From Bradyrhizobium algeriense (lineage in GTDB: Bacteria; Pseudomonadota; Alphaproteobacteria; Rhizobiales; Xanthobacteraceae): 64,000 bases of DNA. A program made the position numbers and the translations under genes. Below the pieces are notes generated by a model that worked only from the letters and a program-made list of their open reading frames with translations, searched no databases and was not told the origin of the DNA. The DNA lies in the NCBI RefSeq assembly GCF_036924595.1, contig NZ_JAZHRV010000001.1:7839501-7903500 (forward strand), in the 5' to 3' direction. Below are positions 1 through 64,000 of this stretch, one piece after another; the stretch's first letter is position 1, and every line of letters begins with the position of its first letter.

Positions 1-564
1 TCCAAGCTTTATGGAGTCACCGGTGGGACCGACGGCTTGCCCGTTCCCATTCCCGGCATCTTCGGCATCGTGGTGACCGAGCCTGTCTTCAAGAGCATGC
101 TCTTCTATCTTAGCCTGACGCTGATGGTGCTGGTCGGCTTTGCCGTCCAGCGCTACCTGAACAGTCCGTTAGGCCATGCGCTCTCGGCGGTCCACACCAA
201 CGAGATCCGGCTTGAGTATCTCGGAATACCCGTCTGGGCGATCCTCCTGATTGCCTACGCCATTTCGGCGGCGCTGGCGGGGCTTGGTGGCGTGATCGCC
301 GGTTTCGCGATCGGTCGAGTGGTGCCTGAATTCGCCTTTTGGACCGCGTCCGGCCATCTGGTGCTGATCGCCGTGCTCGGCGGGATCGGCGGCGTGCCCG
401 GCGCCTTCCTCGGAGCGCTGTTCCTGGAGTTGCTCCACAGCGCCGCCGTCACCGTGACCGACGCCTGGAATCTGATCGTGGGCGTGGCCCTGATCGCCGT
501 GATCATGTTCATGCCGCAAGGGTTTTATGGACTGTTCTCGCGCAAGGAGGCGTCAAGCCTATGA
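1..564 (+). CDS. livM: Branched-chain amino acid-type ABC transporter permease (LivM family), 5'-truncated by window edge
   Basis: This is the C-terminal 187 residues of an inner-membrane permease of the LivH/LivM family. The reading frame is open from base 2 of the window and contains GVTGGTDGL before the first possible internal start (TTG at 37), a motif typical of LivM, so the true start lies upstream. Several hydrophobic segments are visible (LMVLVGFAV, ILLIAYAISAALAGLGGVIAG, LVLIAVLGGIGGVPGAFLGALF, LIVGVALIAVIMFMPQG), and the GGIGGVPGAFLGA stretch is a family hallmark. The stop overlaps the next ATG (ATGA), so it is translationally coupled to the ATPase gene. The substrate could be an amide or amino-acid-like compound, given the DUF2848 and amidase genes downstream (inference). 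Confidence 0.9.
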   Translation, partial: SKLYGVTGGTDGLPVPIPGIFGIVVTEPVFKSMLFYLSLTLMVLVGFAVQRYLNSPLGHALSAVHTNEIRLEYLGIPVWAILLIAYAISAALAGLGGVIAGFAIGRVVPEFAFWTASGHLVLIAVLGGIGGVPGAFLGALFLELLHSAAVTVTDAWNLIVGVALIAVIMFMPQGFYGLFSRKEASSL

Positions 565-1307
565 CGCGTCCCATTCTCGAGGCCAAGGACCTTCATGTCG
601 CGTTCAACGGGATCAAGGCTGCCGACGGTGTGAGCATCGCGATTCACGACGGCGAATTCCTCGCAATCATTGGACCGAACGGGTCGGGGAAGACGACCCT
701 GCTCAATATCTGCACCGGCTACATCCGGCCGAAATCCGGCAGCGTGCAGCTCGATGGTTACGACATCACCCGCCTGTCGCCGCGCGCCATCGCGCGCCGC
801 GGCGTCGCTCGCGCCTTCCAGATTCCGCAGCTGTTCTCCGCGCAACGCACCATCGACAACATGATGCTGGCGCTGGCGGCAACGGATGGATTGTGGAGCG
901 CGGGCCGCCCGCTCGAGACCGCGGCGCGACGCGAGGAGGCGGAGGCGCTGCTCGACCTGGTTGGGCTCGCCGACGACAGTGAGCGGATCAGCAGCACCTT
1001 GCCCGAAGGGCATCGCAAGCTCCTGGACATCGCGGTTGCGCTGGCTCTCAAGCCGCGCCTTCTGCTGCTGGACGAGCCGACCAGCGGCGTCAGCGCGCTC
1101 GAGCGCTTTCAGCTCATGGAGGCGCTGATGGGTGCGCTCCGCCAGCGCCGCATCACGGCGCTGTTCGTGGAGCACGACATGGACGTGGTTGCCCGCTACG
1201 CGAGCCGTGTCCTGGTCTGGAACGCCGGCAACATCATGGCCGAAGGGCGACCCGACGAGGTATTCAAGAACGCGCAGGTCCGCGAACGCGTCGTGGGGGT
1301 GGCGTGA
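561..1307 (+). CDS. livG: Branched-chain amino acid-type ABC transporter ATP-binding protein LivG
   Basis: This 248-residue cytoplasmic ATPase powers the Liv-type permeases. Walker A is GPNGSGKT (residues 38-45) and Walker B is LLLLDEP. The signature region reads TLPEGHRKLLDIAVAL, which departs from the canonical LSGGQ or LSYGQ; a divergent signature is not rare in LivG-like proteins. The start was set at ATG 561, which overlaps the preceding stop as ATGA, although the frame is open further upstream into livM. The C-terminal segment ending in VVGVA is typical of LivG. The gene is followed by livF with a one-base TGATG overlap, so the genes form one operon. Confidence 0.92.
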   Translation: MTRPILEAKDLHVAFNGIKAADGVSIAIHDGEFLAIIGPNGSGKTTLLNICTGYIRPKSGSVQLDGYDITRLSPRAIARRGVARAFQIPQLFSAQRTIDNMMLALAATDGLWSAGRPLETAARREEAEALLDLVGLADDSERISSTLPEGHRKLLDIAVALALKPRLLLLDEPTSGVSALERFQLMEALMGALRQRRITALFVEHDMDVVARYASRVLVWNAGNIMAEGRPDEVFKNAQVRERVVGVA

Positions 1308-1999
1308 TGCTCAGCCTCGACAAGGTCTGTGTCTCGATCGAAGGCGTTCGCGTGTTGCGCGAGGTGAGCTGCGACATCGTCGAGCGCAAGACGACGGTGC
1401 TGATCGGGCGCAACGGCGCTGGTAAGACGACGACGCTGCGCGCGATCATGGGGCTGCTTGGCCTTGATGGCGGCAACATCCGTCTCGACGCCGACGACCT
1501 CGGCCGTATGCCGGCCCATCACCGCGCACGCGCCGGAATCGGCTATGCGCCGGAGGATCGCCGGCTGATCTCGGAATTGAGCGTGGACGAGAACATTCGC
1601 CTTCCGGCGCTGGCGTTGAAGCTCGAGAAGGCGGAGATCGAGCGAAGGCTCGATGAGGTCTACAGCTTGCTGCCCGAGCTGCATGTCATGCGGGCAAGGC
1701 CGGCAGGTGGCGTCTCCGGCGGGCAGGGCAAGATGGTTGCGCTCGGCCGCGCGCTCACGGTGGCACGCAAGGTGCTATTGCTCGATGAACCCTTCCAGGG
1801 TCTTGCGCCGGCGCTTGCGCTCAACTATGCGCGCACGCTCGGCGAGTTGCGCAAGCGGCGACCGGAGCTTTCGCTGTTGATCACCGAATCGTCGCCGGCG
1901 CTGCTCGACCGGATCGCCGACAGGACACTGCAGATCGAGCGCGGCGAAATCCTCGCCACATCGACCAAGGATAGGGAATCCCATGTTGCTGCAATTTGA
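1307..1999 (+). CDS. livF: Branched-chain amino acid-type ABC transporter ATP-binding protein LivF
   Basis: This is the second ATPase (230 residues) of the Liv-type importer. Walker A is GRNGAGKTT, the signature is SGGQGKMVALGRAL, and Walker B is VLLLDEPFQGLAPALA, all close to LivF consensus. ATG 1307 shares a base with the livG stop; an in-frame GTG at 1304 is also possible. The C-terminus lacks the extra segment that LivG carries, which supports the F assignment. It overlaps the following DUF2848 gene by 17 bases, so transport and downstream catabolic genes are co-expressed. Confidence 0.92.
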   Translation: MLSLDKVCVSIEGVRVLREVSCDIVERKTTVLIGRNGAGKTTTLRAIMGLLGLDGGNIRLDADDLGRMPAHHRARAGIGYAPEDRRLISELSVDENIRLPALALKLEKAEIERRLDEVYSLLPELHVMRARPAGGVSGGQGKMVALGRALTVARKVLLLDEPFQGLAPALALNYARTLGELRKRRPELSLLITESSPALLDRIADRTLQIERGEILATSTKDRESHVAAI

Positions 2000-2666
2000 C
2001 CGCATCGCCAAAGACCGGACCGACCGTGTCGGGGTCGAGATCAACTCTCTCGTCATCGCGGGGTGGGCCGGCAGGGATGCCGCGGCGATCGAGCACCACA
2101 TCGAGGAGCTCGCTGCGCTCGGCATTCCGCGCCCCTCGACGACACCGCTCTACTACCGCGTCGCAGCACAAACGTTGACTCAGGCAAGCCGCCTGACCGT
2201 GCTCGGCCCGGATAGTTCTGGCGAGGTCGAGCCCGTCATTGTCGCCATGGCTGACGGGCTCTGGATCGGCATCGGATCTGACCATACCGACCGCAAGGCG
2301 GAAGCGTCAGGCATCGCCCTTTCGAAGCAGCTTTGCGGCAAGCCGGTCGGCGCGCGGCTCTGGTCTTACGCTGATGTCGAAGGGCATTGGGATGAACTGG
2401 TCCTTCGCTCGTGGGCCACGATCGACGGTAAGCGGGTTCTCTACCAGGAGAGCCCGGTTTCGTCGCTAAGGACGCCGCGCGATCTCATTCGCCGTCACAC
2501 TGGCTCGGACACGCTACCGGCCGGCACGCTGATGTTTTGCGGCACGCCCGGTGCGATCGGCGGCATTCGGCCGGGGACGCGTTTTGACATGGAGTTATAT
2601 GATCCGGTCCTCGACCGCGCGCTGACCCACGGCTACGACATCGACGTGCTGCCTGTCGTTTCCTGA
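1983..2666 (+). CDS. DUF2848 family protein
   Basis: This 227-residue protein matches what I recall of the DUF2848 family, which is related to the fumarylacetoacetate-hydrolase fold: GIPRPSTTPLYYRVAA, a GSDHTDRKAEA motif and a C-terminal FCGTPGAIGGIRPG segment. DUF2848 proteins commonly sit in operons with amidases and amino-acid-type transporters; their reaction is not established. The ATG at 1983 lies inside the end of livF. An amidase gene begins 32 bases downstream, so the original operon was probably liv-DUF2848-amidase-amidohydrolase. No signal peptide or membrane segment is seen, so it should be cytoplasmic. Confidence 0.8.
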   Translation: MLLQFDRIAKDRTDRVGVEINSLVIAGWAGRDAAAIEHHIEELAALGIPRPSTTPLYYRVAAQTLTQASRLTVLGPDSSGEVEPVIVAMADGLWIGIGSDHTDRKAEASGIALSKQLCGKPVGARLWSYADVEGHWDELVLRSWATIDGKRVLYQESPVSSLRTPRDLIRRHTGSDTLPAGTLMFCGTPGAIGGIRPGTRFDMELYDPVLDRALTHGYDIDVLPVVS

Positions 2667-2698
2667 TCATCAGTCCGCGGAACCGGTTTCGGCACCAA

Positions 2699-3136
2699 AT
2701 GACAGCCTCATCTGACAGATCACAGCCGTCGGCCGTTGCGCGGCTGGAAGCGGCGCTGACGCGAATTCGTTCGCCGGAGGCTGAAAAGGCCTTCACCGCC
2801 GTGTTCGCGGAAAGCGCCCGGCGCGAGGCTGAGGCCGCGGATCGGTGTGCCGCCGCCGGTGCGACGCGCGGCCCGCTTGATGGCCGTATCGTTTCGGTGA
2901 AAGCACTGTTCGATGTCGCTGGAACGGTGACGAGCTCGGGCTCCGCCGTGCTGCGCCGTCTGCCGCCCGCCGTTGAGGACGCTGAAGTTGTCAGGCGGTT
3001 GCGCGAGGCGGGTGCTATCATCGTCGGCAAGGCACAGACGACCGAGTTTGCCTTTTCCGCGCTCGGCACGAATCCCCACGACGGCACGCCGGGCAACCCC
3101 CGAGACCGCAGGCGCGCTCCGGGAGGCTCGTCATCG
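2699..3136 (+). pseudogene. Amidase, N-terminal fragment of an interrupted gene
   Basis: The first about 146 codons encode the N-terminal third of an amidase-signature enzyme. DGRIVSVKALFDVAG holds the catalytic Lys region (VKALFD), followed by GAIIVGKAQTTEFAFSALGTNP and the PGGSSS segment that leads into the Ser-cis-Ser-Lys core. After PGGSSS the family normally continues with a Gly/Ala stretch, but here the frame runs into DGSPCPFAIAS and then antisense of the neighbouring amidohydrolase, so homology stops near 3136. The matching C-terminal part lies at 12115-12864 on the same strand, about 9 kb away. About 40-50 residues of the middle appear lost, so neither half should be active. Confidence 0.85.
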
Positions 3137-3222
3137 GATGGATCGCCATGTCCTTTTGCAATCGCATCCGCCGGTCGTTCGATTTCCCGGTTTAACTGCC
3201 TGAGCTGTTGCTCAAGCCGCCC

Positions 3223-4875
3223 TCAGATCTCGCCGTGGACGAGGCGTCCTTCGAAGAAGGTTGCGAGCACGCGCGTTTTTGAAATGCGACCGGGTTCGAT
3301 CTCGAAGAGATTGCGTTCCAGGACAACCATGTCGGCGGACTTACCAATTTCGATCGAGCCGGTTACATGGCCGAGACCCATCGCACGCGCCGGATTGCGC
3401 GTATAGACTTCCAGCGCGGTTTCGAGATCGAGCGCCTGTTCCGGCCAGAGCGCGCCGGGATGCAGTCGCTTCGGATTGCACCGCGTGACCAGGCCCTCGA
3501 GACCGAACCAAGGGTCGGGCAGACCCACAACCGGCCAGTCGGAGCCCGCTGCCAGCAAGGCGCCCGTCGCGTGCAGATCGCGGTTTGGCCAGTAGCGTTC
3601 GGCTCGGCCGGCGTCGATCACCGCCGCATTGGCGACCGTGATGGCGCAAGGAAACCAAATCGCGGGGCAGAGGTCGGCAACAACATTCAGTTCCGCGAAT
3701 CGCGAAATATCGGCGGGATCGATGAAGCTCGCATGAGCGATATGGTGCACGGGTCCCGGGCCACGCATCCGCCGCACGATTTCGACGGCGTCGAGAATGT
3801 CGCGCACGGCGGCGTCGCCCGCGCAATGGACCTTCACTCCTTTCCCGAGCGTCTCGGCGCGCACGAGCCAGTGCACAACATCGGGCAGGCGCAGAAAGGA
3901 ATGGCAGACCGTTGCGCGACCATGCTCGTCGGGCAGATAGGCTTCGAGCATGGCGGCAGTGCGCGTCATCGGCACGCCGTCCATGAACAGCTTGAGAAAA
4001 TCCGGCCGCACATGCGGCGTGCGATATTGCTCGCTTCGCGAGATCAACGCCTCGCCGAAAAATTCCGTGCCGGTCAAAGTGTCGAAAACCGGCAGCGATC
4101 CAACGCACCAAGCGTTGAGTTCGCCGCGCCGGTCGAGTCCGGCCAGTGCCTGCAACATGGTGAGCGTGGTATTAGCGTCCTGATAGGCGGTGACGCCGTA
4201 TCCGTTGAGGATTTCGACTGCCCGCTTCGTCGAGGCTGTTTCTCGGGCGATCGGATCAGCGATTGACACAAGGGCAGCCCGTTCCGCCAGCGCAGACGAC
4301 TTTTCCAGAAGCAGACCCACTGGAGCGCCGTTCTTGGGATCGCGTTCGATACGTCCGAGTTCCGGATCAGGTGTAGCGGCTGTCAAACCCATTAGTTCGA
4401 TCGCGCGGCTGTTCACCCAACGATTGTGCAGGCTATCGTCGCGCAGCATCACCGGACGCCCGCCGCTCGCGGCATCGAGCGCGGCACGCGCCTCGGAGGT
4501 ACGCAGGCGCGGAATGAGTTCGCTGCTCCAGATGCCGCCGCAAATCCACTCGTCCGAGCCGAGCCGCTCCGCGCGTTCGCCAACGAGCGCGATGATCTGG
4601 TCGAAAGTCGCGCTCGCGGGAAACGAGAGTTCGAACAGGTCAAGCTGGCCGCCGCGCGTATGGTGATTGTGCACGTCGCCCAGGCCCGGCAGGACCATGC
4701 GGCCCTTTGCGTCGATAACCCGTGTTTGGGCGTTGCGGAGCGCGTGCGCGCCGCCAGCCGACCCCACATAGATGATCTTACCTTTGCGGACCGCGACTTC
4801 TTCGGCCCAGGGATTGCCCGTGTCGACCGTGTAGATCTTCGCGTTTTCGAGAATAAGATCGGCTGCGGCTTGCAT
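3223..4875 (-). CDS. YtcJ-like metal-dependent amidohydrolase
   Basis: This 550-residue cytoplasmic hydrolase belongs to the amidohydrolase superfamily (Amidohydro_3/YtcJ group). N-terminal LILENAKIYTVDTGNPWAEE and VLPGLGDVHNHH (the first metal-binding HxH region) are seen. Later come KVHCAGDAAVRDILD, HIAHASFIDP and GSDWPV, which carry the other metal ligands. The C-terminus has GSIEIGKSADMVVLERN, typical of the second half of the beta-sandwich. ATG 4875 is preferred; GTG 4881 is in frame two codons earlier. It begins a few bases after the stop of an upstream membrane-protein gene, and a divergent HxlR regulator lies beyond that gene. The substrate is unknown. Confidence 0.88.
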   Translation of the reverse strand: MQAAADLILENAKIYTVDTGNPWAEEVAVRKGKIIYVGSAGGAHALRNAQTRVIDAKGRMVLPGLGDVHNHHTRGGQLDLFELSFPASATFDQIIALVGERAERLGSDEWICGGIWSSELIPRLRTSEARAALDAASGGRPVMLRDDSLHNRWVNSRAIELMGLTAATPDPELGRIERDPKNGAPVGLLLEKSSALAERAALVSIADPIARETASTKRAVEILNGYGVTAYQDANTTLTMLQALAGLDRRGELNAWCVGSLPVFDTLTGTEFFGEALISRSEQYRTPHVRPDFLKLFMDGVPMTRTAAMLEAYLPDEHGRATVCHSFLRLPDVVHWLVRAETLGKGVKVHCAGDAAVRDILDAVEIVRRMRGPGPVHHIAHASFIDPADISRFAELNVVADLCPAIWFPCAITVANAAVIDAGRAERYWPNRDLHATGALLAAGSDWPVVGLPDPWFGLEGLVTRCNPKRLHPGALWPEQALDLETALEVYTRNPARAMGLGHVTGSIEIGKSADMVVLERNLFEIEPGRISKTRVLATFFEGRLVHGEI

Positions 4876-4885
4876 TGTCACGGAC

Positions 4886-5284
4886 TCAGGTCGCAGGCTG
4901 CGATTTCGCCCGTCGCCAGCAAAGGGTTAGTGTTAGTGTGTAGACGCCGAGTAGCGACGTCTGCAGCCAATAGGCGGTCGTGCCCTTGCCTGCAAGAACG
5001 ATGCGCAGCGCGTCTGACAGATTGACGAGGCAGAGGCCGATCACCGTGATCCAGAGGGCCGCGAGCGCCGCAGGCACGACATCCGGTATGCGCGCGGCGG
5101 AATAAAAAAGGCAGATATAGGCCACGACCGCGAAAGCGATGATCTTGTCCTGATAGGCGTAGAGGGGCGTATCATAGTAGATGAATAGGAGCGGCATCTT
5201 GAAGCCGACGAAATGCGCCGCCGCCATGCAACAGAAATAGGCCACACCGGCCCACAGCAATCCGCCGAGAATCTTGTCCGCCAT
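4886..5284 (-). CDS. Small membrane protein, function unknown
   Basis: This protein of about 132 residues has roughly four hydrophobic segments: ILGGLLWAGVAYFCCMAAAHF, IIAFAVVAYICLFYSA, VPAALAALWITVIGLCLVNL and TSLLGVYTLTLTLCW. ATG 5284 was chosen because a GAAGGGG ribosome-binding site sits just upstream; a start at 5320 would also be open. I do not recognise a named family. It is the first gene of a two-gene unit with the amidohydrolase and is divergently oriented to the HxlR-type regulator at 5391, so it may serve in uptake or in the same response (inference). Confidence 0.7.
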   Translation of the reverse strand: MADKILGGLLWAGVAYFCCMAAAHFVGFKMPLLFIYYDTPLYAYQDKIIAFAVVAYICLFYSAARIPDVVPAALAALWITVIGLCLVNLSDALRIVLAGKGTTAYWLQTSLLGVYTLTLTLCWRRAKSQPAT

Positions 5285-5390
5285 CGAGTCCCCTTCACCG
5301 CCTGCGGGCGGTACTCTCATTTTGGCAGGGAACGGTTACATATAGACTAGAGGCGAGCTAGACACATAAAATTATGACTAGGAGGCTCCG

Positions 5391-5792
5391 ATGGTCTATC
5401 ATCGAAAACGTCCGGCGCTCGACCCCTGTCCCGTGGAAGCCGTGCTCGCGATGGTTGCCGGCAAGTGGAAGGCGCGCGTGCTCTATCTTCTGTCCCTCGA
5501 CGATCTCACCTTCGGCGAAGTTCGTGCTTCGGTTGGCAATATTCGCCAGCAGGTGCTTGCGACCGTTCTCTCCGAAATGAGGGCCAGCGGGATTGTGCGA
5601 CGCGCGGACGATTGCAATGCAAAAGAAACGCGCTATGCACTAACAGAACGTGGGCGCGAACTCGTCCAGCTGCTGCTGCCCTTGTCCGATTGGGGCAACG
5701 GGCTTCTCGCCGAAAAGGGAGAGTTGTGGCGCGCGCCCCGCATCCGCCGCAAATCATGGAGCTCTGGTGGCACGTCTGAAACGGCGCGGTGA
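5391..5792 (+). CDS. HxlR-family winged-helix transcriptional regulator
   Basis: This 133-residue DNA-binding protein carries the HxlR hallmark near its N-terminus: DPCPVEAVLAMVAGKWKARVL, with the conserved Cys that often senses redox or electrophiles. It is followed by FGEVRASVGNIRQQVLATVLSEM (recognition helix region) and RYALTERGRELVQLL (wing and last helix). A good AGGAGG site precedes ATG 5391. It is divergent to the membrane protein/amidohydrolase pair; the spacer of about 100 bases contains several CTAG-containing motifs that could be its operator, but no clean palindrome was found. It probably regulates that pair. Confidence 0.88.
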   Translation: MVYHRKRPALDPCPVEAVLAMVAGKWKARVLYLLSLDDLTFGEVRASVGNIRQQVLATVLSEMRASGIVRRADDCNAKETRYALTERGRELVQLLLPLSDWGNGLLAEKGELWRAPRIRRKSWSSGGTSETAR

Positions 5793-5863
5793 CCAGTATC
5801 ACCGATTATCCCGTTGTAAGATCACTATCCGATCTTCTCACGCGCGAGGCAGGATCGCGCCGA

Positions 5864-6022
5864 GGGGGTGCCTGCGCGCGACGTAATCCCAAGGGTGGTT
5901 GTTCAGGCGCACTCTCGGCCGAGCAGGCACTTGATCTCGGAACTGCCATAGAGATCTACACGCGAAATCCAGCCAGGGCGATAGGACTCGGCCATATCAA
6001 CGGGATGATCAAAGCTGGCAAA
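5864..6022 (+). pseudogene. Amidohydrolase C-terminal relic
   Basis: About 53 codons read ALSAEQALDLGTAIEIYTRN followed by PARAIGLGHINGMIKAGK. This matches the C-terminal region of the amidohydrolase at 3223-4875 (EQALDLETALEVYTRNPARA, then MGLGHVTGSIEIGK) with most residues conserved. There is no matching N-terminal part, and the frame then runs antisense into the neighbouring hlyD-like gene. It is therefore a leftover of a second, paralogous amidohydrolase that was on the opposite strand to the intact one. It has no plausible function by itself. Confidence 0.7.
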
Positions 6023-6046
6023 AAGGTATTTCCCTTCCGACCTGCC

Positions 6047-7051
6047 TCATCGAACGGTCACGGTTGGCCGATGGCGATGTTCGACCGATTGTGGGTCTGC
6101 CCGCCTGGGCGCGACGGCACGGCCGTCGGCTTTGACGTAGACATCGACCTGTTGGCCGGCATAGAGCGGGAGATCCCCTCTATTGACGCTGTAGATGACC
6201 TGGAGTACGCGCGTGTCGACGCGCTCTGCGCTGAGCCCCGTTAGGGAAGTTTTTGGCACGACAAAGGGCTCGACGTAGGCGAAGCGCAAATCGAAGCTGA
6301 TCGCGCTATTGCCCCGAAGGAAACCCTTGGCTGGCGTGCCCTGAATAAAGCGCCATGCATCATTTTCGTCGATATCAATCCGGACATGGAGCGTCTGCGT
6401 GTCTCCCATCAAGATGAGAGGTTTGGAGAGTGTGCCGGTCTGGGCATATTCTCCTGGGGCGACGTTCACCTGAAGGATATCTCCGGCAACGGGAGCACGC
6501 ACCGTGAGGCGCTCGACCGCCGCTTCGGCTTCCTGCAGTTGAGCGGCCGCTAGATCCGCATTGGCTCGTGCAGAGGCGAGTCTGGCGTCCGCAAGCGCTG
6601 CCTCGTGTCCGCGGCCGGCGAACTCATCCGGGCTAATCACGTTTCTGTCGTGAAGAGGCTTGGCTTGATCCAACCGGCGACGCGCATTAGCGAGCAACAA
6701 TTCGGCCTCTCGAACCTGCATCTTCGCAAGCGTCGTAGCGGCCTGGCGCGTGATAAGCTGGGTTTCCAGATCACGCCCATTGATGTGAAATAGCGCCTGG
6801 CCCTGCTCCACGCGGTCGCCGACCTTCACATTGACTTTCGCAATCACCCCGCTGGTTGGCGTGCTGATAGCGACGTTGCGGGTGCTGGCCTCGATCATGC
6901 CGCCGCCGGCAACATAGCTTTGATAGGGTGCTGCTGCCGGCTGCACAATCGGCTGAGCTACCGGGCGCGGTGTACCTGCCTGGAGGACAAGCCAGAGGCC
7001 GCCCAGAATGCCGAGCACACCTAGTGTCGGGAGGGTAAGCCGGCTTTTCAT
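6047..7051 (-). CDS. HlyD/DevB-type periplasmic adaptor subunit of an ABC exporter
   Basis: This protein of about 334 residues has an N-terminal membrane anchor (LPTLGVLGILGGLWLVLQAG), a biotinyl-lipoyl-like segment (PTSGVIAKVNVKVGDRVEQG) and a coiled-coil hairpin rich in Ala/Arg/Glu (residues about 100-185). The matching lipoyl half RAPVAGDILQVNVAPGEYAQ and a beta-barrel domain follow. This order is that of membrane-fusion proteins of the HlyD/MacA/DevB type. ATG 7051 overlaps the ATPase stop as TGATG. It is the last gene of a permease-ATPase-adaptor set, so it should bridge the inner-membrane transporter to the outer membrane. The cargo is unknown. Confidence 0.85.
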   Translation of the reverse strand: MKSRLTLPTLGVLGILGGLWLVLQAGTPRPVAQPIVQPAAAPYQSYVAGGGMIEASTRNVAISTPTSGVIAKVNVKVGDRVEQGQALFHINGRDLETQLITRQAATTLAKMQVREAELLLANARRRLDQAKPLHDRNVISPDEFAGRGHEAALADARLASARANADLAAAQLQEAEAAVERLTVRAPVAGDILQVNVAPGEYAQTGTLSKPLILMGDTQTLHVRIDIDENDAWRFIQGTPAKGFLRGNSAISFDLRFAYVEPFVVPKTSLTGLSAERVDTRVLQVIYSVNRGDLPLYAGQQVDVYVKADGRAVAPRRADPQSVEHRHRPTVTVR

Positions 7052-7794
7052 CAAGACGTCGCTCCCGCTGCGTTCCGTGGCTCCTCGAAATGGGTAATGC
7101 GGCCGTCATCCATATGCGCGATCCGGTCGGCAAAGCTGAGGATGCGCTGATCGTGAGTGACGACGATGAGAGTACGGCCTTCACCTGTGGCGATGCCGCG
7201 CAGGATCTCGAGCACGTGTTGCCCGGTCGCATGATCGAGCGCGCTGGTCGGCTCGTCACAAACGACCAGTTCCGGCTCGTGGACCAGAGCACGAGCGATC
7301 GCCACTCTTTGCTGCTGACCACCAGACAGCTGAGAAGGAAAGTGTTCGGAACGTTCTGCGAGCCCGACCCGCTCCAACGCCTGACGCGCTTTAGCAATGC
7401 CGTCGCTTTCATTCATCCCGTTCAGAAGGAGCGGAATCATGACGTTCTCAGCGGCCGTCAGTTGAGGAATCAGGTTGAAAGCCTGGAACACAAAGCCAAG
7501 CGACTGACGCCTGAATGCGGCCTTGGTCGTTTGATCCATCCGTTCAATATCCTCGCCGAGCACAACGCATCGCCCGCCGTCATGATCGAGAAGGCCGGCG
7601 ATAATCGAGATCAAGGTCGTCTTTCCGCAGCCGGATGGGCCGACGAGCATGATGAGCTCGCCCCGGGCGACTTCCAGATCGACACCGCGTAGCGCGGTCA
7701 CCTGCTGCGCGCCTTGCCCATAAACTTTGGTGAGGTCGGTGCAGACGACGCTTGCTCCAGCATCGAGATGTTGTCTTGCAGCTGCAGCGATCAT
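7051..7794 (-). CDS. ABC transporter ATP-binding protein (MacB/LolD/DevA type)
   Basis: This ATPase of about 247 residues has Walker A GPSGCGKTT, Q-loop FVFQAFNLIPQLTAAENV, signature LSGGQQQRVAIARAL, Walker B LVVCDEPTSALD and the switch His in VVTHDQRI. These are typical of the MacB/LolD/DevA branch that serves mechanotransmission exporters. ATG 7794 was chosen because it overlaps the permease stop as ATGA; the frame is open further upstream (to 7905), but that segment is antisense to nothing recognisable and lies within the permease gene. It works with the FtsX-like permease at 7791 and the adaptor at 6047. Confidence 0.88.
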   Translation of the reverse strand: MIAAAARQHLDAGASVVCTDLTKVYGQGAQQVTALRGVDLEVARGELIMLVGPSGCGKTTLISIIAGLLDHDGGRCVVLGEDIERMDQTTKAAFRRQSLGFVFQAFNLIPQLTAAENVMIPLLLNGMNESDGIAKARQALERVGLAERSEHFPSQLSGGQQQRVAIARALVHEPELVVCDEPTSALDHATGQHVLEILRGIATGEGRTLIVVTHDQRILSFADRIAHMDDGRITHFEEPRNAAGATS

Positions 7795-8999
7795 GTCTTG
7801 AACACGGAGGCCGGATCTAGACGGATGACTTTGCGCATGCTCAGGCCCGAAGCGATCACGCATAGAAGAACGATTCCGCAGGCGCTGACGAGAAACAGCG
7901 ACCAACTCAGTTCGAACGGAAATCGGGGTCCGATCACAAGGCTGAACAGCGAAATGAGACCCACGCCGAGACCGTAACCGATCGCGCCAGCAACGAGCGC
8001 CTGCGCCATGATCATCGTGAGGAGCGTTCGATTCGTCGCACCCATTGCCTTCATGACGCCGAAATAGCGTAGATTCTCAAGTGTGAAGTTGTAGAAGGTC
8101 TGGCCGGCAATTAGGCCGCCGACACCAAAGCCGATGATGGCGGAGAGTCCGAAGAGAGTGAACGCGGGCGTGTTTTGGATGACGTACCAGAGCGTCATCT
8201 GCTCGAATTGCTCCCTGGTAACGGCGGCAAGCCCCGTCCAATGGCGAATGTTGGAGATCACTAGGCCCACTTCAGTTCCAGCCTTCGCCTTAACCAAAAC
8301 GAAGGACAGCGTTTTCCTCTCGCTCGGTACGTAAGACTTGGCGCGAGAATAAGTCGTGTAGATGGTTGGCACGCCCATGTTGGTTGTGGTGGCTTCGCTG
8401 ATGCCGACGACCACCGCCCGACGCTCGTTCATCTCAATGACATCACCGATCATGAGTGGAATCGGCGGTTCGCTGGAGCGTGGACTTGGGCGAGCAAAGC
8501 GGTTGTTCGCCCCGTCAGCGCTCACGATCACTCCGTCTGCTCGCCGAAGGTCAGCGAGTTTGCCGGACAGTATGATGGGCGGCCCACCGATCAATGTCGT
8601 ATCGTCGAGGCCGATCAGGACGGAATTCTGGAAATTGCCGTCGGCGAGACGGACCCGTGTTGTGCCCTTATAGATCGGCACGGCCCAGCCAACACCCTCA
8701 ACGCCGCGTACGCGTGCGACGGTCGTGTCCGACAGCGGTTTGATGTCGTCGATATAGCGCACCATCGGGTCCATCACCCAGATGTCGGCAAGTGCCGCGT
8801 CCGAGACGAAGCCGTAGCTCCTCTTCACGAGCCCGAAGAACATCGCCGGCTGCTGAGTCATGATGAAGGTCGTAAAAACAAGCCCCAGTACCATACCCAG
8901 GTACTTTCCTCGATCTCCAGTGAGCATCTTGATTGCGACTAAGACCATCGCCTTTCGCCGCTCAGTCGCTCGCGAAGAGGGCGCTGCTGCGGTGGGCAT
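7791..8999 (-). CDS. FtsX/DevC-type ABC transporter permease
   Basis: This permease of about 402 residues has one N-terminal hydrophobic helix (YLGMVLGLVFTTFIM), a large periplasmic domain (residues about 60-260) and three C-terminal helices (IIGFGVGGLIAGQTFYNFTL, ALVAGAIGYGLGVGLISLFS, LVSACGIVLLCVIASGL). This is the DevC/MacB topology. FGVMKAMGATNRTLL is the conserved loop that contacts the ATPase. ATG 8999 overlaps the stop of the upstream Cys-rich gene as TGATG; an earlier in-frame ATG at 9026 also exists. It is part of a four-gene unit on the minus strand. Confidence 0.85.
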   Translation of the reverse strand: MPTAAAPSSRATERRKAMVLVAIKMLTGDRGKYLGMVLGLVFTTFIMTQQPAMFFGLVKRSYGFVSDAALADIWVMDPMVRYIDDIKPLSDTTVARVRGVEGVGWAVPIYKGTTRVRLADGNFQNSVLIGLDDTTLIGGPPIILSGKLADLRRADGVIVSADGANNRFARPSPRSSEPPIPLMIGDVIEMNERRAVVVGISEATTTNMGVPTIYTTYSRAKSYVPSERKTLSFVLVKAKAGTEVGLVISNIRHWTGLAAVTREQFEQMTLWYVIQNTPAFTLFGLSAIIGFGVGGLIAGQTFYNFTLENLRYFGVMKAMGATNRTLLTMIMAQALVAGAIGYGLGVGLISLFSLVIGPRFPFELSWSLFLVSACGIVLLCVIASGLSMRKVIRLDPASVFKT

Positions 9000-9241
9000 C
9001 AATTGCCCTGGAAGATCGGCAGGCATTGCTTGGGGAGCTTTTCCTTGTTTTCACTAATGCAGCGCTGGATCGCAGCCCGGTTCGGCACAAATCCCGGTCG
9101 GCAGATTTTTTGGATTTCCTGCCGGCACATCTGTCTGACCTCTTGGCTCATCTCAGCTTGCGGGCTTTGCTTCGGTTGAGCCTCAGCAGTATTGGGTAGA
9201 ACGACAGCAATTGTGGCGAGGACGAGTGGAATTCGTCTCAT
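8999..9241 (-). CDS. Small secreted Cys-rich-repeat protein
   Basis: This 80-residue protein has a clear signal peptide (RIPLVLATIAVVLPNTAEAQ). The mature part reads MCRQEIQKICRPGF and then RCISENKEKLPKQC, spacing like that of cysteine-rich repeat (GLG1-type) proteins found in alphaproteobacteria. GGAGG precedes ATG 9241 by about 9 bases, and that start also gives the best signal peptide. It is the first gene of a unit with a DevBCA-like exporter and is divergent to a two-component system. It may be a periplasmic partner or sensor of that system (inference). Confidence 0.75.
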   Translation of the reverse strand: MRRIPLVLATIAVVLPNTAEAQPKQSPQAEMSQEVRQMCRQEIQKICRPGFVPNRAAIQRCISENKEKLPKQCLPIFQGN

Positions 9242-9432
9242 GATCGGCAACCTCCGTGCGTAACGTTGCGATGCACACATAGGCGCTATCGGAGGCGTCC
9301 AGGTTTAAGTCATGTTAATAGATGTTGCCGTGGGGCCTCTTTGCGTCGATGCCGTAATAAAAATAAATACTTGAGCCCGTGACGTCGGAGATTGTCGCTG
9401 GGATAATGGGGCTATCTGCGGAGTCTGCCGAA

Positions 9433-10200
9433 ATGTCGATATTTGAGTGCGGCGAAGTCGTGCCACCCGCCTACACCGCTCACCCGGCTGCAAGGCCCCA
9501 CATCCTGCTCGTGGAGGATGACCCGGAGATCTCGCGGATGCTAACGGACGTGCTATCGGAGAGCGGGTTCGTTGCCTTGTCCGTCGGTTCGGCCGTGGAG
9601 ATGGATGCGCTCCTTGCACGAGAAACGGTCGATCTAGTCGTACTGGATGTGATGCTGCCAGGTGAAGACGGCCTCAGCATCTGCCGAAGGCTCAGGGCGG
9701 CGTCCGCAATACCGATCATCATCGTGACAGCGCGGGGCGAGGACGTCGATCGAATCGTCGGCCTGGAAATCGGTGCTGACGACTATGTTGCCAAGCCGTT
9801 CAATTCGCGGGAGTTGGTGGCGCGCATCCGCGCGCTCCTGCGCCGCGCGCTAGACGGGCGCGAGACCGCGCGCCTCCGCGCGCGACAGTTGGCGTTCGCC
9901 GGATGGCGGATCAATCCCACGACGCGGCAGTTACAAGACCCCGAAGGGGTTAGGATCGCGATGACTAGCGTAGAGTTCGACCTGCTCCTGGCTTTCTGTA
10001 GAAATCCCGGCCGCGTTCTCTCGCGCGAGCGCCTGCTAGAATTGGTTCATGGCGGCCTGGCAGGACCGATCGAACGGAGCATCGATGTTCACGTCAGCCG
10101 TATTCGCCAGAAGATTGAGGTCGATCCGCGAGATCCGATGCTGATCAAGACGGTACGCCTAGGCGGCTACCTGTTCACGCCGGACGTAGAGGAAACCTGA
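9433..10200 (+). CDS. OmpR-family response regulator
   Basis: This response regulator has an N-terminal receiver domain (HILLVEDDPEI, phospho-accepting Asp in VVLDVMLPGEDG, conserved Thr in IIIVTARGED and Lys in YVAKPFNSREL) and a C-terminal winged helix (MTSVEFDLLLAF, GRVLSRERLLELV, RSIDVHVSRIRQKI, TVRLGGYLF). ATG 9433 is preferred because GGAG lies 9 bases upstream; GTG 9379 and ATG 9406 are in frame. The stop overlaps the kinase start as TGATG. It is divergent from the Cys-rich/exporter unit, which it may control. Confidence 0.92.
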   Translation: MSIFECGEVVPPAYTAHPAARPHILLVEDDPEISRMLTDVLSESGFVALSVGSAVEMDALLARETVDLVVLDVMLPGEDGLSICRRLRAASAIPIIIVTARGEDVDRIVGLEIGADDYVAKPFNSRELVARIRALLRRALDGRETARLRARQLAFAGWRINPTTRQLQDPEGVRIAMTSVEFDLLLAFCRNPGRVLSRERLLELVHGGLAGPIERSIDVHVSRIRQKIEVDPRDPMLIKTVRLGGYLFTPDVEET

Positions 10201-11909
10201 TGCAATTTCCGGATCGGCTGATCCCTCGCAGCATCACAACGCAAATCACCAGCATTGTCGCAGTTTCCGTGGTGCTCGGGGTCGTGCTCACCGTCACCAT
10301 GTTGCTGTTCTTTGGCATCAGAGATGGCCCGTCGGCTGTAGCCGGACGGATTGCCAACATTACCCGGCTTGTGCGTTCTGCAGCCAGTCCAACTGAGGTG
10401 GGCGTCATCATAGCCGCCACCCAGCGTTCTGGCATCGACGTGAGATACGTGGCTCTGGCCGATCTGGAGGCATCGCCTCCCAACGCCAAGCTGCCTGTGC
10501 TGTCTGGACTAATCGCACACCAATTGGAATCTAGTCAGAATATCGAGGTTATCGCCGACTCCCGATATCCGGCCGGTCCCGCTTATCAACTGGTCGTGAA
10601 AATGGACGATCGCGCCGCCCTGATCTTTGCAGCATCTCCAGGGACAAGCGCATACAGCTTCCTTCTGGCGCCGACCACTTTGACGCTAACGACCGTTCTG
10701 GTCTTCGTCCTGTTCCTTTCAATCTATGCTGTCCGGTGGATCATTGCGCCGCTCTCCGCCGTCGTCGCGGCAGCGCAATCATTTGGACGTTCTCCTGATA
10801 GCAATCACGCGGTCAACCGCCCCGCTCCTCGTGAGATCGCCCAGGTCGCAGACGCGCTCAATGAGATGCAGATCCGTATCCGCAACCTTCTTGATGATCG
10901 AACGCGCATGCTCGCCGCCATCAGTCATGACCTCAGAACGCCTCTCACGCGTCTGAGGCTGCGAGCGGAAAGGATTGCCGATCAAAGCTTGCGCGAAAGC
11001 ATGCTGCGCGAGATCGAGCAAATCAGCCACATGCTGAACGAGACGTTGGATTATCTCCGCCATGACGCAAGATCCGAGGTAATGTCACGCGTCGATCTGC
11101 CCAGCCTTCTGCAAACTGTCTGTGCCGATTTCGCCGATGTGGGCCATAACGTTTCCTATGAGGGACCGGGTCGGCTCACTTGGACGTGTAGACCGGCCAC
11201 TCTCACGCGCGCGATCAGCAATATCGTTGCGAACGGTGTGAAGCACGGCTCGTTCGTCACTGTGAACCTGAGAACCCGTGACGATGGGACAGCAGAAATT
11301 GACATATCTGACGACGGACCTGGCATCCCGGCCGCTCTCCGAACCAAGGTCTTCGAACCTTTTTTCAAGGGTGATGACGCGCGCGCACTCGCGGGGGATG
11401 GTTTCGGTCTTGGGCTTTCTATTGCGCGCGATGCCGTGAGCGGGCACCGCGGTGAGATCAGCCTGCTCCAGCGGCTTCCGACTGGCTTGATAGTTCGAAT
11501 CCAGATCCCGCGAGCAGATGAGAACGAACCTGCGCGCGAGCGAAGTGTCCTCAATGCCCAGAGTGATTGCCCACAACGAGGAGCAGCACAGGAGCAGCCG
11601 GCCAATAGCGGGTCTTGCCCGCCGAGTTGCTGTAAGGTGAGCGATCGACCCTCGCCGGGAATTTCTTCGCTGTGCGCGGTGCTCCGGTCAGCGTATTGCC
11701 GAAGACCATGTCGCCGCCGAAGTAAAGCGGAGCGCCTAGTCGATCTGACCAGACGACACAGGAGTTTGCCGGCAAGCCGTGGGCCTCACCGGGCGTCACC
11801 GCGAACCGGATCGGCAGGCCGTTGGTATAAACCAGCGCTTGAATCTTTACTGGTCAACCTGCCCGTGACCGTACTGCCTACTGTTCCGTTGACGCACGCT
11901 CCGCGCTGA
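10200..11909 (+). CDS. Sensor histidine kinase with a foreign C-terminal extension
   Basis: This membrane kinase has TM1 at about residues 16-40, a short periplasmic loop, TM2 at about 155-178, a HAMP-like segment, H-box AAISHDLRTPLTRL with His243, N-box NIVANGVKHG, and G boxes DISDDGPGIP and GDGFGLGLSIARD. Homology ends near RIQIPRADENEP (residue about 440, near base 11530). The remaining roughly 130 residues are Arg/Ser/Pro-rich and translate the antisense strand of an IS5-like transposase remnant, so they are probably an accidental extension caused by an insertion at the 3' end. The catalytic core looks complete. It pairs with the response regulator just upstream. Confidence 0.88.
   Translation: MQFPDRLIPRSITTQITSIVAVSVVLGVVLTVTMLLFFGIRDGPSAVAGRIANITRLVRSAASPTEVGVIIAATQRSGIDVRYVALADLEASPPNAKLPVLSGLIAHQLESSQNIEVIADSRYPAGPAYQLVVKMDDRAALIFAASPGTSAYSFLLAPTTLTLTTVLVFVLFLSIYAVRWIIAPLSAVVAAAQSFGRSPDSNHAVNRPAPREIAQVADALNEMQIRIRNLLDDRTRMLAAISHDLRTPLTRLRLRAERIADQSLRESMLREIEQISHMLNETLDYLRHDARSEVMSRVDLPSLLQTVCADFADVGHNVSYEGPGRLTWTCRPATLTRAISNIVANGVKHGSFVTVNLRTRDDGTAEIDISDDGPGIPAALRTKVFEPFFKGDDARALAGDGFGLGLSIARDAVSGHRGEISLLQRLPTGLIVRIQIPRADENEPARERSVLNAQSDCPQRGAAQEQPANSGSCPPSCCKVSDRPSPGISSLCAVLRSAYCRRPCRRRSKAERLVDLTRRHRSLPASRGPHRASPRTGSAGRWYKPALESLLVNLPVTVLPTVPLTHAPR
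11560..11850 (-). mobile_element. Degraded IS5-family-like transposase fragment
   Basis: On the minus strand, the frame reading KIQALVYTNGLPIRFAVTPGEAHG matches the catalytic-core entry of IS5-type transposases. The match then decays through frameshifts (LAGKLLCRL is found in another frame, followed by a poorly preserved Asp-Arg-Gly region). No complete open frame is left. It lies between the end of the histidine kinase and the amidase C-terminal remnant, so it marks one end of the DNA that separates the two amidase halves. The family assignment rests on the VTPGEAH region and is moderate. Confidence 0.6.
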
Positions 11910-11917
11910 TGCGGCTG

Positions 11918-11934
11918 GCTCCCAGTTTGGGAGC
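11918..11934. repeat. Perfect 7-bp inverted repeat, possible IS remnant end
   Basis: GCTCCCA and TGGGAGC are separated by three bases. The element lies just past the transposase remnant and is followed by TTGAATCAC. It could be part of the old IS sequence or a weak hairpin; no T-tract follows, so a terminator role is unlikely. Confidence 0.4.
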
Positions 11935-12061
11935 TTGAATCACAGGCGTCCCGCCAAGGCTGCGCTGCAGACCCTTTTCGGCCAAAACTCAATTGTCCTG
12001 CCAAAACTTGGTGAGACATCAGACAAACAGATTCCTGATCTCGGACGCCTGAAAGAGCATT

Positions 12062-12106
12062 ATTGTTTAGGAAGGACTATATTGTTTAAGAAGAACTATA
12101 TTGTCT
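12062..12106. repeat. Short tandem repeat (19-bp unit, about 2.3 copies)
   Basis: ATTGTTTAGGAAGGACTAT is followed directly by ATTGTTTAAGAAGAACTAT and then ATTGTCT. The AT-rich block abuts the point where the amidase C-terminal homology resumes (12115). It differs in base composition from its surroundings, so it belongs to the junction rather than to the amidase. Confidence 0.6.
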
Positions 12107-12114
12107 CCAGACAG

Positions 12115-12864
12115 TTCTCGCTGTCGACGAGCCTCGATACGATCGGTCCGATCGCCCTGGGGGTCGCGGACTGCTTCGTGGCGGATCAGGTGCTTTCGGG
12201 GGAAGGCGTGCCGTCGCGACCGCGGGTAGCCTCTCCCAACACCTTCCGTCTCATTGTGGCCCGCGGTCGCCTGTTTCATCGCTGCGAGCCCGAAGTGCTC
12301 AACGCGTTTGAGAGTACCGTAGAGCGGCTTCGATCATATGGCTTGCAGATCGACGATGGATCGATCGAGGCTGCTCTCGATAATGTCGCAGGGATCGACA
12401 AGATCGGCACGTTTCCGTCCATCAAGGTCGGTGCGACGCTGCGTAGCCTCGGGATATCGACGCTCGATGGGGTCGATCCGAAAACCCGCGTTCGCATCGA
12501 AGCGGGCGCCAGCATCCTCGCTGTTGACTATGTGCGCATGGCGCGGCTCCGGCACGCTGCCATCCGTTCCTTTGAACAGTCTTTCACCGAGAATGAAGTT
12601 TTCATTCTGCCGACGACGCCAATCCGTGCGCCGTTTCTGTCATCGGTGGAGGAGGACAGCGCGTTCCATGAGTTCAATGGACTGGTACTTCGCAATCCAC
12701 GCGTCGCCAACATGCTCGATTGTCCGTCGATCTCGTTGCCGTTATCGCTCGACGGTCTTTCCGCCGGGTTGATGCTGATCGGCCGCAGGAACGCAGACCG
12801 GCGCTTGCTGGAGATTGCGTCTAGTGTGGAGACGCTGCTGCGAGGCTATTCGCATGCTGTTTAA
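12115..12864 (+). pseudogene. Amidase, C-terminal fragment of an interrupted gene
   Basis: The frame from FSLSTSLDTIGPIA onward matches the second half of amidase-signature enzymes. In that family a PLSxSLDxxGPxA motif follows the GSIRIPA core. Further matches are VFILPTTPIRAPFL, LRNPRVANMLDCPSISLPLS and a C-terminal GLMLIGRRNADRRLLEIA. There is no start codon or catalytic Ser-Ser-Lys core, and the upstream sequence is a tandem repeat and IS debris. Together with 2699-3136 it was one amidase gene. About 40-50 residues between the two fragments are missing. Confidence 0.85.
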
Positions 12865-12927
12865 GCTTTTCGCGCGAATGGGCCGCCGAATCCACGATCG
12901 AGTGGAAAGACCCTAGCAAGATCGCAT

Positions 12928-13176
12928 GTGGAGCGTGGCCGCGACATCGTCGCCGTTGAGCGTTGTACCGCTGATCCCGTGCCGAATTGTGATCTCGTCG
13001 TCGATGCCACCGGCAGGATCGTGCTCCCAGGGCTTGTCAATGCCCATACGCATCTCTGCATGGTGTTCGGCCGCACGATCGGTCCGGAACGCCGCCTCCT
13101 CGAGTGGCTCGATCTCCTGATGCCGATGATGGCCGCGATGGACGAGGAGGCGCTCTACGTCGCGGAACTGGATTGA
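12928..13176 (+). pseudogene. Amidohydrolase (cyclic-amidine/chlorohydrolase type), N-terminal fragment
   Basis: About 80 codons read ERGRDIVAVERCTADPVPNC, then DLVVDATGRIVLPGLVNAHTHL, the N-terminal beta-sandwich and first HxH metal site of ATZ/TRZ-type amidohydrolases, and then WLDLLMPMMAAMDEEALYVA. The frame stops right after, about 350 residues too early, where it meets the 3' end of the opposite-strand ada/alkA-like gene. It lies directly behind the amidase remnant, so it was probably the next gene of the liv-DUF2848-amidase operon. It cannot be active. Confidence 0.75.
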
Positions 13177-14798
13177 TCGCCTAGCGCTTTTCGGACCTCA
13201 TCGCTAAATTCGGGCGACAAGATCGCGCCAGCGGATTGGATACTAGGCTCAAGCTCGCTTACAAGTTCCTTTGCATGCGTTTTTCTTGAGCCTCCTTTCG
13301 GTTTACGTTCCTGGGCGGCTCGATCAGCCCAAGACGACCATAGATGCTGTGCGGCATAGGCGCGCCATGGCCGCCAAGCCTCCGCGCGCGTTAGCAACTC
13401 TGTTGGAGTTGGGCGCCGCCCCGTCGAGTCCTCCATCGCGCGCATCAGGCCGATATCTGCTGCCGGAAAGGCATCCGGTTCACGAAGCTCACGCATCGCG
13501 ATGTACTGGGCTGTCCATTCGCCGACACCAGCGAGGGATCGAAGCTGCACGATCGCTTCGTCGAGACTTCGACGCGCACCAAAGATCTTGGGGTCGGCGA
13601 CAACGGCATTGGCGAGGGCCGCCAGCGCGGCAATCCGCTTCCTTGGCATTCCAAGATGCGAAAGATCCGATTCCGCAATCCGCTTCGGACGCGGGAACAC
13701 ATGGGTCAGTTCGGGAAAGTCGGCATGCCTCGTCTTCAGCGGCTTACCGTGAGCGGCAACCAGCTTGCCCGCAAGCGTGATTCCGGCAGTCACGGTAACT
13801 TGTTGGCCGAGCAGGGCCCGCACCGCAAGCTCAAAGCCGTCCCAAGCGCCTGGCACACGCAGCCCCGGCCGCGCCTTAATCATGGCCGCGAGCGCGGGGT
13901 CCTTGGTGAGATGCGACTCGATCGCCGCGGGATCAGCAGCCAAATCGAACACGCGCCGCAAGCGCGCGATGATAGCGGGAAGCGCTGACAGTTTCGGAAA
14001 CCTGACCATGGCCTCAAGCGCATTCTCGCCGGTGGGCCGAACCACGATGATCCCTTGCGCTCCGTCGAGTTCGATGGCGCGGGCATAGGCGTCTCCAGCG
14101 ACCGTCTCAATCCCGGGAATGCTGCGGAGCCGCAGAAACCCCAGCATGGCCGACCAGTCATAGGGCGGACGATAACGCAGGCGGATCGTCACGCTGCCAG
14201 CAGCGTCCAAGGATACGTCAGGGGCCCTGCTTCGACGCAAAGCGCTTGGCGCGCGGCCGTACAATTGTTGGAACGTCTGATTGAACCGGCGCACACTGCC
14301 AAAACCAGAGGCGAGCGCCACTTCGGTCATCGGGAGGCTGGTTTCGTGGATCAGTTGCTTCGCCAATAGCACGCGGCGCGTTTGGGCTACGGTTATGGGC
14401 GATGCCCCCAAATGCCGGCGGAACAGGCGACGCAGCTGACGCTCGCCAACGCCCAAGCGATCGGCAAGGGCTACGACGTCTCCATCGTCCATAGCCCCTC
14501 CCTCGATGAGGGAGAGGGCGCGCGACACTGTGCTGGATGTTCCTTGCCAGGCGGCAAGGTCGGGCGCGGCCTCGGGCCGGCATCGAAGGCACGGACGAAA
14601 TCCCGCCTCGTGGGCGGACGCCGCCGTCGAATAGAATGTTACGTTTTCCTTTTTTGGAACGCGCGCCGGACAGATCGGCCGACAATAGATGCCGGTCGTC
14701 TTAACGCCGATAAAGAGCCGGCCATCGAACCGAACATCCCGGGTCGAGATCGCTCGGTAACAGGCGTCATGGTTAAGATCCATGAGACTCAATCTCAT
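13155..14798 (-). CDS. Ada/AraC/AlkA fusion: DNA-3-methyladenine glycosylase 2 family protein
   Basis: This 547-residue fusion repairs alkylated DNA. Residues 10-80 form an Ada zinc domain with Cys39, Cys43, Cys70 and Cys73 (GIYCRPICPAR, PCLRCRPE). Residues about 95-190 form an AraC-type HTH (LPMTEVALASGFGSVRRFNQ). Residues about 200-310 are the AlkA N domain. Residues about 320-490 are an HhH-GPD glycosylase with RALLGQQVTVTAG and the catalytic Asp in FPAADIGL. GGAG precedes ATG 14798; ATG 14783 is an alternative. The last codons run into a truncated amidohydrolase, so the C-terminal tail is probably altered at a recombination junction, without touching the catalytic domain. Confidence 0.9.
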   Translation of the reverse strand: MRLSLMDLNHDACYRAISTRDVRFDGRLFIGVKTTGIYCRPICPARVPKKENVTFYSTAASAHEAGFRPCLRCRPEAAPDLAAWQGTSSTVSRALSLIEGGAMDDGDVVALADRLGVGERQLRRLFRRHLGASPITVAQTRRVLLAKQLIHETSLPMTEVALASGFGSVRRFNQTFQQLYGRAPSALRRSRAPDVSLDAAGSVTIRLRYRPPYDWSAMLGFLRLRSIPGIETVAGDAYARAIELDGAQGIIVVRPTGENALEAMVRFPKLSALPAIIARLRRVFDLAADPAAIESHLTKDPALAAMIKARPGLRVPGAWDGFELAVRALLGQQVTVTAGITLAGKLVAAHGKPLKTRHADFPELTHVFPRPKRIAESDLSHLGMPRKRIAALAALANAVVADPKIFGARRSLDEAIVQLRSLAGVGEWTAQYIAMRELREPDAFPAADIGLMRAMEDSTGRRPTPTELLTRAEAWRPWRAYAAQHLWSSWADRAAQERKPKGGSRKTHAKELVSELEPSIQSAGAILSPEFSDEVRKALGDQSSSAT

Positions 14799-14931
14799 AT
14801 CGCTCCAGTGAAGTCTGGCAGTTTCCGGACTCTATCACCTCTCCCGGGTGTTTTCGACGACCAGGTCCGATTCCTGCGAGAAAACCAGCCTGCAATTTGC
14901 GATGCAGCAGGCTCAATTTTGGAGAGAGAGC

Positions 14932-15684
14932 ATGATTCTGGAAGGCAAAGTAGCGCTCGTCACCGGTGGCAACACCGGCATCGGGCAGTCAACGGCTCAG
15001 CTTTTTGCGCGGGAAGGCGCGAAAGTAATGATCGTTGGCCGCCGGGAAAAGGAGGGCGAGGCAGTAGCCGCCGCAATCAAGGATGCGGGCGGCACGGCTG
15101 CGTTCATCAAGGCCGATGTGTCCAAGGAAGATGACTGCCGCGCCATGGTGTCGCGCACGGTCGAAACATTTGGCCGGCTCGACATCGCCTTCAACAACGC
15201 CGGCATCGGTCGTGCGGGCAAGCTGATCGCCGACGAAGAAGAAGCTGGCTTCGTTAACGTGCTCGCGACCAATCTTCTCGGCGCCTTCCTGTCGATGAAA
15301 TATGAAATCCCGGCGATGCTCGCCAATGGCGGAGGGTCGATCATCAACACCGCCTCCGTCAGCGGTCTTGTGGCAAGCCCTGGACAATCGGCTTACATCG
15401 CGAGCAAGCATGGCCTTCTCGGCCTGACAAAGGCCGCTGCGCTCGAATACGCAAAGAAGGGCATTCGTGTGAATGCAATTTGTCCGGCCGCAACGCGCAC
15501 GGAAATGGTCAAGCGGTGGTTTTCGATGCCTGGCGTTGAAGAACGCGTGACTGGCGCGATGCCCGCGGGCCGCATTGCAGAGCCGGACGAAGTCGCGAGG
15601 ACCGTGCTCTTCCTGTCGAGCGAAGCTGCATCCTATGTTTCCGGCCATCCGTTTGTCATCGACGGCGGCTTCGTCGCTCAATAG
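14932..15684 (+). CDS. SDR-family oxidoreductase
   Basis: This short-chain dehydrogenase of about 250 residues has the Rossmann motif TGGNTGIG, NNAG in FNNAGIGRAG, the catalytic Ser in NTASVSG, YIASK (Tyr-x-x-x-Lys) and the C-terminal YVSGHPFVIDGGFVAQ. ATG 14932 was chosen because GGAGAG lies just upstream; the frame is open to 14848. It is divergent from the ada/alkA-like gene, with the start regions about 130 bases apart. The substrate is unknown; glucose/ribitol-dehydrogenase-like members of this type are common. Confidence 0.9.
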   Translation: MILEGKVALVTGGNTGIGQSTAQLFAREGAKVMIVGRREKEGEAVAAAIKDAGGTAAFIKADVSKEDDCRAMVSRTVETFGRLDIAFNNAGIGRAGKLIADEEEAGFVNVLATNLLGAFLSMKYEIPAMLANGGGSIINTASVSGLVASPGQSAYIASKHGLLGLTKAAALEYAKKGIRVNAICPAATRTEMVKRWFSMPGVEERVTGAMPAGRIAEPDEVARTVLFLSSEAASYVSGHPFVIDGGFVAQ

Positions 15685-15747
15685 CCGAACCGATCCGAGC
15701 GCGAAACAGGAAGCGTCGGTATCACGGGAAAGGAGAGGGGGAGTCCG

Positions 15748-16311
15748 TTGGCTAGGAATGCAAGAAACGGTTCGAACGTCCTCGTCCTCCGCCTTGAGCG
15801 GGTGTCGACAGTTCTGGATGACATGCTCGTTGTGACCGACGAGCGTGACGCCCTGCGAGCCCTCGATTGGCTCAATTTCGAGGATCGCGTGCACCGCCTT
15901 CTGCGATTGCATTATGGCGTCGGTGGCTATCGTCTTGTTCAAGCGGCTGACCAATCTGCCGCGCGCCAGAGCTTGGAGAAGTACTTTGCGGGAGATGTCA
16001 GAGCCATCGATGAAATCTCTGTCGAGACGGGCGGCACACCGTTTCAGCGAGAAGTCTGGTCGGCTCTGCGCAAGATCCCTGCCGGGAAGACGACAAGCTA
16101 TGGATTGCTTGCCACCGAGATCGACCGCCCGAACGCCATTCGCGCCGTCGGCATGGCAAATGGTTCAAACCCCGTTGGCATTGTCGTTCCCTGCCATCGC
16201 GTCATCGGTAAGGACTCGTCGCTGACGGGATACGGCGGCGGGCTCGAGCGCAAGCGCTGGCTGCTCGAGCATGAAGGCGTGCTCCTGCCAACCCGATCGG
16301 CCGCGCCTTGA
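15748..16311 (+). CDS. ogt: Methylated-DNA--protein-cysteine methyltransferase
   Basis: This suicide enzyme removes O6-alkyl groups from guanine. The N-terminal Ogt-like part ends around ALRALDW. The C-terminal active domain has FQREVWSALRKIPAGKTTSY (DNA-binding helix), the active-site VVPCHRVIG with Cys149, and LTGYGGGLERKRWLLEHE. A TTG at 15748 with AGGAGAGGGG upstream is the likely start; the next ATG (15823) would remove part of the N-terminal domain. It lies between an SDR and an ICL/PEPM enzyme in an alkylation-response-like cluster. Confidence 0.92.
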   Translation: MARNARNGSNVLVLRLERVSTVLDDMLVVTDERDALRALDWLNFEDRVHRLLRLHYGVGGYRLVQAADQSAARQSLEKYFAGDVRAIDEISVETGGTPFQREVWSALRKIPAGKTTSYGLLATEIDRPNAIRAVGMANGSNPVGIVVPCHRVIGKDSSLTGYGGGLERKRWLLEHEGVLLPTRSAAP

Positions 16312-16384
16312 TCCTGGTGCTTATTACGGAGATGTGCGCGCGATTGAGGCAGATGCTCTGCGACCAGCCGAGAAAGAAACGTCA

Positions 16385-17233
16385 ATGAAATTCGATGCTC
16401 ACCTCGATCGTGCGACCAAGTTTCTGGAGTTAAACCGCGCCGGCAGCCTCATCTTGCCGAACGCGTGGGATGCGGCGAGCGCCAGAATCTTTGAGGAAGC
16501 AGGCTTTCCAGCGGTCGGCACAACGAGCGCGGGAATAGCGTACGCACGTGGCCGCAGGGACGGCCAGAAGCTCGTTCGCGGGTCGATGATGCACGAGTTT
16601 GCATCGATCGTCGCGGCGGTATCGGTGCCGGTCAATGCGGACATTGAAGCTGGCTATGGGGCATCACCCTACGACGTCGAAAGGACCGTGAGAGGTGTTC
16701 TCGACCTGGGTATTGCGGGCGTCAATCTCGAGGATAGCAGGCATGAGAATGGCGCATCCCCATTGTTCGAAATCGCAGCGCAGGAGGACCGGATCGCAGC
16801 TGCGCGTTCAGCCGCGAACGACAGCCGTGTACCCCTCGTCATCAACGCCCGCATTGACACTTTCCTTGCCGGCGTCGGGGCAGATGCGGCCGAGCGCGCA
16901 GCAATCACGGCTCAGCGCGGAGCCGCTTATCTGAAAGCCGGGGCCGACATCGTTTTTATCCCTTTGCTGACGGATCCTGACACGATCCGAAATCTTTCGG
17001 GAGCCATCGGTGGGCCCATTAGCCTCATGGCGATGCCTGGAGCGCCCAGCGCAAAGGCGCTCTTCGAGGCGGGCGCGAGCCGGGTCAGCATTGGGCAAAC
17101 AGCCATGCTTTCGGTTCTCGCACATCTTCGCGACATCGCATCGGAGATCCGCTCATCCGGTACGTGGGACGCAATTGCCGACCGCTTCTATGGGTTTGCC
17201 GAAGCGGAAGCGCTTTTTCCCGCCGGCCGATAG
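16385..17233 (+). CDS. Isocitrate lyase/PEP mutase family protein
   Basis: This TIM-barrel C-C/P-C bond enzyme has about 282 residues. Visible features are LILPNAWDAASARIFEEAGF, GTTSAGIAYARG, the metal-binding VPVNADIEAGYG, GVNLEDSRHENG, and INARIDTFLAG near the active-site loop. The full CxxC active-site motif of classical isocitrate lyases is not present, which fits the PEPM/oxaloacetate-decarboxylase-like branch. ATG 16385 follows a GAGAAAG site; the open frame to 16271 overlaps ogt. ogt and this family are often neighbours in rhizobia, though the link is not understood. Confidence 0.88.
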   Translation: MKFDAHLDRATKFLELNRAGSLILPNAWDAASARIFEEAGFPAVGTTSAGIAYARGRRDGQKLVRGSMMHEFASIVAAVSVPVNADIEAGYGASPYDVERTVRGVLDLGIAGVNLEDSRHENGASPLFEIAAQEDRIAAARSAANDSRVPLVINARIDTFLAGVGADAAERAAITAQRGAAYLKAGADIVFIPLLTDPDTIRNLSGAIGGPISLMAMPGAPSAKALFEAGASRVSIGQTAMLSVLAHLRDIASEIRSSGTWDAIADRFYGFAEAEALFPAGR

Positions 17234-17258
17234 CCGTTATTCTTCCAAGGAGCCTGCC

Positions 17259-18095
17259 ATGGCAACATTCAAGCACAGCGATTTGACCTTCTGGTACACA
17301 GAGGAAGGAGCGGGCGAACCGCTAGTTCTGATTCCCGGGGTAACAGGCGACGAGCGGCTATGGCGGCGCGTTCTACCGAAGCTCTCCGCCACGCACAGGG
17401 TCATCTCGTTCGACAATCGGGATGCGGGCAGGAGCAGCGTTTGCGAGGCGCCAAGCTACGGTCCTGCTGACATGGCCGGCGATGTCCTGGCCTTGTTCGA
17501 CCATCTCGGGCTCAAGAAGGCCCACGTGATGGGACACTCGCTGGGCGGACAGATCGCGCAGGAGCTCGCCCTGAGCGCGCCAGACCGCGTTAATGGCCTC
17601 ATCCTCGCCAATACGTGGTCGAAGGGCGATGGCGAGCTGGATGCTTTACTGACTATACGTGAAGCCTTCAGCCGAGAACTATCGGATGAGGCCTTTGCTA
17701 CTCAGAGCATCTACTTCAATTTCGGGCCCTCATTCTTTCGCAAGACGCCGATTGCCAAGATCGTCGAAGTCTTTCTCGCCTCTGGCCCGCGGCCGCCGCG
17801 AGAGGCGGTCCGGCGGCAAATCGCAGCCGCCAGGAAGGCCGACACACTCGGCCGCCTCGGCGCGATCCGCTCTCCTACGCTCGTCGTTTGGGGTGATGAA
17901 GACCGAGATTTCCAGAAGTTGCACGCCGAACAGTTAGCCGCAGGGATACCTGGGGCAAAGCAGGCCTGCATCTTCGGAAGCGGCCATTGCCCCATGATCG
18001 ACAGGGCCGATGATTTCGCCGACGCGGTCTTGGCATTTCTCGACGAAATCGAAGAGGGCTCATCGGTCTCGGCGGGAGCCGTGACGCGGAGATAA
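17259..18095 (+). CDS. Alpha/beta-fold hydrolase
   Basis: This hydrolase of about 278 residues has the nucleophile elbow GHSLGG with Ser94, an oxyanion-hole region (LVLIPGVTGDERLW), the acid in VVWGDEDRDF and the catalytic His in GSGHCPMIDRAD. AAGGAG precedes ATG 17259. It is similar in layout to 3-oxoadipate enol-lactonase-type hydrolases, but the substrate cannot be read from sequence. It is 25 bases downstream of the ICL/PEPM gene and 4 bases upstream of a small Ada-type zinc protein, so the three probably form one transcript. Confidence 0.88.
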   Translation: MATFKHSDLTFWYTEEGAGEPLVLIPGVTGDERLWRRVLPKLSATHRVISFDNRDAGRSSVCEAPSYGPADMAGDVLALFDHLGLKKAHVMGHSLGGQIAQELALSAPDRVNGLILANTWSKGDGELDALLTIREAFSRELSDEAFATQSIYFNFGPSFFRKTPIAKIVEVFLASGPRPPREAVRRQIAAARKADTLGRLGAIRSPTLVVWGDEDRDFQKLHAEQLAAGIPGAKQACIFGSGHCPMIDRADDFADAVLAFLDEIEEGSSVSAGAVTRR

Positions 18096-18099
18096 CGCC

Positions 18100-18399
18100 A
18101 TGCCGTACAAGCTGGTTGGCGCCGATGGCCGCTCGTATCTTAGTGATATGCCTGGCTTGCTCGGAGGGCATCGGCGGCTCAAAGGCTATGGAAGGCTCGA
18201 TTGTCGGAGCGCCCGGCAATGGATCGCGCGCGGGCATTACACGCGCCATCGCGTGTTCTTCGCCGATGAAACGACCGCTATCGCCGCCGGCTACCGACCT
18301 TGCGCGCGATGTCTTCCTGACCGCTACGCTCTTTGGCGTAAAGACCGCGCCCAGTGGGCGAAGACCAGCTTGGCGGCCCCGCAAAGCCCGAGTACTTAG
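18100..18399 (+). CDS. Stand-alone Ada-type metal-binding domain protein
   Basis: This 99-residue protein resembles the Ada zinc domain: HRVFFADETTAIAAGYRPCARCLPDRY matches the second half with its C-x2-C pair (PCARC). The first C-x3-C pair of canonical Ada (which holds the methyl-accepting Cys) is not seen; a single Cys (LDCRSA) and His residues (GHYTRHRV) occur instead. It may bind zinc but probably cannot act as a phosphotriester methyltransferase. It starts four bases after the alpha/beta hydrolase gene. It could sense alkylation or bind DNA (inference). Confidence 0.75.
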   Translation: MPYKLVGADGRSYLSDMPGLLGGHRRLKGYGRLDCRSARQWIARGHYTRHRVFFADETTAIAAGYRPCARCLPDRYALWRKDRAQWAKTSLAAPQSPST

Positions 18400-18438
18400 C
18401 CCGCAGCCGAACTTCCAGCTTCTTGCAAGGAGTCTCCC

Positions 18439-19344
18439 ATGAGCACCACCGCAGCGACCGAGCTTCGACACCAGTTTGTGGATGTGGAAGGGGCGCGCCT
18501 GCACTACGTCATTGCTGGCTCCGGCCCGCTCATGTTGTTCGTGCACGGATTTCCACAGCATTGGTATGCCTTCCGCCATCAGCTCGCCGAGTTTGCCAAG
18601 GACCACACGGTTGTGGCAGTCGATCTGCGCGGCGTGAATCTGTCGTCGCGACCAAAAAATCTCCGGGACAATGGGGTCTGGGTTGCGGCAGATGACATGA
18701 AGTGTCTGGTCCAGCATCTGGGCTTCTCGACCTGCATCATGGTTGGTCATGATTGGGGGACAGCCGTCGGATATTCGTTCGCCCTGCACCATCGCGAGAT
18801 GCTCGACCGCCTGGTGGTCATGTCCGGTTCGCACCCTGCAACTTTCGACCGCGACCTTCACTGCAACGAGAGCCAGATAGTCGGTGGCAAGCATTGGCTA
18901 AGGCTGCGCCGGCCGGATAGCGCGGCAAAAATTGCAGCAAACGATTTCGAGGCGTTGAAGCGGACATTTGCTGAGCATTCCTTCTTCACGAAGGATGACC
19001 TTGAAGCCTACCTCGCTGCATGGCGTCAGCCAGGTGCTATTGAAGGAATGGTTGCCTGGTATCATGCGGAAGGGTGGGGGCCTGCCGAGGGATTGTCACC
19101 GGCCCATGGCAACTATGTCCACGAGATATCTCCGCAAATCATTACCATGCCGACTCTCGTCATCTATGGCGACCGGGACAAGTTCCTTGTACCCCAAAAT
19201 TATGATGGGCTCGACAAGTATGTTCCCCACTTGACGATCCACCGCATCGAGGGCGGAAGCCACTGGATCTTGGATGAGCATCCGGCGCTCATCAATCGCT
19301 ATATTCGCGCGTTTTTGGAAAGCGCGTCAGCGCAACACGATTGA
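18439..19344 (+). CDS. Alpha/beta-fold hydrolase, epoxide-hydrolase/dehalogenase type
   Basis: This 301-residue hydrolase has the HGFPQ oxyanion motif (residues 36-40), the nucleophile elbow VGHDWGTAV with Asp105 in place of Ser, the acid region VIYGDRDKF and the catalytic His in EGGSHWILDEHP. An Asp nucleophile with HGFP is the pattern of epoxide hydrolases and haloacetate/haloalkane dehalogenases. AAGGAG is found upstream of ATG 18439. It closes the cluster of DNA-alkylation repair genes, so detoxification of epoxides or alkyl halides would fit the context (inference). Confidence 0.88.
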   Translation: MSTTAATELRHQFVDVEGARLHYVIAGSGPLMLFVHGFPQHWYAFRHQLAEFAKDHTVVAVDLRGVNLSSRPKNLRDNGVWVAADDMKCLVQHLGFSTCIMVGHDWGTAVGYSFALHHREMLDRLVVMSGSHPATFDRDLHCNESQIVGGKHWLRLRRPDSAAKIAANDFEALKRTFAEHSFFTKDDLEAYLAAWRQPGAIEGMVAWYHAEGWGPAEGLSPAHGNYVHEISPQIITMPTLVIYGDRDKFLVPQNYDGLDKYVPHLTIHRIEGGSHWILDEHPALINRYIRAFLESASAQHD

Positions 19345-19401
19345 GGAGCCTGACGTGAGCTAGGTCCTCGTTGAGAAGCCATCACAGCGACATTGACGGC
19401 G

Positions 19402-21420
19402 TCATTGAAATGCGCTGCGCCCCGCAGCCTTGTGCTTCTGATAGCGTGAGTTGATTTCCTGAATAAGGCGCTCGAATTGCTCAATGCTGGTTCCGGTTAA
19501 GACCTTGGTCGGGTCCTTGCCCATCTGCACCATGAACTCACGTGCGGGCCGGGTTTTGAAAAATTCCATGCCGATCGCTTCAAATGCTTCTTCGTACCGC
19601 TTCACGATGCGAGGGATTTTGGAATTGAGATTGAGTGTCTTTCCCTTCAGCTCCTTGGCGTATGTTTTGTTGACGAGGTCGGTGTAAATGGCCGGGTCGA
19701 TTATGTCCTCAATGTCCGACTCTGCTGGCGAAGGGTCGAAGGCTGCGGCGGTGAAGACAATCGACGTATCGCGCAGCACCTTTGACTTGATCAGCTCCTC
19801 GCGTTGATCTCGGCCGGCTTTGTCGTCATCCAACAAAACGATCACGTCGAGCTCCTGCGAGGCGAGCAGGGAAGTCATGTAGCTGACCTTTCCAGCACCA
19901 CCCGCGGGCGTGAGCACCATCTTTTCGACCAAGCGGGTCTTGCCTGTCTCGGCGAAGTAATCGTTGACCGAAGAGAGAATCCAAAAGTCGGTTACGCCTT
20001 CAACGACCAGATTCGCAGAGCCGACAAACAACGTTTGCGAGAGATTGTAGCCCAGGGCAGCTTGTATCGGGAAAAGCGTGCGCGCGTCGCCGCTCGGGTC
20101 CTTCGTTACTTGCGTGCCTTTCTCCGTGATGTTCACCGTGCGAACAACTTCGATAAGATCCGGAGGAATCATGAAGGGTGAGTGCGTGGTGTAGATAATC
20201 TGGTTTCCGTAGTCGTCGCGCAGATGGTGCAGCAAATCCTCTTGTGATCTTGCGTGCAGATACAGTCCAGGCTCGTCAAGCAAGAGAATTGCGTCAGTTG
20301 CGTCACCACCTTGGGTGTCGGCCGAGAATGCAATGTAAAACGAGAAGAACCAGCGGAAGCCACGGCTCCGCTCATCCAAGTTCACTTCGACAGGGTATTC
20401 AACATTCTCGTCGTAGATCAGGGTGTCGAGGTTAGGTCCGTCAGGCGAAAGCCGGACCGTCAGCTTCTTATCCTTCCAGAGGCGGCGCATTTCCTTGGTG
20501 ATGAGCGCGCTTGCTCGGCTGAGGAGCGTCTGACGTTTCTCGTGGTCGCTTTGGAGGGAGTGAATTTCGTCAGGGTCGAAGCCGGCGACCTGCGCCAACT
20601 TTTCAAAGTTCTTGTCCGCTTCCGTGAGTTGGTTCTCGGAGCGGCGTTTCTGCATCTTCGCCAGATTCTGGTGACCATCCAGCTCCGGAAATTCAGCGAT
20701 ATAGATGAACGGCGGCACCCACTCCAGAACCTTAGCCCTGGCCTTGCCGTGGGCTTCGTCAAAAGTGGAGATGTCGGAGGCTAATTCTTCCAATCCGGCA
20801 AGCAACTCGTCGGCATTTTCGTTCAAGGCAATCCCGGCTGCGCCCATGGCAGCGCGGAACGCCTTCGACGTCTTGACCACGTTTGCTCCCCACGCCTTCG
20901 GGTCATCCGGCTTGTTGGCGGCGTCCGTCAGCGCCTGGAGTGCTTTCTCGGAGGGGTCGAGGTGGGGCTCTGAGAGTCCGTTGACAACGCCATCCAGCAC
21001 AGGCGTGAGCCGTCTCAACTGCCCGGTCACCTTCTTGGGATCGAGAACGGGTGCCTTGAGGCCGACCAGTTCCACGGAGGTTTGGGCTGCGTGATACGTG
21101 CGAGCGATAACGACCTTTGAGATGGTCTGGTCTTTGATGATCCCGGCCAGCTCTGTCCTCTGCCTGTCTGAAAGCTCCCAGGTCGTCCTCGCCACGACGG
21201 TATTCGGCTTGCACTGGTTGAGGTGCCGACCCCGGGGGAAGTTCTTAACAGGGTCGATGTCCTTCCGGCCGCCGATAGGATTGACGGTTTCCAGTGCGAG
21301 CAAGAGGTTGGACTTGCCGCTTTCATTGCGTCCAACAAGGGCGGTGAGCTGTTCAATAGGAATGTCGCCGCTATTCTCGACTGAACGGAAATTCTCGACG
21401 GAGAAATTGGTGAGTTTCAA
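19402..21420 (-). CDS. OLD-family ATP-dependent endonuclease (AAA ATPase with TOPRIM domain)
   Basis: This 672-residue protein has an ABC/SMC-type ATPase N-terminus with Walker A LVGRNESGKSNLL (residues 29-40) and a later signature/Walker B region (AILLLDEPGLYLHARSQEDLL, TTHSPFMI). A TOPRIM nuclease domain follows, with LVVEGVTDFWIL and VIVLLDDDKAGRDQ. This is the layout of OLD nucleases, including GajA of Gabija defence. No UvrD-like GajB partner is adjacent, so it is better called a class 1 or orphan OLD nuclease. The start is TTG at 21420, preceded by GGGGGA. It neighbours other accessory genes and probably acts against phage or foreign DNA (inference). Confidence 0.85.
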   Translation of the reverse strand: MKLTNFSVENFRSVENSGDIPIEQLTALVGRNESGKSNLLLALETVNPIGGRKDIDPVKNFPRGRHLNQCKPNTVVARTTWELSDRQRTELAGIIKDQTISKVVIARTYHAAQTSVELVGLKAPVLDPKKVTGQLRRLTPVLDGVVNGLSEPHLDPSEKALQALTDAANKPDDPKAWGANVVKTSKAFRAAMGAAGIALNENADELLAGLEELASDISTFDEAHGKARAKVLEWVPPFIYIAEFPELDGHQNLAKMQKRRSENQLTEADKNFEKLAQVAGFDPDEIHSLQSDHEKRQTLLSRASALITKEMRRLWKDKKLTVRLSPDGPNLDTLIYDENVEYPVEVNLDERSRGFRWFFSFYIAFSADTQGGDATDAILLLDEPGLYLHARSQEDLLHHLRDDYGNQIIYTTHSPFMIPPDLIEVVRTVNITEKGTQVTKDPSGDARTLFPIQAALGYNLSQTLFVGSANLVVEGVTDFWILSSVNDYFAETGKTRLVEKMVLTPAGGAGKVSYMTSLLASQELDVIVLLDDDKAGRDQREELIKSKVLRDTSIVFTAAAFDPSPAESDIEDIIDPAIYTDLVNKTYAKELKGKTLNLNSKIPRIVKRYEEAFEAIGMEFFKTRPAREFMVQMGKDPTKVLTGTSIEQFERLIQEINSRYQKHKAAGRSAFQ

Positions 21421-21482
21421 TAGTTCCCCCTTCGTGCCCGGGACATTTCTACCCGTTGCGGTAGTGTGACCTCAAGGGGGTA

Positions 21483-21910
21483 TTACAGCCGGTTGCGGGT
21501 CTTCCCCAAATGGTTCTCGTGGCTGCCGTATTTGGCTTCCCAGCTCTTTACGCCGATCCGGTGAGATTCATGGTGGTGGTGGCAGAGGGGGATGACTGTA
21601 TCGTCCGGGGCCTTTAATCCTATCCCTGTGCCCCACTAGGCACCCCGAGGGTGGTGGGGTTCTCGGCGGACACTTGCCGCACACACTGCACGGCATTTGC
21701 CGGATGCGGGCGAGGTGCTTTGGGTTTTTTCTCACGCATTGTGCTTCTCTTCAGGTTTTCTGCCGCGCTTAGCCAGAGCGCCGCTCGGTCGCGTAGTTCC
21801 TGGGTGAACTCCCGATCTGCGCCGTTGGCCTCCAGCGTATCGGCCGTAGCGATGTTGGAGGAAGCAAGTTGCTCCAGCTCCTTCATCTGCGCGGCTTTGC
21901 TATGCGGCAC
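21483..21910 (-). pseudogene. HNH-type endonuclease-like gene, frameshifted
   Basis: The upstream frame (GTG 21910, with GGGGAT before it) encodes about 95 residues: a helical N-terminus and then NAVQCVRQVSAENPTTLGVP before a stop at 21620. In the next frame the sequence continues GIGLKAPDDTVIPLCHHHHE then SHRIGVKSWEAKYGSHENHL to a stop at 21483. The VPLC/HxxHH part is typical of small phage HNH proteins, so one frameshift near 21620-21650 appears to have split the gene. The usual second Cys/His site near CVRQ is also weak. It sits 63 bases upstream of the OLD nuclease in the same direction. Confidence 0.55.
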
Positions 21911-22026
21911 GTTTTATCCCCATGGCTGTGTCGTAGTCGTCATCGTTGGTAGGGGCAGCGATGCTGAGGTGGCGGCAAAATCCTCCACGCCGTGAAGGAA
22001 TTTCGTGGAGCCATCCACGGTTCAAA

Positions 22027-22063
22027 ATCGAGTCGTTCTTAGAAATGAGATCGAGTCGTTCTT
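22027..22063. repeat. Short direct repeat
   Basis: The 14-mer ATCGAGTCGTTCTT occurs twice with a 23-base period. It lies in about 280 bases of otherwise featureless DNA between the HNH remnant and the integrase remnant and could be part of an old attachment or recombination site; no tRNA gene is adjacent. Confidence 0.4.
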
Positions 22064-22196
22064 TCAGTGTCCGCACAACAGTCCGCTTACCGCATGAGGT
22101 CGCCTGGATTCGAATCTGGAATCAGATAGTTATGAGCGGCCAGTTCTAAGCATTGAAGCTGCGGAACGGAGACGACGTTAACTCCGTCAGACGTAC

Positions 22197-23006
22197 GTGC
22201 CGCTCAGTCCAGCTTGGAGGGCACGAGTTCAAATTTGTAGCGCGTCATACAATGTTGGCGAAGCCGACAAGCGGTTCTGCGATTTCTGGGCGGCGACGTC
22301 GTTGTTCGCTGGAGCGCTTCGTACAACAATCGTACAAAATCCTGAGCGGATAAGTCCTAGCACGTTGGTGCGGGGTATCGTCGCGGAGGGCCGCCCTTCC
22401 GTATTGCAGGACAGCCTGCACGCGATCGCCGAAGTGAAGTCGAGGCGGATACTGCCTACCGCTGCATGGCTGGAGGTCGGTGGGGACGCGCGCGCGTTTC
22501 TACGGCGCGGCATCCGCCTGCTCGGCGAGAAGTACGATGCCTTCTTCAAAGCCTTCCTCGCCGCCAAGACGCACGCGTCGCGAACCCTGTTCCGAAACGC
22601 CGAAGGCGACTACAAGCCCGACGAGGAAGCCGCGCGCTATCCAAAATTCGTCTCGCCGAATCCCGAGCGGCAATTCGGCAGCCTCTAGCCGAAGTTCTGC
22701 GAGGCCAAGAATACTTCGCCGGCGACCCGGAAAAAATGGGAGCCCTACTTCGAGCAGCTCATGCGACGGATCGGAAGCCGTGACATGGCCCGCGTAACCG
22801 AGCAGCACCTGCTCGACTGGCGCGACGCGCTGCTCGCGTCGAAGCTGTCGCCGGTCACGGTGAAGGACGGGTACGTCGCGGCCATGAAATTGTTCTTCGG
22901 CTGGTCGAAGCGCATGAAGAGGCTCGCGACGAATCCTGCCGCCATCCAGCACGCTGTCGCAGCGCTTGAATGCACCGCGCGCGATGCTGTGGGGGTTCGC
23001 TTCTGA
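22197..23006 (+). pseudogene. Tyrosine recombinase (phage integrase) remnant
   Basis: One frame is open from 22197 to 23006 apart from a single TAG at 22686-22688. The first part (GIVAEGRPSVLQDSLHAIAE, GDARAFLRRGIRLLGEKYDA) resembles the N-terminal region of long integrases. After the TAG the SAM-like core-binding domain is clear: NTSPATRKKWEPYFEQLMRR, VTEQHLLDWRDALL, VKDGYVAAMKLFFGWSKR. The catalytic domain with the Arg-His-Arg-Tyr residues is missing, and the frame ends in unrelated sequence. The element that brought this island is therefore no longer able to excise by itself. Confidence 0.7.
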
Positions 23007-23350
23007 CCGCGCGCGGCATTTGCGCAAAGGCAAGAATGTCAGCGACGATGATGCGGAGCTTGTCGTGAGCGTCGCCTGCGCTATCTGCGCTTTTCTTGCG
23101 AAGCGTCCAGACGGCGCCTAGACACTATTCCGCTCGATCGTCATCATCTAAATGCCGGTCATGAGGCCCATGGTGATGCTGCTGCCCGTTTCGGACATCT
23201 TGCCGATGATCGGCGGCATCATCGGCATCATGATCAGCAGCATCATCATCTTCAGCCGCCGCCGAAGGCGCGGCAGGGGATGGTTGCTGCTGCCGATGAT
23301 GCGGGGGGGGGGGCCCAGGCAGACCGCGCCCGGGAGCCTGGAGAGTAGTC
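23007..23350. other. Gene-free, low-complexity stretch
   Basis: No gene is supported here. A block around 23152-23300 is rich in CATCATCATC/GATGATG-type repeats, which give Met/Ile-rich or His/Asp-rich translations in different frames; open frames across it are likely accidental. A run of nine or more G at about 23305 follows. Base composition changes to AT-rich just before the abiE promoter. Confidence 0.5.
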
Positions 23351-23391
23351 TGTATATAAAATTACCTTCCGCAGGGCTAATTTTCTATACA
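23351..23391. promoter_or_regulatory. Long inverted repeat upstream of abiE, probable operator
   Basis: TGTATATAAAATTA (23351-23364) and TAATTTTCTATACA (23378-23391) form a 14-bp inverted repeat with a single mismatch and a 13-bp spacer. It lies in a sharply AT-rich block about 80 bases before the antitoxin start. AbiEi antitoxins are known to repress their own promoter by binding inverted repeats, so this is a good operator candidate. Confidence 0.65.
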
Positions 23392-23407
23392 TATCACTCC
23401 CTTCAGC

Positions 23408-23437
23408 TTGACAGTCTCCCATTGGGAGTAGTTTATA
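23408..23437 (+). promoter_or_regulatory. Predicted sigma-70 promoter of abiEi-abiEii with embedded palindrome
   Basis: TTGACA (23408-23413) and TTTATA (23432-23437) are spaced by 18 bases. The perfect palindrome CTCCCATTGGGAG (23416-23428) sits in the spacer, where a bound repressor would block RNA polymerase. A nine-codon mini-frame (ATG 23438 to TAA 23464, MEDLPPEG) follows immediately. Confidence 0.6.
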
Positions 23438-23469
23438 TGGAGGATTTGCCCCCAGAGGGCTAAAACGCC

Positions 23470-24339
23470 ATGGAAACCACTCCAAGGACGCTCGGGCCGG
23501 CGGAAGCCCGCGTCGTCCTGTCATTCCGCGAGCAGGGAAGGGATATCGTCGAGGCGGACGATATCATAAGCCTGCTTGAGTCCGAGAAGACGGGCCGCAA
23601 GGTCATCCGAAACCTCGTGCGCAAGGGCTGGCTCACCCGCCTCGTCGGCGGGCGCTACATGCTGCTGCCGCCCGAGCGCGGGGCCGAGAACATCGGCGAA
23701 AACAATCCACTTGCCGTCGCCGCGGCCGTCGTGGACGAGTCATACATAGGCTGGTGGTCTGCGGCATCCTTTCATGGGTTCACGACGCAAAAGCCGGCGA
23801 CGGTCTTTGTCGCGGTTCGCAAGCAGATGGCGCCGCGCACAATAGAGGGCGCGGAAATCCGCTTTGTAACCGCCTCCGCCCGCAAGTTCTTCGGCTTCAA
23901 CTCCTACAATGTGTACGGGCGCGGCACGCGGATTTCCGATCCCGAGAAAACGCTGGTCGATTGCATCGACAGGCCCGATCTTGCCGGAGGCCCAGCGGAA
24001 CTAACGCGCATCGTTCATGCCGCCATGGCGGAAATCGATCAGGAAAAACTGATGACGGCGGCATTGCAGATGAAAACAAAAGCGCTGCTGCAGCGTCTTG
24101 GCTTCCTGAGTGACCTTGTCGAAAGACCGCTCAAGGACGAATTACGGCAGCAGCTTCGCGCCGCCATCCCAAAAAAAACGCGCTCGACGTTTGGCGTGCG
24201 CGCGCGCAGGGAAGGCGATATCGGGTACGCGCCAGAATGGGAACTTCACGTTCACGCGCGCAAGGACGAACTGCTTTCGGAAGTGCCGCGCATCAGGAAA
24301 AAGGGCAGGACGAATGCTGACGACCGAGCAAATCCGTAA
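23470..24339 (+). CDS. abiEi: AbiEi-type antitoxin of a type IV toxin-antitoxin system
   Basis: This 289-residue protein has an N-terminal winged helix (VEADDIISLLESEKTGRKVI, then RNLVRKGWLTRLVGGRYML), which serves DNA binding. The larger C-terminal antitoxin domain includes ESYIGWWSAASFHGFTTQ, VFVAVRKQ, ISDPEKTLVDCIDRPDLAGG and TKALLQRLGFLSDL. Those motifs are typical of AbiEi_4-like antitoxins. It overlaps the toxin gene by 26 bases, as usual for this family, in which the antitoxin counteracts the toxin without stable complex formation. Two palindromes upstream suggest autorepression. Confidence 0.88.
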   Translation: METTPRTLGPAEARVVLSFREQGRDIVEADDIISLLESEKTGRKVIRNLVRKGWLTRLVGGRYMLLPPERGAENIGENNPLAVAAAVVDESYIGWWSAASFHGFTTQKPATVFVAVRKQMAPRTIEGAEIRFVTASARKFFGFNSYNVYGRGTRISDPEKTLVDCIDRPDLAGGPAELTRIVHAAMAEIDQEKLMTAALQMKTKALLQRLGFLSDLVERPLKDELRQQLRAAIPKKTRSTFGVRARREGDIGYAPEWELHVHARKDELLSEVPRIRKKGRTNADDRANP

Positions 24340-25216
24340 GGTCGCGGCCCAGTCCGGCGCGCGGGATATCGAGAAAGTCGAAATCGATATCATCCTCACT
24401 GATCTCCTCCAGCTCTTTCATGAGAAGGGAATCACCGAGCACGTCGCCTTCAAGGGCGGCACGATGCTGCGCAAGATGATCTTCGGTCCCCGGGGGCGCT
24501 ATTCAACCGATCTTGATTTTACGCTGCGCTCGGAGTTCACCGACGAACAGGTGATGCAAATGGTTCTTGATGCGCTCGGCGAGTCCTATCACGGCATCAG
24601 CTTCAAGATTGACGGTAAGGATTGGGATTTTACGGACAATAGTTTCTTTGCGAACCCCGCTTGCTCCCATGCAGGCAACGAGAAGGGCATCAAGATCAAA
24701 ATCCAGGTGAGCCTGCGCGAAAAGCCTATTCTGCCCGTCCGCACACTGCCGCAGCTCAAGCAGGGATACTTCGACCAGCTTCCATTCAAGCCTGCAGATA
24801 TTCCCTGCCTTGCCCACGAGGAAGTGCTGTCCGAGAAAATCCGGGCCGCCTCGCAGCGTTCCAAAATCCGCGACCTTCACGATCTCTCGCAAGCGGTGAA
24901 CATGAAGTTCGACCGCGATCTCACGCGATCGCTTGCCGTCATCAAGCTGTGGGAGAGCGACAAGGACAATCTCGACTACGATAAATTCGCAAAGCAGGTC
25001 GAGGGCGGCAAAGATTACGATTTGAACGATCTTAGAAACCTGCTGCGCAAGGACGAACAGCCTGATCTGAAAGCGATGATCAAGCGCGTCACCGACAATT
25101 ACCGCTGGCTGGGACCGATGACCGATCTTGAAAAGAGGATCGCGCAGGATAGCAAGCGCACGCGCAAGGATGATGCAGCTGCTCTCAAGGCCGACGCGGT
25201 GAAGCGGGCAGGATAG
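24314..25216 (+). CDS. abiEii: AbiEii/AbiGii-type nucleotidyltransferase toxin
   Basis: This 300-residue nucleotidyltransferase toxin has the motif FKGGTMLRKM (residues about 46-55) followed by RYSTDLDFT (62-70), which provides the GG..S and D-x-D residues of the polymerase-beta-like fold. KIKIQVSLREK and LAHEEVLSEKIRAASQRSKIRDLHDL are further AbiEii signatures (the third Asp/Lys region). ATG 24314 lies inside the antitoxin gene; the frame is open upstream but that part is antitoxin in another frame. AbiEii-family toxins modify tRNA or other targets with nucleotides and cause growth arrest on phage infection. Confidence 0.88.
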   Translation: MLTTEQIRKVAAQSGARDIEKVEIDIILTDLLQLFHEKGITEHVAFKGGTMLRKMIFGPRGRYSTDLDFTLRSEFTDEQVMQMVLDALGESYHGISFKIDGKDWDFTDNSFFANPACSHAGNEKGIKIKIQVSLREKPILPVRTLPQLKQGYFDQLPFKPADIPCLAHEEVLSEKIRAASQRSKIRDLHDLSQAVNMKFDRDLTRSLAVIKLWESDKDNLDYDKFAKQVEGGKDYDLNDLRNLLRKDEQPDLKAMIKRVTDNYRWLGPMTDLEKRIAQDSKRTRKDDAAALKADAVKRAG

Positions 25217-25295
25217 CGTGCTAGCACATCTGCTCCACGGCATCGCGGACATGTTCTGCGTAGCGGTGTGCTTGGCGCAGCGACCAAAGCCGGGT

Positions 25296-25493
25296 CTACC
25301 ACCCCGGCTTCGGCCTGCTCGTCTGGCGCTGCGCGATCACGCGGCGGATCAGGGCGAGCGTCGCTAAGGCCTCGCGGCGCTCCGGCGTGCCTTCGCGGCA
25401 GCCGGCGAGCCTGTCCGTCACGGATTCCAACCGGATGTCCAGCTCCCGGTCGGTAATGCGTTGCAGCGAGGTGATCGTGGTGAAGGTGCTCAT
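25296..25493 (-). CDS. Small conserved-type hypothetical protein
   Basis: This 65-residue protein (STFTTITSLQRITDRELDIR, then LESVTDRLAGCREG and ALATLALIRRVIAQRQ) is Arg/Leu-rich and probably helical. A strong AAGGAGG lies about 7 bases before ATG 25493, which makes it likely to be a translated gene. It is convergent with the AbiEii toxin gene. I do not recognise a family. Confidence 0.55.
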   Translation of the reverse strand: MSTFTTITSLQRITDRELDIRLESVTDRLAGCREGTPERREALATLALIRRVIAQRQTSRPKPGW

Positions 25494-25669
25494 GGTTTCC
25501 TCCTTGTTTCGGAGGCCCGGCCCATCGGGGCCTTCCATGGCCCCGCATCACCCAAGCATCAGCAGGTGTTCGATTCTCCTAGGGAGCGCCAACAATTTCA
25601 AATTACTTGGCTGCATTCTGGCGCTCTTCGCGTAGCGCTTCTCCAACTTTTCTCCAACCGAGGATTTGC

Positions 25670-25984
25670 TCACGCACGAAGACGTCGCGCGGTTCTCGGC
25701 ATATGCGGGCACCGCGGACCGAACCACTCCAAATCCGTTTTCTCGTGGCTAAGCTCGAGACGCCAGATCTCAAGGCTCTCTCTTGTCAACAGTGTCTGCA
25801 GCGCGCGTAAGACGGAGACCCTGTGTTTCTTTTGCACGAGCTGCCCTGCACTTTGACAAAGTTCGGACGTTGAGAACGACCTTTTCGGATGCTTTTCGAA
25901 TAGATGCTTCAGTCGCAGCGCGACCCGTCCCAATCCCCTGCTCAAAGGTCCGCTACCGGAGTTAAGTGTTTCCCAACCGCCCAA
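25670..25984 (-). CDS. Hypothetical protein, possible winged helix
   Basis: This protein of about 104 residues includes LGRVALRLKHLFEKHPKRSF, then STSELCQ and KKHRVSVLRALQTLL. The pattern of a helix, a turn with SFSTSEL and a basic second helix resembles small winged-helix proteins seen in rhizobia. The frame opens with TTG 25984 and stays open for about a dozen codons upstream without an ATG or GTG, so the start is uncertain. It stands alone between the abiE island and the ASCH gene. Confidence 0.4.
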   Translation of the reverse strand: MGGWETLNSGSGPLSRGLGRVALRLKHLFEKHPKRSFSTSELCQSAGQLVQKKHRVSVLRALQTLLTRESLEIWRLELSHEKTDLEWFGPRCPHMPRTARRLRA

Positions 25985-26070
25985 TTTAATGTCTAGGTTG
26001 CGCTGGTCAATGTCTCTCGGAAGACAGACCTAAACAGTTGGGCGCGCATCGGCTGAGAGGAAATTGGGGC

Positions 26071-26949
26071 ATGAAGGGTCTAATCATCGACGAACCGTGG
26101 ATCAGCTTGATCCTGGCTGGCGAGAAGATTTGGGAAATGCGCAAGACGGCTTGTCATCACCGAGGCCGCATTGCGCTTATCCGCAAAGGCAGCGGTCAGG
26201 TCGTCGGCATTGCCAACGTCGTCGGTTCGCTGGCTCCGCTTTCATCACCCCTCGCTTATGCCGATGCTGAACCAAAGCATCGCATTCCTCCGGACCGGCA
26301 GGATCAGGCATTTGTCGATGGCTGGCGGACTCCCTGGGTTCTCGTGAACGCTCGGCCGCTCACCAGTCCAGTGCCCTACAAACATCCATTCGGAGCGGTG
26401 ATATGGGTCAACCTGGATGTGGACGTGGTTGGCGCAGTTGAGGCAAAGAGTAGTTTGGTGGGGGCTGGACAAAAAATCGCGGCGGATCGGAAGTTCGTCC
26501 GCCTGGATGATGATAAAAAGGCCTCTGGGCTGTCACTGCTGGGTCGCCTGTCCTCATGGCTGCACAAGGACGCGGTCGAGCCTGTAGAAGCGACGCAGGG
26601 CTCGCAAACCGTGGGCCAGCCACTTTCAGAGGAATCGGAGATTAGCCGCATCGTCAAAGTGACAGGCGGCAATCTCCGCAATGATCACCTTTACCTCCCG
26701 CTCGATTTCTTTCCCACCGACGCGATCGGCGGTAGGAACAGATCGGAAGCAGCTTCGCGCATGATTTCGGTCACGTTCACTCCCGGGGCCACTGTGGAGA
26801 CCGATATCGATCGCGCAAAGCGCATTCTTCGTGAGCGCGGAGCGGTCGCTGATTTTTTTGCTCGTGCAGGCGTGAAGGAAGGTGACTCCTTGCGCCTGAC
26901 CAACACCGCGCCGTACCGTTACGAAGTCTCCAAGGTGGCGAATGCCTGA
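26071..26949 (+). CDS. ASCH-domain protein with an unrecognised C-terminal domain
   Basis: This protein has 292 residues. The N-terminal 110 residues form an ASCH domain (KGLIIDEPWISLILAGEKIWEM, RGRIALIRKGSGQVVGIANVV, WVLVNARPL), a PUA-like fold that binds RNA or modified nucleotides. A Ser/Glu-rich linker (about 125-190) follows. The last 100 residues (NLRNDHLYLPLDFFPTDAIG, then VTFTPGATVETDIDRAKRI, FFARAGVKEGDSLRLT) look like a beta-barrel of the B3/AbrB-like, nucleic-acid-binding kind, but I cannot name it. ATG 26071 is the natural start. It is convergent with the formylglutamate amidohydrolase gene. A role in recognising modified nucleic acid is inference. Confidence 0.7.
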   Translation: MKGLIIDEPWISLILAGEKIWEMRKTACHHRGRIALIRKGSGQVVGIANVVGSLAPLSSPLAYADAEPKHRIPPDRQDQAFVDGWRTPWVLVNARPLTSPVPYKHPFGAVIWVNLDVDVVGAVEAKSSLVGAGQKIAADRKFVRLDDDKKASGLSLLGRLSSWLHKDAVEPVEATQGSQTVGQPLSEESEISRIVKVTGGNLRNDHLYLPLDFFPTDAIGGRNRSEAASRMISVTFTPGATVETDIDRAKRILRERGAVADFFARAGVKEGDSLRLTNTAPYRYEVSKVANA

Positions 26950-27013
26950 CCACAGCAGCCACGTTCGGGAAATGCGTGCGGATCGAGCGGCACAGATCCG
27001 AGCCGCATCCGCC

Positions 27014-27781
27014 TCACCGCGAATACTGACCGGCTACTGCCAACATGTCGGAAACGGCTTTCCGAACCTCGCCGAAGCTCGGCAGTCGCTCGCCAGTCTC
27101 TTCATTCATGTAGAGCCGTCGATTGACCTCGATCATCACGGCTTGGACGCTCGGCTCGCGCCGATAGTGTCTTGCAGGGACCGGTGCGCCAGCGAAGGGA
27201 CGATCGATAAGCACGGAAAATCCGGCAGCGGACGCTGCGGCAATCAGCTCATCGCGAAGTCGTGCGGGCGTATGCCAATCGTCCGTTCCGATGCAAATAT
27301 CCGGTCGGGCCGGGTCCTGGTCGGGTTCATGCGGCAGGGGTCGCGATGAGAAGCTGTGGCAATCGACGATAATGCAGCTCCTCCCCTCGGCAATTAGTTG
27401 CGCCGCTAAGTCTGTGAGCTTCTGATGATGGGGGCGGTACCAAGTCTCGATAAGCCGGGCCCGTTCGGCCGTCGTCAGGTGCTCGCGCAGGGGCCGTCCA
27501 TCCGTTGTCTTCACGTAGACGGCGCCCATGCCCCGCACAGCCATCGGTTCGTCGGCGTCGTCAGGAAATCGCTCGACGTCGCAGACCAGACGGCTGACGG
27601 GAAAGACCATCCGCGCAGCTTCGAACGGCGTGGGTGCGAACAGGTCGTCCGTGAACGCATCGGTCATGCGAAGCAACTCCAGCTCCAGCATTCGGTCGTC
27701 CGGAGCAAGTTGCGCTCTTTCTTCAGGCGAAATGAGCCGGGAGCTATGGGGAATGTGAAGTAAGAGATTTGGCGACGGCAT
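27014..27781 (-). CDS. N-formylglutamate amidohydrolase family protein
   Basis: This protein of about 255 residues matches N-formylglutamate amidohydrolase: LLLHIPHSSRLI, RLVCDVERFPDD, IIVDCHSFSSRPLPHEPDQD, RPDICIGTDDWHTP, and the C-terminal VMIEVNRRLYMNEETG. Zinc ligands are likely in HIPHSS and DCHSF. ATG 27781 was preferred because GAGGA lies about 8 bases before it; ATG 27790 is in frame. In the Hut pathway this enzyme releases glutamate, but no other hut gene is near, so the physiological substrate is open. It follows the HD-hydrolase gene by 12 bases. Confidence 0.88.
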   Translation of the reverse strand: MPSPNLLLHIPHSSRLISPEERAQLAPDDRMLELELLRMTDAFTDDLFAPTPFEAARMVFPVSRLVCDVERFPDDADEPMAVRGMGAVYVKTTDGRPLREHLTTAERARLIETWYRPHHQKLTDLAAQLIAEGRSCIIVDCHSFSSRPLPHEPDQDPARPDICIGTDDWHTPARLRDELIAAASAAGFSVLIDRPFAGAPVPARHYRREPSVQAVMIEVNRRLYMNEETGERLPSFGEVRKAVSDMLAVAGQYSR

Positions 27782-27793
27782 GCCACGCATTCC

Positions 27794-28351
27794 TCAGGTC
27801 CGCGATTTGGGAACGGCCAACGACCGTTCAGCATTCTCAACGGCGCGATCGAACTGCTCCTCGAGCCAAGGAGAGGCGCCGCGCAAGCCCTGAACAACCT
27901 TCTTGGCCCAGTCGATATATTCGAGTCGGCGTCTAACAGACCAGTCGGGAGAGGGCGCAAACGCAATCGCGCGCACGTTGCTCGTCTTGTCGGCGAGCTT
28001 GATGAGTTTCGCGGCTTCAGTCTTTTTCGGCGCGTGCTCGACTTGGAGCCGCTTACGCTCTGCCTTGTCCAGCGACTTATCATCGGTGACTTCCGCAACA
28101 ATCGCGGCAACCCGGTCGCCGAATTCTCTTGCAATGAGTTCGAAGGGAACTTCCTGGTCTTCGACGGCATCATGCAAGAGGGCTGCAATGACCAGCTCGG
28201 GATCTTGACCATGGGTCGCATCGGCGATGAGGCTCGCGACCTCGAGCAAGTGGTTAATGTAGGGTTCTTGAGCTGCGCCTTTGCGTCGCTGGTGAACGTG
28301 CCACCGCGCGGTAGCGTCAGCAGCTCGCAGTACAGCAATCCATTCCTTCAT
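27794..28351 (-). CDS. HD-domain (p)ppGpp hydrolase-like protein (small SpoT/MESH1 type)
   Basis: This 185-residue stand-alone HD phosphohydrolase begins EWIAVLRAADATARWHVHQR, then EPYINHLLEVASLI (first metal His), AALLHDAVEDQEV (the HD pair) and AAKLIKLADKTSNVRAIA (the later conserved KLADKxxN segment of SpoT-like hydrolases). There is no synthetase domain. ATG 28351 is taken as start; AAGGAGG is 15 bases upstream, so initiation is not fully clear, and the frame stays open to 28426. It is co-directional with the N-formylglutamate amidohydrolase gene, and the pair looks like an operon. It may degrade alarmones or related nucleotides. Confidence 0.8.
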   Translation of the reverse strand: MKEWIAVLRAADATARWHVHQRRKGAAQEPYINHLLEVASLIADATHGQDPELVIAALLHDAVEDQEVPFELIAREFGDRVAAIVAEVTDDKSLDKAERKRLQVEHAPKKTEAAKLIKLADKTSNVRAIAFAPSPDWSVRRRLEYIDWAKKVVQGLRGASPWLEEQFDRAVENAERSLAVPKSRT

Positions 28352-28426
28352 GATGATCTCTCGAAACCTCCTTCTGAGGTGGTTGGTCATTCGCTCGACT
28401 TCGCCTTTAGGCGCGGTGACCTGCAA

Positions 28427-28709
28427 ATCGCCGCGTGCCAGTCAGCAGATGCCGAAACAACATTACGAATCACAAAAAAATGGCCAGCGATACAGACGAT
28501 CCACAAATCCGGGTTTTTGCGGGGTAGGGAGCAAAACGGCCACCGGAGTCGTTAGACTTTCGCTTCGCGCCCTTGCAAAATTTCCATGACAAGCAACCCG
28601 TTGGTAACGCATCTGAGTACGGGCGGCTGTCAATAAGCAAGAAACAAGCGGGAATTTGAAGCGACGACCACCAAGCGGTAAGATTCAAATGGCGGGACCA
28701 ATTGCGGCA
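28427..28709. other. Gene-free interval
   Basis: About 280 bases between the HD-hydrolase gene and a decayed coding region. No RNA gene, promoter or repeat is convincing here; it must contain the promoter of the HD/amidohydrolase pair. Confidence 0.4.
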
Positions 28710-29345
28710 TTAGATGCCGTGCCGTCGCGCGTACTCGACCAACCGCGGGTACCGATGATCATTACGCAAACTCGGCATCGCCTGTGCAATGGCTTCCAAG
28801 CATTGCGCAAGTTCTCTGGGTGCCCACGGCTGGTCAGTGAGAATGGCGTCGAGCAAACGCAATGCAGCTTCCGGGAATCGGGCAGATAACTCGGACTCAT
28901 GCAGTTGGTGCACAACCTAGTGGGGATGCTCAATCGGCCGTAGCCAGTCAACAACAACAGCAACGGCCGAAGGAAATTCACCGCCTGCTGCAATGCTCAT
29001 GCGCGCAAGGGATTCTGCAATGCTGTCTGACGCTTGGTCCGTGACTTGGGCCAGACCTCCTGCCAGAATGGGCGGACACGGTTCTTCCAATAGTCCTCCC
29101 GTTGTTCAGCACCGCCTTTGAGGGCTTGCGAGAGTGCTCGCGCGACTTCGTGCAGACCCTCTTGCGGTACTGCCCCAATGGCGGTCCCAAAGTCAGCCGA
29201 CGTATAACCTTTGACGGGGTCCAAAGCAGCGTAGGTTAGGAATGCTGCGAATTGTCGACCGTGTTCGCCAAGCTCGCCATAGTGATCCGCTGTGGAAAGG
29301 AACTGCGATTTGAATGCGATCAGGAGCGGACGATACCGGCCACTG
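28710..29345 (-). pseudogene. C-terminal remnant of a large protein (frameshift and in-frame stop)
   Basis: On the minus strand a C-terminus of about 210 residues can be rebuilt: LLIAFKSQFLSTADHYGELG, GRQFAAFLTYAALDPVKGY, KNRVRPFWQEVWPKS, then, after a one-base loss near 29040, SDSIAESLARMSIAAGGEFP and DWLRPIEHPH. A TAG at about 28918 interrupts, and VVHQLHESELSARFPEAALR and LRNDHRYPRLVEYARRHGI complete it. The piece resembles the C-terminal part of large SIR2/DUF4020-like proteins, but this is from memory and weak. The 5' end is lost near 29345. It may be another decayed defence gene. Confidence 0.5.
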
Positions 29346-29544
29346 GGATAAGGTGCTGCATGGAGTTTTAGTTTGGATCTGCATTATCAATGGCTTGAAG
29401 GCTCAGGCGACGAATGCATTCGGTGTGGTGTCCCGGTTTTTGTCCCGGTTTTGGATTGTTGGTCTGAGCCGCATGCGAGTTACCATTCTGCTTGCCTCGT
29501 GCCTATCTAGGCTTGCCGGCAGCAAGCCTGTTGAAAGGGAGTCT

Positions 29545-30188
29545 GTCGAGGTCTCGCCCGGTCCTATGCTGCTGCCTGGTTCGAGCCGTGGCCGCATGAA
29601 GCGCTCGCCCGGGAGTATCAGCAGCCGGCAACACTCGAGCAAGGCCTCTCACTGGCGCAGAGAGCGGTTGAACTAGATCCCCATCTGGCTGACGCCCGTC
29701 TGGCGCTTGCGGCAATATTGCAGTGGCTCCACAGGCCCGCCGAAAGCCGCGCAGAATTCGAGTGCGCCTTCGAACTCAATCCGAATCTTGCGGACTATCG
29801 GTTCGCACTCGCGCTCACCCGTTGGGGCCGCACCGAAGAAGCAATGGACCACCTGAAACGGATCATCCGGTTCGACCCCTTCCATGCACCGACCTGCCTG
29901 ACTTTCTTGGGAAACGCCTATTACTTGATCGGCCGATACACCGACGCGATTGCAAATCTCAGGACTGCGGCTCGTCGTTCGCCGACTTTTCGACCAACCT
30001 TCGTTTGGCTTGCCGCGACCGCGGCCAAGCTCGGATATGATGGGGAGGCCCAGGAAGCGGCGGCGGTTGTGCTACGGCGGGATCCTGCCTTCACCATCAA
30101 AAAATGGCTCCATCTGCATCAGTTTGCAAAGCCGGCCGATGCCGAGCATGTCGCCGAAGGATTGCGGATGGCCCAGTTTCCCGAATGA
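29545..30188 (+). pseudogene. TPR domain fragment of a cyclase-TPR protein
   Basis: A frame that begins without a start codon (YAAAWFEPWPHEALAREYQQ) runs to a normal stop at 30188. It contains tetratricopeptide repeats: LSLAQRAVELDPHLADARLA, ESRAEFECAFELNPNLADY, AMDHLKRIIRFDPFHAPTCL and AIANLRTAARRSPTF. It ends GLRMAQFPE, much like the GLRTAGLPE end of the cyclase/TPR protein at 57130-59088. The cyclase and TolB-like parts are missing, so this is the 3' part of a related, truncated gene. Confidence 0.7.
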
Positions 30189-30245
30189 GGACGCTGGTAC
30201 GTTACGATCGCTCAAAGTTAAGCGGCGGAGATGTAGCGCTCGTGA

Positions 30246-30272
30246 GCGGCCGCTGCTGGCGCAAAGCGGCCA
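30246..30272. repeat. Dispersed hairpin repeat, copy 1
   Basis: GCGGCCGCTGCTGGCGCAAA followed by GCGGCCA is one of four similar intergenic elements in the window (others near 39112, 41613 and 59884). The arms GCGGCC(GCT) and (A)GCGGCC suggest hairpin potential. The surrounding interval 30189-30451 has no gene. Confidence 0.55.
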
Positions 30273-30451
30273 TCCAGCCTGGGCCGAGCAGGTCAACAAA
30301 TTGAAGGCGATGCACGAGTAATTTATCTGAGGTGAGCGAGCCGGACGATGAAGTAAGGGACGGTTGACAGAAGGCGTCAGCGCAGCATCGCCGAGCCGAA
30401 AATTGCGTCGGCCTCCTTTCGGAGCTTCTGGCCAGAAGTGCGGGGTGGCGA

Positions 30452-31612
30452 TCACAGGCGCTGGCCGGTCTCCGGCGAAAACAACACTGCATCAGCGAGC
30501 GTGACGCGCAGCCCGACGGCGTCGCCGAGCGCGAGCAGTGAATAGCCGGGCACCGTCACCATGACATCACTGCTTGGAGCCCCTTCGTCATCATGCGCCG
30601 TTACCGCGCCATCAAGCCGGACTCCGAGGATCGTATCCGCCCCGACATGTTCGACCAGCGTGACGCGGCCTGCCAGGGTTTCCGGTCCGCCCTGTTCGAC
30701 GGGCATGACGGCGTTGGGGCGCAGCCCCAGAAGCACGGGCCGATCGGATCCCGACGCGGTTGCGGCGAGATGCGACGGAGCCGCCAACAGGGTTTGTCCT
30801 ACCCGCAGGGCACCGTTACCTGCGGTCGCATGGATCAGATTCATCGGCGGTGTGCCAATGAATCTAGCCACATAGGTATTGGTCGGGTTCTGATAGAACT
30901 CCCGCGGAGTTCCGTACTGCTGAACGACGCCATCGCGCATCAGTGCGATGCGGGTACCCATCGTCATTGCCTCGACCTGGTCGTGGGTGACATAGACGAA
31001 GGTCCCGCCGACCTCCCGATGCAGCTTGGTGATCTCAGCCCGCATGGTGGTGCGCAGCTTGGCGTCGAGATTGGACAACGGTTCGTCCATGAGAAACACT
31101 TCCGGCTCGCGCACCATGGCACGGCCCAGGGCAACGCGCTGGCGTTGCCCGCCCGAAAGCGTGCGCGGATGACTATCGAGCATGCTCGTCAGACCGAGGA
31201 TCTTCGCAGTGCGGTCGACGCGCTCGCTAACCTCAGGCAATTTTTCGACCTGGCGCTTGCCGAGGCCTCCTATGAGCGGAATGTGAAACCACCAGCGGAA
31301 GCGCCGCATGATCAGTGGGAACGTGATGTTGCGACGGACCGTCATATGGGGATAGAGCGCGTAGGACTGGAAAACAAAGGCCATGTCGCGGTCGCTCGGC
31401 GGCAATTGATCGACGCGGCGACCGCCCAGGCGAATTTCGCCGCCTGAGATCGTCTCCAGCCCGGCCAACATTCGCAGCAGGGTCGACTTGCCGCAGCCGG
31501 AGGGGCCAAGCAGCACGAGGAACTCGCCGTCCTGCACGTCGAGTGAAATGTCCTGGATCACCGTCTTGGTTCCGAACGACTTGGTAATGTGAACGAGTTC
31601 GATTGCGGCCAT
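30452..31612 (-). CDS. Sugar ABC transporter ATP-binding protein (CUT1, MalK/UgpC type)
   Basis: This 386-residue ATPase has Walker A GPSGCGKST, Q-loop FVFQSYALYPHMTV, signature TLSGGQRQRVALGRAM, Walker B VFLMDEPLSNLD and switch YVTHDQVEAMTMG. A C-terminal regulatory/OB-like domain follows (LGLRPNAVMPV onward), typical of MalK/UgpC. About 25 extra residues after the Q-loop (RRFRWWFHIPLIGGLGKRQV) are unusual for the family. ATG 31612 has AGAGG upstream; the frame extends further but into antisense permease sequence. It is the last gene of the binding protein-permease-permease-ATPase set. Confidence 0.9.
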   Translation of the reverse strand: MAAIELVHITKSFGTKTVIQDISLDVQDGEFLVLLGPSGCGKSTLLRMLAGLETISGGEIRLGGRRVDQLPPSDRDMAFVFQSYALYPHMTVRRNITFPLIMRRFRWWFHIPLIGGLGKRQVEKLPEVSERVDRTAKILGLTSMLDSHPRTLSGGQRQRVALGRAMVREPEVFLMDEPLSNLDAKLRTTMRAEITKLHREVGGTFVYVTHDQVEAMTMGTRIALMRDGVVQQYGTPREFYQNPTNTYVARFIGTPPMNLIHATAGNGALRVGQTLLAAPSHLAATASGSDRPVLLGLRPNAVMPVEQGGPETLAGRVTLVEHVGADTILGVRLDGAVTAHDDEGAPSSDVMVTVPGYSLLALGDAVGLRVTLADAVLFSPETGQRL

Positions 31613-31641
31613 CAGTAACGCCTCTGTTGAATGTAACGGCC

Positions 31642-32472
31642 TCAGCCCTTGACGCTGCCCGCAGTCATGCCGGAGACGACATAGCGCTGCACGAAAAGAT
31701 AAAAAATCACGGCCGGCAGCGTGTAGATCACGCTCACCGCCATGACCGAATGCACCGGCGTAGAGAGTTCGCCGACAAATCCCGCGAGCCCGACCGAGGC
31801 CGTTCGCAAGGCCTCGCTGCTGACCAGTGTCTGGGCGAAGACATATTCGTTCCACCCGTGAAAAAAGGCGATCACCGCCGCGGCGGCAAGCGTCGGCGCG
31901 ACCAACGGCACCACCACGGCGAGAACGATGTCGATCCGCGAACACCCGTCAATCCGCGCCGCCTCTTCGACCTCAATCGGTATGCCGTCGATGGCGCCCT
32001 TGAGGATCCAGGTAATGACGGGAACCGTGAACGCAGTGTTCGCCAGGATAAGGCCGATGAGGCTGTCCAGCAGCGACATCTGGGCGAAGATGCCGTAGAG
32101 CGGCACCACGAGCATCGCTTCAGGCAGCATCTGCGTTGCAAAGAGAGCGAACCCGAAAATGCCCTTACCGCGGAAGCGGAAGCGCGACAACGCATAGGCT
32201 GGTAGAATCGCGAGAGCGATGCTCAGCACCGTCGTCCCCGTCGCGACGATAGCGCTGTTGACGAGCCAGGTCGCCACAGGAATGGTACGGAAAACCTCGC
32301 GATAGGCCGCCGCCTCGGAAAGCGTCGGCAGAAGACGCGCGCGATCGGCGAAGAGTGCGGCCGATGGCGTCAGCGATGTGACGAACATCCAGTACGGCGG
32401 GAAGGCCGCGGCGCCGAGAAGCCCCAGGATGGCGGCGAGGTGCAAGCCCTGTCGCAAGGAAAGCACTCCCAT
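31642..32472 (-). CDS. Sugar ABC transporter permease (CUT1, MalG type)
   Basis: This 276-residue membrane protein has about six hydrophobic segments (LAAILGLLGAAAFPPYWMF, LVNSAIVATGTTVLSIALAI, GFALFATQMLPEAMLVVPLY, LIGLILANTAFTVPVITW, APTLAAAAVIAFF, VSVIYTLPAVIFYLFVQRY) and the EAA loop EVEEAARIDGCSRIDIVLAV that docks the ATPase. The C-terminal GMTAGSVKG is the classic end of MalG-like permeases. Its ATG overlaps the stop of the MalF-like gene as TGATG. Confidence 0.9.
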   Translation of the reverse strand: MGVLSLRQGLHLAAILGLLGAAAFPPYWMFVTSLTPSAALFADRARLLPTLSEAAAYREVFRTIPVATWLVNSAIVATGTTVLSIALAILPAYALSRFRFRGKGIFGFALFATQMLPEAMLVVPLYGIFAQMSLLDSLIGLILANTAFTVPVITWILKGAIDGIPIEVEEAARIDGCSRIDIVLAVVVPLVAPTLAAAAVIAFFHGWNEYVFAQTLVSSEALRTASVGLAGFVGELSTPVHSVMAVSVIYTLPAVIFYLFVQRYVVSGMTAGSVKG

Positions 32473-33374
32473 CAGTCGTTCCCCTGGGCGCGCTCAGCCC
32501 GCTGTGTGTAGCGGAAATAGACCAGCGTCATTGCTAATGCCGTACCGAGGCCGATCATGCCGACCGCGGCGGCACGCCCGAGATCGCGATAGACAAAAGC
32601 CTGGCGATAAAGTTCGATCACCAGCGTATTGGTGGCGCCGATCGGACCGCCTTGGGTCATCAGCCAGATCAAATCGAACCGGCGCAGCGACCAGATGGTG
32701 ATGAACAACGCCAGCAGCGCGACTGTCGGCCGGATCGTCGGCCACACCACCGCGGCAAATACGCTCAATCGATCGGCGCCATCGATGACTGCCGCTTCCC
32801 GTTGTTCCTTCGACACGCCCTGGAGCGCTGCCAGAATGACGACGGAGGCAAAGGGAAAGATTTGCCAGACGGTCGTGAGCAGGATCGCGGGCAGAGCCAG
32901 GGAGGGGTCGTCGAGCCAGTTTTCGGTGCCTGAAGCTATTCCGAGCGCCCGCAGCGTGCGGCTGAAGATGCCGTACTGCGCATTGTACATCCAGATGTAG
33001 ACGAGAGCGACGGCGACCGGCGGCGCGGCCCAGGGGATCGTTACCAGGGTGCGCGCTATTGCTCGCCCCGGGAATGATTCATCCAGCAGCAAGGCGGCGG
33101 TCAGGCCGAGGCCGATCGACAGCACCACGCAAGCCGCGGTATAGAGCGCAGTAATCCAGAGTACGTGATGGAAATCGCTCGTCGCGAATAAGTCCCGGTA
33201 GTTGTCGAGTCCAACCCAGGTGTGATCGCGCGGCGAAAGCAGCGAAGTTGACGTGAAACTCAGATAGAGTTCCTCGATCAGCGGATAACCCTGAAAGAAC
33301 AGCAGATAGCCTGCCGCCGGCGCCATGAAGAGGTACGGAGTCCAGGCGCTCCCGTGCAAGCGTTCGTCGGCCAT
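32472..33374 (-). CDS. Sugar ABC transporter permease (CUT1, MalF type)
   Basis: This 300-residue permease starts with WTPYLFMAPAAGYLLFFQGY, typical of MalF/UgpA proteins. It then has the EAA-like loop EQREAAVIDGADRLSVFAAV, and SLRRFDLIWLMTQGGPIGAT, where the MTxGGP motif is diagnostic. Six hydrophobic segments are visible. ATG 33374 is preferred (GGAG 7 bases upstream) over GTG 33380. It is coupled to the MalG-like gene downstream and follows the binding-protein gene after about 150 bases. Confidence 0.9.
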   Translation of the reverse strand: MADERLHGSAWTPYLFMAPAAGYLLFFQGYPLIEELYLSFTSTSLLSPRDHTWVGLDNYRDLFATSDFHHVLWITALYTAACVVLSIGLGLTAALLLDESFPGRAIARTLVTIPWAAPPVAVALVYIWMYNAQYGIFSRTLRALGIASGTENWLDDPSLALPAILLTTVWQIFPFASVVILAALQGVSKEQREAAVIDGADRLSVFAAVVWPTIRPTVALLALFITIWSLRRFDLIWLMTQGGPIGATNTLVIELYRQAFVYRDLGRAAAVGMIGLGTALAMTLVYFRYTQRAERAQGND

Positions 33375-33526
33375 GGGCACTCCGCTTTCGCTGTTCCTGC
33401 AAGGAGGGCACGGTTCGGAAGCCGGGCGCGTCTCTCACCGCAAGAGCCTTATCGACGTCTTTTCTCACCGCTTGAATTGGTAAGCTGGTTGCGGCCAAGC
33501 TGCGCCGTGTAATCGATACGATGCGA

Positions 33527-34768
33527 TCACTTCTTGACCACGCGCGCCGTCACCATGCGCTGGGCGTCGTCCATCGCCTTCTTCGGGTCCATCCCACCCT
33601 GCAGAACCTTCAAGACCTGCTCGAGCACAATCTGCTGGATGTCCGGCGTCTTGGTCTCAAGGCCGATGACCAGTTGCGGGACCGCGTTCGGCGTCTGGTC
33701 ATCAAAGACCTTGAGCCACGGCTTCTTGGCGATGTCGTCAGCAGAACGCTCGACAATGGTGGCGACGCTGCTGGCGCCGATGATGTCCTGAAGTTCTCGC
33801 TGATTTTCCGGACGAAGCACCCATTTCATGAAGGCGATCGCCGCATCCTTGTGCTTTGTGTTGGCGTTGATCGTCAGCGGCGCCAGGATCAGGCCCTGCG
33901 CTCTCGTCGGGAACGGCGAGGGGGCGGCTGCGAGCGGCAGGTCGGGGGCCTGCTGATTGAAGATGGCGGCGACGCCGCCGTTATCGACCTCCATGGCCAA
34001 TTTGCCTTCCCAGAACATCCGGCGATAGGTCGCTGCATCGGCGCCCTTCGGTATCGCGCCGAGGTCGTACACCTTCTTATAGGCGGCGATGCCTTCGACC
34101 ACCTTGTCGCTGTTGACCGTCGGGTTGCCGGCGTCGTCGCTCCAACGCCCGCCGAAGCCGAACACAAAATTGCATACGTCCTGCCAAAAGCCCGCGCGCT
34201 CGGCCATCGTCGCGCGGAACGCGAAGCCAAATTTGCCGTCCACTGTGGCCGCCTTCGCGCTGGCCAGAAATTCCTCGAAAGTGGCAGGCGGTTTGCCGCC
34301 AGGGACCAGCGACTTGTTATAGATCAGCACGTAGTTGCTGATCTCGAACGCGACGCCGTAGCGCTTTCCGCCCACTTTCAGATACTTGTCCGGCGCGGTG
34401 AAGTTGTAATCGGTGTCCTTGATCGCGTCGTCGAGCGGCAGAAGCCGATTAGCAGGCACGGCCGCATAGAAATCGATCTGATCGAAGCGCACGAGATCCG
34501 GACCGCCACCACCGCCCATCTGGGTGAAGACCGTGTTGGCGAGCGTGGAGAACGGGATCGCGAGTGGCTGGACCTCGATCTTGTCCTGGCTCTTGTTGAA
34601 TTTCTCGACCCAGGCCTTGAGCTTCTCGCCGCGGCCGGCTTCAGCAAAGGTGGCGCCGGCGAAAGTGATCGTTTCCTTCGACTGTGCGATGGCGGCAGTC
34701 GAACCGAGGAGAGGCGCGAACGCCATTCCGGCCGCAACAATCATCGAAACGCGCTTGTTGGACGTCAT
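33527..34768 (-). CDS. Extracellular sugar-binding protein of the ABC transporter
   Basis: This 413-residue periplasmic solute-binding protein has a signal peptide (VSMIVAAGMAFAPLLGSTAA ending IAQS). The mature part begins ETITFAGATFAEAGRGEKLK. Further family features are GGGGGPDLVRFDQIDFYAA, LLPLDDAIKDTDYNF, KRYGVAFEISNYVLIYNKSL, and AIAFMKWVLRPENQRELQ. It delivers the substrate, probably a sugar acid or oligosaccharide given the downstream pathway, to the MalF/G-like permeases. A palindromic operator lies about 100 bases upstream, and the GntR regulator gene lies beyond it. It is the first gene of the transporter unit. Confidence 0.9.
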   Translation of the reverse strand: MTSNKRVSMIVAAGMAFAPLLGSTAAIAQSKETITFAGATFAEAGRGEKLKAWVEKFNKSQDKIEVQPLAIPFSTLANTVFTQMGGGGGPDLVRFDQIDFYAAVPANRLLPLDDAIKDTDYNFTAPDKYLKVGGKRYGVAFEISNYVLIYNKSLVPGGKPPATFEEFLASAKAATVDGKFGFAFRATMAERAGFWQDVCNFVFGFGGRWSDDAGNPTVNSDKVVEGIAAYKKVYDLGAIPKGADAATYRRMFWEGKLAMEVDNGGVAAIFNQQAPDLPLAAAPSPFPTRAQGLILAPLTINANTKHKDAAIAFMKWVLRPENQRELQDIIGASSVATIVERSADDIAKKPWLKVFDDQTPNAVPQLVIGLETKTPDIQQIVLEQVLKVLQGGMDPKKAMDDAQRMVTARVVKK

Positions 34769-34868
34769 GCATTCCTCCCGTTGGCCGCACCCCGATCAAT
34801 CTCATGACGTCGGGTGTCTTTTTAATCCGGACGCCATCGTTCATGCAGCGTCGTTATTTACTAGAATA

Positions 34869-34884
34869 TTGTGATATATTACAG
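34869..34884. promoter_or_regulatory. Probable GntR operator upstream of the transporter genes
   Basis: TTGTGATATATTACAG differs at two of 16 positions from the palindrome upstream of the GntR gene (35762-35777). It is about 100 bases before the binding-protein start and downstream of the regulator gene. Two such similar dyads around one regulator are good evidence for a shared operator. Confidence 0.7.
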
Positions 34885-34944
34885 AAGTCAATACAGTGAT
34901 CGCCTTCCCTAGGCAGCGCGGTACCGATGGGGAAGGCAACCCGC

Positions 34945-35700
34945 TCAGACGAGCGGTTCGATGCTGCAATCGAGCAGACTGGGGTCGATGCCTGTTTCCA
35001 TCGCATCGAACATCGTATCGACGAACGCTACCAAGGCGTCGATGGCCGCAACGGCGCGTTCGGCATGTCGGTTGGCAGTGAGGTTGAGAACCGCGAGATG
35101 GTGGTCGACCGTGCCGCCAAGGTCGGACTGGCCAGGCATGTAGTGGTGGTGGATGAAGCCGATCCTGCGATAGAGGGTGTGAAGCGGTCGCAGCGTGTGC
35201 TCGAGGAATGGTTCTCCGGCCGCCGCCAAAATGAGCGCGTCGATGCGGCGATCAAGAGCGTTGAATTCAGCGAGGCTCAGAGTGTCGCGCTTCTCTTTCA
35301 AAACACGCTCAATGTGGAGCATCTGGTTGCGGTGGGAAAGGCTGGCGCGCTCGGCGGCAAGCTTGACGACGGTGCGCTCGATGTCGCGTCGGAGGCCGAG
35401 CAGCATGCGTTCGCGGGCCAAGTCGATCGGCGCGATCTGCAGGCCGTGGCGGGGCCGTATTACGATCAGCGTGTCGGCAGCGAACCGATTGACGGCGTTG
35501 TGCACCGGCGTGCGGCCGAAACCGGTAATGGTCTGCAGTTCCTGAACGGTGAGCGACCGCCCAGGCTTTAGCTCACAGTTGACCAGCAGGTCCTCAATGC
35601 GCTGATAGGCGAGTTCGAAGAAGTTGATGCGATTTCGTCTGTTCGGCGCGTCGCTTGCGTCGGGGCGCACCAATTCAAGAGTGCCTTTGCGCTTTGCCAT
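34945..35700 (-). CDS. GntR-family (FadR-type, FCD domain) transcriptional regulator
   Basis: This 251-residue repressor-type protein has an N-terminal winged helix (AYQRIEDLLVNCELKPGRSL, TVQELQTITGFGRTPVHNAV, FAADTLIVIRPRHGLQI) and a C-terminal all-helical FCD-like ligand domain with His/Asp residues (RRIGFIHHHYMPGQ, TVDHHLAVLNL). AAGGAG lies before ATG 35700; ATG 35721 is in frame upstream. The gene lies between the transporter unit and the divergent catabolic unit. Palindromes with the same sequence are found on both sides, so it probably controls both in response to the sugar acid or an intermediate. Confidence 0.9.
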   Translation of the reverse strand: MAKRKGTLELVRPDASDAPNRRNRINFFELAYQRIEDLLVNCELKPGRSLTVQELQTITGFGRTPVHNAVNRFAADTLIVIRPRHGLQIAPIDLARERMLLGLRRDIERTVVKLAAERASLSHRNQMLHIERVLKEKRDTLSLAEFNALDRRIDALILAAAGEPFLEHTLRPLHTLYRRIGFIHHHYMPGQSDLGGTVDHHLAVLNLTANRHAERAVAAIDALVAFVDTMFDAMETGIDPSLLDCSIEPLV

Positions 35701-35761
35701 CCCCGGCTCCTTTGTCCGCATTCCTGCCGATCCTCTACTATAAGCATAACCTTAAAACATG

Positions 35762-35777
35762 TTGTGAAATATTACAA
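35762..35777. promoter_or_regulatory. Probable GntR operator in the divergent promoter region
   Basis: TTGTGAAATATTACAA is a near-perfect dyad (TTGT and ACAA arms extended by the A/T core). It lies between the GntR gene and the divergent dehydratase operon, 62 bases before the regulator start, so it can serve both autoregulation and control of the catabolic genes. Confidence 0.75.
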
Positions 35778-35900
35778 TTGGAGGTACGCTCGATTGCCTC
35801 GCGGTGGAAGCTGCGAGTCGCTTTGCTGCAATGAACAAGAGAGTCCTCTGCCTCGATTGGCCGTCGCGCGAGGACCCAGCCTGATGGGAGGATGCCCGCC

Positions 35901-37100
35901 TTGAGGATCATTTCGATCGAGACTCTGCGCACCGAAGAATTCGCCAACGTGCTTTGGGTCCGGGTCCATACAGACGTCGGCGTTATCGGCCTCGGCGAAA
36001 CCTTCTACGGCGCCGGCGCGGTCGAGGCGCAGATCCACGATACGTTTGCGGGACGGCTGCTCGGCCGCAATCCGCTTCATATCGAGGCGATTCATCGCGA
36101 CATGCTCAACCTGCCGATGGCCCAGTCCTCGACCGGGGTCGAATATCGCGCGGCCTCTGCCATCGACATCGCGCTGTGGGATCTGTTCGGAAAGGTCTGT
36201 CACCAACCAGTGCATCAGATGCTCGGCGGCCTGTGCCGGGACAAGCAGCGCATCTACAACACCTGTGCCGGCTACAAATACGTCCGCTCTACCAACATCA
36301 AGCCGGTGTCCAACTGGAACCTCGGCGTGTCGGATGGTCCCTATGAAGACCTCGACGGCTTCATGAATCGCGCCGACGCGGTGGCCGAAAGTCTGCTGGA
36401 GAGTGGCATCAGTGCGATGAAGATCTGGCCGTTCGATCCGGCGGCGCAGGAGAACCAGGGCCTGTTCATCAGCGCGGAACAGATGAAGAAGGCCATCCAG
36501 CCGTTCGAGAAGATCCGCAAGGCCGTCGGCGACAAGATGGAGATCATGGTCGAGTTCCACTCGCTGTGGAATCTGCCCACCGCTATGAAGATCGCAAAGG
36601 CGCTCGAGCCCTACAAGCCGACCTGGTACGAGGACCCGATCCGTATGAATTCGCCGCAGGCGCTCGCCGAATACGCGCGCTCGACCGACGTCTGGGTCTG
36701 CGCCAGTGAGACGCTCGGCTCGCGCTATCCCTACAAGGACATGCTCGATCGCGACGCGATGCATGTCGTGATGGCCGATCTGTGCTGGACTGGCGGCCTC
36801 ACCGAGGGGCGCAAGATCGCCGCGATGGCCGAAACCTACCACCGTCCCTTTGCGCCACATGACTGTATCGGCCCGGTCGGTTTTGCCGCCGCTGTGCACA
36901 TGTCGTTCAGCCAGCCGAATACGCTGATCCAGGAATCCGTGCGCGCCTTCTACAAGGGCTGGTACAATGAGCTCGTCACCAATATGCCCGTGATCATGGA
37001 CGGATACGTCTATCCGATGGAGGGGGAGGGCCTCTGCATCGACTTGCTACCCGCGGTCTACCACCGTCCGGATTTGACCGTGCGCCGCTCCAACGTCTGA
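35901..37100 (+). CDS. Mandelate racemase/muconate-lactonizing enzyme family (enolase superfamily) dehydratase
   Basis: This enzyme of about 399 residues abstracts an alpha-proton from a sugar acid. Family landmarks are SAMKIWPFDPAA (catalytic Lys strand), IMVEFHSLWNLPTAM (first metal ligand), TWYEDPIRM (second), CASETLGSRY (third), ADLCWTGGLTEGRKIA and FAPHDCIGPVGFAA with the catalytic His. TTG 35901 is preferred: GGGAGG ends directly at the ATG of 35892 and is 9 bases from this TTG, and the protein then begins with the usual RIISIETL. It is the first gene of a catabolic operon with an SDR and an idonate-dehydrogenase-like enzyme. Confidence 0.88.
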   Translation: MRIISIETLRTEEFANVLWVRVHTDVGVIGLGETFYGAGAVEAQIHDTFAGRLLGRNPLHIEAIHRDMLNLPMAQSSTGVEYRAASAIDIALWDLFGKVCHQPVHQMLGGLCRDKQRIYNTCAGYKYVRSTNIKPVSNWNLGVSDGPYEDLDGFMNRADAVAESLLESGISAMKIWPFDPAAQENQGLFISAEQMKKAIQPFEKIRKAVGDKMEIMVEFHSLWNLPTAMKIAKALEPYKPTWYEDPIRMNSPQALAEYARSTDVWVCASETLGSRYPYKDMLDRDAMHVVMADLCWTGGLTEGRKIAAMAETYHRPFAPHDCIGPVGFAAAVHMSFSQPNTLIQESVRAFYKGWYNELVTNMPVIMDGYVYPMEGEGLCIDLLPAVYHRPDLTVRRSNV

Positions 37101-37109
37101 AGGTTCGCA

Positions 37110-37877
37110 ATGTCCCATGCGTTGTTCGATTTGTCCGGCCGCACGGCCTTGGTGACCGGCTCATCACGCGGACTTGGCCGCGCCATCGCCGAGGGGCTCG
37201 CAAGAGCGGGCGCGCGATTGATCGTCAACGGCGTCGATCCGGCTCGCGTCGAAGCCGCTGTGGCCGAAATCCGCGCCGTCGGGTACGCGGTCGAGGGTTC
37301 GACCTTCGACGTGACCGATGAAGCCGGAATCATCGAGGCCTTTACGCACTTCGACGCTGCTGGAACCGAGATTGATATCCTGGTCAACAATGCCGGCATT
37401 CAGGTACGCAAGCCGCTGATCGAATTCTCTTCAGCCGAGTGGCGCAAAGTGATCGAGACCAATCTCACCAGCGCTTTTGTCGTCGGGCGCGAAGCGGCGA
37501 AACGGATGATCCCGCGCAAGCGCGGTAAGATCATCAACATCGGATCGCTGGCGAGCGAACTGGCACGGCCGACTGTCGGGCCATATACGGCGGCGAAGGG
37601 CGGCATCAAGAACCTCACGCGTTCGATGGCGGTCGAATGGGCGGCGAACGGCGTCCAGGCCAACGCCATCGGACCCGGTTACATGCTGACCGATATGAAC
37701 GAGGCCCTGGTCAAGAATCCCGAATTCAGCGCCTGGCTGATGTCCCGCATTCCTTCGAAGCGCTGGGGACGGCCCGATGAACTCGTAGGCGCCGCGGTGT
37801 TCCTCGCCTCAACCGCGTCCGACTACGTCAACGGCCAGATCATCTATGTCGACGGCGGGATGCTGGCTGCGATGTAG
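37110..37877 (+). CDS. SDR oxidoreductase, gluconate 5-dehydrogenase type
   Basis: This 255-residue NAD(P)-dependent dehydrogenase begins FDLSGRTALVTGSSRGLGRA, the typical start of gluconate 5-dehydrogenases. It has DILVNNAGIQVRKPL, the catalytic Ser in INIGSLASEL, YTAAKGG (Tyr-x-x-x-Lys) and YMLTDMNEALVKNPEFSAWL, which is close to IdnO-like enzymes. It starts 10 bases after the dehydratase stop and lies 31 bases before the idonate-dehydrogenase-like gene, so it belongs to the same operon. It likely interconverts 5-keto- and hydroxy-sugar acids. Confidence 0.88.
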   Translation: MSHALFDLSGRTALVTGSSRGLGRAIAEGLARAGARLIVNGVDPARVEAAVAEIRAVGYAVEGSTFDVTDEAGIIEAFTHFDAAGTEIDILVNNAGIQVRKPLIEFSSAEWRKVIETNLTSAFVVGREAAKRMIPRKRGKIINIGSLASELARPTVGPYTAAKGGIKNLTRSMAVEWAANGVQANAIGPGYMLTDMNEALVKNPEFSAWLMSRIPSKRWGRPDELVGAAVFLASTASDYVNGQIIYVDGGMLAAM

Positions 37878-37908
37878 GCGCGACTGCAGGATCAGGGAGA
37901 ACATGTTC

Positions 37909-38940
37909 ATGCGAGCCGTCGTCATCCACGCTCCGAAAGACCTGCGGATCGAGTGCTTTCCCGATCCGGCCCCCGGTGCCAACCAGGTGCGCGTCAAAAT
38001 TGCCGCCGGCGGCATTTGCGGCTCGGACCTGCATTACTACCACCATGGCGGCTTCGGCACGGTCCGGATCCAGCAGCCGATGGCGCTCGGACACGAAATA
38101 TCTGGCGTGATCGCCGCGGTCGGCGGCGATGTATCGCACCTCAAGCCCGGCATGCGGGTAGCCGTAAATCCGAGCCAGCCCTGCGGCGTCTGCCTCCATT
38201 GCCGCGAGGGGATGCGCAACCAATGCCTGGACATGCGCTTCATGGGCAGTGCAATGCGCATGCCGCACGTCCAGGGAGGCTTTCGCGAGAACGTGACGGT
38301 CGACGCGTCGCAGGCTTTGCCGATCGCCGATTCCCTTTCCCTCGGCGAAGCCGCGATGGCCGAGCCGCTCGCGGTTTGCTTGCACGCCGGAAAGCAGGCG
38401 GGCCGGCTGCTTGGAAAGCGCGTCCTGGTGACGGGCTGCGGTCCGATCGGCGCGCTGATGGTCGTTGTGGCGCGCTACGGCAGTGCTGCGGAGGTCGTTG
38501 TCACCGATATCGCCGACGCACCCCTCGCTGTTGCGCGCAAACTCGGAGCGAGCCGTACCGTCAACAGTACGACGGAAGCCTCCGCGCTCGATACCTATCG
38601 TACCGGCAAGGGGGTGTTCGACATCCTGTTCGAGGCCTCCGGCAATCAGGCGGCACTGCGCGCCGCACTCGATCTTATGCGTCCAGGCGGAATCATCGTA
38701 CAACTCGGGCTCGGCGGCGAAATGACCCTTCCGGTGAACACGATCGTTGCCAAGGAATTGCAGTTGCGCGGCACGTTTCGCTTTGATCCGGAATTCGAAC
38801 TGGCGCTGCGCTTGATGGGCGAGGGCCTGATCGACGTGAAACCGCTGATATCAGCATCGCTGCCGTTCGCATCGGCGATCGACGCGTTCGAACTCGCCAG
38901 CGACCGATCGAAATCCATGAAGGTTCAACTAACGTTCTAG
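37909..38940 (+). CDS. idnD: L-idonate 5-dehydrogenase-like zinc alcohol dehydrogenase
   Basis: This medium-chain dehydrogenase has 343 residues, the size of E. coli IdnD. The catalytic zinc site is seen in AAGGICGSDLHYYHHGGFG and ALGHEISG. A structural zinc site is in PCGVCLHCREGMRNQC (four Cys), followed by EPLAVCLHA and the NAD-binding VTGCGPIGAL. ATG 37909 is 9 bases after GGGAG; ATG 37903 is an alternative. It oxidises a sugar acid such as L-idonate at C5. It is the last gene of the unit that begins with the dehydratase. Confidence 0.88.
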   Translation: MRAVVIHAPKDLRIECFPDPAPGANQVRVKIAAGGICGSDLHYYHHGGFGTVRIQQPMALGHEISGVIAAVGGDVSHLKPGMRVAVNPSQPCGVCLHCREGMRNQCLDMRFMGSAMRMPHVQGGFRENVTVDASQALPIADSLSLGEAAMAEPLAVCLHAGKQAGRLLGKRVLVTGCGPIGALMVVVARYGSAAEVVVTDIADAPLAVARKLGASRTVNSTTEASALDTYRTGKGVFDILFEASGNQAALRAALDLMRPGGIIVQLGLGGEMTLPVNTIVAKELQLRGTFRFDPEFELALRLMGEGLIDVKPLISASLPFASAIDAFELASDRSKSMKVQLTF

Positions 38941-39197
38941 AAGGATTTCCAAAGTGGCTTCTTGGTGAAATGCGCATCATTCCGGCACGAAATTCGAGGC
39001 CTTGAGTAGGGAAATGCTTTTTTCGGTCTTGGTCGCGCACGATTGACGGTGGCACCCAAGCCGCGGGCGCCGCGCCAAGTCACGAGCAGTCTTCGGCTGA
39101 TGCGCGATAAGCGAACGGCCGCTCGTGGCGCGAAGCGGTCGTTCGCCCAGGTACCAATGCCTTCGATCGTTATGGTCTCGCTTACCGGCGCCGCGGC
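38941..39197. other. Intergenic region with a dispersed hairpin repeat
   Basis: No gene. The block 39112-39145 holds the inverted repeat CGAACGGCCGCT / AGCGGTCGTTCG (11 of 12 positions complementary), a copy of the dispersed hairpin family also seen at 30246, 41613 and 59884. The two flanking genes are convergent, so it might also act as a transcription barrier. Confidence 0.55.
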
Positions 39198-40895
39198 TCA
39201 GCGCTGAAATACGATTTTGCCGCCAACTATCGTTACGTCGGCCTTGATGTCCTTGATCTGATCCTCCGGCACGGCCACGTAATCCGCCGAGAGAACCACT
39301 AGGTCGGCCAACTTTCCTGGCTCAAGCGTACCCTTCCGCCCTTCTTCGAACGTGTAACGTGCAGCAGCACTCGTATAGAGGCGAAGAGCCTGCTCGCGGC
39401 TGATGGCTTCGGAAGCGCCGTAAACGTTGCCGTTGGGGTCCTTCCGCGTCACCATGATGTACATGTTGAGGAGCGGGTTGATGGGATTGACTGGAAAATC
39501 GGTTCCAGCTCCGAGACTGTTGATGCCCATCCTCTCGATCAAGGTCTTTGTGGGCACGGCACGGTCCGCAGTCGCTCGCCCGAGGAAGCGCTCTACGGTC
39601 GCCGCCTTGTCCCACATGAATACGTTCTGAAAATCGACGCGGGCTCCTAGCCTGTGGGCGCGCTCCATCTGTTCGGGCCGGATCAAGCTTGCATGGATGA
39701 GGATGAAGCGCCGGTCGCGGATCGACTTTTCCCTGTCCGCAGCCTCGAACGCGTCGAGTACATGGTCGATACCGAGGTCTCCCACGACGTGTACGCCTAC
39801 GCGCCAATTGTATCGGTTGCAGATCGACACGAGTTGCTTCAATCGCTCGGGCGTCTGCTGCGCGATGCCGCGGTAGTCGTCATGCGAATCGGGATAGACA
39901 TCGCGGGTCAGCGCGGTCTTCAGAGTCATGCCGCCATCGTAGAAGATCTTGATGCCGGCAAACTTCAGCCAGTCGTCACCAAATCCGGACGACGCGCCGT
40001 TACCGGACATTACCGTTTCCCACGCAGCCATGTCCGCCGGCGGCTCCGGCCGGAACATCAGACCCGCGCGGAGAGTGGCTTCTCCAGAAACAGCGATCTT
40101 CTGAAGTGTCCGGATGTCCCGAGCTTCCGTCGCTCCCTCGACCACGCTCGTAATCCCGAAGCTGTTCAGGACTCCCTCGGCGATCTTGAACTGCCGGACC
40201 TCGTCTTCCTCACTCCACGGCGGCACGGCCTTCTCGACCCGATCGATCGCAGTCTCGACGAGAACGCCGGTTAACTCCCCGGATGCGTCCTTTTCGAAAG
40301 ATCCGCCGCTTGGATTCGGCGTGCTCTTGTCGACTCCCGCCTTCTGCAGTGCCAGGCCGTTCGCCATCGAAAAGTGACCAACGGTCCGCAGGTAGACGGG
40401 ATTGTTCGGAGCGACGCCATCGATTTCCTGTTTGGTGAGATAGCGCTTCTCAGCGAGCTGCGACGGCGGATGCCATGCGCCGCCCACGATCCATTCGCCC
40501 GGGTTCTTCTTGGCAGCGAATGTCTTGATCGCATCGAGAGCCTCGACGACCGTCTTCGCCTTGCTCATGCTCACGACGTACTCCGAGAGACCGGCAGCCT
40601 TGAAATGCGCGTGAGTATCGATCAGCCCGGGAACGACAGTCTTGCCGGCCAGATCCAACACACGTGTCCGTGTGCTGATGATGGATTTGACCGACGCGTT
40701 GCTTCCTGTTGCGAGTATCTTGCCGTCCAGAACGGCCAGCGCCTCCACGACGGATGACCGATCATCCATGGTCAGGACGTTTCCGTTGATCAGAACCAGG
40801 TCGGGCGAACTCGAGTCCGCCTGCTGCGCGTGCGTTGGGCTGGCGAGGCACAGGCCAAATCCCAGGATCACCAGAGGGTTTGCCTTCCTTATCAT
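39198..40895 (-). CDS. Secreted YtcJ-like amidohydrolase
   Basis: This 565-residue protein has a signal peptide (NPLVILGFGLCLASPTHAQQ), which places it in the periplasm, unlike the related protein at 3223-4875. The amidohydrolase landmarks are LVLINGNVLTMDD, VVPGLIDTHAHF (metal HxH), FAGIKIFYDGGM (carbamylated-Lys region of this group), GVHVVGDLGIDHVLD, RFILIHASLI and LGAGTDFPV, with a C-terminal KGTLEPGKLADLVVLSAD. GGAGG lies 7 bases before ATG 40895. It has no obvious operon partner. The substrate is unknown. Confidence 0.88.
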   Translation of the reverse strand: MIRKANPLVILGFGLCLASPTHAQQADSSSPDLVLINGNVLTMDDRSSVVEALAVLDGKILATGSNASVKSIISTRTRVLDLAGKTVVPGLIDTHAHFKAAGLSEYVVSMSKAKTVVEALDAIKTFAAKKNPGEWIVGGAWHPPSQLAEKRYLTKQEIDGVAPNNPVYLRTVGHFSMANGLALQKAGVDKSTPNPSGGSFEKDASGELTGVLVETAIDRVEKAVPPWSEEDEVRQFKIAEGVLNSFGITSVVEGATEARDIRTLQKIAVSGEATLRAGLMFRPEPPADMAAWETVMSGNGASSGFGDDWLKFAGIKIFYDGGMTLKTALTRDVYPDSHDDYRGIAQQTPERLKQLVSICNRYNWRVGVHVVGDLGIDHVLDAFEAADREKSIRDRRFILIHASLIRPEQMERAHRLGARVDFQNVFMWDKAATVERFLGRATADRAVPTKTLIERMGINSLGAGTDFPVNPINPLLNMYIMVTRKDPNGNVYGASEAISREQALRLYTSAAARYTFEEGRKGTLEPGKLADLVVLSADYVAVPEDQIKDIKADVTIVGGKIVFQR

Positions 40896-41064
40896 GAAAT
40901 TTCCTCCGCCTCGCGTTGTTCGATGACGAACAATAGTTCGATGGATGCAGAATGCATCTAGTTTAATTCCGTGCCGACCGGATTCGGGTACTGGCCTGAG
41001 AGCAGGTCCCCTGGATGACGGTCTGGGCTGGCGATGGGCCGGCGTCCCGCCAAGACGGTGCTGG

Positions 41065-41373
41065 TCAGGCCTGTCGGCCATAACTCTCGGTTACCGCCGC
41101 CGCGACGAACTTTCTGCGTCCGGTGCTGCCCGGGCTTGTGCCATGGGCGGCGCACCAGTCCGGGAATGTGGCGGGGTCGATGTAAACACGCAGCACGACG
41201 TGTCCATAGGCCTTGAGCCCCTGCTCCATTTCCTCGGCCATCTTCAGCCATTCTTTCCAGTTCGGTGGCATCTTGTCGCCATCGTCGAAAAGTTGCAGCA
41301 ACGCTGGATAATCTTCCTCCTTGATCCAATAGGCCCCGACTGCGGGAGGCGGTTTATCCTCGGAATTCGTCAT
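41065..41373 (-). CDS. Hypothetical protein of a rhizobial type
   Basis: This 102-residue soluble protein contains YWIKEEDYPALLQLFDDGDK, then MPPNWKEWLKMAEEMEQGLK and VVLRVYIDPATFPDWCAAHG. I recall similar small proteins as common in Bradyrhizobium-type genomes, with no known function. GGGAGA lies upstream of ATG 41373. It stands alone between the secreted amidohydrolase and a repeat-rich spacer. Confidence 0.65.
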   Translation of the reverse strand: MTNSEDKPPPAVGAYWIKEEDYPALLQLFDDGDKMPPNWKEWLKMAEEMEQGLKAYGHVVLRVYIDPATFPDWCAAHGTSPGSTGRRKFVAAAVTESYGRQA

Positions 41374-41776
41374 ACGTGTTCTCCCTGCAGATGCTGCTTG
41401 TCAGTGACACGATCGAGGCGGCTCCTCCGCCTCGAACTGCCGTAAATCAGCGATTCGATCATTCGAACTTCCGCGATATTCCCCGGACGCCGATGGCGGC
41501 GTAGGCATGACAGTTCCTCCACCATCTCGCCCTCCGCGTCGCTCTATGGCGAGCCGAAGACCATAGCTTCAAAGCCGTCTTGACCTTTGATCTCACCCAA
41601 GCGGCCGTCTCTGATCGGCCGCTTGTGGCGCAAAGCGGCCGGTCACGGCATGTCCGCTCCTGGCGGCAGAACGGACATGCCGCGACAGCGGGTCGAGTTC
41701 TCAGTTTGACCCAACGCGGAAGTCAGGCGCCTTCCGTCTTCATTGGCCACCGACGCGTGGAAACTTGCTGGCGCTC
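41374..41776. other. Repeat-rich intergenic region
   Basis: No gene is supported. 41613-41644 is a copy of the hairpin repeat (CGGCCGCTTGTGGCGCAAAG then CGGCC). 41648-41724 is a copy of the about 80-base dispersed repeat; it begins with the perfect inverted repeat GGCATGTCCG / CGGACATGCC and ends with CAGTTTGACCCAACGCGGAA. Confidence 0.6.
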
Positions 41777-42265
41777 TTACTCGGGGCAGCCATTGGACAG
41801 GCGGATGTTCTGAAGGCGAACGGTGTTCTGGCCTGGGATTAGAACAACCCGCTCGACTTCGAGAAGCTTGGCGTCGCGAAGGCTGAAGAGAAAGCGGACG
41901 CCCAGGTGCGCCGGCAAGCCCTCTGGAGATGGCGAGTCGCGGAACTGAACTCCGATATAATGCGGCACTATCGACTCGTCATGATACCAGGAGCCTGTGA
42001 TAAAAAGGCTGCGAAAGGAGCCACTCGAAACCAGCCTTAGTAAGCATGGTTGAACGCGGGTTTCCCCTCCAGAGGACAGGAAGTTCAGTTGCTGCAAGGT
42101 CCCCGCATCGGCTTCGGAGAAGGCAACGTGTAGGCGCGTTGTCTGATAGGCCGACGGAAGCTCCGGGATGACGCCATCCGCGTGGACGGAAAGGATACGA
42201 TCCTGGTGCGCAAATGCCGCGGTGGCGAGCACCATAAAAGCGACAAGAAGCGTGGTGCGTTTCAT
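41777..42265 (-). CDS. Secreted hypothetical protein
   Basis: This 162-residue protein has a signal peptide (KRTTLLVAFMVLATAAFAHQ). The mature domain (RILSVHADGVIPELPSAYQT, HVAFSEADAGTLQQLNFLSS, RFLFSLRDAKLLEVERVVLI) looks like a beta-rich periplasmic domain with two Cys. No family is recognised. ATG 42265 gives the signal peptide directly. It is flanked by repeats on one side and the IS1182 element on the other. Confidence 0.6.
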   Translation of the reverse strand: MKRTTLLVAFMVLATAAFAHQDRILSVHADGVIPELPSAYQTTRLHVAFSEADAGTLQQLNFLSSGGETRVQPCLLRLVSSGSFRSLFITGSWYHDESIVPHYIGVQFRDSPSPEGLPAHLGVRFLFSLRDAKLLEVERVVLIPGQNTVRLQNIRLSNGCPE

Positions 42266-42379
42266 TGGCTTGACATTCGATCACAGTTGCTGCGGCACGC
42301 GGGTTCGTCCGCGCGGCGCAATGCGGACTTCCTCTAGCACGAGACGTCTTATTTTGACGATCTCAGAGTCCGGAAATGG

Positions 42380-44077
42380 CCCAGGCTGTGTGAAAACGTT
42401 TTTCCGCCCCCAAAAAACTGCACGCAACCGGGGACGATCCGCGTCGACACGACGGTCTGAGCGTATTTTGCTGTATCGGGTCTGGAGTCAACCCGGGCGC
42501 AACCTCGGGATACGCTGAGCGGCCTGAACGGTCACACGATGCGTATAACAGCACGAGTTCTTCACGCCCGGATTGCCGCCAGGAGCGGCTTGATGCCGAC
42601 GATGTTCATTACGCGCGTGAGGTTGTAGGCGAGTACGTTCAGCGCCATTTCGGTCGCGACATTGGGCAACCGCTTCATTAGAAAGTGTGTCGCCCCCATC
42701 CGCATCTTCAGTGTGGCGAACGGATGCTCGACGGTTTCGCGGCGCACACGCATGGCTTGCGGGTTCTGATCGAGCCGCATCTGCGCGGCCTCGACGACGT
42801 GTTCGTGTTCCCAGCGTTTGATGCGGCGCTCGTTGGACGTTGTGCACTGATCCTTGAACGGGCATGTGCGGCACGCCTTCGTCAAGTAAATCCGCATTTT
42901 CTGGCCATCTTCATCAGCGGTGAAGTGGTGCGCCAGCTTCTCGCCGGCCGGGCAGCGATAGACATCGTCCTTGGCCAAATAGACAAAATCAGGTTTCCCA
43001 AAGCGGCCTGCCGACTTGGCTCCCGAGGTTTGCGGCTTGGGTAGCGTGACCGCGACCCCGGCCTGTTCGCATGCCAGAAGTTCCTCACCTTTAAAGTAGC
43101 CCCGATCCGCAACGACGTCCAAATGATCGCTGCGCAGCGCGGCTTTCGCTGCCTGCGCCATCGCCGCCAGTTGCGATCTATCGGTGCCGACGTTGGTGAC
43201 CTCGTGCGCGACAATCAGATGGTTCGTGGTGTCGACCGCACTTTGTACGTTGTAGGCGACCATGCCGGAGCCGCGCCCACTCGTTGCCATCGAGCGGCAA
43301 TCGGGATCGGTCAGCGATATCTGCTTGTCGGGCGAGGCGAGCAATGCCTTTTCAATCGCGGCCAGCCGTTTCACTTCTTCTTCGAGCTTCGCCAGCTTTT
43401 CCCTAAGCCGCGTCTTGGTCAGCAGCACCGTTTCCGACGGCTCTTCTCCTGCGGCAGTCTGACGGTCGGCGGTATCCAGTTGACTCATGTAGCGCGCCAC
43501 GCTCTCTTCGATCTGCTTCTGGCGGCGCTGGATCTTGCCTTGCGTGAAGTTGTTGTCGCGACTGTTCACGGCCTTGAACTTGCTGCCGTCGATGGCAACG
43601 CTGGCCTTCGTCAGCAGGCCCATCTTGCGGCACAACTCGACGAATTGCGCGCAAACCTTCTTGATCGCTGCGCCATTGTCCTTGCGGAAGTCGGCGATGG
43701 TTTTGTGATCCGGCGCGAGCCGTCCGGTCAGCCACATCACCTCGAGATTGCGGCGAGCCTCGCGCTCCAGCCGCCGGCTCGATTGCACCCGGTTGAGATA
43801 GCCGTAAATGTAGAGCTTGAGCATCGGCGAAGGATGGTACGCCGGCCGGCCGGTCGCCGCAGGATCAACGCCATCGAACCCGAGGTCGCGCAGTTCCAAC
43901 GCATCCACGAACACATCGACCGCGCGAATAGAATTGCTCTCGTCGACCCAATCATCGAGGCATTCCGGCAACAGCGTCGTCTGCTGGCGATCCGCCCCTT
44001 GAACGAAACCCCGCATCACTTCCCCCGTCGATTCAGCAAGAGAATCATAGCATCGACGGGGTTTTCACACAGCCTGG
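42380..44077. mobile_element. IS1182-family insertion sequence with 17-bp terminal inverted repeats
   Basis: Identical terminal inverted repeats CCAGGCTGTGTGAAAAC lie at 42380-42396 and, inverted, at 44061-44077. They bound about 1.7 kb with a single transposase gene on the minus strand. No clear target duplication was seen next to the ends, so the outermost few bases are uncertain. Confidence 0.85.
42562..44016 (-). CDS. IS1182-family transposase
   Basis: This 484-residue DDE transposase begins FVQGADRQQTTLLPECLDDW, then PMLKLYIYGYLNRVQSSRRL, KTIADFRKDNGAAIKKVCAQ and ASVAIDGSKFKAVNSRDNNF (first catalytic Asp). LDVVADRGYFKGEELLACEQ holds the second Asp, and RRETVEHPFATLKMRMG the Glu. A Cys cluster (KACRTCPFKDQC) precedes it. 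GGGGGA lies upstream of ATG 44016. The frame is intact and full length, so the element may be active. Confidence 0.92.
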   Translation of the reverse strand: MRGFVQGADRQQTTLLPECLDDWVDESNSIRAVDVFVDALELRDLGFDGVDPAATGRPAYHPSPMLKLYIYGYLNRVQSSRRLEREARRNLEVMWLTGRLAPDHKTIADFRKDNGAAIKKVCAQFVELCRKMGLLTKASVAIDGSKFKAVNSRDNNFTQGKIQRRQKQIEESVARYMSQLDTADRQTAAGEEPSETVLLTKTRLREKLAKLEEEVKRLAAIEKALLASPDKQISLTDPDCRSMATSGRGSGMVAYNVQSAVDTTNHLIVAHEVTNVGTDRSQLAAMAQAAKAALRSDHLDVVADRGYFKGEELLACEQAGVAVTLPKPQTSGAKSAGRFGKPDFVYLAKDDVYRCPAGEKLAHHFTADEDGQKMRIYLTKACRTCPFKDQCTTSNERRIKRWEHEHVVEAAQMRLDQNPQAMRVRRETVEHPFATLKMRMGATHFLMKRLPNVATEMALNVLAYNLTRVMNIVGIKPLLAAIRA

Positions 44078-44710
44078 ACCCGAAGCTGACCAACTTCGTC
44101 GGCTGCGGCTGGTCCGGTATTGAGGGCAGTCCGGACTTCGCATCAGCGATCCTTCGATCTCCGCTTGTGACCCCGAGGCGGACAGACCACCCGCGGCAAC
44201 TAATGCCCGCGGACGCAAGACTGAGATCGCACCTGTCTCAACCGTAATTTCAAGCGTTGCCGTCAGATTCCGCATGGAGATAGGTCAAGGCAACTGACGA
44301 TACACGCTGCACTTTCCAGACGACATGATGGCTGACGTCGGTCGCACTTGATGCTATCATGCCGCTCGCTCGGATCGTGCGGGTTATGCCTTCTTGCAGG
44401 TGTGTAAACCGTTCATCAGCCCTGTCTGACTCCGGTTCTACGAGAGAACGTCATGAACCGGCGATCGGAGCCACAATCTCCCACATACTTCGTCCGTCTG
44501 CGGCGAAGCGTCGTTAGAGCGGATCGCGTTGGCGTTCAGCGCCTGCGGGAAATTCGATAGCAGCAACGACAATGATACGCGTCCTACGTGCAAGCACGTC
44601 GTCTCCAACTCCGCGGCAGCTCGCGGCATAGGCGTGAGCCGGCGCTTGATCCAAGGAGGAATCAATGAGGCCCATCAACTTCAGCATAAGCGCGGCATCC
44701 CGCCGCAGCG
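44078..44710. other. Long gene-free interval
   Basis: About 630 bases without a recognisable gene. Near the end, AAGGAGGA precedes ATG 44665 (RPINFSISAASRR), which is in a different frame from the secreted protein starting at 44711. This may be the original start of that gene before a one-base change, or a short leader frame. Confidence 0.4.
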
Positions 44711-45232
44711 ATGACACTTGCGAAACCAACGCTGTTCGCAGGGGTACTCGTAGCGTTTGCCCCCGCGGTTGTCACGGGGCAGCCGATTGAAAAGAAAGGG
44801 ACTACGCCCTACGTGACACACTTCATTTTTAAGCCGTTGATGAGCATTGACATCGCTGGTCTCGGTACGGCCACCGCGCTGGAGGCGGTCGGGACGACCC
44901 AAAACATGAAGGGAGAGAAGACGCTGGACAAGATGTCGGCTCATTGCGCAGCGCTGAACGTTTCGTCCGGCGACAAGAAATACATTGACGGCGCCTGCGT
45001 GCTGGCCGACAGCGACGGTGACAAGATCTTCTTGACCTTCGATACCCGCGACCTCGATAAGTCGCAGCCGAAAATGGATTGTGGCACCCATATCATCACT
45101 GGCGGTACCGGGAAGTATAAGGGGATCACCGGGAGTGAGCCATTTGCCTGCATAAGCATGCCTGCGCCAGCTGGCCCCGGCGGCTATTTCGCGATGGACA
45201 TCCCGCATAACACGACGTGGGAAATCAAATAA
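44711..45232 (+). CDS. Secreted hypothetical protein (allergen/AOC-barrel-like size)
   Basis: This 173-residue protein has an N-terminal hydrophobic segment (LAKPTLFAGVLVAFAPAVVT) that looks like a signal peptide. The mature domain (TALEAVGTTQNMKGEKTLDK, MSAHCAALNVSSGDKKYIDG, KMDCGTHIITGGTGKYKGIT) resembles small periplasmic beta-barrel proteins, with Gly-rich GGTGKYKGITG and three Cys. The ribosome-binding site at ATG 44711 is poor, whereas a strong one precedes an out-of-frame ATG at 44665. A hairpin terminator follows 45 bases after the stop. Function unknown. Confidence 0.65.
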   Translation: MTLAKPTLFAGVLVAFAPAVVTGQPIEKKGTTPYVTHFIFKPLMSIDIAGLGTATALEAVGTTQNMKGEKTLDKMSAHCAALNVSSGDKKYIDGACVLADSDGDKIFLTFDTRDLDKSQPKMDCGTHIITGGTGKYKGITGSEPFACISMPAPAGPGGYFAMDIPHNTTWEIK

Positions 45233-45277
45233 GAACCTCGATGCCCCCTAGAACCGGGTGCACCAACACTTAACGAG

Positions 45278-45306
45278 AGCCCAGCCCAAAAAAAGCCGGG
45301 CTTTTC
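45278..45306 (+). terminator. Rho-independent terminator
   Basis: AGCCC and GGGCT arms around an A-rich loop (with additional GC pairing) are followed by TTTTCTT. It lies 45 bases after the secreted protein gene at 44711-45232. Confidence 0.7.
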
Positions 45307-45796
45307 TTCTGCTGATTTTTATCCCCGGGGGATCACCGGCGACGAATTGGTCTAAGCACACCCGCCAATTGATTTCCGCTCTAGGCCCTGAGCGCTTAGA
45401 CCATTGTCACGTCGACTGTCAGCGGTAGATTGGACATCGATGCGCGCTGGCCTCTCCCGCCTGCACGCAAGGGATTTGGCTCGCCATGTCTTATCATTCA
45501 TGGCCGACGTCAATTGAATTACTGACTGTCTGAGATGTCCCGTTTGTCTGCCGGCCGCCCGTTTATCGGCGTCCGGTCCTCTGGACGTTCATGCCTTGAC
45601 CATACCGCGCGCTGTTCCATGTGCTCACTTGAACGGCACGATGCTCGGTTGGAGCCGGTGCAAGTTGAAGCCTAAGGCTGCCAGGAGCGGACAAACCGAT
45701 AGATGTGAAACGGCGCACATGTGTTGCGAGCGGATTGGACTAAGATTAATGCTGGAAGTCGTGGTGCGAATATCCCTGTTTTCTAGGGAGCTTGCC
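45307..45796. other. Gene-free interval
   Basis: About 490 bases after the terminator at 45278-45306. No gene, RNA or convincing repeat was found; short open frames here lack ribosome-binding sites and family resemblance. Confidence 0.4.
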
Positions 45797-45919
45797 ATGA
45801 ACAAACGGTTCATCGCACGAGGCGCAGCTGCGTTCGAAATGGCAAATGCCACAGCCAGGAAGCTTCCCAATTGCATTAGCCCGGAATTGCTGGAGCCAAG
45901 GAGCAATGTCGCGCTCTGA
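45797..45919 (+). CDS. Possible small protein
   Basis: This 40-codon frame (NKRFIARGAAAFEMANATAR, then KLPNCISPELLEPRSNVAL) has GGGAGC 6 bases before ATG 45797. It lies 65 bases upstream of the large cyclase gene. Apart from the ribosome-binding site nothing supports it, so it may be a leader frame or spurious. Confidence 0.3.
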   Translation: MNKRFIARGAAAFEMANATARKLPNCISPELLEPRSNVAL

Positions 45920-45984
45920 AGGTTCACTCTTAGAGGGAAAACCGATGAGAGCTCATGTAGATCAGCAATTGGATCGGGTGCGAC

Positions 45985-48900
45985 ATGGATTGCCCGAGCT
46001 GCGGCAGAGTCAACCCAGCGGATAACAAGGTCTGCGGCGACTGCGGTGCTCCGCTATTGTTGCGCTGCCATGCGTGCGGAGCCGACAACCCGTTGGGTAA
46101 AAAGTACTGTGGCGACTGCGGCGCAGCGCTCATGCCGACGGGAGCTGCGCGAGTATCGGCAGCGGCCCGAGTGTCGACGTCCACCGTGGTGCGGGCCACG
46201 GAGCCCCCTACTTTCTCATCCGCGCCAGGCTCTTCCGCCGAGCGCCGCCAACTCACGGTGATGTTCTGCGATCTCGTCGGTTCGACGGCGCTTGCGACAA
46301 AGCTCGACCCGGAAGATCTCCGGGAGGTCATCGCCGAATACCGCGATGGCGTGGCGGCCATCGTTCGCAAGTACGGTGGCACCATCAGCCGCTACATCGG
46401 CGATGGTATGTTGATCCTGTTCGGTCATCCATCAGCGCGCGAGGACGATCCCGAGAGCGCGGTGCGCGCCGCGCTTGAGATTGCCGCAGCCCGGCACGCG
46501 CCGGGCGCCCCACCGGATATTGAGCTGCGAGTTCGCCTCGGGCTCGCGACTGGTCTCGTTATCGTGGGGGACCTCATCGGCAGTGAGGCCGCCGAGCCGC
46601 AGGCCGTGCTCGGCGAAACGCCGAACCTGGCCGCCCGACTGCAAGCGCTCGCCGAGCCCGACGGCGTGGTAATCGCCGAGGACACGCGGCGGCTCATCGG
46701 CGGGCTCTTTGATTACGAGGATCTCGGCGTGGTGCCGCTGAAGGGCTTCGCAGCGCCGGTGCGCGCCTGGCGGGTGCTGCGCGAGGGAAAGGCGGAAAGC
46801 CGCTTCGAGGCATTCCACGCGGCAGCGCTCACGCCGTTGGTTGGGCGCGAGGAGGAGCTCGAACTGCTGGTGCAGCATTGGCAGCGTGCCAGGACGGGCA
46901 CTGGCCAGGTAGTGTTGCTGGTGGGGGAGCCGGGGATTGGCAAATCGCGCCTCGTCGCGGCTCTCCAGGAGCGCATTGCGGGCGAGCCACACACCCGCTT
47001 GCGTTATTTCTGCTCGCCGCATCATCAGGACAGCGCGCTGTATCCCTTCATTGCTCAGCTGCAGCGCACCGTCGATTTCGAGCGTGACGACACGCCGGAG
47101 CACAGGCTCGACAAGCTGCAAGCGGTGCTATCCCCGGCATTGCCGCCCGACGAGGACATCGCAATCCTCGCCGAGCTGCTATCGATCCCGACCGGCAAGC
47201 GATTTCCGCCGATTGCCCTTACGCCACAGCGAAAGAAAGAGAAGACCTTCGATGCCCTGTTTCGGCAGCTTGGGGGTCTGGCCCGGCGACATCCAATCAT
47301 GATGGTCTTCGAGGACGCGCAATGGATCGATCCGAGCTCGCGCGAATTGCTGGACCGGACCATCGATCGGGAGACGGCACTGCCGGTGCTGTCACTGATC
47401 ACTTTCCGTCCCGAGTTTCAGTCCGGATGGACCGGAAAATCGCATGTCAGCACGTTGGTTCTGAACCGTCTTGATCATACGGCGGGCGCCGCGCTGATCC
47501 GGAGCATGACTGGCGACCGGGGACTGCCGCCCGAGCTCGTCACTGAGATCGCCGAGCGAACGGACGGGGTGCCGCTGTTCGTCGAGGAACTGACCAAGGC
47601 TGTGCTCGAAGCGGGTGCTGCCGGGGTCGAGCGCGCCATCTCCACTGCGCCGCTCCCGGGGCTCGCGGTCCCGCCCACCTTGCACGCTTCGCTGATGGCG
47701 AGGCTCGACCATATCGGCAAGGTCGCCAAGGAGGTCGCACAAGTCGGCGCGGCCATCGGCCGGGAGTTCTCCTACGATCTGCTCGCCGCCGCCGCGCGGC
47801 GGAGCGAGAACGAGCTGCGATCAGCGTTAGACCGCCTGATAGATACCGGGTTGGTGTTTCGGCGCGGCGAACCACCCGAGGCCAGTTTCCTCTTTAAACA
47901 CGCGTTGGTGCAGGACGCGGCATACGGCACGCTGCTGCGCGGCCAGCGTCGTGAGCTGCACGCCCGAATCGCTGGCGCGCTGGAGGAGAAGCTCGCGACA
48001 ACGGCCGAAGCGCAACCCGAGATCCTCGCGCATCATTTTGGAAATGCCGGTCTGATCGAGAAGGCGGTTTCCTATTGGCAGGAGGCCGGCGAACGTTCCA
48101 AAGCGCGCTCAGCCACGGCAGAAGCGATCAGACAAATGCGAAAGGCGCTCGATCTGTTGTCCCATCTACCGGACACCGCCGAGAGCCAGCGCACCGAACT
48201 CCAGCTTCAGCTCGCAATCGGCGGCGCGCTGATCGCCGCGAAGGGCCATGCGGCCGAAGAGACCGGAAAGTCCTACGCGCGGGCGCGTCGTCTCTGCGAG
48301 TTGCTGAACGACACGCCAAATCTGCTCAAGACGTTGTGGGGCGAATTCGTTCATCACCACGTGCGCGCCGAGACGAAACTATCGCATCGCGCCGCCGAAG
48401 AACTGCTCGAGTTGGCCGGACGACAAAACGACAGGGCCGCCTTAGTCGCCGGTCATCGGGCGGTCGGCGATAGCTGGCTGCATCGCGGAGAGTTGCGTTT
48501 GGCGCGCGCACATCTCGAGCAGGGGCTCGCACTTTACGACCCCACGCAGCATCGATCTCTGACGCTTCTGTTCGCCGAGAATGCCCGCGTGGCGACGCTC
48601 TCCTTCCTATCGCTGACGCTTGGGCTTCTAGGTTTCTTCGATCAGGCCCGGGCGCAGAGCAGGGAAGCCCTGGCAGAGGCGCGCGAGCTGTCGCACCCCA
48701 TCAGCCTCGCATTCGCGTTAAGCGTCGCCTGCCGGCTGTATTTCGTGCTCGACGATCCACGGACTGTGCGCCTGCTCGCGGATGAGCTCATCGCGCTTAC
48801 TACCGAGCAGGGCTTTGCCTTCTTTCTCGCGATGGGAACCGCGTATCGCGGCTGGACCATGGTCGAGGCCGGGGAATCCGACGCCGGGACCGATCTGCTG

Positions 48901-49353
48901 CGGCTCGGGATCGAGAGATTCCAAGCATCCGGCGCGGCGTGGACACTTCCGTTCTACCTCGCGCAGCTTGCCACGGCGCACGTGAAGACGGGAGCGCCCG
49001 AAGACGGGCTCGGCCGACTAATTGAGGCGTTGTCTCTGACCGAGAAATCGGGCGTGCGATGGTTCGAGGCGGAACTGCGATGCCGTCGAGGCCAACTGCT
49101 GCGGACCACCCGCCAAAACGCCGAGGCCGAGGCGGAGGCCAACTTTCGCCATGCCATCGCGATCGCGCGGCAGCAGGAGGCGAAGCTTTGGGAACTCCGC
49201 TCCGCCATAAGCCTCGCCCGGCTCTGGTGCGACCAGGACAAGCGCGATGAAGCACGCGGTCTCCTCGCGCAGGTCTATGGCTGGTTCACCGAGGGCTTCG
49301 ATACACCCGACTTGAAAAATGCGGGAGCCTTACTCGACGAACTAAGCGCATAG
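45985..49353 (+). CDS. Adenylate/guanylate cyclase-AAA-TPR signalling protein with N-terminal zinc ribbons
   Basis: This 1122-residue soluble protein starts with two zinc-ribbon halves (CPSCGRVNPADNKVCGDCG and CHACGADNPLGKKYCGDCG). A class III cyclase domain is at about 88-260: LTVMFCDLVGST with metal Asp96 and ISRYIGDGMLILFG with Asp140. An AAA/STAND ATPase with Walker A GEPGIGKSR (about 314-322) and Walker B MMVFEDAQWID follows. The last 450 residues are TPR-like helices (ARRLCELLNDTPNLLKTLWG, AHLEQGLALYD). The layout is a known multi-domain class in rhizobia and mycobacteria, thought to sense a ligand through the TPR part. It stands alone. Confidence 0.9.
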   Translation: MDCPSCGRVNPADNKVCGDCGAPLLLRCHACGADNPLGKKYCGDCGAALMPTGAARVSAAARVSTSTVVRATEPPTFSSAPGSSAERRQLTVMFCDLVGSTALATKLDPEDLREVIAEYRDGVAAIVRKYGGTISRYIGDGMLILFGHPSAREDDPESAVRAALEIAAARHAPGAPPDIELRVRLGLATGLVIVGDLIGSEAAEPQAVLGETPNLAARLQALAEPDGVVIAEDTRRLIGGLFDYEDLGVVPLKGFAAPVRAWRVLREGKAESRFEAFHAAALTPLVGREEELELLVQHWQRARTGTGQVVLLVGEPGIGKSRLVAALQERIAGEPHTRLRYFCSPHHQDSALYPFIAQLQRTVDFERDDTPEHRLDKLQAVLSPALPPDEDIAILAELLSIPTGKRFPPIALTPQRKKEKTFDALFRQLGGLARRHPIMMVFEDAQWIDPSSRELLDRTIDRETALPVLSLITFRPEFQSGWTGKSHVSTLVLNRLDHTAGAALIRSMTGDRGLPPELVTEIAERTDGVPLFVEELTKAVLEAGAAGVERAISTAPLPGLAVPPTLHASLMARLDHIGKVAKEVAQVGAAIGREFSYDLLAAAARRSENELRSALDRLIDTGLVFRRGEPPEASFLFKHALVQDAAYGTLLRGQRRELHARIAGALEEKLATTAEAQPEILAHHFGNAGLIEKAVSYWQEAGERSKARSATAEAIRQMRKALDLLSHLPDTAESQRTELQLQLAIGGALIAAKGHAAEETGKSYARARRLCELLNDTPNLLKTLWGEFVHHHVRAETKLSHRAAEELLELAGRQNDRAALVAGHRAVGDSWLHRGELRLARAHLEQGLALYDPTQHRSLTLLFAENARVATLSFLSLTLGLLGFFDQARAQSREALAEARELSHPISLAFALSVACRLYFVLDDPRTVRLLADELIALTTEQGFAFFLAMGTAYRGWTMVEAGESDAGTDLLRLGIERFQASGAAWTLPFYLAQLATAHVKTGAPEDGLGRLIEALSLTEKSGVRWFEAELRCRRGQLLRTTRQNAEAEAEANFRHAIAIARQQEAKLWELRSAISLARLWCDQDKRDEARGLLAQVYGWFTEGFDTPDLKNAGALLDELSA

Positions 49354-49413
49354 AAGTCGAAGCCCGGCTGATCGTCATTGCCAGCCCGAATTCCGACTGC
49401 CTTGAAGCACATT

Positions 49414-49489
49414 GGATGTCCTCTTTTTGCGGAAGAGCGGACCTGCTTCCTGCAGAGGCCGACTTCCGAGTCTGACCCAACTGAGACAT
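49414..49489. repeat. Dispersed about 80-base repeat, copy
   Basis: It begins GGATGTCCTCTTTTTGCGGA, continues AGAGCGGACC, and ends CCGAGTCTGACCCAACTGAG then ACAT. The same start and end blocks are found at 41650, 56221, 57001 and 60093. Confidence 0.6.
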
Positions 49490-49580
49490 TGGCCGTCCAC
49501 TGCGCAACGGTTTTGAAGCCGGTTTCAGCCCTATCCGAATATTCGTTTTAGCCGCTAAGGCTGGTGGAAGGGCGGCGCGC

Positions 49581-50429
49581 TCAACGTTTCGGGTTGCGCC
49601 CGCGGATGTTGTCAAAGCCTTGCTTGATTGCGGCGAAGCGCGCTTCGATCATCGGCTCAAATTCGAGATCGGTGAAGATATATGGCCAGTCCTTTTCGAC
49701 GCCTTCGCGGACGAGTTCACCGGCATAGATCGGATCTATGCCCTGAGAGACGCGTTCCCGGATCATATTGATCTGCTCGGCAAGTGGGCCCGAAGTCGGC
49801 AAGGCACGGACCTCCCCCTCGAAGCGCATAGGGAGATTGCGTCTTGAGTTCATGATTTGAGTGCGGATGAACCCTGGACACAGCACCGATACGCCAATCC
49901 CGCGGGGCGCGAGTTCACGCCGCAGGCCCTCTGACAGCGCGACAACACCATACTTGGAAACGTTGTATGCATTGCTCTGCCCCGAAATGAGGCCAGCGAT
50001 CGAGGCTGTGGAGACGATGTGTCCACCCTCGCCATGCTGCTCGATCAACGGCCCGAAAATCTCGATCCCCCAAATGGTCGCCATCAGGTTGACGCCCAAG
50101 GTCCAGTCCCACGACGCCTCGGTCCAGGTGCCATAAGGCCCACCGCCGCCGACGCCCGCGTTGTTGACGAGGATATGCACCTTGCCGTAGCGGGCAGTCG
50201 TGGCTTCGGCGGCCGCCACGAGTTCGGCTTTGAGTGAAACGTCCGCCTTCACGCCGTCGACATCGACGTTGGTGAGCCTCAGTTGCTTGAGCGCTGCGGA
50301 CAGAGCCGCTTCTTCAATGTCGCAAAGCATGACTTTCGCTCCCGCTTGGGCGAAGGCGGTCGCGATCCCCAGTCCAATGCCTGACGCTGCACCGGTCACG
50401 AACACAGTCTTTCCAGCGAGTTCCTTCAT
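49581..50429 (-). CDS. SDR-family oxidoreductase
   Basis: This short-chain dehydrogenase of about 282 residues has TGAASGIGLGIA, NNAGVGGGGPYG, the catalytic Ser in VSTASIAG, YNVSKYG (Tyr-x-x-x-Lys) and a long C-terminal segment. GGGGGAG lies 7 bases before ATG 50429; ATG 50435 is also in frame. It is similar in layout to classical SDRs acting on lipids or aromatic ketones, but the substrate cannot be told. It has no operon partner; dispersed repeats flank it on both sides. Confidence 0.88.
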   Translation of the reverse strand: MKELAGKTVFVTGAASGIGLGIATAFAQAGAKVMLCDIEEAALSAALKQLRLTNVDVDGVKADVSLKAELVAAAEATTARYGKVHILVNNAGVGGGGPYGTWTEASWDWTLGVNLMATIWGIEIFGPLIEQHGEGGHIVSTASIAGLISGQSNAYNVSKYGVVALSEGLRRELAPRGIGVSVLCPGFIRTQIMNSRRNLPMRFEGEVRALPTSGPLAEQINMIRERVSQGIDPIYAGELVREGVEKDWPYIFTDLEFEPMIEARFAAIKQGFDNIRGRNPKR

Positions 50430-50572
50430 GCGCATTCTCCCCCGTGCAAGCGGACACCCTCGCCCCCAAACGCCAAGTGTCCTCGGACGCCATATGACCG
50501 CGTTTTCGAGCGATTGGAAAGCGTGCCGGATATCCGTTCGTGGCACGAACCGGACCAACGAGACCGGTCTGT

Positions 50573-50646
50573 TGATGTCCGTTGTTCGAGGTAGGCCGGA
50601 AATGGCAGGCAGAGGTCAAACGACGCAATTGACCCTAAGCGGTCCT
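50573..50646. repeat. Dispersed repeat, divergent copy
   Basis: TGATGTCCGTTGTTCGAGGT at the start and GACGCAATTGACCCTAAGCG at the end resemble the dispersed about 80-base repeat, with the middle part more diverged. It lies upstream of the SDR gene at 49581-50429. The rest of 50430-50898 holds no gene. Confidence 0.45.
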
Positions 50647-50898
50647 CTGCGCCTTCCGTCAATCGAGCGCCGAGGCGATGCCCTACAATCCACTAAGGCC
50701 CGCAAGGGCGCTCCCCCAAATGGTTTGGGAACCGGGCCCGACATAGGCGGCTGGGCGCTCGAGGTCACTCGCACGCTCAATTTTATATGGCCGCCGCTCA
50801 TTGACTGCCCTAATGTTACGAACCTTTGGCGCGTCGTTGGAACGCGTGTCGATCGCGGCGCGCAGGGCTTTTAGTCAACCATGCCAGGGAGGACTTCC

Positions 50899-51363
50899 AT
50901 GAAAAAGCTTCTTATCTTGGTCGGCTTGATCGCGTTGGCGAGTTCGGCATTGGCGCAAGGTGCCATGATGGGGATCGTGGTGAAGCCCGATGCGCTGACT
51001 TGGAAGGACAGCCCGACCCTACCGAAGGGTGCGCAATTCACGACCATTCTGGGCGATCCGGCAAAAGCTGAGATGGTCGTCCAACGCGTTAAGTTTCCAC
51101 CTAACTATCAAATTCCGCCACACACTCATCCCTTTGTCGAGGTTGCCACCGTGATCAGCGGTACCTTCGGGACCGGCGAGGGTGAAAAGTTAGAAAAGAA
51201 AAGCGAGATGTTGAAGGCGGGTTCGTTGTATACGCACCCGGCGAACCACCCACATTACGCTTGGACAGGGAACGAGGAGGCGATCATCCAAATTCAGTAT
51301 CTCGGGCCAGCAGGCATCGACTACATCAACCCGGCTGACGACCCGCGCAAGAAGACGCAGTGA
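50899..51363 (+). CDS. Secreted cupin-domain protein
   Basis: This 154-residue protein has a signal peptide (KKLLILVGLIALASSALAQG). The mature part is a single cupin: QIPPHTHPFVEVATVISGTF is motif 1 with metal-binding His-x-His and Glu, and SLYTHPANHPHYAWTGNEEA is motif 2 with His. The metal site looks complete. GGGAGG lies 7 bases before ATG 50899. A terminator follows. It may be a periplasmic metal-binding enzyme or binding protein; no partner is adjacent. Confidence 0.85.
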   Translation: MKKLLILVGLIALASSALAQGAMMGIVVKPDALTWKDSPTLPKGAQFTTILGDPAKAEMVVQRVKFPPNYQIPPHTHPFVEVATVISGTFGTGEGEKLEKKSEMLKAGSLYTHPANHPHYAWTGNEEAIIQIQYLGPAGIDYINPADDPRKKTQ

Positions 51364-51383
51364 AATAAACACGCCAACGGGAG

Positions 51384-51410
51384 AGCCTGGCTTAACGGCC
51401 GGGCTTTTTC
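51384..51410 (+). terminator. Rho-independent terminator
   Basis: AGCCTGGC and GCCGGGCT form an 8-bp stem (one G-U pair) with a six-base loop, followed by TTTTTC. It lies 20 bases after the cupin gene. Confidence 0.8.
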
Positions 51411-51610
51411 TGGCCCGACTGACAGCACGTAATGGCGCATGTGAGACATCCCGGCGTACAATAACGATGTCTGTTTATAGGGGTAGACCAGAAGTCATCG
51501 GTACGCGGCAAAACCGACGCGAATGATGTGGTGGACGACGCCCGCTCCCGGCATCGAATGTGCCAAAGGGTGATTGTTCAACAACGAATCACCGGAGGGG
51601 GGTCGTCCAC

Positions 51611-52642
51611 ATGCAGGTTAGCACCATCGGCGTTGATCTCGCCAAGAACGTGTTCCAAGTGCACGGCGTGGATAGTGCGGGCAAGGTCGTCATCACTCGT
51701 CAGTTGCGGCGCAAGCAGGTCATCGACTTCTTTAGCAAGATTCCCCCTTGCCTGGTCGGCATGGAAGCCTGCGGAACCGCTCATCATTGGGCGCGTGAAG
51801 TCTCCAAGCTCGGTCACACCGTGCGCCTGATGCCGCCGAGCTACGTGAAGGGCTATGTCAAACGGTCGAAAAACGATGCTGCCGACGCAGCCGCCATCTG
51901 TGAGGCCGTGACACGCCCATCGATGCGGTTCGTGCCGATCAAGTCGGCCGATCAGCAAGCCTTGCTGATGTTGCATCGAACGCGGGATCTTTTAATCCGT
52001 CAGCGCACGCAGCTGATCAATGCGCTCCGAGCCCATCTTGCCGAGTTCGGCCTCGTTGCGGCGACGGGACGCGAAGGTCTCGCGCAGCTTGCCGCGATCA
52101 TCACGGACGAGAGTAATCGCGAAGCTCTTCCATCTGCGATGAAACAGGCATTGCAGGCCCTTGTCGATCAACTCGCTGCTCTGGAATTGCAGATCGGGAC
52201 CCTGGATCGCGCCATTCACGCCCATCATCGTGCCAATGATATGAGCTGTCGCCTCGAGACCGTGCCCGGGATAGGCGTGATCGGGGCCACGGCCATCGCT
52301 TCCACTGTCACAGACCCGAGTGACTTCAAATCCGGTCGGGATTTTGCAGCATGGATCGGACTTGTTCCGCGGCAGCACTCGACGGGGGGCAAGGAGCGGC
52401 TCGGCGGCATCTCCAAGCAGGGAGATCGCTATCTCCGACGGTTGCTCGTCATCGGTGCAACAGCCGTTGTTCGACACGCCCGGCAGCAGCCGCAAAAGCA
52501 CCCCTGGATCATCAGGCTGCTGGCCAAGAAGCCGGCCAAGCTCGTCGCCGTTGCCGTTGCCAACAAGATGGCGCGCATCGCTTGGGCGATCATGGCCAAG
52601 GGAGGATACTATCGAGCGCCGGAGCTTGCTGCAGCCGCCTGA
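51611..52642 (+). CDS. IS110-family transposase
   Basis: This 343-residue DEDD transposase/recombinase has N-terminal STIGVDLAKNVFQVHGVD (first Asp), CLVGMEACGTAHHWARE (Glu), KRSKNDAADAAAICEA (Asp pair), and a C-terminal transposase_20 domain with LETVPGIGVIGATAIAST, FAAWIGLVPRQHSTGGKERL and GISKQGDRYLRRLL (Ser region). The frame is complete. ATG 51611 follows a GGAGGGG site. The non-coding flanks on either side (about 51520-51610 and 52643-52790) probably belong to the element; GCGAATGAT occurs near both ends. Confidence 0.92.
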   Translation: MQVSTIGVDLAKNVFQVHGVDSAGKVVITRQLRRKQVIDFFSKIPPCLVGMEACGTAHHWAREVSKLGHTVRLMPPSYVKGYVKRSKNDAADAAAICEAVTRPSMRFVPIKSADQQALLMLHRTRDLLIRQRTQLINALRAHLAEFGLVAATGREGLAQLAAIITDESNREALPSAMKQALQALVDQLAALELQIGTLDRAIHAHHRANDMSCRLETVPGIGVIGATAIASTVTDPSDFKSGRDFAAWIGLVPRQHSTGGKERLGGISKQGDRYLRRLLVIGATAVVRHARQQPQKHPWIIRLLAKKPAKLVAVAVANKMARIAWAIMAKGGYYRAPELAAAA

Positions 52643-53186
52643 AGAGGCTTGGCAATGGGAGCCTGAGGCGACGGCGGAGCAAGACAACCGAATTGCGAGG
52701 GTGATGATGGCGTGATGCGAAACGGTCGAGCCGTCGATTGGGACAACCCGCTTCTGGGTCATGGGCGTCAAAGCCCGTGCGAATGATTGGGACCCGATCC
52801 GCGGACTACATCAGGGCCAGCGGTCATGGTGCCGCGCAAACAGGCCGGACACATGACTTGTACCCGACCGCAAGCCGAACGTCAGATTCTTCTTGCAACG
52901 CGGGCGTCGTCCACACATGACCCATATGAGACATCTGCCGACGCGCAACATCACCTGTCGTGCAACACTTGCGGACCCCAGAGTGACGGCGACAGGTATG
53001 TGGAGCATGGGCCGTGCATGTACCGTCATGTGGCCTCCGATAGCGCCTCATCGGTCCGCTGAAGAGCTTGAGGCGCGTGCGCAACAAGCACGCCCACCTT
53101 CGCCCGACGTTCCATCAAGCGGGATTCTTTCAGGTGAGGTTTGTGGCTGAACAGTTCCATCATCCGCGAGGCATAGCGTTCCCGCT
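52643..53186. other. IS110 right flank and repeat debris
   Basis: About 540 bases without a supported gene. The first 150 bases are likely the 3' non-coding end of the IS110 element. After that come short pieces that resemble the dispersed repeat (CACATGACCC, ATATGAGACATCTGC). Open frames here on both strands have no family resemblance. Confidence 0.4.
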
Positions 53187-53375
53187 ATGGACCTGCACAT
53201 CATCCGGGAACATCTCGCTCAGGCAGAGCGCCACGTCGCACTGATCGACCGACATATCGCGCGGCAAGTCGAGATTGTTGACGAGCTAGGTCGCAATGGC
53301 CATCCAATCGCCTTAGCGCTTGATCTGCTGGAAGAACGCACAGCAGAGGCGCCTAGAGCCGCAGGGAGTACCTAG
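53187..53375 (+). CDS. Small hypothetical protein of a rhizobial type
   Basis: This 62-residue protein (MDLHIIREHLAQAERHVALI, then DRHIARQVEIVDELGRNGHP) is helical and rich in His/Arg/Glu. Short proteins with the same AERHVAxxxRHIARQ pattern are, from memory, common in Bradyrhizobium-type genomes. The ribosome-binding site is weak. Function unknown. Confidence 0.5.
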   Translation: MDLHIIREHLAQAERHVALIDRHIARQVEIVDELGRNGHPIALALDLLEERTAEAPRAAGST

Positions 53376-53417
53376 CCCGCTGCCGTTGCCGCTCACGAAG
53401 CTTTGCGTGCGAGCCGC

Positions 53418-53446
53418 TTGGCGAGCTGGTGTGTTTGCGTTATAAT
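53418..53446 (+). promoter_or_regulatory. Predicted strong sigma-70-type promoter of the phosphoesterase gene
   Basis: TTGGCG (53418-53423) and a perfect TATAAT (53441-53446) are spaced by 17 bases, 42 bases before the phosphoesterase start. Confidence 0.6.
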
Positions 53447-53487
53447 ACTGATTAGGGTTTACCGAAGCCTACAAGTGGGACATAGCC

Positions 53488-56016
53488 ATGCCCACGCCTA
53501 TCAAACACGTCTTTGTGTTGATGATGGAAAATCGGTCCTTCGACCACATGCTGGGGTTCTCTGGCATCACTGGGACCGATGCCGAGACTGGGCAACCAGC
53601 AACCATCAACGGGCTGAATAGCACCGAATCGAACAGCTTCAAGGGCCGCGCGTACCCTGTCACCGGGGGCGCGGCCGACCGCATAAATCCCGGTCCAGGT
53701 CACGACTTCGGCCACGTCCTCGAGCAGCTGTGCGGTGAAGGCGTTAGGTACCCGATTTGGGGTGCTCCAAATGCCGTAGGCGATCCAGCGGGATACGTGC
53801 TCGATGACACCCAGCATGTGGTCTATCGCGGGAACGACAACCACATCCATGAACTGTGGTGGTCGGACTCTGAGGGCTGGCGCCACGGCGGTCTGACCAG
53901 CGCAACCGGCGCTCCAAATGCCGCAGGCGATCCAGCGGGATACGTGCTCGGCGGTACCCAGCATGTGGTCTATCGCGGGAACGACAACCACATCCATGAA
54001 CTGTGGTGGTCGGACTCTGAGGGCTGGGGCCGCGGCGACCTGACCAGCGCAACCGGCGCTCCAAATGCCGCAGGCGATCCAGCGGGATACGTGCTCGGTG
54101 GCACCCAGCATGTGGTCTATCGCGGGAGCGACAACCACATCCATGAACTGTCGTGGTCGGTCTCTGAGGGCTGGGGCCGCGGCGACCTGACCAGCGCAAC
54201 CGGCGCTCCAAATGCCGCAGGCGATCCAGCGGGATACGTGCTCGGTGGCACCCAGCATGTGGTCTATCGCGGGAGCGACAACCACATCCATGAACTCTGG
54301 TGGGATCAGGGCTGGGGCCGCGGCGACCTGACCAGCGCAACCGGCGCTCCAAATGCCGCAGGCGATCCAGCGGGATACGTGCTCGGTGGCACCCAGCATG
54401 TGGTCTATCGCGGGAGCGACAACCACATCCATGAACTCTGGTGGGATCAGGGCTGGGGCCGCGGCGACCTGACCAGCGCAACCGGCGCTCCAAATGCCGC
54501 AGGCGATCCAGCGGGATACGTGCTCGGTGGCACCCAGCATGTGGTCTATCGCGGGAGCGACAACCACATCCATGAACTCTGGTGGGATCAGGGCTGGGGC
54601 CGCGGCGACCTGACCAGCGCAACCGGCGCTCCAAATGCCGCAGGCGATCCAGCGGGATACGTGCTCGGTGGCACCCAGCATGTGGTCTATCGCGGAAGCG
54701 GCAACCACATCCATGAACTGTCGTGGTCGGACTCTGGGGGCTGGCGCCACGGCGACCTGACGAGCGCAATCGCCCGTGAATACCCCCCGATCAACTGCTC
54801 CGGCTACGCGTCGTCGTACGCGAAGCGAAAAGAAGAATTCTTGCCTCTATTCGACGGTCCACGGGTGGGCCCTGAGGGGGCCGGGAACGTGATGAAGTGC
54901 TTCACTCCGGACCAGTTGCCGGTGTTGAACGCGCTGGCGCGGGAGTTCGTGGTCTGCGACCGTTGGTTCTCGTCGCTGCCAGGGCCGACCGAGCCCAACA
55001 GAATGTTTATGTATGCCGAGACGTCCGGTGACTTCGACTGCAATATGGGAGATTTCGAACGTCCTTCACAGGTGGTGATCCCAGACGGCGGATTAAAGTT
55101 CCCACGCGGGACCGTGTTCGGACTTCTCAAGCAGGCTGGCGTGAAGTACCGCATCTATGGGGGGGACAGTTTTCCGACAGCTGCCTGGCTCGATGGCGTC
55201 AGCGTGGTCTATGACATTAAGGATTTCGAAGACTTTGCGGAAGATGTAAACGATCCATCTTTTGATGCTGGCTATGTCCACATTGAGCCGGACTACGACG
55301 CCATATTCGGTTTCCGGGGCGGCAACTCGCAGCACCCCCATGGCAGCGGTAGCGTTGCTGCAGGCGAGCGCCTCATCAAAGCGGTTTACGAGGCTGTTCG
55401 TAGCTCGCCCGTGTGGGAGAAAAGTCTTCTGATCATCACCTGGGACGAACATGGTGGCTTCTACGACCATGTCATTCCACCCTCGGCCCAAGGAACAGGA
55501 GAGCGTGGACGCGAACGCGGTTTTACTTTCGATCAGCTAGGACCGCGGGTTCCGGCGGTGGTCGTGTCTCCGCTCATCCCTCGCAACTTGATCGACCATA
55601 GAGTGTATGATCACACCGCGATCCCCGCGACTCTCCGCCGGGTGTTTGCGCTCCCGTCGCTTGGGGGGCGAGATGGCATCACTGGCGGTGTGGATCACCT
55701 CGCCGGGAGCGTGGCCCGAACCGACGCGCCGATGAGGCTGCCAAACGCTGCCATAATTGGCGCCCCAGCACCGGCACCGAGAAACGCTCCCCCCCATCCT
55801 ACCGCGCTCATCTCCAAGGATCTTGAGGGCGTAGCAGCCTCAACGCTCAACTCCGCGCTCGTCCAACACCTCGAGGTCACTCCCCCCGAACAACATGCCG
55901 TCATACGTGCCCGTGTTAAGCTGATCAGGACCCACGCCGATGCGTTCGCATACCTGGAGGAAGTGAAGCGGCTGGTGGATGCGAAGCGGGTCGAGGCGGG
56001 CCTCGTCCACGCTTGA
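53488..56016 (+). CDS. Phosphoesterase (phospholipase C/acid phosphatase family) with inserted seven-repeat propeller-like domain
   Basis: This 842-residue protein starts as a PF04185-type phosphoesterase: KHVFVLMMENRSFDHMLGFS carries the N-terminal metal/nucleophile region. Residues 92-428 are then seven consecutive repeats of 47-49 residues (GAPNAAGDPAGYVLGGTQHV, VYRGSDNHIHELWWD, GWGRGDLTSAT). After these the phosphoesterase resumes: FVVCDRWFSSLPGPTEPNRM, GVKYRIYGGDSFPTAAWL, LLIITWDEHGGFYDHVIPP (metal site) and RVPAVVVSPLIPRNLIDHRV. Without the repeats the size is about 505 residues, normal for the family. No signal peptide is evident. The repeats resemble lectin-like beta-propeller blades and could target the enzyme to a glycan surface (inference). 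Confidence 0.88.
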   Translation: MPTPIKHVFVLMMENRSFDHMLGFSGITGTDAETGQPATINGLNSTESNSFKGRAYPVTGGAADRINPGPGHDFGHVLEQLCGEGVRYPIWGAPNAVGDPAGYVLDDTQHVVYRGNDNHIHELWWSDSEGWRHGGLTSATGAPNAAGDPAGYVLGGTQHVVYRGNDNHIHELWWSDSEGWGRGDLTSATGAPNAAGDPAGYVLGGTQHVVYRGSDNHIHELSWSVSEGWGRGDLTSATGAPNAAGDPAGYVLGGTQHVVYRGSDNHIHELWWDQGWGRGDLTSATGAPNAAGDPAGYVLGGTQHVVYRGSDNHIHELWWDQGWGRGDLTSATGAPNAAGDPAGYVLGGTQHVVYRGSDNHIHELWWDQGWGRGDLTSATGAPNAAGDPAGYVLGGTQHVVYRGSGNHIHELSWSDSGGWRHGDLTSAIAREYPPINCSGYASSYAKRKEEFLPLFDGPRVGPEGAGNVMKCFTPDQLPVLNALAREFVVCDRWFSSLPGPTEPNRMFMYAETSGDFDCNMGDFERPSQVVIPDGGLKFPRGTVFGLLKQAGVKYRIYGGDSFPTAAWLDGVSVVYDIKDFEDFAEDVNDPSFDAGYVHIEPDYDAIFGFRGGNSQHPHGSGSVAAGERLIKAVYEAVRSSPVWEKSLLIITWDEHGGFYDHVIPPSAQGTGERGRERGFTFDQLGPRVPAVVVSPLIPRNLIDHRVYDHTAIPATLRRVFALPSLGGRDGITGGVDHLAGSVARTDAPMRLPNAAIIGAPAPAPRNAPPHPTALISKDLEGVAASTLNSALVQHLEVTPPEQHAVIRARVKLIRTHADAFAYLEEVKRLVDAKRVEAGLVHA
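53761..54771 (+). repeat. Seven tandem coding repeats (147/141 bp) within the phosphoesterase gene
   Basis: Units begin at 53761, 53908, 54055, 54202, 54343, 54484 and 54625. Units 1-3 and 7 are 147 bp and units 4-6 are 141 bp (two codons shorter at WWDQGW). Most units differ by only a few bases, so they arose by recent tandem duplication. The antisense strand of this block gives a long but meaningless open frame. Confidence 0.95.
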
Positions 56017-56163
56017 CCACGAGCACGATCGCAACGCTTCTCACTTCTTCGACAATAAGCTTAAGCTCGGCGTGGTCGGCTATTATCTGCAGCAAGTGAT
56101 CGACGACTTCGGAGCTCCTCCCGCACTCGATGGCTTCCGCTCGCGCATCGCCGGCGTGTCGTT
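56015..56163 (+). pseudogene. Outer-membrane transporter (Phenol_MetA_deg/SphA-like) C-terminal fragment
   Basis: The sequence NASHFFDNKLKLGVVGYYLQ, then QVIDDFGAPPALDGFRSRIA and GV matches the penultimate strands of the meta-pathway phenol-degradation outer-membrane proteins (usually NASHFLSKQ...VGYxYxQ...LGxFKSRVAGxGPQ). Neither an N-terminus nor the final strand is present. It is a short relic between the phosphoesterase gene and the repeats. Confidence 0.55.
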
Positions 56164-56177
56164 TAGCCGACTTCAGA

Positions 56178-56297
56178 ATGACCGCTTATGGCACTTTTCG
56201 GACCTGCTGTGATGGCCCGAGGATGTCTGCTCATGAAGCTCGCACGGACACTCCTGTCACGAGGGCCAACTTCCGAAAATGACCCAAGGCGGACCTA
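56178..56297. repeat. Dispersed repeat, long copy
   Basis: It begins with GACCGCTTATGGCACTTTTC and CGGACCTG, continues GGATGTCTGCTCATGAAGCT, and ends CTTCCGAAAATGACCCAAGG then CGGAC. The first 30 bases are shared with the copy at 56955-57082 (TATTGGCACTTTTCGGACTT), so the full unit is about 120-130 bases. Confidence 0.6.
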
Positions 56298-56304
56298 TCG
56301 TCAT

Positions 56305-56838
56305 CTACTTCTCTATTGGCACCCTAGGACGCGAGTTCAGCGAAACATGCCGTTCCACGAACCGTCCACACGAGTTCATCGCGATGGACGCTTCGTAAAA
56401 GTTATCCGGTGCGGCTTCCTTGTATTGATACCAAAGATCTACAACGAGAACGTACCACCCGAATATGCGTACCCATCGATCTGCCAAGACGTTTTCAAAC
56501 TCACCCCGGTCATGGCGATGAATGATGCAACAGTCACGGTTTCGGTCCATGAACTCTGCGACCGAGCGGTATTGGATGACATCTGGGGATGGTACGCGTT
56601 CGTGAGGAGGCTTTTGTAGACTGTAAAGGATTGCTTGGCGGATCATTTCCGCATCGTCGAGATACCTTCCCTGCGAGTTGCAAAAGCCAACAACATTTCG
56701 GTACACAATGAAGCCAATAGCTAAAGTCAAAGCCGAGGCAATGACGATGATTGTCACGCGACGGATTTTCGTTCGTTCCCTCAAGATAAGACCGATCCCA
56801 TGAACTGGCGCGCTCGTTGTGTCGCGTAGTACCGACAC
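56305..56838 (-). CDS. Hypothetical single-pass membrane protein
   Basis: This 177-residue protein has one membrane segment (VTIIVIASALTLAIGFIVYR, about residues 28-47) and a soluble domain with several Cys (DCCIIHRHDRGEFENVLADR, WVRIFGWYVLVVDLWYQYKE). The start is a GTG at 56838; no ribosome-binding site is convincing. The 3' part runs close to a dispersed repeat. No family is recognised. Confidence 0.55.
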   Translation of the reverse strand: MSVLRDTTSAPVHGIGLILRERTKIRRVTIIVIASALTLAIGFIVYRNVVGFCNSQGRYLDDAEMIRQAILYSLQKPPHERVPSPDVIQYRSVAEFMDRNRDCCIIHRHDRGEFENVLADRWVRIFGWYVLVVDLWYQYKEAAPDNFYEASIAMNSCGRFVERHVSLNSRPRVPIEK

Positions 56839-56954
56839 TTCGAGGTCGCGCTACGAAGGGCAAGCGTTTTTAATGGCCGAAGTTTGCCAATTGATTACCC
56901 AATAATGCAGGGTTGTCCTGATTTGGGGTCAATTTTACGGGCCGTGCATTGCCG

Positions 56955-57082
56955 CTACGTCAAGTCGGCCTATTGGCACTTTTCGGACTTGCCGATCCAT
57001 CTGACGAAGGTCGGCTATCGGGGGAAAAGCGGAAGTAACTCTGACATCGCCAATCGACGCGATTGACCCATAAGAGACATGC
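56955..57082. repeat. Dispersed repeat, long copy
   Basis: It begins GTCAAGTCGGCCTATTGGCA then CTTTTCGGACTTG, and ends CAATCGACGCGATTGACCCA then TAAGAGACATG. It pairs with the copy at 56178-56297. The interval 56839-57129 holds no gene apart from this. Confidence 0.6.
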
Positions 57083-57129
57083 AGCGAGCTGCTGTTGCGA
57101 TCACCTCGTCGGCGCGGGCAACCGCTTGA

Positions 57130-59088
57130 TCACTCCGGCAGTCCGGCTGTTCGGAGGCCATCGTCGAATTTCTTCCCCCATATAACAAGACGCGCAAGGA
57201 TACGCGGATTATAGGACGGCCACGATGCGTGAGCCCATCGGGCACGCCATTGAGACATGGTCCGAATAGGGGCATTGTCGTTCGCCAAGTAGCGCTGCAT
57301 TGATGCGCGTGCCTCGTCCTCCTTGCCTGCCAAGGCAAGCAGCACAGACCGCACCAATCCCAAAACCAGAAACTCGGGAGCAGCAGCTTCAGCCCGCTCA
57401 ATAGATACAAGCGCCTGCTCGTAGTCCTCTAACATACCGAAGGCGCGCGCCTTGGCGAAATGAAACATTGGTCCGACGAGCCCGGGGTGGTGTGGGCTGA
57501 TCCGCATCGCCCTGTCGGCATAGGCGATGGCCTGTTCCGGCTGAGCGATATTAGTGTAGGCCAAGGGCAATCCAACCAGAATGCTGTTTGGGGCTAAAAT
57601 CAGGGCGCGCTCATATGAATCGATCGCCTCCCGAGGCCGCCCCGCCAACAATAGAGCATCGCCTTTTGCGGCGTGAGCTATGTGATAACCCGGGTCGATC
57701 TTTACCGCCAAGGACGCAAGTTCGTCAGCACGACGAAGATCAGCTTGACGATCGGGTGCATCAAAAAAGGCAACGCGCTGGGTGAACTTGAATGTCAAAT
57801 GGGACAGCGCGCGAACATTCTCAGGGTCGATCTCCAACGCTTGCTCACAGAGGCGAAAGGCCGAATCGCGTTCCGGCGTCCAAACCGCTCGATTAACCGC
57901 AGCGGAGCAGCGCCAAGCAAGATCGTCCGCATTGGGATTGGCCGTGCGAGTTTGTGCCTGCTTGGCTCTCTCTTCAGTCAATTTGATACCGATCGCAAAC
58001 GCGATGCGCGTTACAATAGCATCTTGCATCTGCAAGAGGTCGGAGCGGTTCTCATCAAACCGATCAGCCCAGAGATGCGCGTCGTTCTCGGTATCTATGA
58101 GTTGGGCATTCACACGCAGCCGGTCACCACTCGGCTGTACGCTGCCTTCTAGCGCATAGCGCACGCCGAGATCCTTGCCGATCTGCCGAACATTGACTGG
58201 CTTGCCCTTGTAAGTGAAAGCGGTTGACCGGGAGATGACGAAGCTGTTCCGAAAACGCGAGAACCCGGTGCTCAGTTCGTCGCTGATGACGTCTGCCAGA
58301 TAGTCTTGGCTCGCATCGCCGGATAGGTTGGCAAAGGGCAGGACGACGATGGAGAAGCGCTCAGTGGGCTTTGCCAGCTGGTCTGGCAACTGTACGGGCG
58401 CGCGGCCGAGGTGGAGGTACAGTGCCGCGCCGACAGCGCTGGCGATCAGTACAACTGCGGCTCCGATCGCCCTGACGCGTGTGCTCCACCTGGCGCGAAG
58501 TACAGGCGGCGCCGCATTGCGCGGCTGTGAGAGCTTGGCGGGCCGCGCATCATCGAGAGCGACTCGGAAGACCCGCACTGGCCGTGCGATGTTCTTGAGT
58601 TGCCGTTCGCCTGCATCCTCGAAAGTGACATCGAACTTGCCCCGAACCTGCCGGTGCGCGTCATCGGAGATACAAATGCCACCTGGCTTCGCCAATCCCT
58701 CCAGACGTGCCGCCACATTCACGCCGTCGCCGAAAATGTCACCTCGATCGATGATTATGTCGCCGACATTGATGCCCATGCGGAACTCGATGCGCTTCTC
58801 GTCCGGCACCCCGGCATTGCGCTCGGCCATCCCGCACTGGACATCAACCGCGCAGCGCACTGCATCCACCACGCTGCTAAACTCTGCGAGCATTCCGTCC
58901 CCAGTGTTCTTGACGACCCGGCCACGGTGTTCGGCAACCTTAGGATCGACAAGAGCGCGCAGATGGGCCTGAAGCTGGACGTGCGTGCCCTCTTCGTCCA
59001 CGCCGGTCAGCCGGCTGTAGCCAGCCACATCGGCTGCCAGTATGGCAGCAAGCCGACGTTCGATGCGGTCCTGCCCCGACGCAACCAT
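57130..59088 (-). CDS. Adenylate/guanylate cyclase-TolB-like-TPR protein
   Basis: This 652-residue protein has a class III cyclase domain (RRLAAILAADVAGYSRL with Asp20, VVKNTGDGMLAEF with Asp64, GDIFGDGVNVAARLEG). A membrane segment follows at about 230-252 (AIGAAVVLIASAVGAALYLH). Next is a TolB-N-like region (SIVVLPFANLSGDASQDYLA, GVRYALEGSVQPSGDRLRVN) and C-terminal TPRs (AIDSYERALILAPNSILVGL). GGAGG lies 8 bases before ATG 59088. This architecture is frequent in rhizobia, where many copies exist per genome. A 3' fragment of a related gene is at 29545-30188. Confidence 0.9.
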   Translation of the reverse strand: MVASGQDRIERRLAAILAADVAGYSRLTGVDEEGTHVQLQAHLRALVDPKVAEHRGRVVKNTGDGMLAEFSSVVDAVRCAVDVQCGMAERNAGVPDEKRIEFRMGINVGDIIIDRGDIFGDGVNVAARLEGLAKPGGICISDDAHRQVRGKFDVTFEDAGERQLKNIARPVRVFRVALDDARPAKLSQPRNAAPPVLRARWSTRVRAIGAAVVLIASAVGAALYLHLGRAPVQLPDQLAKPTERFSIVVLPFANLSGDASQDYLADVISDELSTGFSRFRNSFVISRSTAFTYKGKPVNVRQIGKDLGVRYALEGSVQPSGDRLRVNAQLIDTENDAHLWADRFDENRSDLLQMQDAIVTRIAFAIGIKLTEERAKQAQTRTANPNADDLAWRCSAAVNRAVWTPERDSAFRLCEQALEIDPENVRALSHLTFKFTQRVAFFDAPDRQADLRRADELASLAVKIDPGYHIAHAAKGDALLLAGRPREAIDSYERALILAPNSILVGLPLAYTNIAQPEQAIAYADRAMRISPHHPGLVGPMFHFAKARAFGMLEDYEQALVSIERAEAAAPEFLVLGLVRSVLLALAGKEDEARASMQRYLANDNAPIRTMSQWRARWAHASWPSYNPRILARLVIWGKKFDDGLRTAGLPE

Positions 59089-59269
59089 GGCGCTGACCTC
59101 CAGCCTCCTTATACACCTAATTGCGGGCCTGTGGATGGCACAGCCGGTAGGTCTCCCCGGTGAGCCGCACCGCCAAAGGTCTGATCGCGGGGATGTCCGG
59201 TCATGACCCTGGCTGTGTGACTGCGCCCCCGCCACGTCGCCAAGCTCGCGAACGCGTCTATGCTTCCGC

Positions 59270-59345
59270 TAGGACGTTTTTACACAACCAAGACCCAACT
59301 CGGACATGGGGTCAAACCAGCGATTGCCACTAACCGGGGCCAATT
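59270..59345. repeat. Fragment of the dispersed repeat
   Basis: AAGACCCAACTCGGACATGG and GGTCAAACCAGCGATTGCCA, then GGGGCCAATTTTAGCCG, recall the end and start blocks of the dispersed repeat in a rearranged order. It lies between the divergent cyclase and MaoC genes. Confidence 0.4.
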
Positions 59346-59422
59346 TTAGCCGTTACGATGTCGCCCGTTGAACCGGCGAGCGGGAGGTCGCATTGCCTCT
59401 CGCTTCATCGACGGAGGCATCG

Positions 59423-59887
59423 ATGACCAACCTTTATTTTGAAGAACTGCAAATCGGAATCCGCAGCGCGGCGGGCCCCTATTCGCTCTCCAAGGAAGAG
59501 ATTATCCGTTTCGCCAAACAATATGATCCGATACCCCGCCACATCGACGAGGAACTCGCGGCACAATCGGTCTTTGGCGGATTGACGGCATCGGGGTCGC
59601 ATACGTTTGCGATCTACATCCTGCTCTCGGGTCAGCTTCAACCGCACTTCCAGGTCCTGATGGGATTGGGTTGGGATGAGTTGAAGCTGACGAACCCGGT
59701 ACGCCCGGGTGACGCGCTCAATCTCGAAATGACGATTCTGGAGCTGCGCGCCTCGAAATCGAAACCTGATTGGGGAATAGTCCGCAACCAAAACCTGCTG
59801 CGCAATCAAAAGCGCGAGACGGTCCTGGAATGCATTTCCACCATTTTCGTTGCGCGGAGGCCGGACGCGAATGCGTCTCCTCGGTAA
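59423..59887 (+). CDS. MaoC-family dehydratase
   Basis: This 154-residue hotdog-fold protein has KEEIIRFAKQYDPIPRHIDE, where the Asp (DPIPRH) and His of the (R)-hydratase active site occur, and VFGGLTASGSHTFAI. The second half has LGWDELKLTNPVRPGDALNL. The layout matches MaoC-like enoyl-CoA hydratases. GGAGG lies 5 bases before ATG 59423. The adjacent genes give no pathway hint. Confidence 0.85.
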   Translation: MTNLYFEELQIGIRSAAGPYSLSKEEIIRFAKQYDPIPRHIDEELAAQSVFGGLTASGSHTFAIYILLSGQLQPHFQVLMGLGWDELKLTNPVRPGDALNLEMTILELRASKSKPDWGIVRNQNLLRNQKRETVLECISTIFVARRPDANASPR

Positions 59888-60401
59888 TGTCCGGTGTTGG
59901 CGCAAAGCGGCCGTTCATACGCAGGATCTCGTGGTCGATAACGAATGACTAGAAAACTATCCAGTTTCCAACCGCCAAGGAGATCGTAAAACCTTGTCAG
60001 CCTGCTCAGGCGCGGGCAGGGTGCTCGTCATGTTGGATCTGGAATGAAAACACTTCCTTCCGCCTGAACTCAGCCTAGCCAAACGGTCGCCGAGGATGTC
60101 TGTTATCGGCGGGAGAGCGGAAAATATCTGCTCGTTTCGAGTATTTCTCAGTTTGACCCCTACCAGACATTTGTTGCTGATCCCGTTTGTCTGGACAATC
60201 CCGAACGGTTGGCGGGTTCCTCGGCGCGATGAGTTCTTCGCACACGCCCTTGTGACGGAGGGTTCCTGCCGATGCACTCGCTTCCAATTGCCTGCAAGAT
60301 ACGATCCGCGGTAATAATTTCGGCGGGGATATGCAGACTCCCCTTTAGACGTTGATCGTCCAAGCTCTGCGCAAACACTCGATTTGTCGAGAGGGTTGCG
60401 C
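59888..60401. other. Repeat-containing intergenic region
   Basis: No gene. 59884-59920 is a copy of the hairpin family (GGTGTTGGCGCAAAGCGGCC then GTTC). 60093-60170 is a copy of the about 80-base repeat (GGATGTCTGTTATCGGCGGG, AGAGCGGA, ending CTCAGTTTGACCCCTACCAG then ACAT). The last part must carry the promoter of the following operon. Confidence 0.6.
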
Positions 60402-60626
60402 ATGGACGAACAGAACAATCAGACATCCCGATCTGGAAGCTGCGGCTCGCCCACTGGCGAGTCCGAGGTACAGCGCCCTGCCGGCAGCCGAGTCGGCTCG
60501 ACCACCGCCTACTACGGCGATGCTGCGCGGGTGAGGGAAGGCTTCGCAATAGCGCTCGGACTCCTGGGGCTGAGTGCCGGGATAGTGGACGGCCTCACGC
60601 GCAATCAGCCGGAAGAAGGAGAGTGA
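60402..60626 (+). CDS. Small hypothetical protein, first gene of the last operon
   Basis: This 74-residue protein (DEQNNQTSRSGSCGSPTGES, then VGSTTAYYGDAARVREGFAI and ALGLLGLSAGIVDGLTRNQP) has one weak hydrophobic segment near its C-terminus. Its end carries the ribosome-binding site of the next gene (AGAAGGAGAG), and the two are two bases apart. No family is recognised; the tight packing is the main support. Confidence 0.5.
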   Translation: MDEQNNQTSRSGSCGSPTGESEVQRPAGSRVGSTTAYYGDAARVREGFAIALGLLGLSAGIVDGLTRNQPEEGE

Positions 60627-60628
60627 TC

Positions 60629-61516
60629 ATGCGTCTGGCGCTCTTGTTTGTGGTTTCGATCCTTGCGGCGTCCCTGAACATGGCCGCGAGATCGCAGGAG
60701 ATCGATTGGCAAAAGGTCGATGAGACCCTTGGCAGAAAAGCCGCGGTGAGCGGCGATGTGCATCGTTACGGCTTCCCGCGCACCGATCTCTCGGTCACGC
60801 TTGACAGCGTTGTGATCAAACCGGCGCTTGCGTTGGGCGGCTGGGTCGCATTCAAGCCGGCCCATGGCGGCGCGATGGCGATGGGCGATCTCGTCCTATT
60901 GGAAACGGAAATCAATCCGGTCATGCTCAAGCTGATCGAAGGCGGCCTGGAGATCACGGCCGTGCACAATCATGTGCTACGCGCCAGCCCGGCGACTTTC
61001 TACATGCATGTCGGAGGTCACGGCGACCCCGTCAAAATGGCAGCGGTGATCCGCGATGCGCTTTCCGCCAGCAAAACTCCGCTCACCGCACCTGCGGGCG
61101 GAGCGCCACCACCGATTGATCTCGACACGGCGCAGCTCGACCAGATCATCGGCGCCAAGGGCCAGAACAATGGCGGCGTCTATCAGTTCGCGGTGCCGCG
61201 GCGCGATCCAATTAGCGAGGGCGGCATGCAGCTCGCTCCGGTCGGTCCCATGGGAGTAGCCGAGGCCATCGGTTTCCAGCCCACAGGCGCTGGCAAGGCG
61301 GCGACTACCGGTGACTTCGTCCTGACGGCCGACGAGGTGAACCCCGTGATCAGGGCATTGCGGAGTAATGGGATAGAGGTAACCGCGCTGCACAGCCACA
61401 TGCTGGACGAGCAGCCGAGGCTGTTCTTCTGCCATTTCTGGGCCAACGACGATGCAGTGAAGCTGGCGAAGGGTTTGCGCGCGGCGCTCGACAAGGCTGC
61501 GGTCGCGTTGAACTAA
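60629..61516 (+). CDS. Secreted DUF1259-domain protein (two tandem domains)
   Basis: This 295-residue protein has a signal peptide (RLALLFVVSILAASLNMAAR). Two DUF1259 copies follow. The first (about 25-150) has ETINPVMLKLIEGGLEITAV-type sequence (EINPVMLKLIEGGLEITAVH NHVL) and the second (about 160-290) has EVNPVIRALRSNGIEVTALH and SHMLDEQPRLFFCHFWAND. DUF1259 proteins (LppY/LpqO family) have an unknown periplasmic role. AAGGAGAG lies before ATG 60629. It is co-directional with a PepSY protein and an ABC transporter. Confidence 0.85.
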   Translation: MRLALLFVVSILAASLNMAARSQEIDWQKVDETLGRKAAVSGDVHRYGFPRTDLSVTLDSVVIKPALALGGWVAFKPAHGGAMAMGDLVLLETEINPVMLKLIEGGLEITAVHNHVLRASPATFYMHVGGHGDPVKMAAVIRDALSASKTPLTAPAGGAPPPIDLDTAQLDQIIGAKGQNNGGVYQFAVPRRDPISEGGMQLAPVGPMGVAEAIGFQPTGAGKAATTGDFVLTADEVNPVIRALRSNGIEVTALHSHMLDEQPRLFFCHFWANDDAVKLAKGLRAALDKAAVALN

Positions 61517-61594
61517 GCGCCCGCTTTGCTGTCGCTCGGATGCTGGTCGCGCGCGCCACGGAGTTCTCTTCGCAATCAAGAAGGAGTAGAGACC

Positions 61595-61831
61595 ATGTCA
61601 GCACGAGCCTTCTCTCAAGCAGTCCTTTGCTGTCTTATGATGGCTGGCGCCTTCTCGCCCGCTCATGCCCTGACCCAAGAGGAGCTGGTGGCCAAGCTGC
61701 AATCGGCAGGTTATTCGCAAATCCGCGACATCAAATCCACCGCTGAAGGCACTTCCGTCAAGGCGACGAAAGACGGCAAGGACGTGTCACTCGTCGTCGA
61801 TAGCAGCGGCAAAGTCCAGGAGCGGCGCTAG
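61595..61831 (+). CDS. Secreted PepSY-domain protein
   Basis: This 78-residue protein has a signal peptide (ARAFSQAVLCCLMMAGAFSP ending AHA) and a single PepSY-like domain: LTQEELVAKLQSAGYSQIRD, then VKATKDGKDVSLVVDSSGKV. AAGGAG lies 8 bases before ATG 61595. PepSY proteins are small periplasmic partners or inhibitors. It is the third gene of the operon, 10 bases before the ABC ATPase. Confidence 0.8.
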   Translation: MSARAFSQAVLCCLMMAGAFSPAHALTQEELVAKLQSAGYSQIRDIKSTAEGTSVKATKDGKDVSLVVDSSGKVQERR

Positions 61832-61841
61832 GAGCCATTCC

Positions 61842-62582
61842 ATGCTCTCCGCAGAGTTGCCATCCGGCGAGAACTCTGTCCCGCCATTGCGCGTCATCGA
61901 TCTGACGAAATGGTACGGCGAGGAGCGTGCCATTGATGGCGTAACTTTTTCTGCGAGCGCGGGTGAGGTTGTCGGCATTATCGGACCGAATGGTGCCGGC
62001 AAGACCACGCTGCTGGAAACGCTCGTCGGCCTTCTTCCCGCTGAAGCCGGAGACGTTTTATGGCATGGCGAGCCGCTGCCTGCATCGGAACGTCGCAACG
62101 CACTCTTTTATCTGCCGGATGGCGTGCGTCCCTATCGCGACGAGGCGACCTTCCAGGTCGTGTCGTTTTTTGCCGGTGTCTACCGGCGATCGAAGGCAGA
62201 AACTGCAGACACGGTCACGTCAGTGGGGCTGAGGCCCGTTCTTCGCAAGCGCGTGCATGCGCTGTCGAAAGGGTACAACCGTCGACTGTTGCTGGCGCTG
62301 GCTCTGCTGACGCCACATTCTGTCTTGCTGATGGATGAGCCATTCGACGGCTTCGATCTGCGGCAAACGCGCGAGATCGTCGACGTGCTCCGCAACCAAG
62401 CCGCTCACGGCCGGACATTCATTCTCGCCGTTCATCAGCTGGTCGATGCAGAGCGTGTCTGTGACCGCCTGATTCTGCTCGCCGGTGGCCGGGTTCGCGC
62501 TTCAGGCACACTGGACGAATTGCGCACACGAGCGTCGCTGCCTGCCGGCTCGCTGGAGGACATTTTTCTTGCGCTCACCTAA
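61842..62582 (+). CDS. ABC transporter ATP-binding protein (ABC-2 type)
   Basis: This 246-residue ATPase has Walker A GPNGAGKTT, Q-loop LFYLPDGVRPYRDEA, signature ALSKGYNRRLLLALAL (in place of LSGGQ), Walker B VLLMDEPFDGFD and switch LAVHQLVDAE. The switch residue is Gln after His (HQL), as in several ABC-2/Nos/Gld-type ATPases. It partners the permease that starts 14 bases before this stop. The substrate is unknown. Confidence 0.88.
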   Translation: MLSAELPSGENSVPPLRVIDLTKWYGEERAIDGVTFSASAGEVVGIIGPNGAGKTTLLETLVGLLPAEAGDVLWHGEPLPASERRNALFYLPDGVRPYRDEATFQVVSFFAGVYRRSKAETADTVTSVGLRPVLRKRVHALSKGYNRRLLLALALLTPHSVLLMDEPFDGFDLRQTREIVDVLRNQAAHGRTFILAVHQLVDAERVCDRLILLAGGRVRASGTLDELRTRASLPAGSLEDIFLALT

Positions 62583-63945
62583 GACATATGGTTTGCGCGC
62601 CGCGCCGCTGTGGCCGCTGCTCGCAAAGGAGCTGCGGGAAATCACCAGTGGTCGGGCGCTGTGGACGATGTTACTGCTGCTGTGCCCGCTGATTGGCTAC
62701 AGCTTTTTTCAAGCTGTTTCGCTTTACGGCGAAGCAAGCACGGCGGCCCTGCAATCTCCAGTCATGGCAAACAGCCTATCTCCGCTGGACGGCATTCTGG
62801 TGCCTACGCTCGGCTCGTTCTATGTAGCGGTAACGTTACTGTTTCCGTTCGTCGCCATCCGCGCACTTGGCCAGGAGAAGGAAACCGGCGCGCTTCGCCT
62901 GCTTGTGCAGTTGCCATATCGTCCATCGACGCTCGTCTCCGCCAAGCTCGCCGCCGTGTTTGGCGCATGGAGTCTTGCGAGTATCCCGGCGCTTTCCGCC
63001 CTTATCTTGTGGCGCATCCTGGGTGGGCATGTGGCGGCGGTGGAGACGGCAAACCTTCTATTTGGCCATCTGGTCTATGGCCTGCTGGTCGGCGCGCTCG
63101 CGCTGTTCTCGGCGTCGATCACGGATAGTGCGTCTACCGCGGCGATTATCGCGCTTGCCGTCACGATCGGGTCATGGGTCCTGGATTTCGCCGTCGCCGG
63201 CAACCCCGGACCATTGTCATGGATCGCGCAGCTGTCGCTGACCCAGACGTTGCGCCCGTTCGAGCAGGGGCTGCTCTCGGGTGGCCACGTGCTGGGAGCT
63301 GCTTTCGTGATCTTTGGTCTCATTGCGTTGACTACGGTTTGGTTGCCGCCCGGTGTTCCACCACTCGAAAAACTACGTCGCTCGCTGCCGTGGGTGTTGA
63401 TCGTAGCGCTGATGCTCGGTGCTGCGGCCCAGGTGAGGCTGACGTTCGACGTCACCGAGGACAGGCGAAATTCCTTTCCGTTAGCTGATCAGAAGCTGCT
63501 CGCGACGCTCCGGCTCCCGTTGCTCGTGACCGTGCATCTCGCGCCCGAGGACCCCCGCTATGCCGACCTGCAACGCAACGTCTTGGCAAAACTGGAGCGC
63601 ACAATGCCAAACGTATCGGCCACTCTCGCGGGCCGGCGGCAAGGTTTCTCGGGCGGGAGCAGCGACGAGTCCTATGGCGAGGTCGAATACGTTTATGGCA
63701 ATCGATCCGACATCAGCCGGTCAACCAGTCCTCGCGAGATTTTGCCGCTGCTCTACGCGCTCGCGGGTGTTTCGTCGCCGGCGCCAACACCCGGCGGCGA
63801 ATATCCCGGCTATCCGCTGGTCGCCGGCACTGATGCCGCGCTTTTCTGGTTTTTCGGCGGACTGCCGCTTCTGATTGTTCTTTGCTGGTGGTGGATCCGC
63901 CGCCCACCTTCCAACTCTCTCGCGTATGAAGGAGGCACGTCATGA
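62569..63945 (+). CDS. ABC-2 permease fused to a GldG-like periplasmic domain
   Basis: This protein of about 458 residues has an ABC-2/GldF-type permease in the first 250 residues (LAKELREITSGRALWTMLLL, PFVAIRALGQEKETGALRLL and about six hydrophobic segments). Residues about 285-420 resemble the ABC_transp_aux/GldG domain: RLTFDVTEDRRNSFPLADQK, TVHLAPEDPRYADLQRNVLA, EREVEYVYGN-like GEVEYVYGNRSDISR. A last membrane helix (FWFFGGLPLLIVLCWWWIRR) closes it. TTG 62569 is the likely start because GGAGGA lies 8 bases upstream. The ATPase and permease are translationally coupled. This one-polypeptide form of GldF and GldG is noteworthy. Confidence 0.8.
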   Translation: MRSPKTYGLRAAPLWPLLAKELREITSGRALWTMLLLLCPLIGYSFFQAVSLYGEASTAALQSPVMANSLSPLDGILVPTLGSFYVAVTLLFPFVAIRALGQEKETGALRLLVQLPYRPSTLVSAKLAAVFGAWSLASIPALSALILWRILGGHVAAVETANLLFGHLVYGLLVGALALFSASITDSASTAAIIALAVTIGSWVLDFAVAGNPGPLSWIAQLSLTQTLRPFEQGLLSGGHVLGAAFVIFGLIALTTVWLPPGVPPLEKLRRSLPWVLIVALMLGAAAQVRLTFDVTEDRRNSFPLADQKLLATLRLPLLVTVHLAPEDPRYADLQRNVLAKLERTMPNVSATLAGRRQGFSGGSSDESYGEVEYVYGNRSDISRSTSPREILPLLYALAGVSSPAPTPGGEYPGYPLVAGTDAALFWFFGGLPLLIVLCWWWIRRPPSNSLAYEGGTS

Positions 63946-64000
63946 ATAACAGAAACATAATTGCTTGTGTTGTTTCGGCAATCGGTCTCGCGGCACTGGC
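63942..64000 (+). CDS. Start of a secreted protein, cut by window edge
   Basis: ATG 63942 overlaps the permease stop as ATGA and the frame stays open to the edge. NNRNIIACVVSAIGLAALA is a hydrophobic N-terminus like a signal peptide. The coupling makes it the next gene of the operon; its family cannot be told from 19 residues. Confidence 0.7.
   Translation, partial: MNNRNIIACVVSAIGLAAL

Follow-up and report, generated by a model that had tools for sequence, protein, structure and literature searches.

Enzymes of the PF04185 family usually exhibit an unsplit catalytic domain, although this architecture does not define the family, and both the plant NPC4 (8hav) and the fungal RePLC (8k3g) lack a large insert. 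In NPC4, replacement of Asp76 by alanine reduces the activity (NPC4 paper). Seven-bladed propellers are known from the PLL and PHL lectins of Photorhabdus, which bind sugars at H and P sites that contain conserved tryptophans. These lectins assemble as tetramers and dimers (PMC6943638; articles given by PMC number are cited throughout for the parts of their text that were available). The PLL lectins stand alone. No signal peptide is recognised in them, and an extracellular fraction was reported to contain PLL2 and PLL3 (PMC12203525). The fucose lectins of PF07938 (AAL, FleA, SapL1) are six-bladed and exhibit an Arg-Glu-Trp fucose triad (PMC8352872). Highly repetitive propellers with near-identical blades are described as amplified from single blades, and the word "insert" is absent from the available text of that article (PMC9218822). 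Finally, prolyl oligopeptidase (S9) exhibits a seven-bladed ring, without canonical closure, which separates a short N-terminal piece of the catalytic domain from its remainder and is joined to that domain by two linkers (PMC3778648).

The window analysed here, 64,000 nucleotides of Bradyrhizobium algeriense (bases 7839501-7903500 of a single 8,102,604-base contig), contains a gene in which seven near-identical repeats, predicted to form a PLL-like propeller, are nested inside a PF04185 catalytic domain (Table 1). In contrast to the PLL lectins and to the repetitive propellers mentioned above, this ring is predicted to lie within an enzyme core.

Table 1. Features of the nested phosphoesterase gene (positions in the window).
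Feature	Position	Strand	Basis
Whole gene, PF04185 phosphoesterase with predicted nested propeller	53488..56016	+	Single uninterrupted ORF, 842 aa
Catalytic domain, N-terminal part, residues 1-88	53488..53751	+	PF04185 model 1-83, pLDDT, aligned homologues
Insert, residues 89-431, replacing a short loop	53752..54780	+	Homologue alignments, locus comparison
Blade 1, 49 aa	53764..53910	+	Repeat and DNA identity analysis
Blade 2, 49 aa	53911..54057	+	Repeat and DNA identity analysis
Blade 3, 49 aa	54058..54204	+	Repeat and DNA identity analysis
Blade 4, 47 aa, DNA identical to blades 5 and 6	54205..54345	+	Repeat and DNA identity analysis
Blade 5, 47 aa	54346..54486	+	Repeat and DNA identity analysis
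Blade 6, 47 aa	54487..54627	+	Repeat and DNA identity analysis
Blade 7, 49 aa	54628..54774	+	Repeat and DNA identity analysis
Catalytic domain, C-terminal part and C-terminal helices, residues 432-842	54781..56013	+	PF04185 model 96-356

With regard to the catalytic core, the whole protein scores 204.7 bits against PF04185 (curated Pfam cut-off 23), and the match is split into two pieces (genome positions 7893000-7893236 and 7894374-7895156), which share one frame and are separated by 1,137 bp. The N-terminal part holds strand 1 with ENRSFDH, the catalytic His72 and a helix at residues 74-82, while the C-terminal part holds TEPNR with Thr501, His616, and DEHGGFYDH with Asp653-Glu654. In the alignment, E23, N24, H79, T158, H264, D299, and E300 of NPC4 are equivalent to E14, N15, H72, T501, H616, D653, and E654, and these columns are invariant in all 56 rows of alignment A3, which comprises the query and 55 relatives chosen from its best 119 homologues. 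The two-piece match and the invariant columns confirm the proposal of an earlier note that the fold is split with its metal-site motifs intact; the break, placed there after about 90 residues, needs only a small correction, the last native residue being about 88 and the first after the insert about 432. The query keeps 101 of the 102 near-invariant core positions in A3, and the median row likewise departs at one. The position of Asp76 in NPC4 is occupied by Gly69, as it is by glycine in 30 of the 56 rows. In the full-length predicted structure, block means of pLDDT in the N-terminal part are 87-97, and disruption of the core by the repeats, which was looked for, was not seen. Sequence and model thus support an intact PF04185 core. 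The scores for the PC-PLC equivalog TIGR03396 (108.7 bits, threshold 580.25) and the Burkholderia acid phosphatase TIGR03397 (81 bits, threshold 362.75) place the protein outside both groups, and a profile search of its own genome found no other PF04185 or PF07938 match. As there are only 12 in-frame open codons upstream of the start (854 versus 842) and the first core strand is predicted from residue 7, a signal peptide would not fit. An assembly or frameshift artefact is unlikely given the single 8.10-Mb contig, the one open frame and the seven in-frame units. Two long antisense ORFs overlie the array (53452-54750 and 53744-54769) and probably arise only because the repeat is poor in stop codons.

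The repeats start at residues 93, 142, 191, 240, 287, 334, and 381, and the array spans residues 93-429. The earlier count of seven repeats of 47-49 residues was reproduced, TRF finding 7.0 copies with a period of 141 and 95% matches at 53764-54769. DNA identity among the blades is 90.8-100%, the outer blades 1 and 7 being the most divergent, and the array is therefore not due to chance. At the protein level, the lowest identity between two blades is 80.9% and the median 87.5%, whereas the best outside blade reaches 74.5-78.7% in a set of 750 blades taken from the query and 119 listed blade homologues (120 proteins). The query ranks 11th in internal blade identity among 118 of the listed proteins. 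As each blade is closer to its sisters than to outsiders, amplification or homogenisation of the array occurred in this lineage. The DNA of blade 1 gave seven matches in the whole genome, all to the blades of this gene, with no source elsewhere. Between the two PF04185 pieces falls a match to PF07938 (Fungal_lectin; 31.3 bits with the whole protein, 48.2 with the repeat region, cut-off 25.3), and the repeat region alone also matches PF03984 (DUF346; 25.2, cut-off 22). A match of this region to PF00355 (Rieske; 24.9, cut-off 20.3) contained no single passing stretch and was taken as chance.

A separate model of the repeat region, built with aligned relatives whose rings are mostly terminal, predicts a seven-bladed propeller of 28 strands, and the nearest solved structures to this predicted ring are lectins. 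This agrees with the lectin-type propeller suggested earlier. The predicted structure exhibits the seven-bladed W-motif propeller fold by which PLL/PHL lectins are recognised, at 21-26% identity to them. In the full-length model, for which the insert had no aligned rows, the insert is mostly below a pLDDT of 50, and the list of structural matches (VIA) is filled by the core and uninformative on the insert. A six-bladed AAL-type ring is ruled out by the seven repeats and the model. Although the query shares an above-cut-off profile match with the fungal fucose lectins, its seven repeats and 28 predicted strands set it apart from PF07938, in which we did not file it. In an ungapped match of 50 columns, the glutamate of the fucose triad is kept and the AAL arginine that we take to belong to the triad is aligned with a histidine, so fucose specificity should not be assumed.

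Seven is the usual blade count among ring relatives (87 of 120 listed proteins). According to a motif test, 60 of 119 listed relatives open with the outermost strand and stop after the third, an arrangement in which the outer strand locks the ring, and a further 39 end after the third strand without the starting motif. In the query, the array runs from the first strand to the fourth, an open phase, without outer-strand closure, that it has in common with 17 of the 119 according to this crude test. The phase is no more than suggestive, its value as proof of amplification in place being weakened by those 17 relatives.

The insertion site was compared across the best 119 of 2,905 core homologues (E 0.001; 8,000 candidates scored). 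When residue 88 of the query was joined directly to residue 425, the site held -3 to 0 extra residues in 117 of the 119; the other two exhibit +15 and +20, and their C-side match starts only at query residue 466. None has more than 20 extra residues, versus the 343-residue insert of the query. In A3, 53 of the 55 relatives have a loop of five residues between the positions equivalent to 88 and 432 of the query, the other two having four and six, and the corresponding stretches of NPC4 and RePLC are short in both alignments. A genome scan found both core parts at 46 of 46 loci, with a difference of -39 to +27 residues and no blade match. PF04185 is present in 56 of 296 family genomes (own included), where the largest other in-frame gap, counted by hand, is 453 bp versus 1,137 bp in the query. 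Among 146 genomes of the genus, 44 (own included) gave some match, with blades joined to the core only in the query's own; G007 and G047 match the blade region weakly, at 25%, and in separate frames. The N-terminal part and the blades did not occur together outside the own genome in 397 order-level and 398 phylum-level genomes, two overlapping sets, at E 1e-20, and none of 137 plasmid records with a match spans 80% of the query in one place. A junction search with residues 56-142 yielded five proteins among 27 candidates, of which only the query exhibits PF04185, a weak negative. No other PF04185 protein with repeats at this site was found among the best 119 homologues or the genomes scanned.

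Viewed from the blades, six of the 120 listed blade proteins, the query included, carry them internally. Pfam showed no catalytic domain split by blades in the other five (P0135, P0209, P0215, P0219, and P0226), a negative that is weaker for P0219, which has no Pfam match, and for P0226, which matches only part of its profile. The nested arrangement is rare among the sets searched by shared words, best matches or sampling; uniqueness is beyond that reach. Likewise, a literature search of limited reach, covering mostly open papers, found no propeller or lectin domain described on a PF04185 or phospholipase C enzyme and no characterised homologue of the same design, which is a weak negative; PMC6355987 deals with other phosphatases. 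The broader claim that no described enzyme has this insertion topology does not stand as worded, since the catalytic domain of prolyl oligopeptidase is already interrupted by a propeller (PMC3778648). That core is an unrelated alpha/beta-hydrolase serine peptidase, whereas the core of the query is PF04185 and falls outside S9.

Tandem repeats of other kinds are found on relatives of the enzyme. In a midpoint-rooted tree of 54 rows, the query is sister to P0002, which lacks such repeats (support 100/100), and both are adjoined by P0003 (support 96/90), with two repeats of another kind; the 26-row group of the query includes 12 proteins with other-kind repeats, as in P0003. Among the best 119 homologues, 13 exhibit N-terminal WSSVSEG repeats and eight exhibit VCBS-like repeats (PF13517), with two to seven copies each, 73 have other N-terminal extensions of at least 60 residues, and 25 have none, the query being the 26th; several of these homologues come from short contigs and may be incomplete. 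The WSSVSEG repeats, of about 49 residues, number two in P0003, six in P0004, seven in P0006 and P0032, and four in P0010 and P0016. Outside the core, P0004, P0006, and P0032 exhibit no Pfam match over cut-off, and the repeats of P0032 have no solved relative among PDB sequences at E 0.01; their length and tryptophans suggest that they may be propeller blades. A same-genus homologue, L005, exhibits six N-terminal VCBS-like repeats by motif. Like the query, P0004, P0006, P0032, P0029, and L005 belong to the same enzyme clade and carry two to seven tandem repeats; in contrast to the query, theirs are of other families and precede the catalytic domain. Nested placement is the exception within the clade. 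At least three kinds of blade-like tandem repeat were acquired there, of which two precede the core and one lies within it, a hint that a multivalent domain close to this active site has been advantageous more than once. A relic of an upstream N-terminal repeat domain was rejected: when 11 chosen homologues were compared with the window by tblastn (E 1e-3), 24 of the 25 matches lay inside the gene and the remaining one extended 12 bases past its end.

The explanation that we favour, and consider somewhat more probable than not, is that the protein is a soluble NPC/phospholipase C-like PF04185 phosphoesterase with a PLL-like ring, in the loop after helix 2, that tethers it to a glycan surface. 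Computation supports the gene structure, the intact catalytic residues, the core fold, the predicted seven-blade fold, lectins as its nearest solved structures, and the lack of any such arrangement among the relatives studied. The insert branches off 16 residues beyond the catalytic acid His72, which lies at the start of helix 2, and this would hold the ring near the active site. Through high-avidity binding of glycans or glycoconjugates, seven repeated putative pockets may keep the enzyme on a surface covered with glycans or glycolipids, where it would cleave phosphodiester or phosphomonoester groups by a Thr-nucleophile mechanism, as proposed for NPC4. Export, and the seating of ring and core relative to each other, are presumed in this scheme. 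Without a signal peptide, a surface role would depend on a non-classical route of export such as PLL lectins apparently take, and the reportedly extracellular PLL2 and PLL3 indicate that a missing signal does not exclude such a role (PMC12203525). Counted against the tethering explanation are the alignment of the presumed triad arginine with histidine, the missing signal peptide, the low pLDDT of the insert in the full-length model, the mostly terminal rings behind the ring model, Gly69 in place of Asp76, and the occurrence in one genome only.

It is unlikely that the propeller is instead a regulatory lid, attached by two linkers near the active-site helix and limiting which substrates enter the cleft, without sugar binding, although prolyl oligopeptidase exhibits the same nesting and, like the open phase of the query, no canonical closure (PMC3778648), and the insertion lies 16 residues after His72. 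A recent accident, namely the chance capture of a blade or array that then multiplied in minisatellite fashion, with a strain-variable copy number and an enzyme that tolerates it or fails, would fit blades that are 91-100% identical in DNA, three of them fully, in a gene known from a single genome with an IS110 element about 0.55 kb upstream; however, seven in-frame blades are the usual closing number (87 of 120 listed relatives), the 842 codons contain neither stop nor frameshift, and 101 of 102 near-invariant core positions are retained, so we regard it as improbable too. Propellers often mediate protein contacts, and other-kind blade-like repeats occur on relatives. A platform docking the enzyme to a protein partner or forming oligomers, as the tetramers and dimers of PLL/PHL lectins might suggest (PMC6943638), is nevertheless distinctly unlikely, since the best-matching solved folds are lectins and near-identical blades would better fit a repeated small ligand.

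As to the origin of the ring, the propeller may have been born in the enzyme, growing by amplification in place, up to seven, from a single blade inserted in the five-residue loop behind helix 2; we offer this tentatively, as a possible rather than a probable course. If so, it would be a nascent nested domain in a still-intact enzyme, with seven as the ring-closing number, and would show at an early stage a process that could give rise to nested propellers like the one in prolyl oligopeptidase, whose blades are old, diverged and not near-identical. As the blades of the query are 91-100% identical in DNA, sister strains could still reveal the order of capture, amplification, and closure.

Several other features of the window were observed. 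The IS110-family element (about 51450-52934, transposase ORF 51560-52642), which ends about 0.55 kb upstream of the gene, has two other genomic copies at 97-98% identity. A stretch of 47-76 bp at about 51451-51527 has 11 further partial genomic matches (76-81% identity), six of them at 7.904-7.944 Mb, just past the window, and looks like a dispersed repeat. The region is flanked by class III adenylate cyclase fusions, one with zinc ribbon, cyclase, and AAA_16 (45985-49353, + strand) and one with cyclase and TPR (57130-59235, - strand). An ORF at 13155-14798 (- strand) fuses Ada zinc-binding, AraC HTH, and AlkA domains, by which its product is probably a DNA alkylation repair regulator-enzyme.
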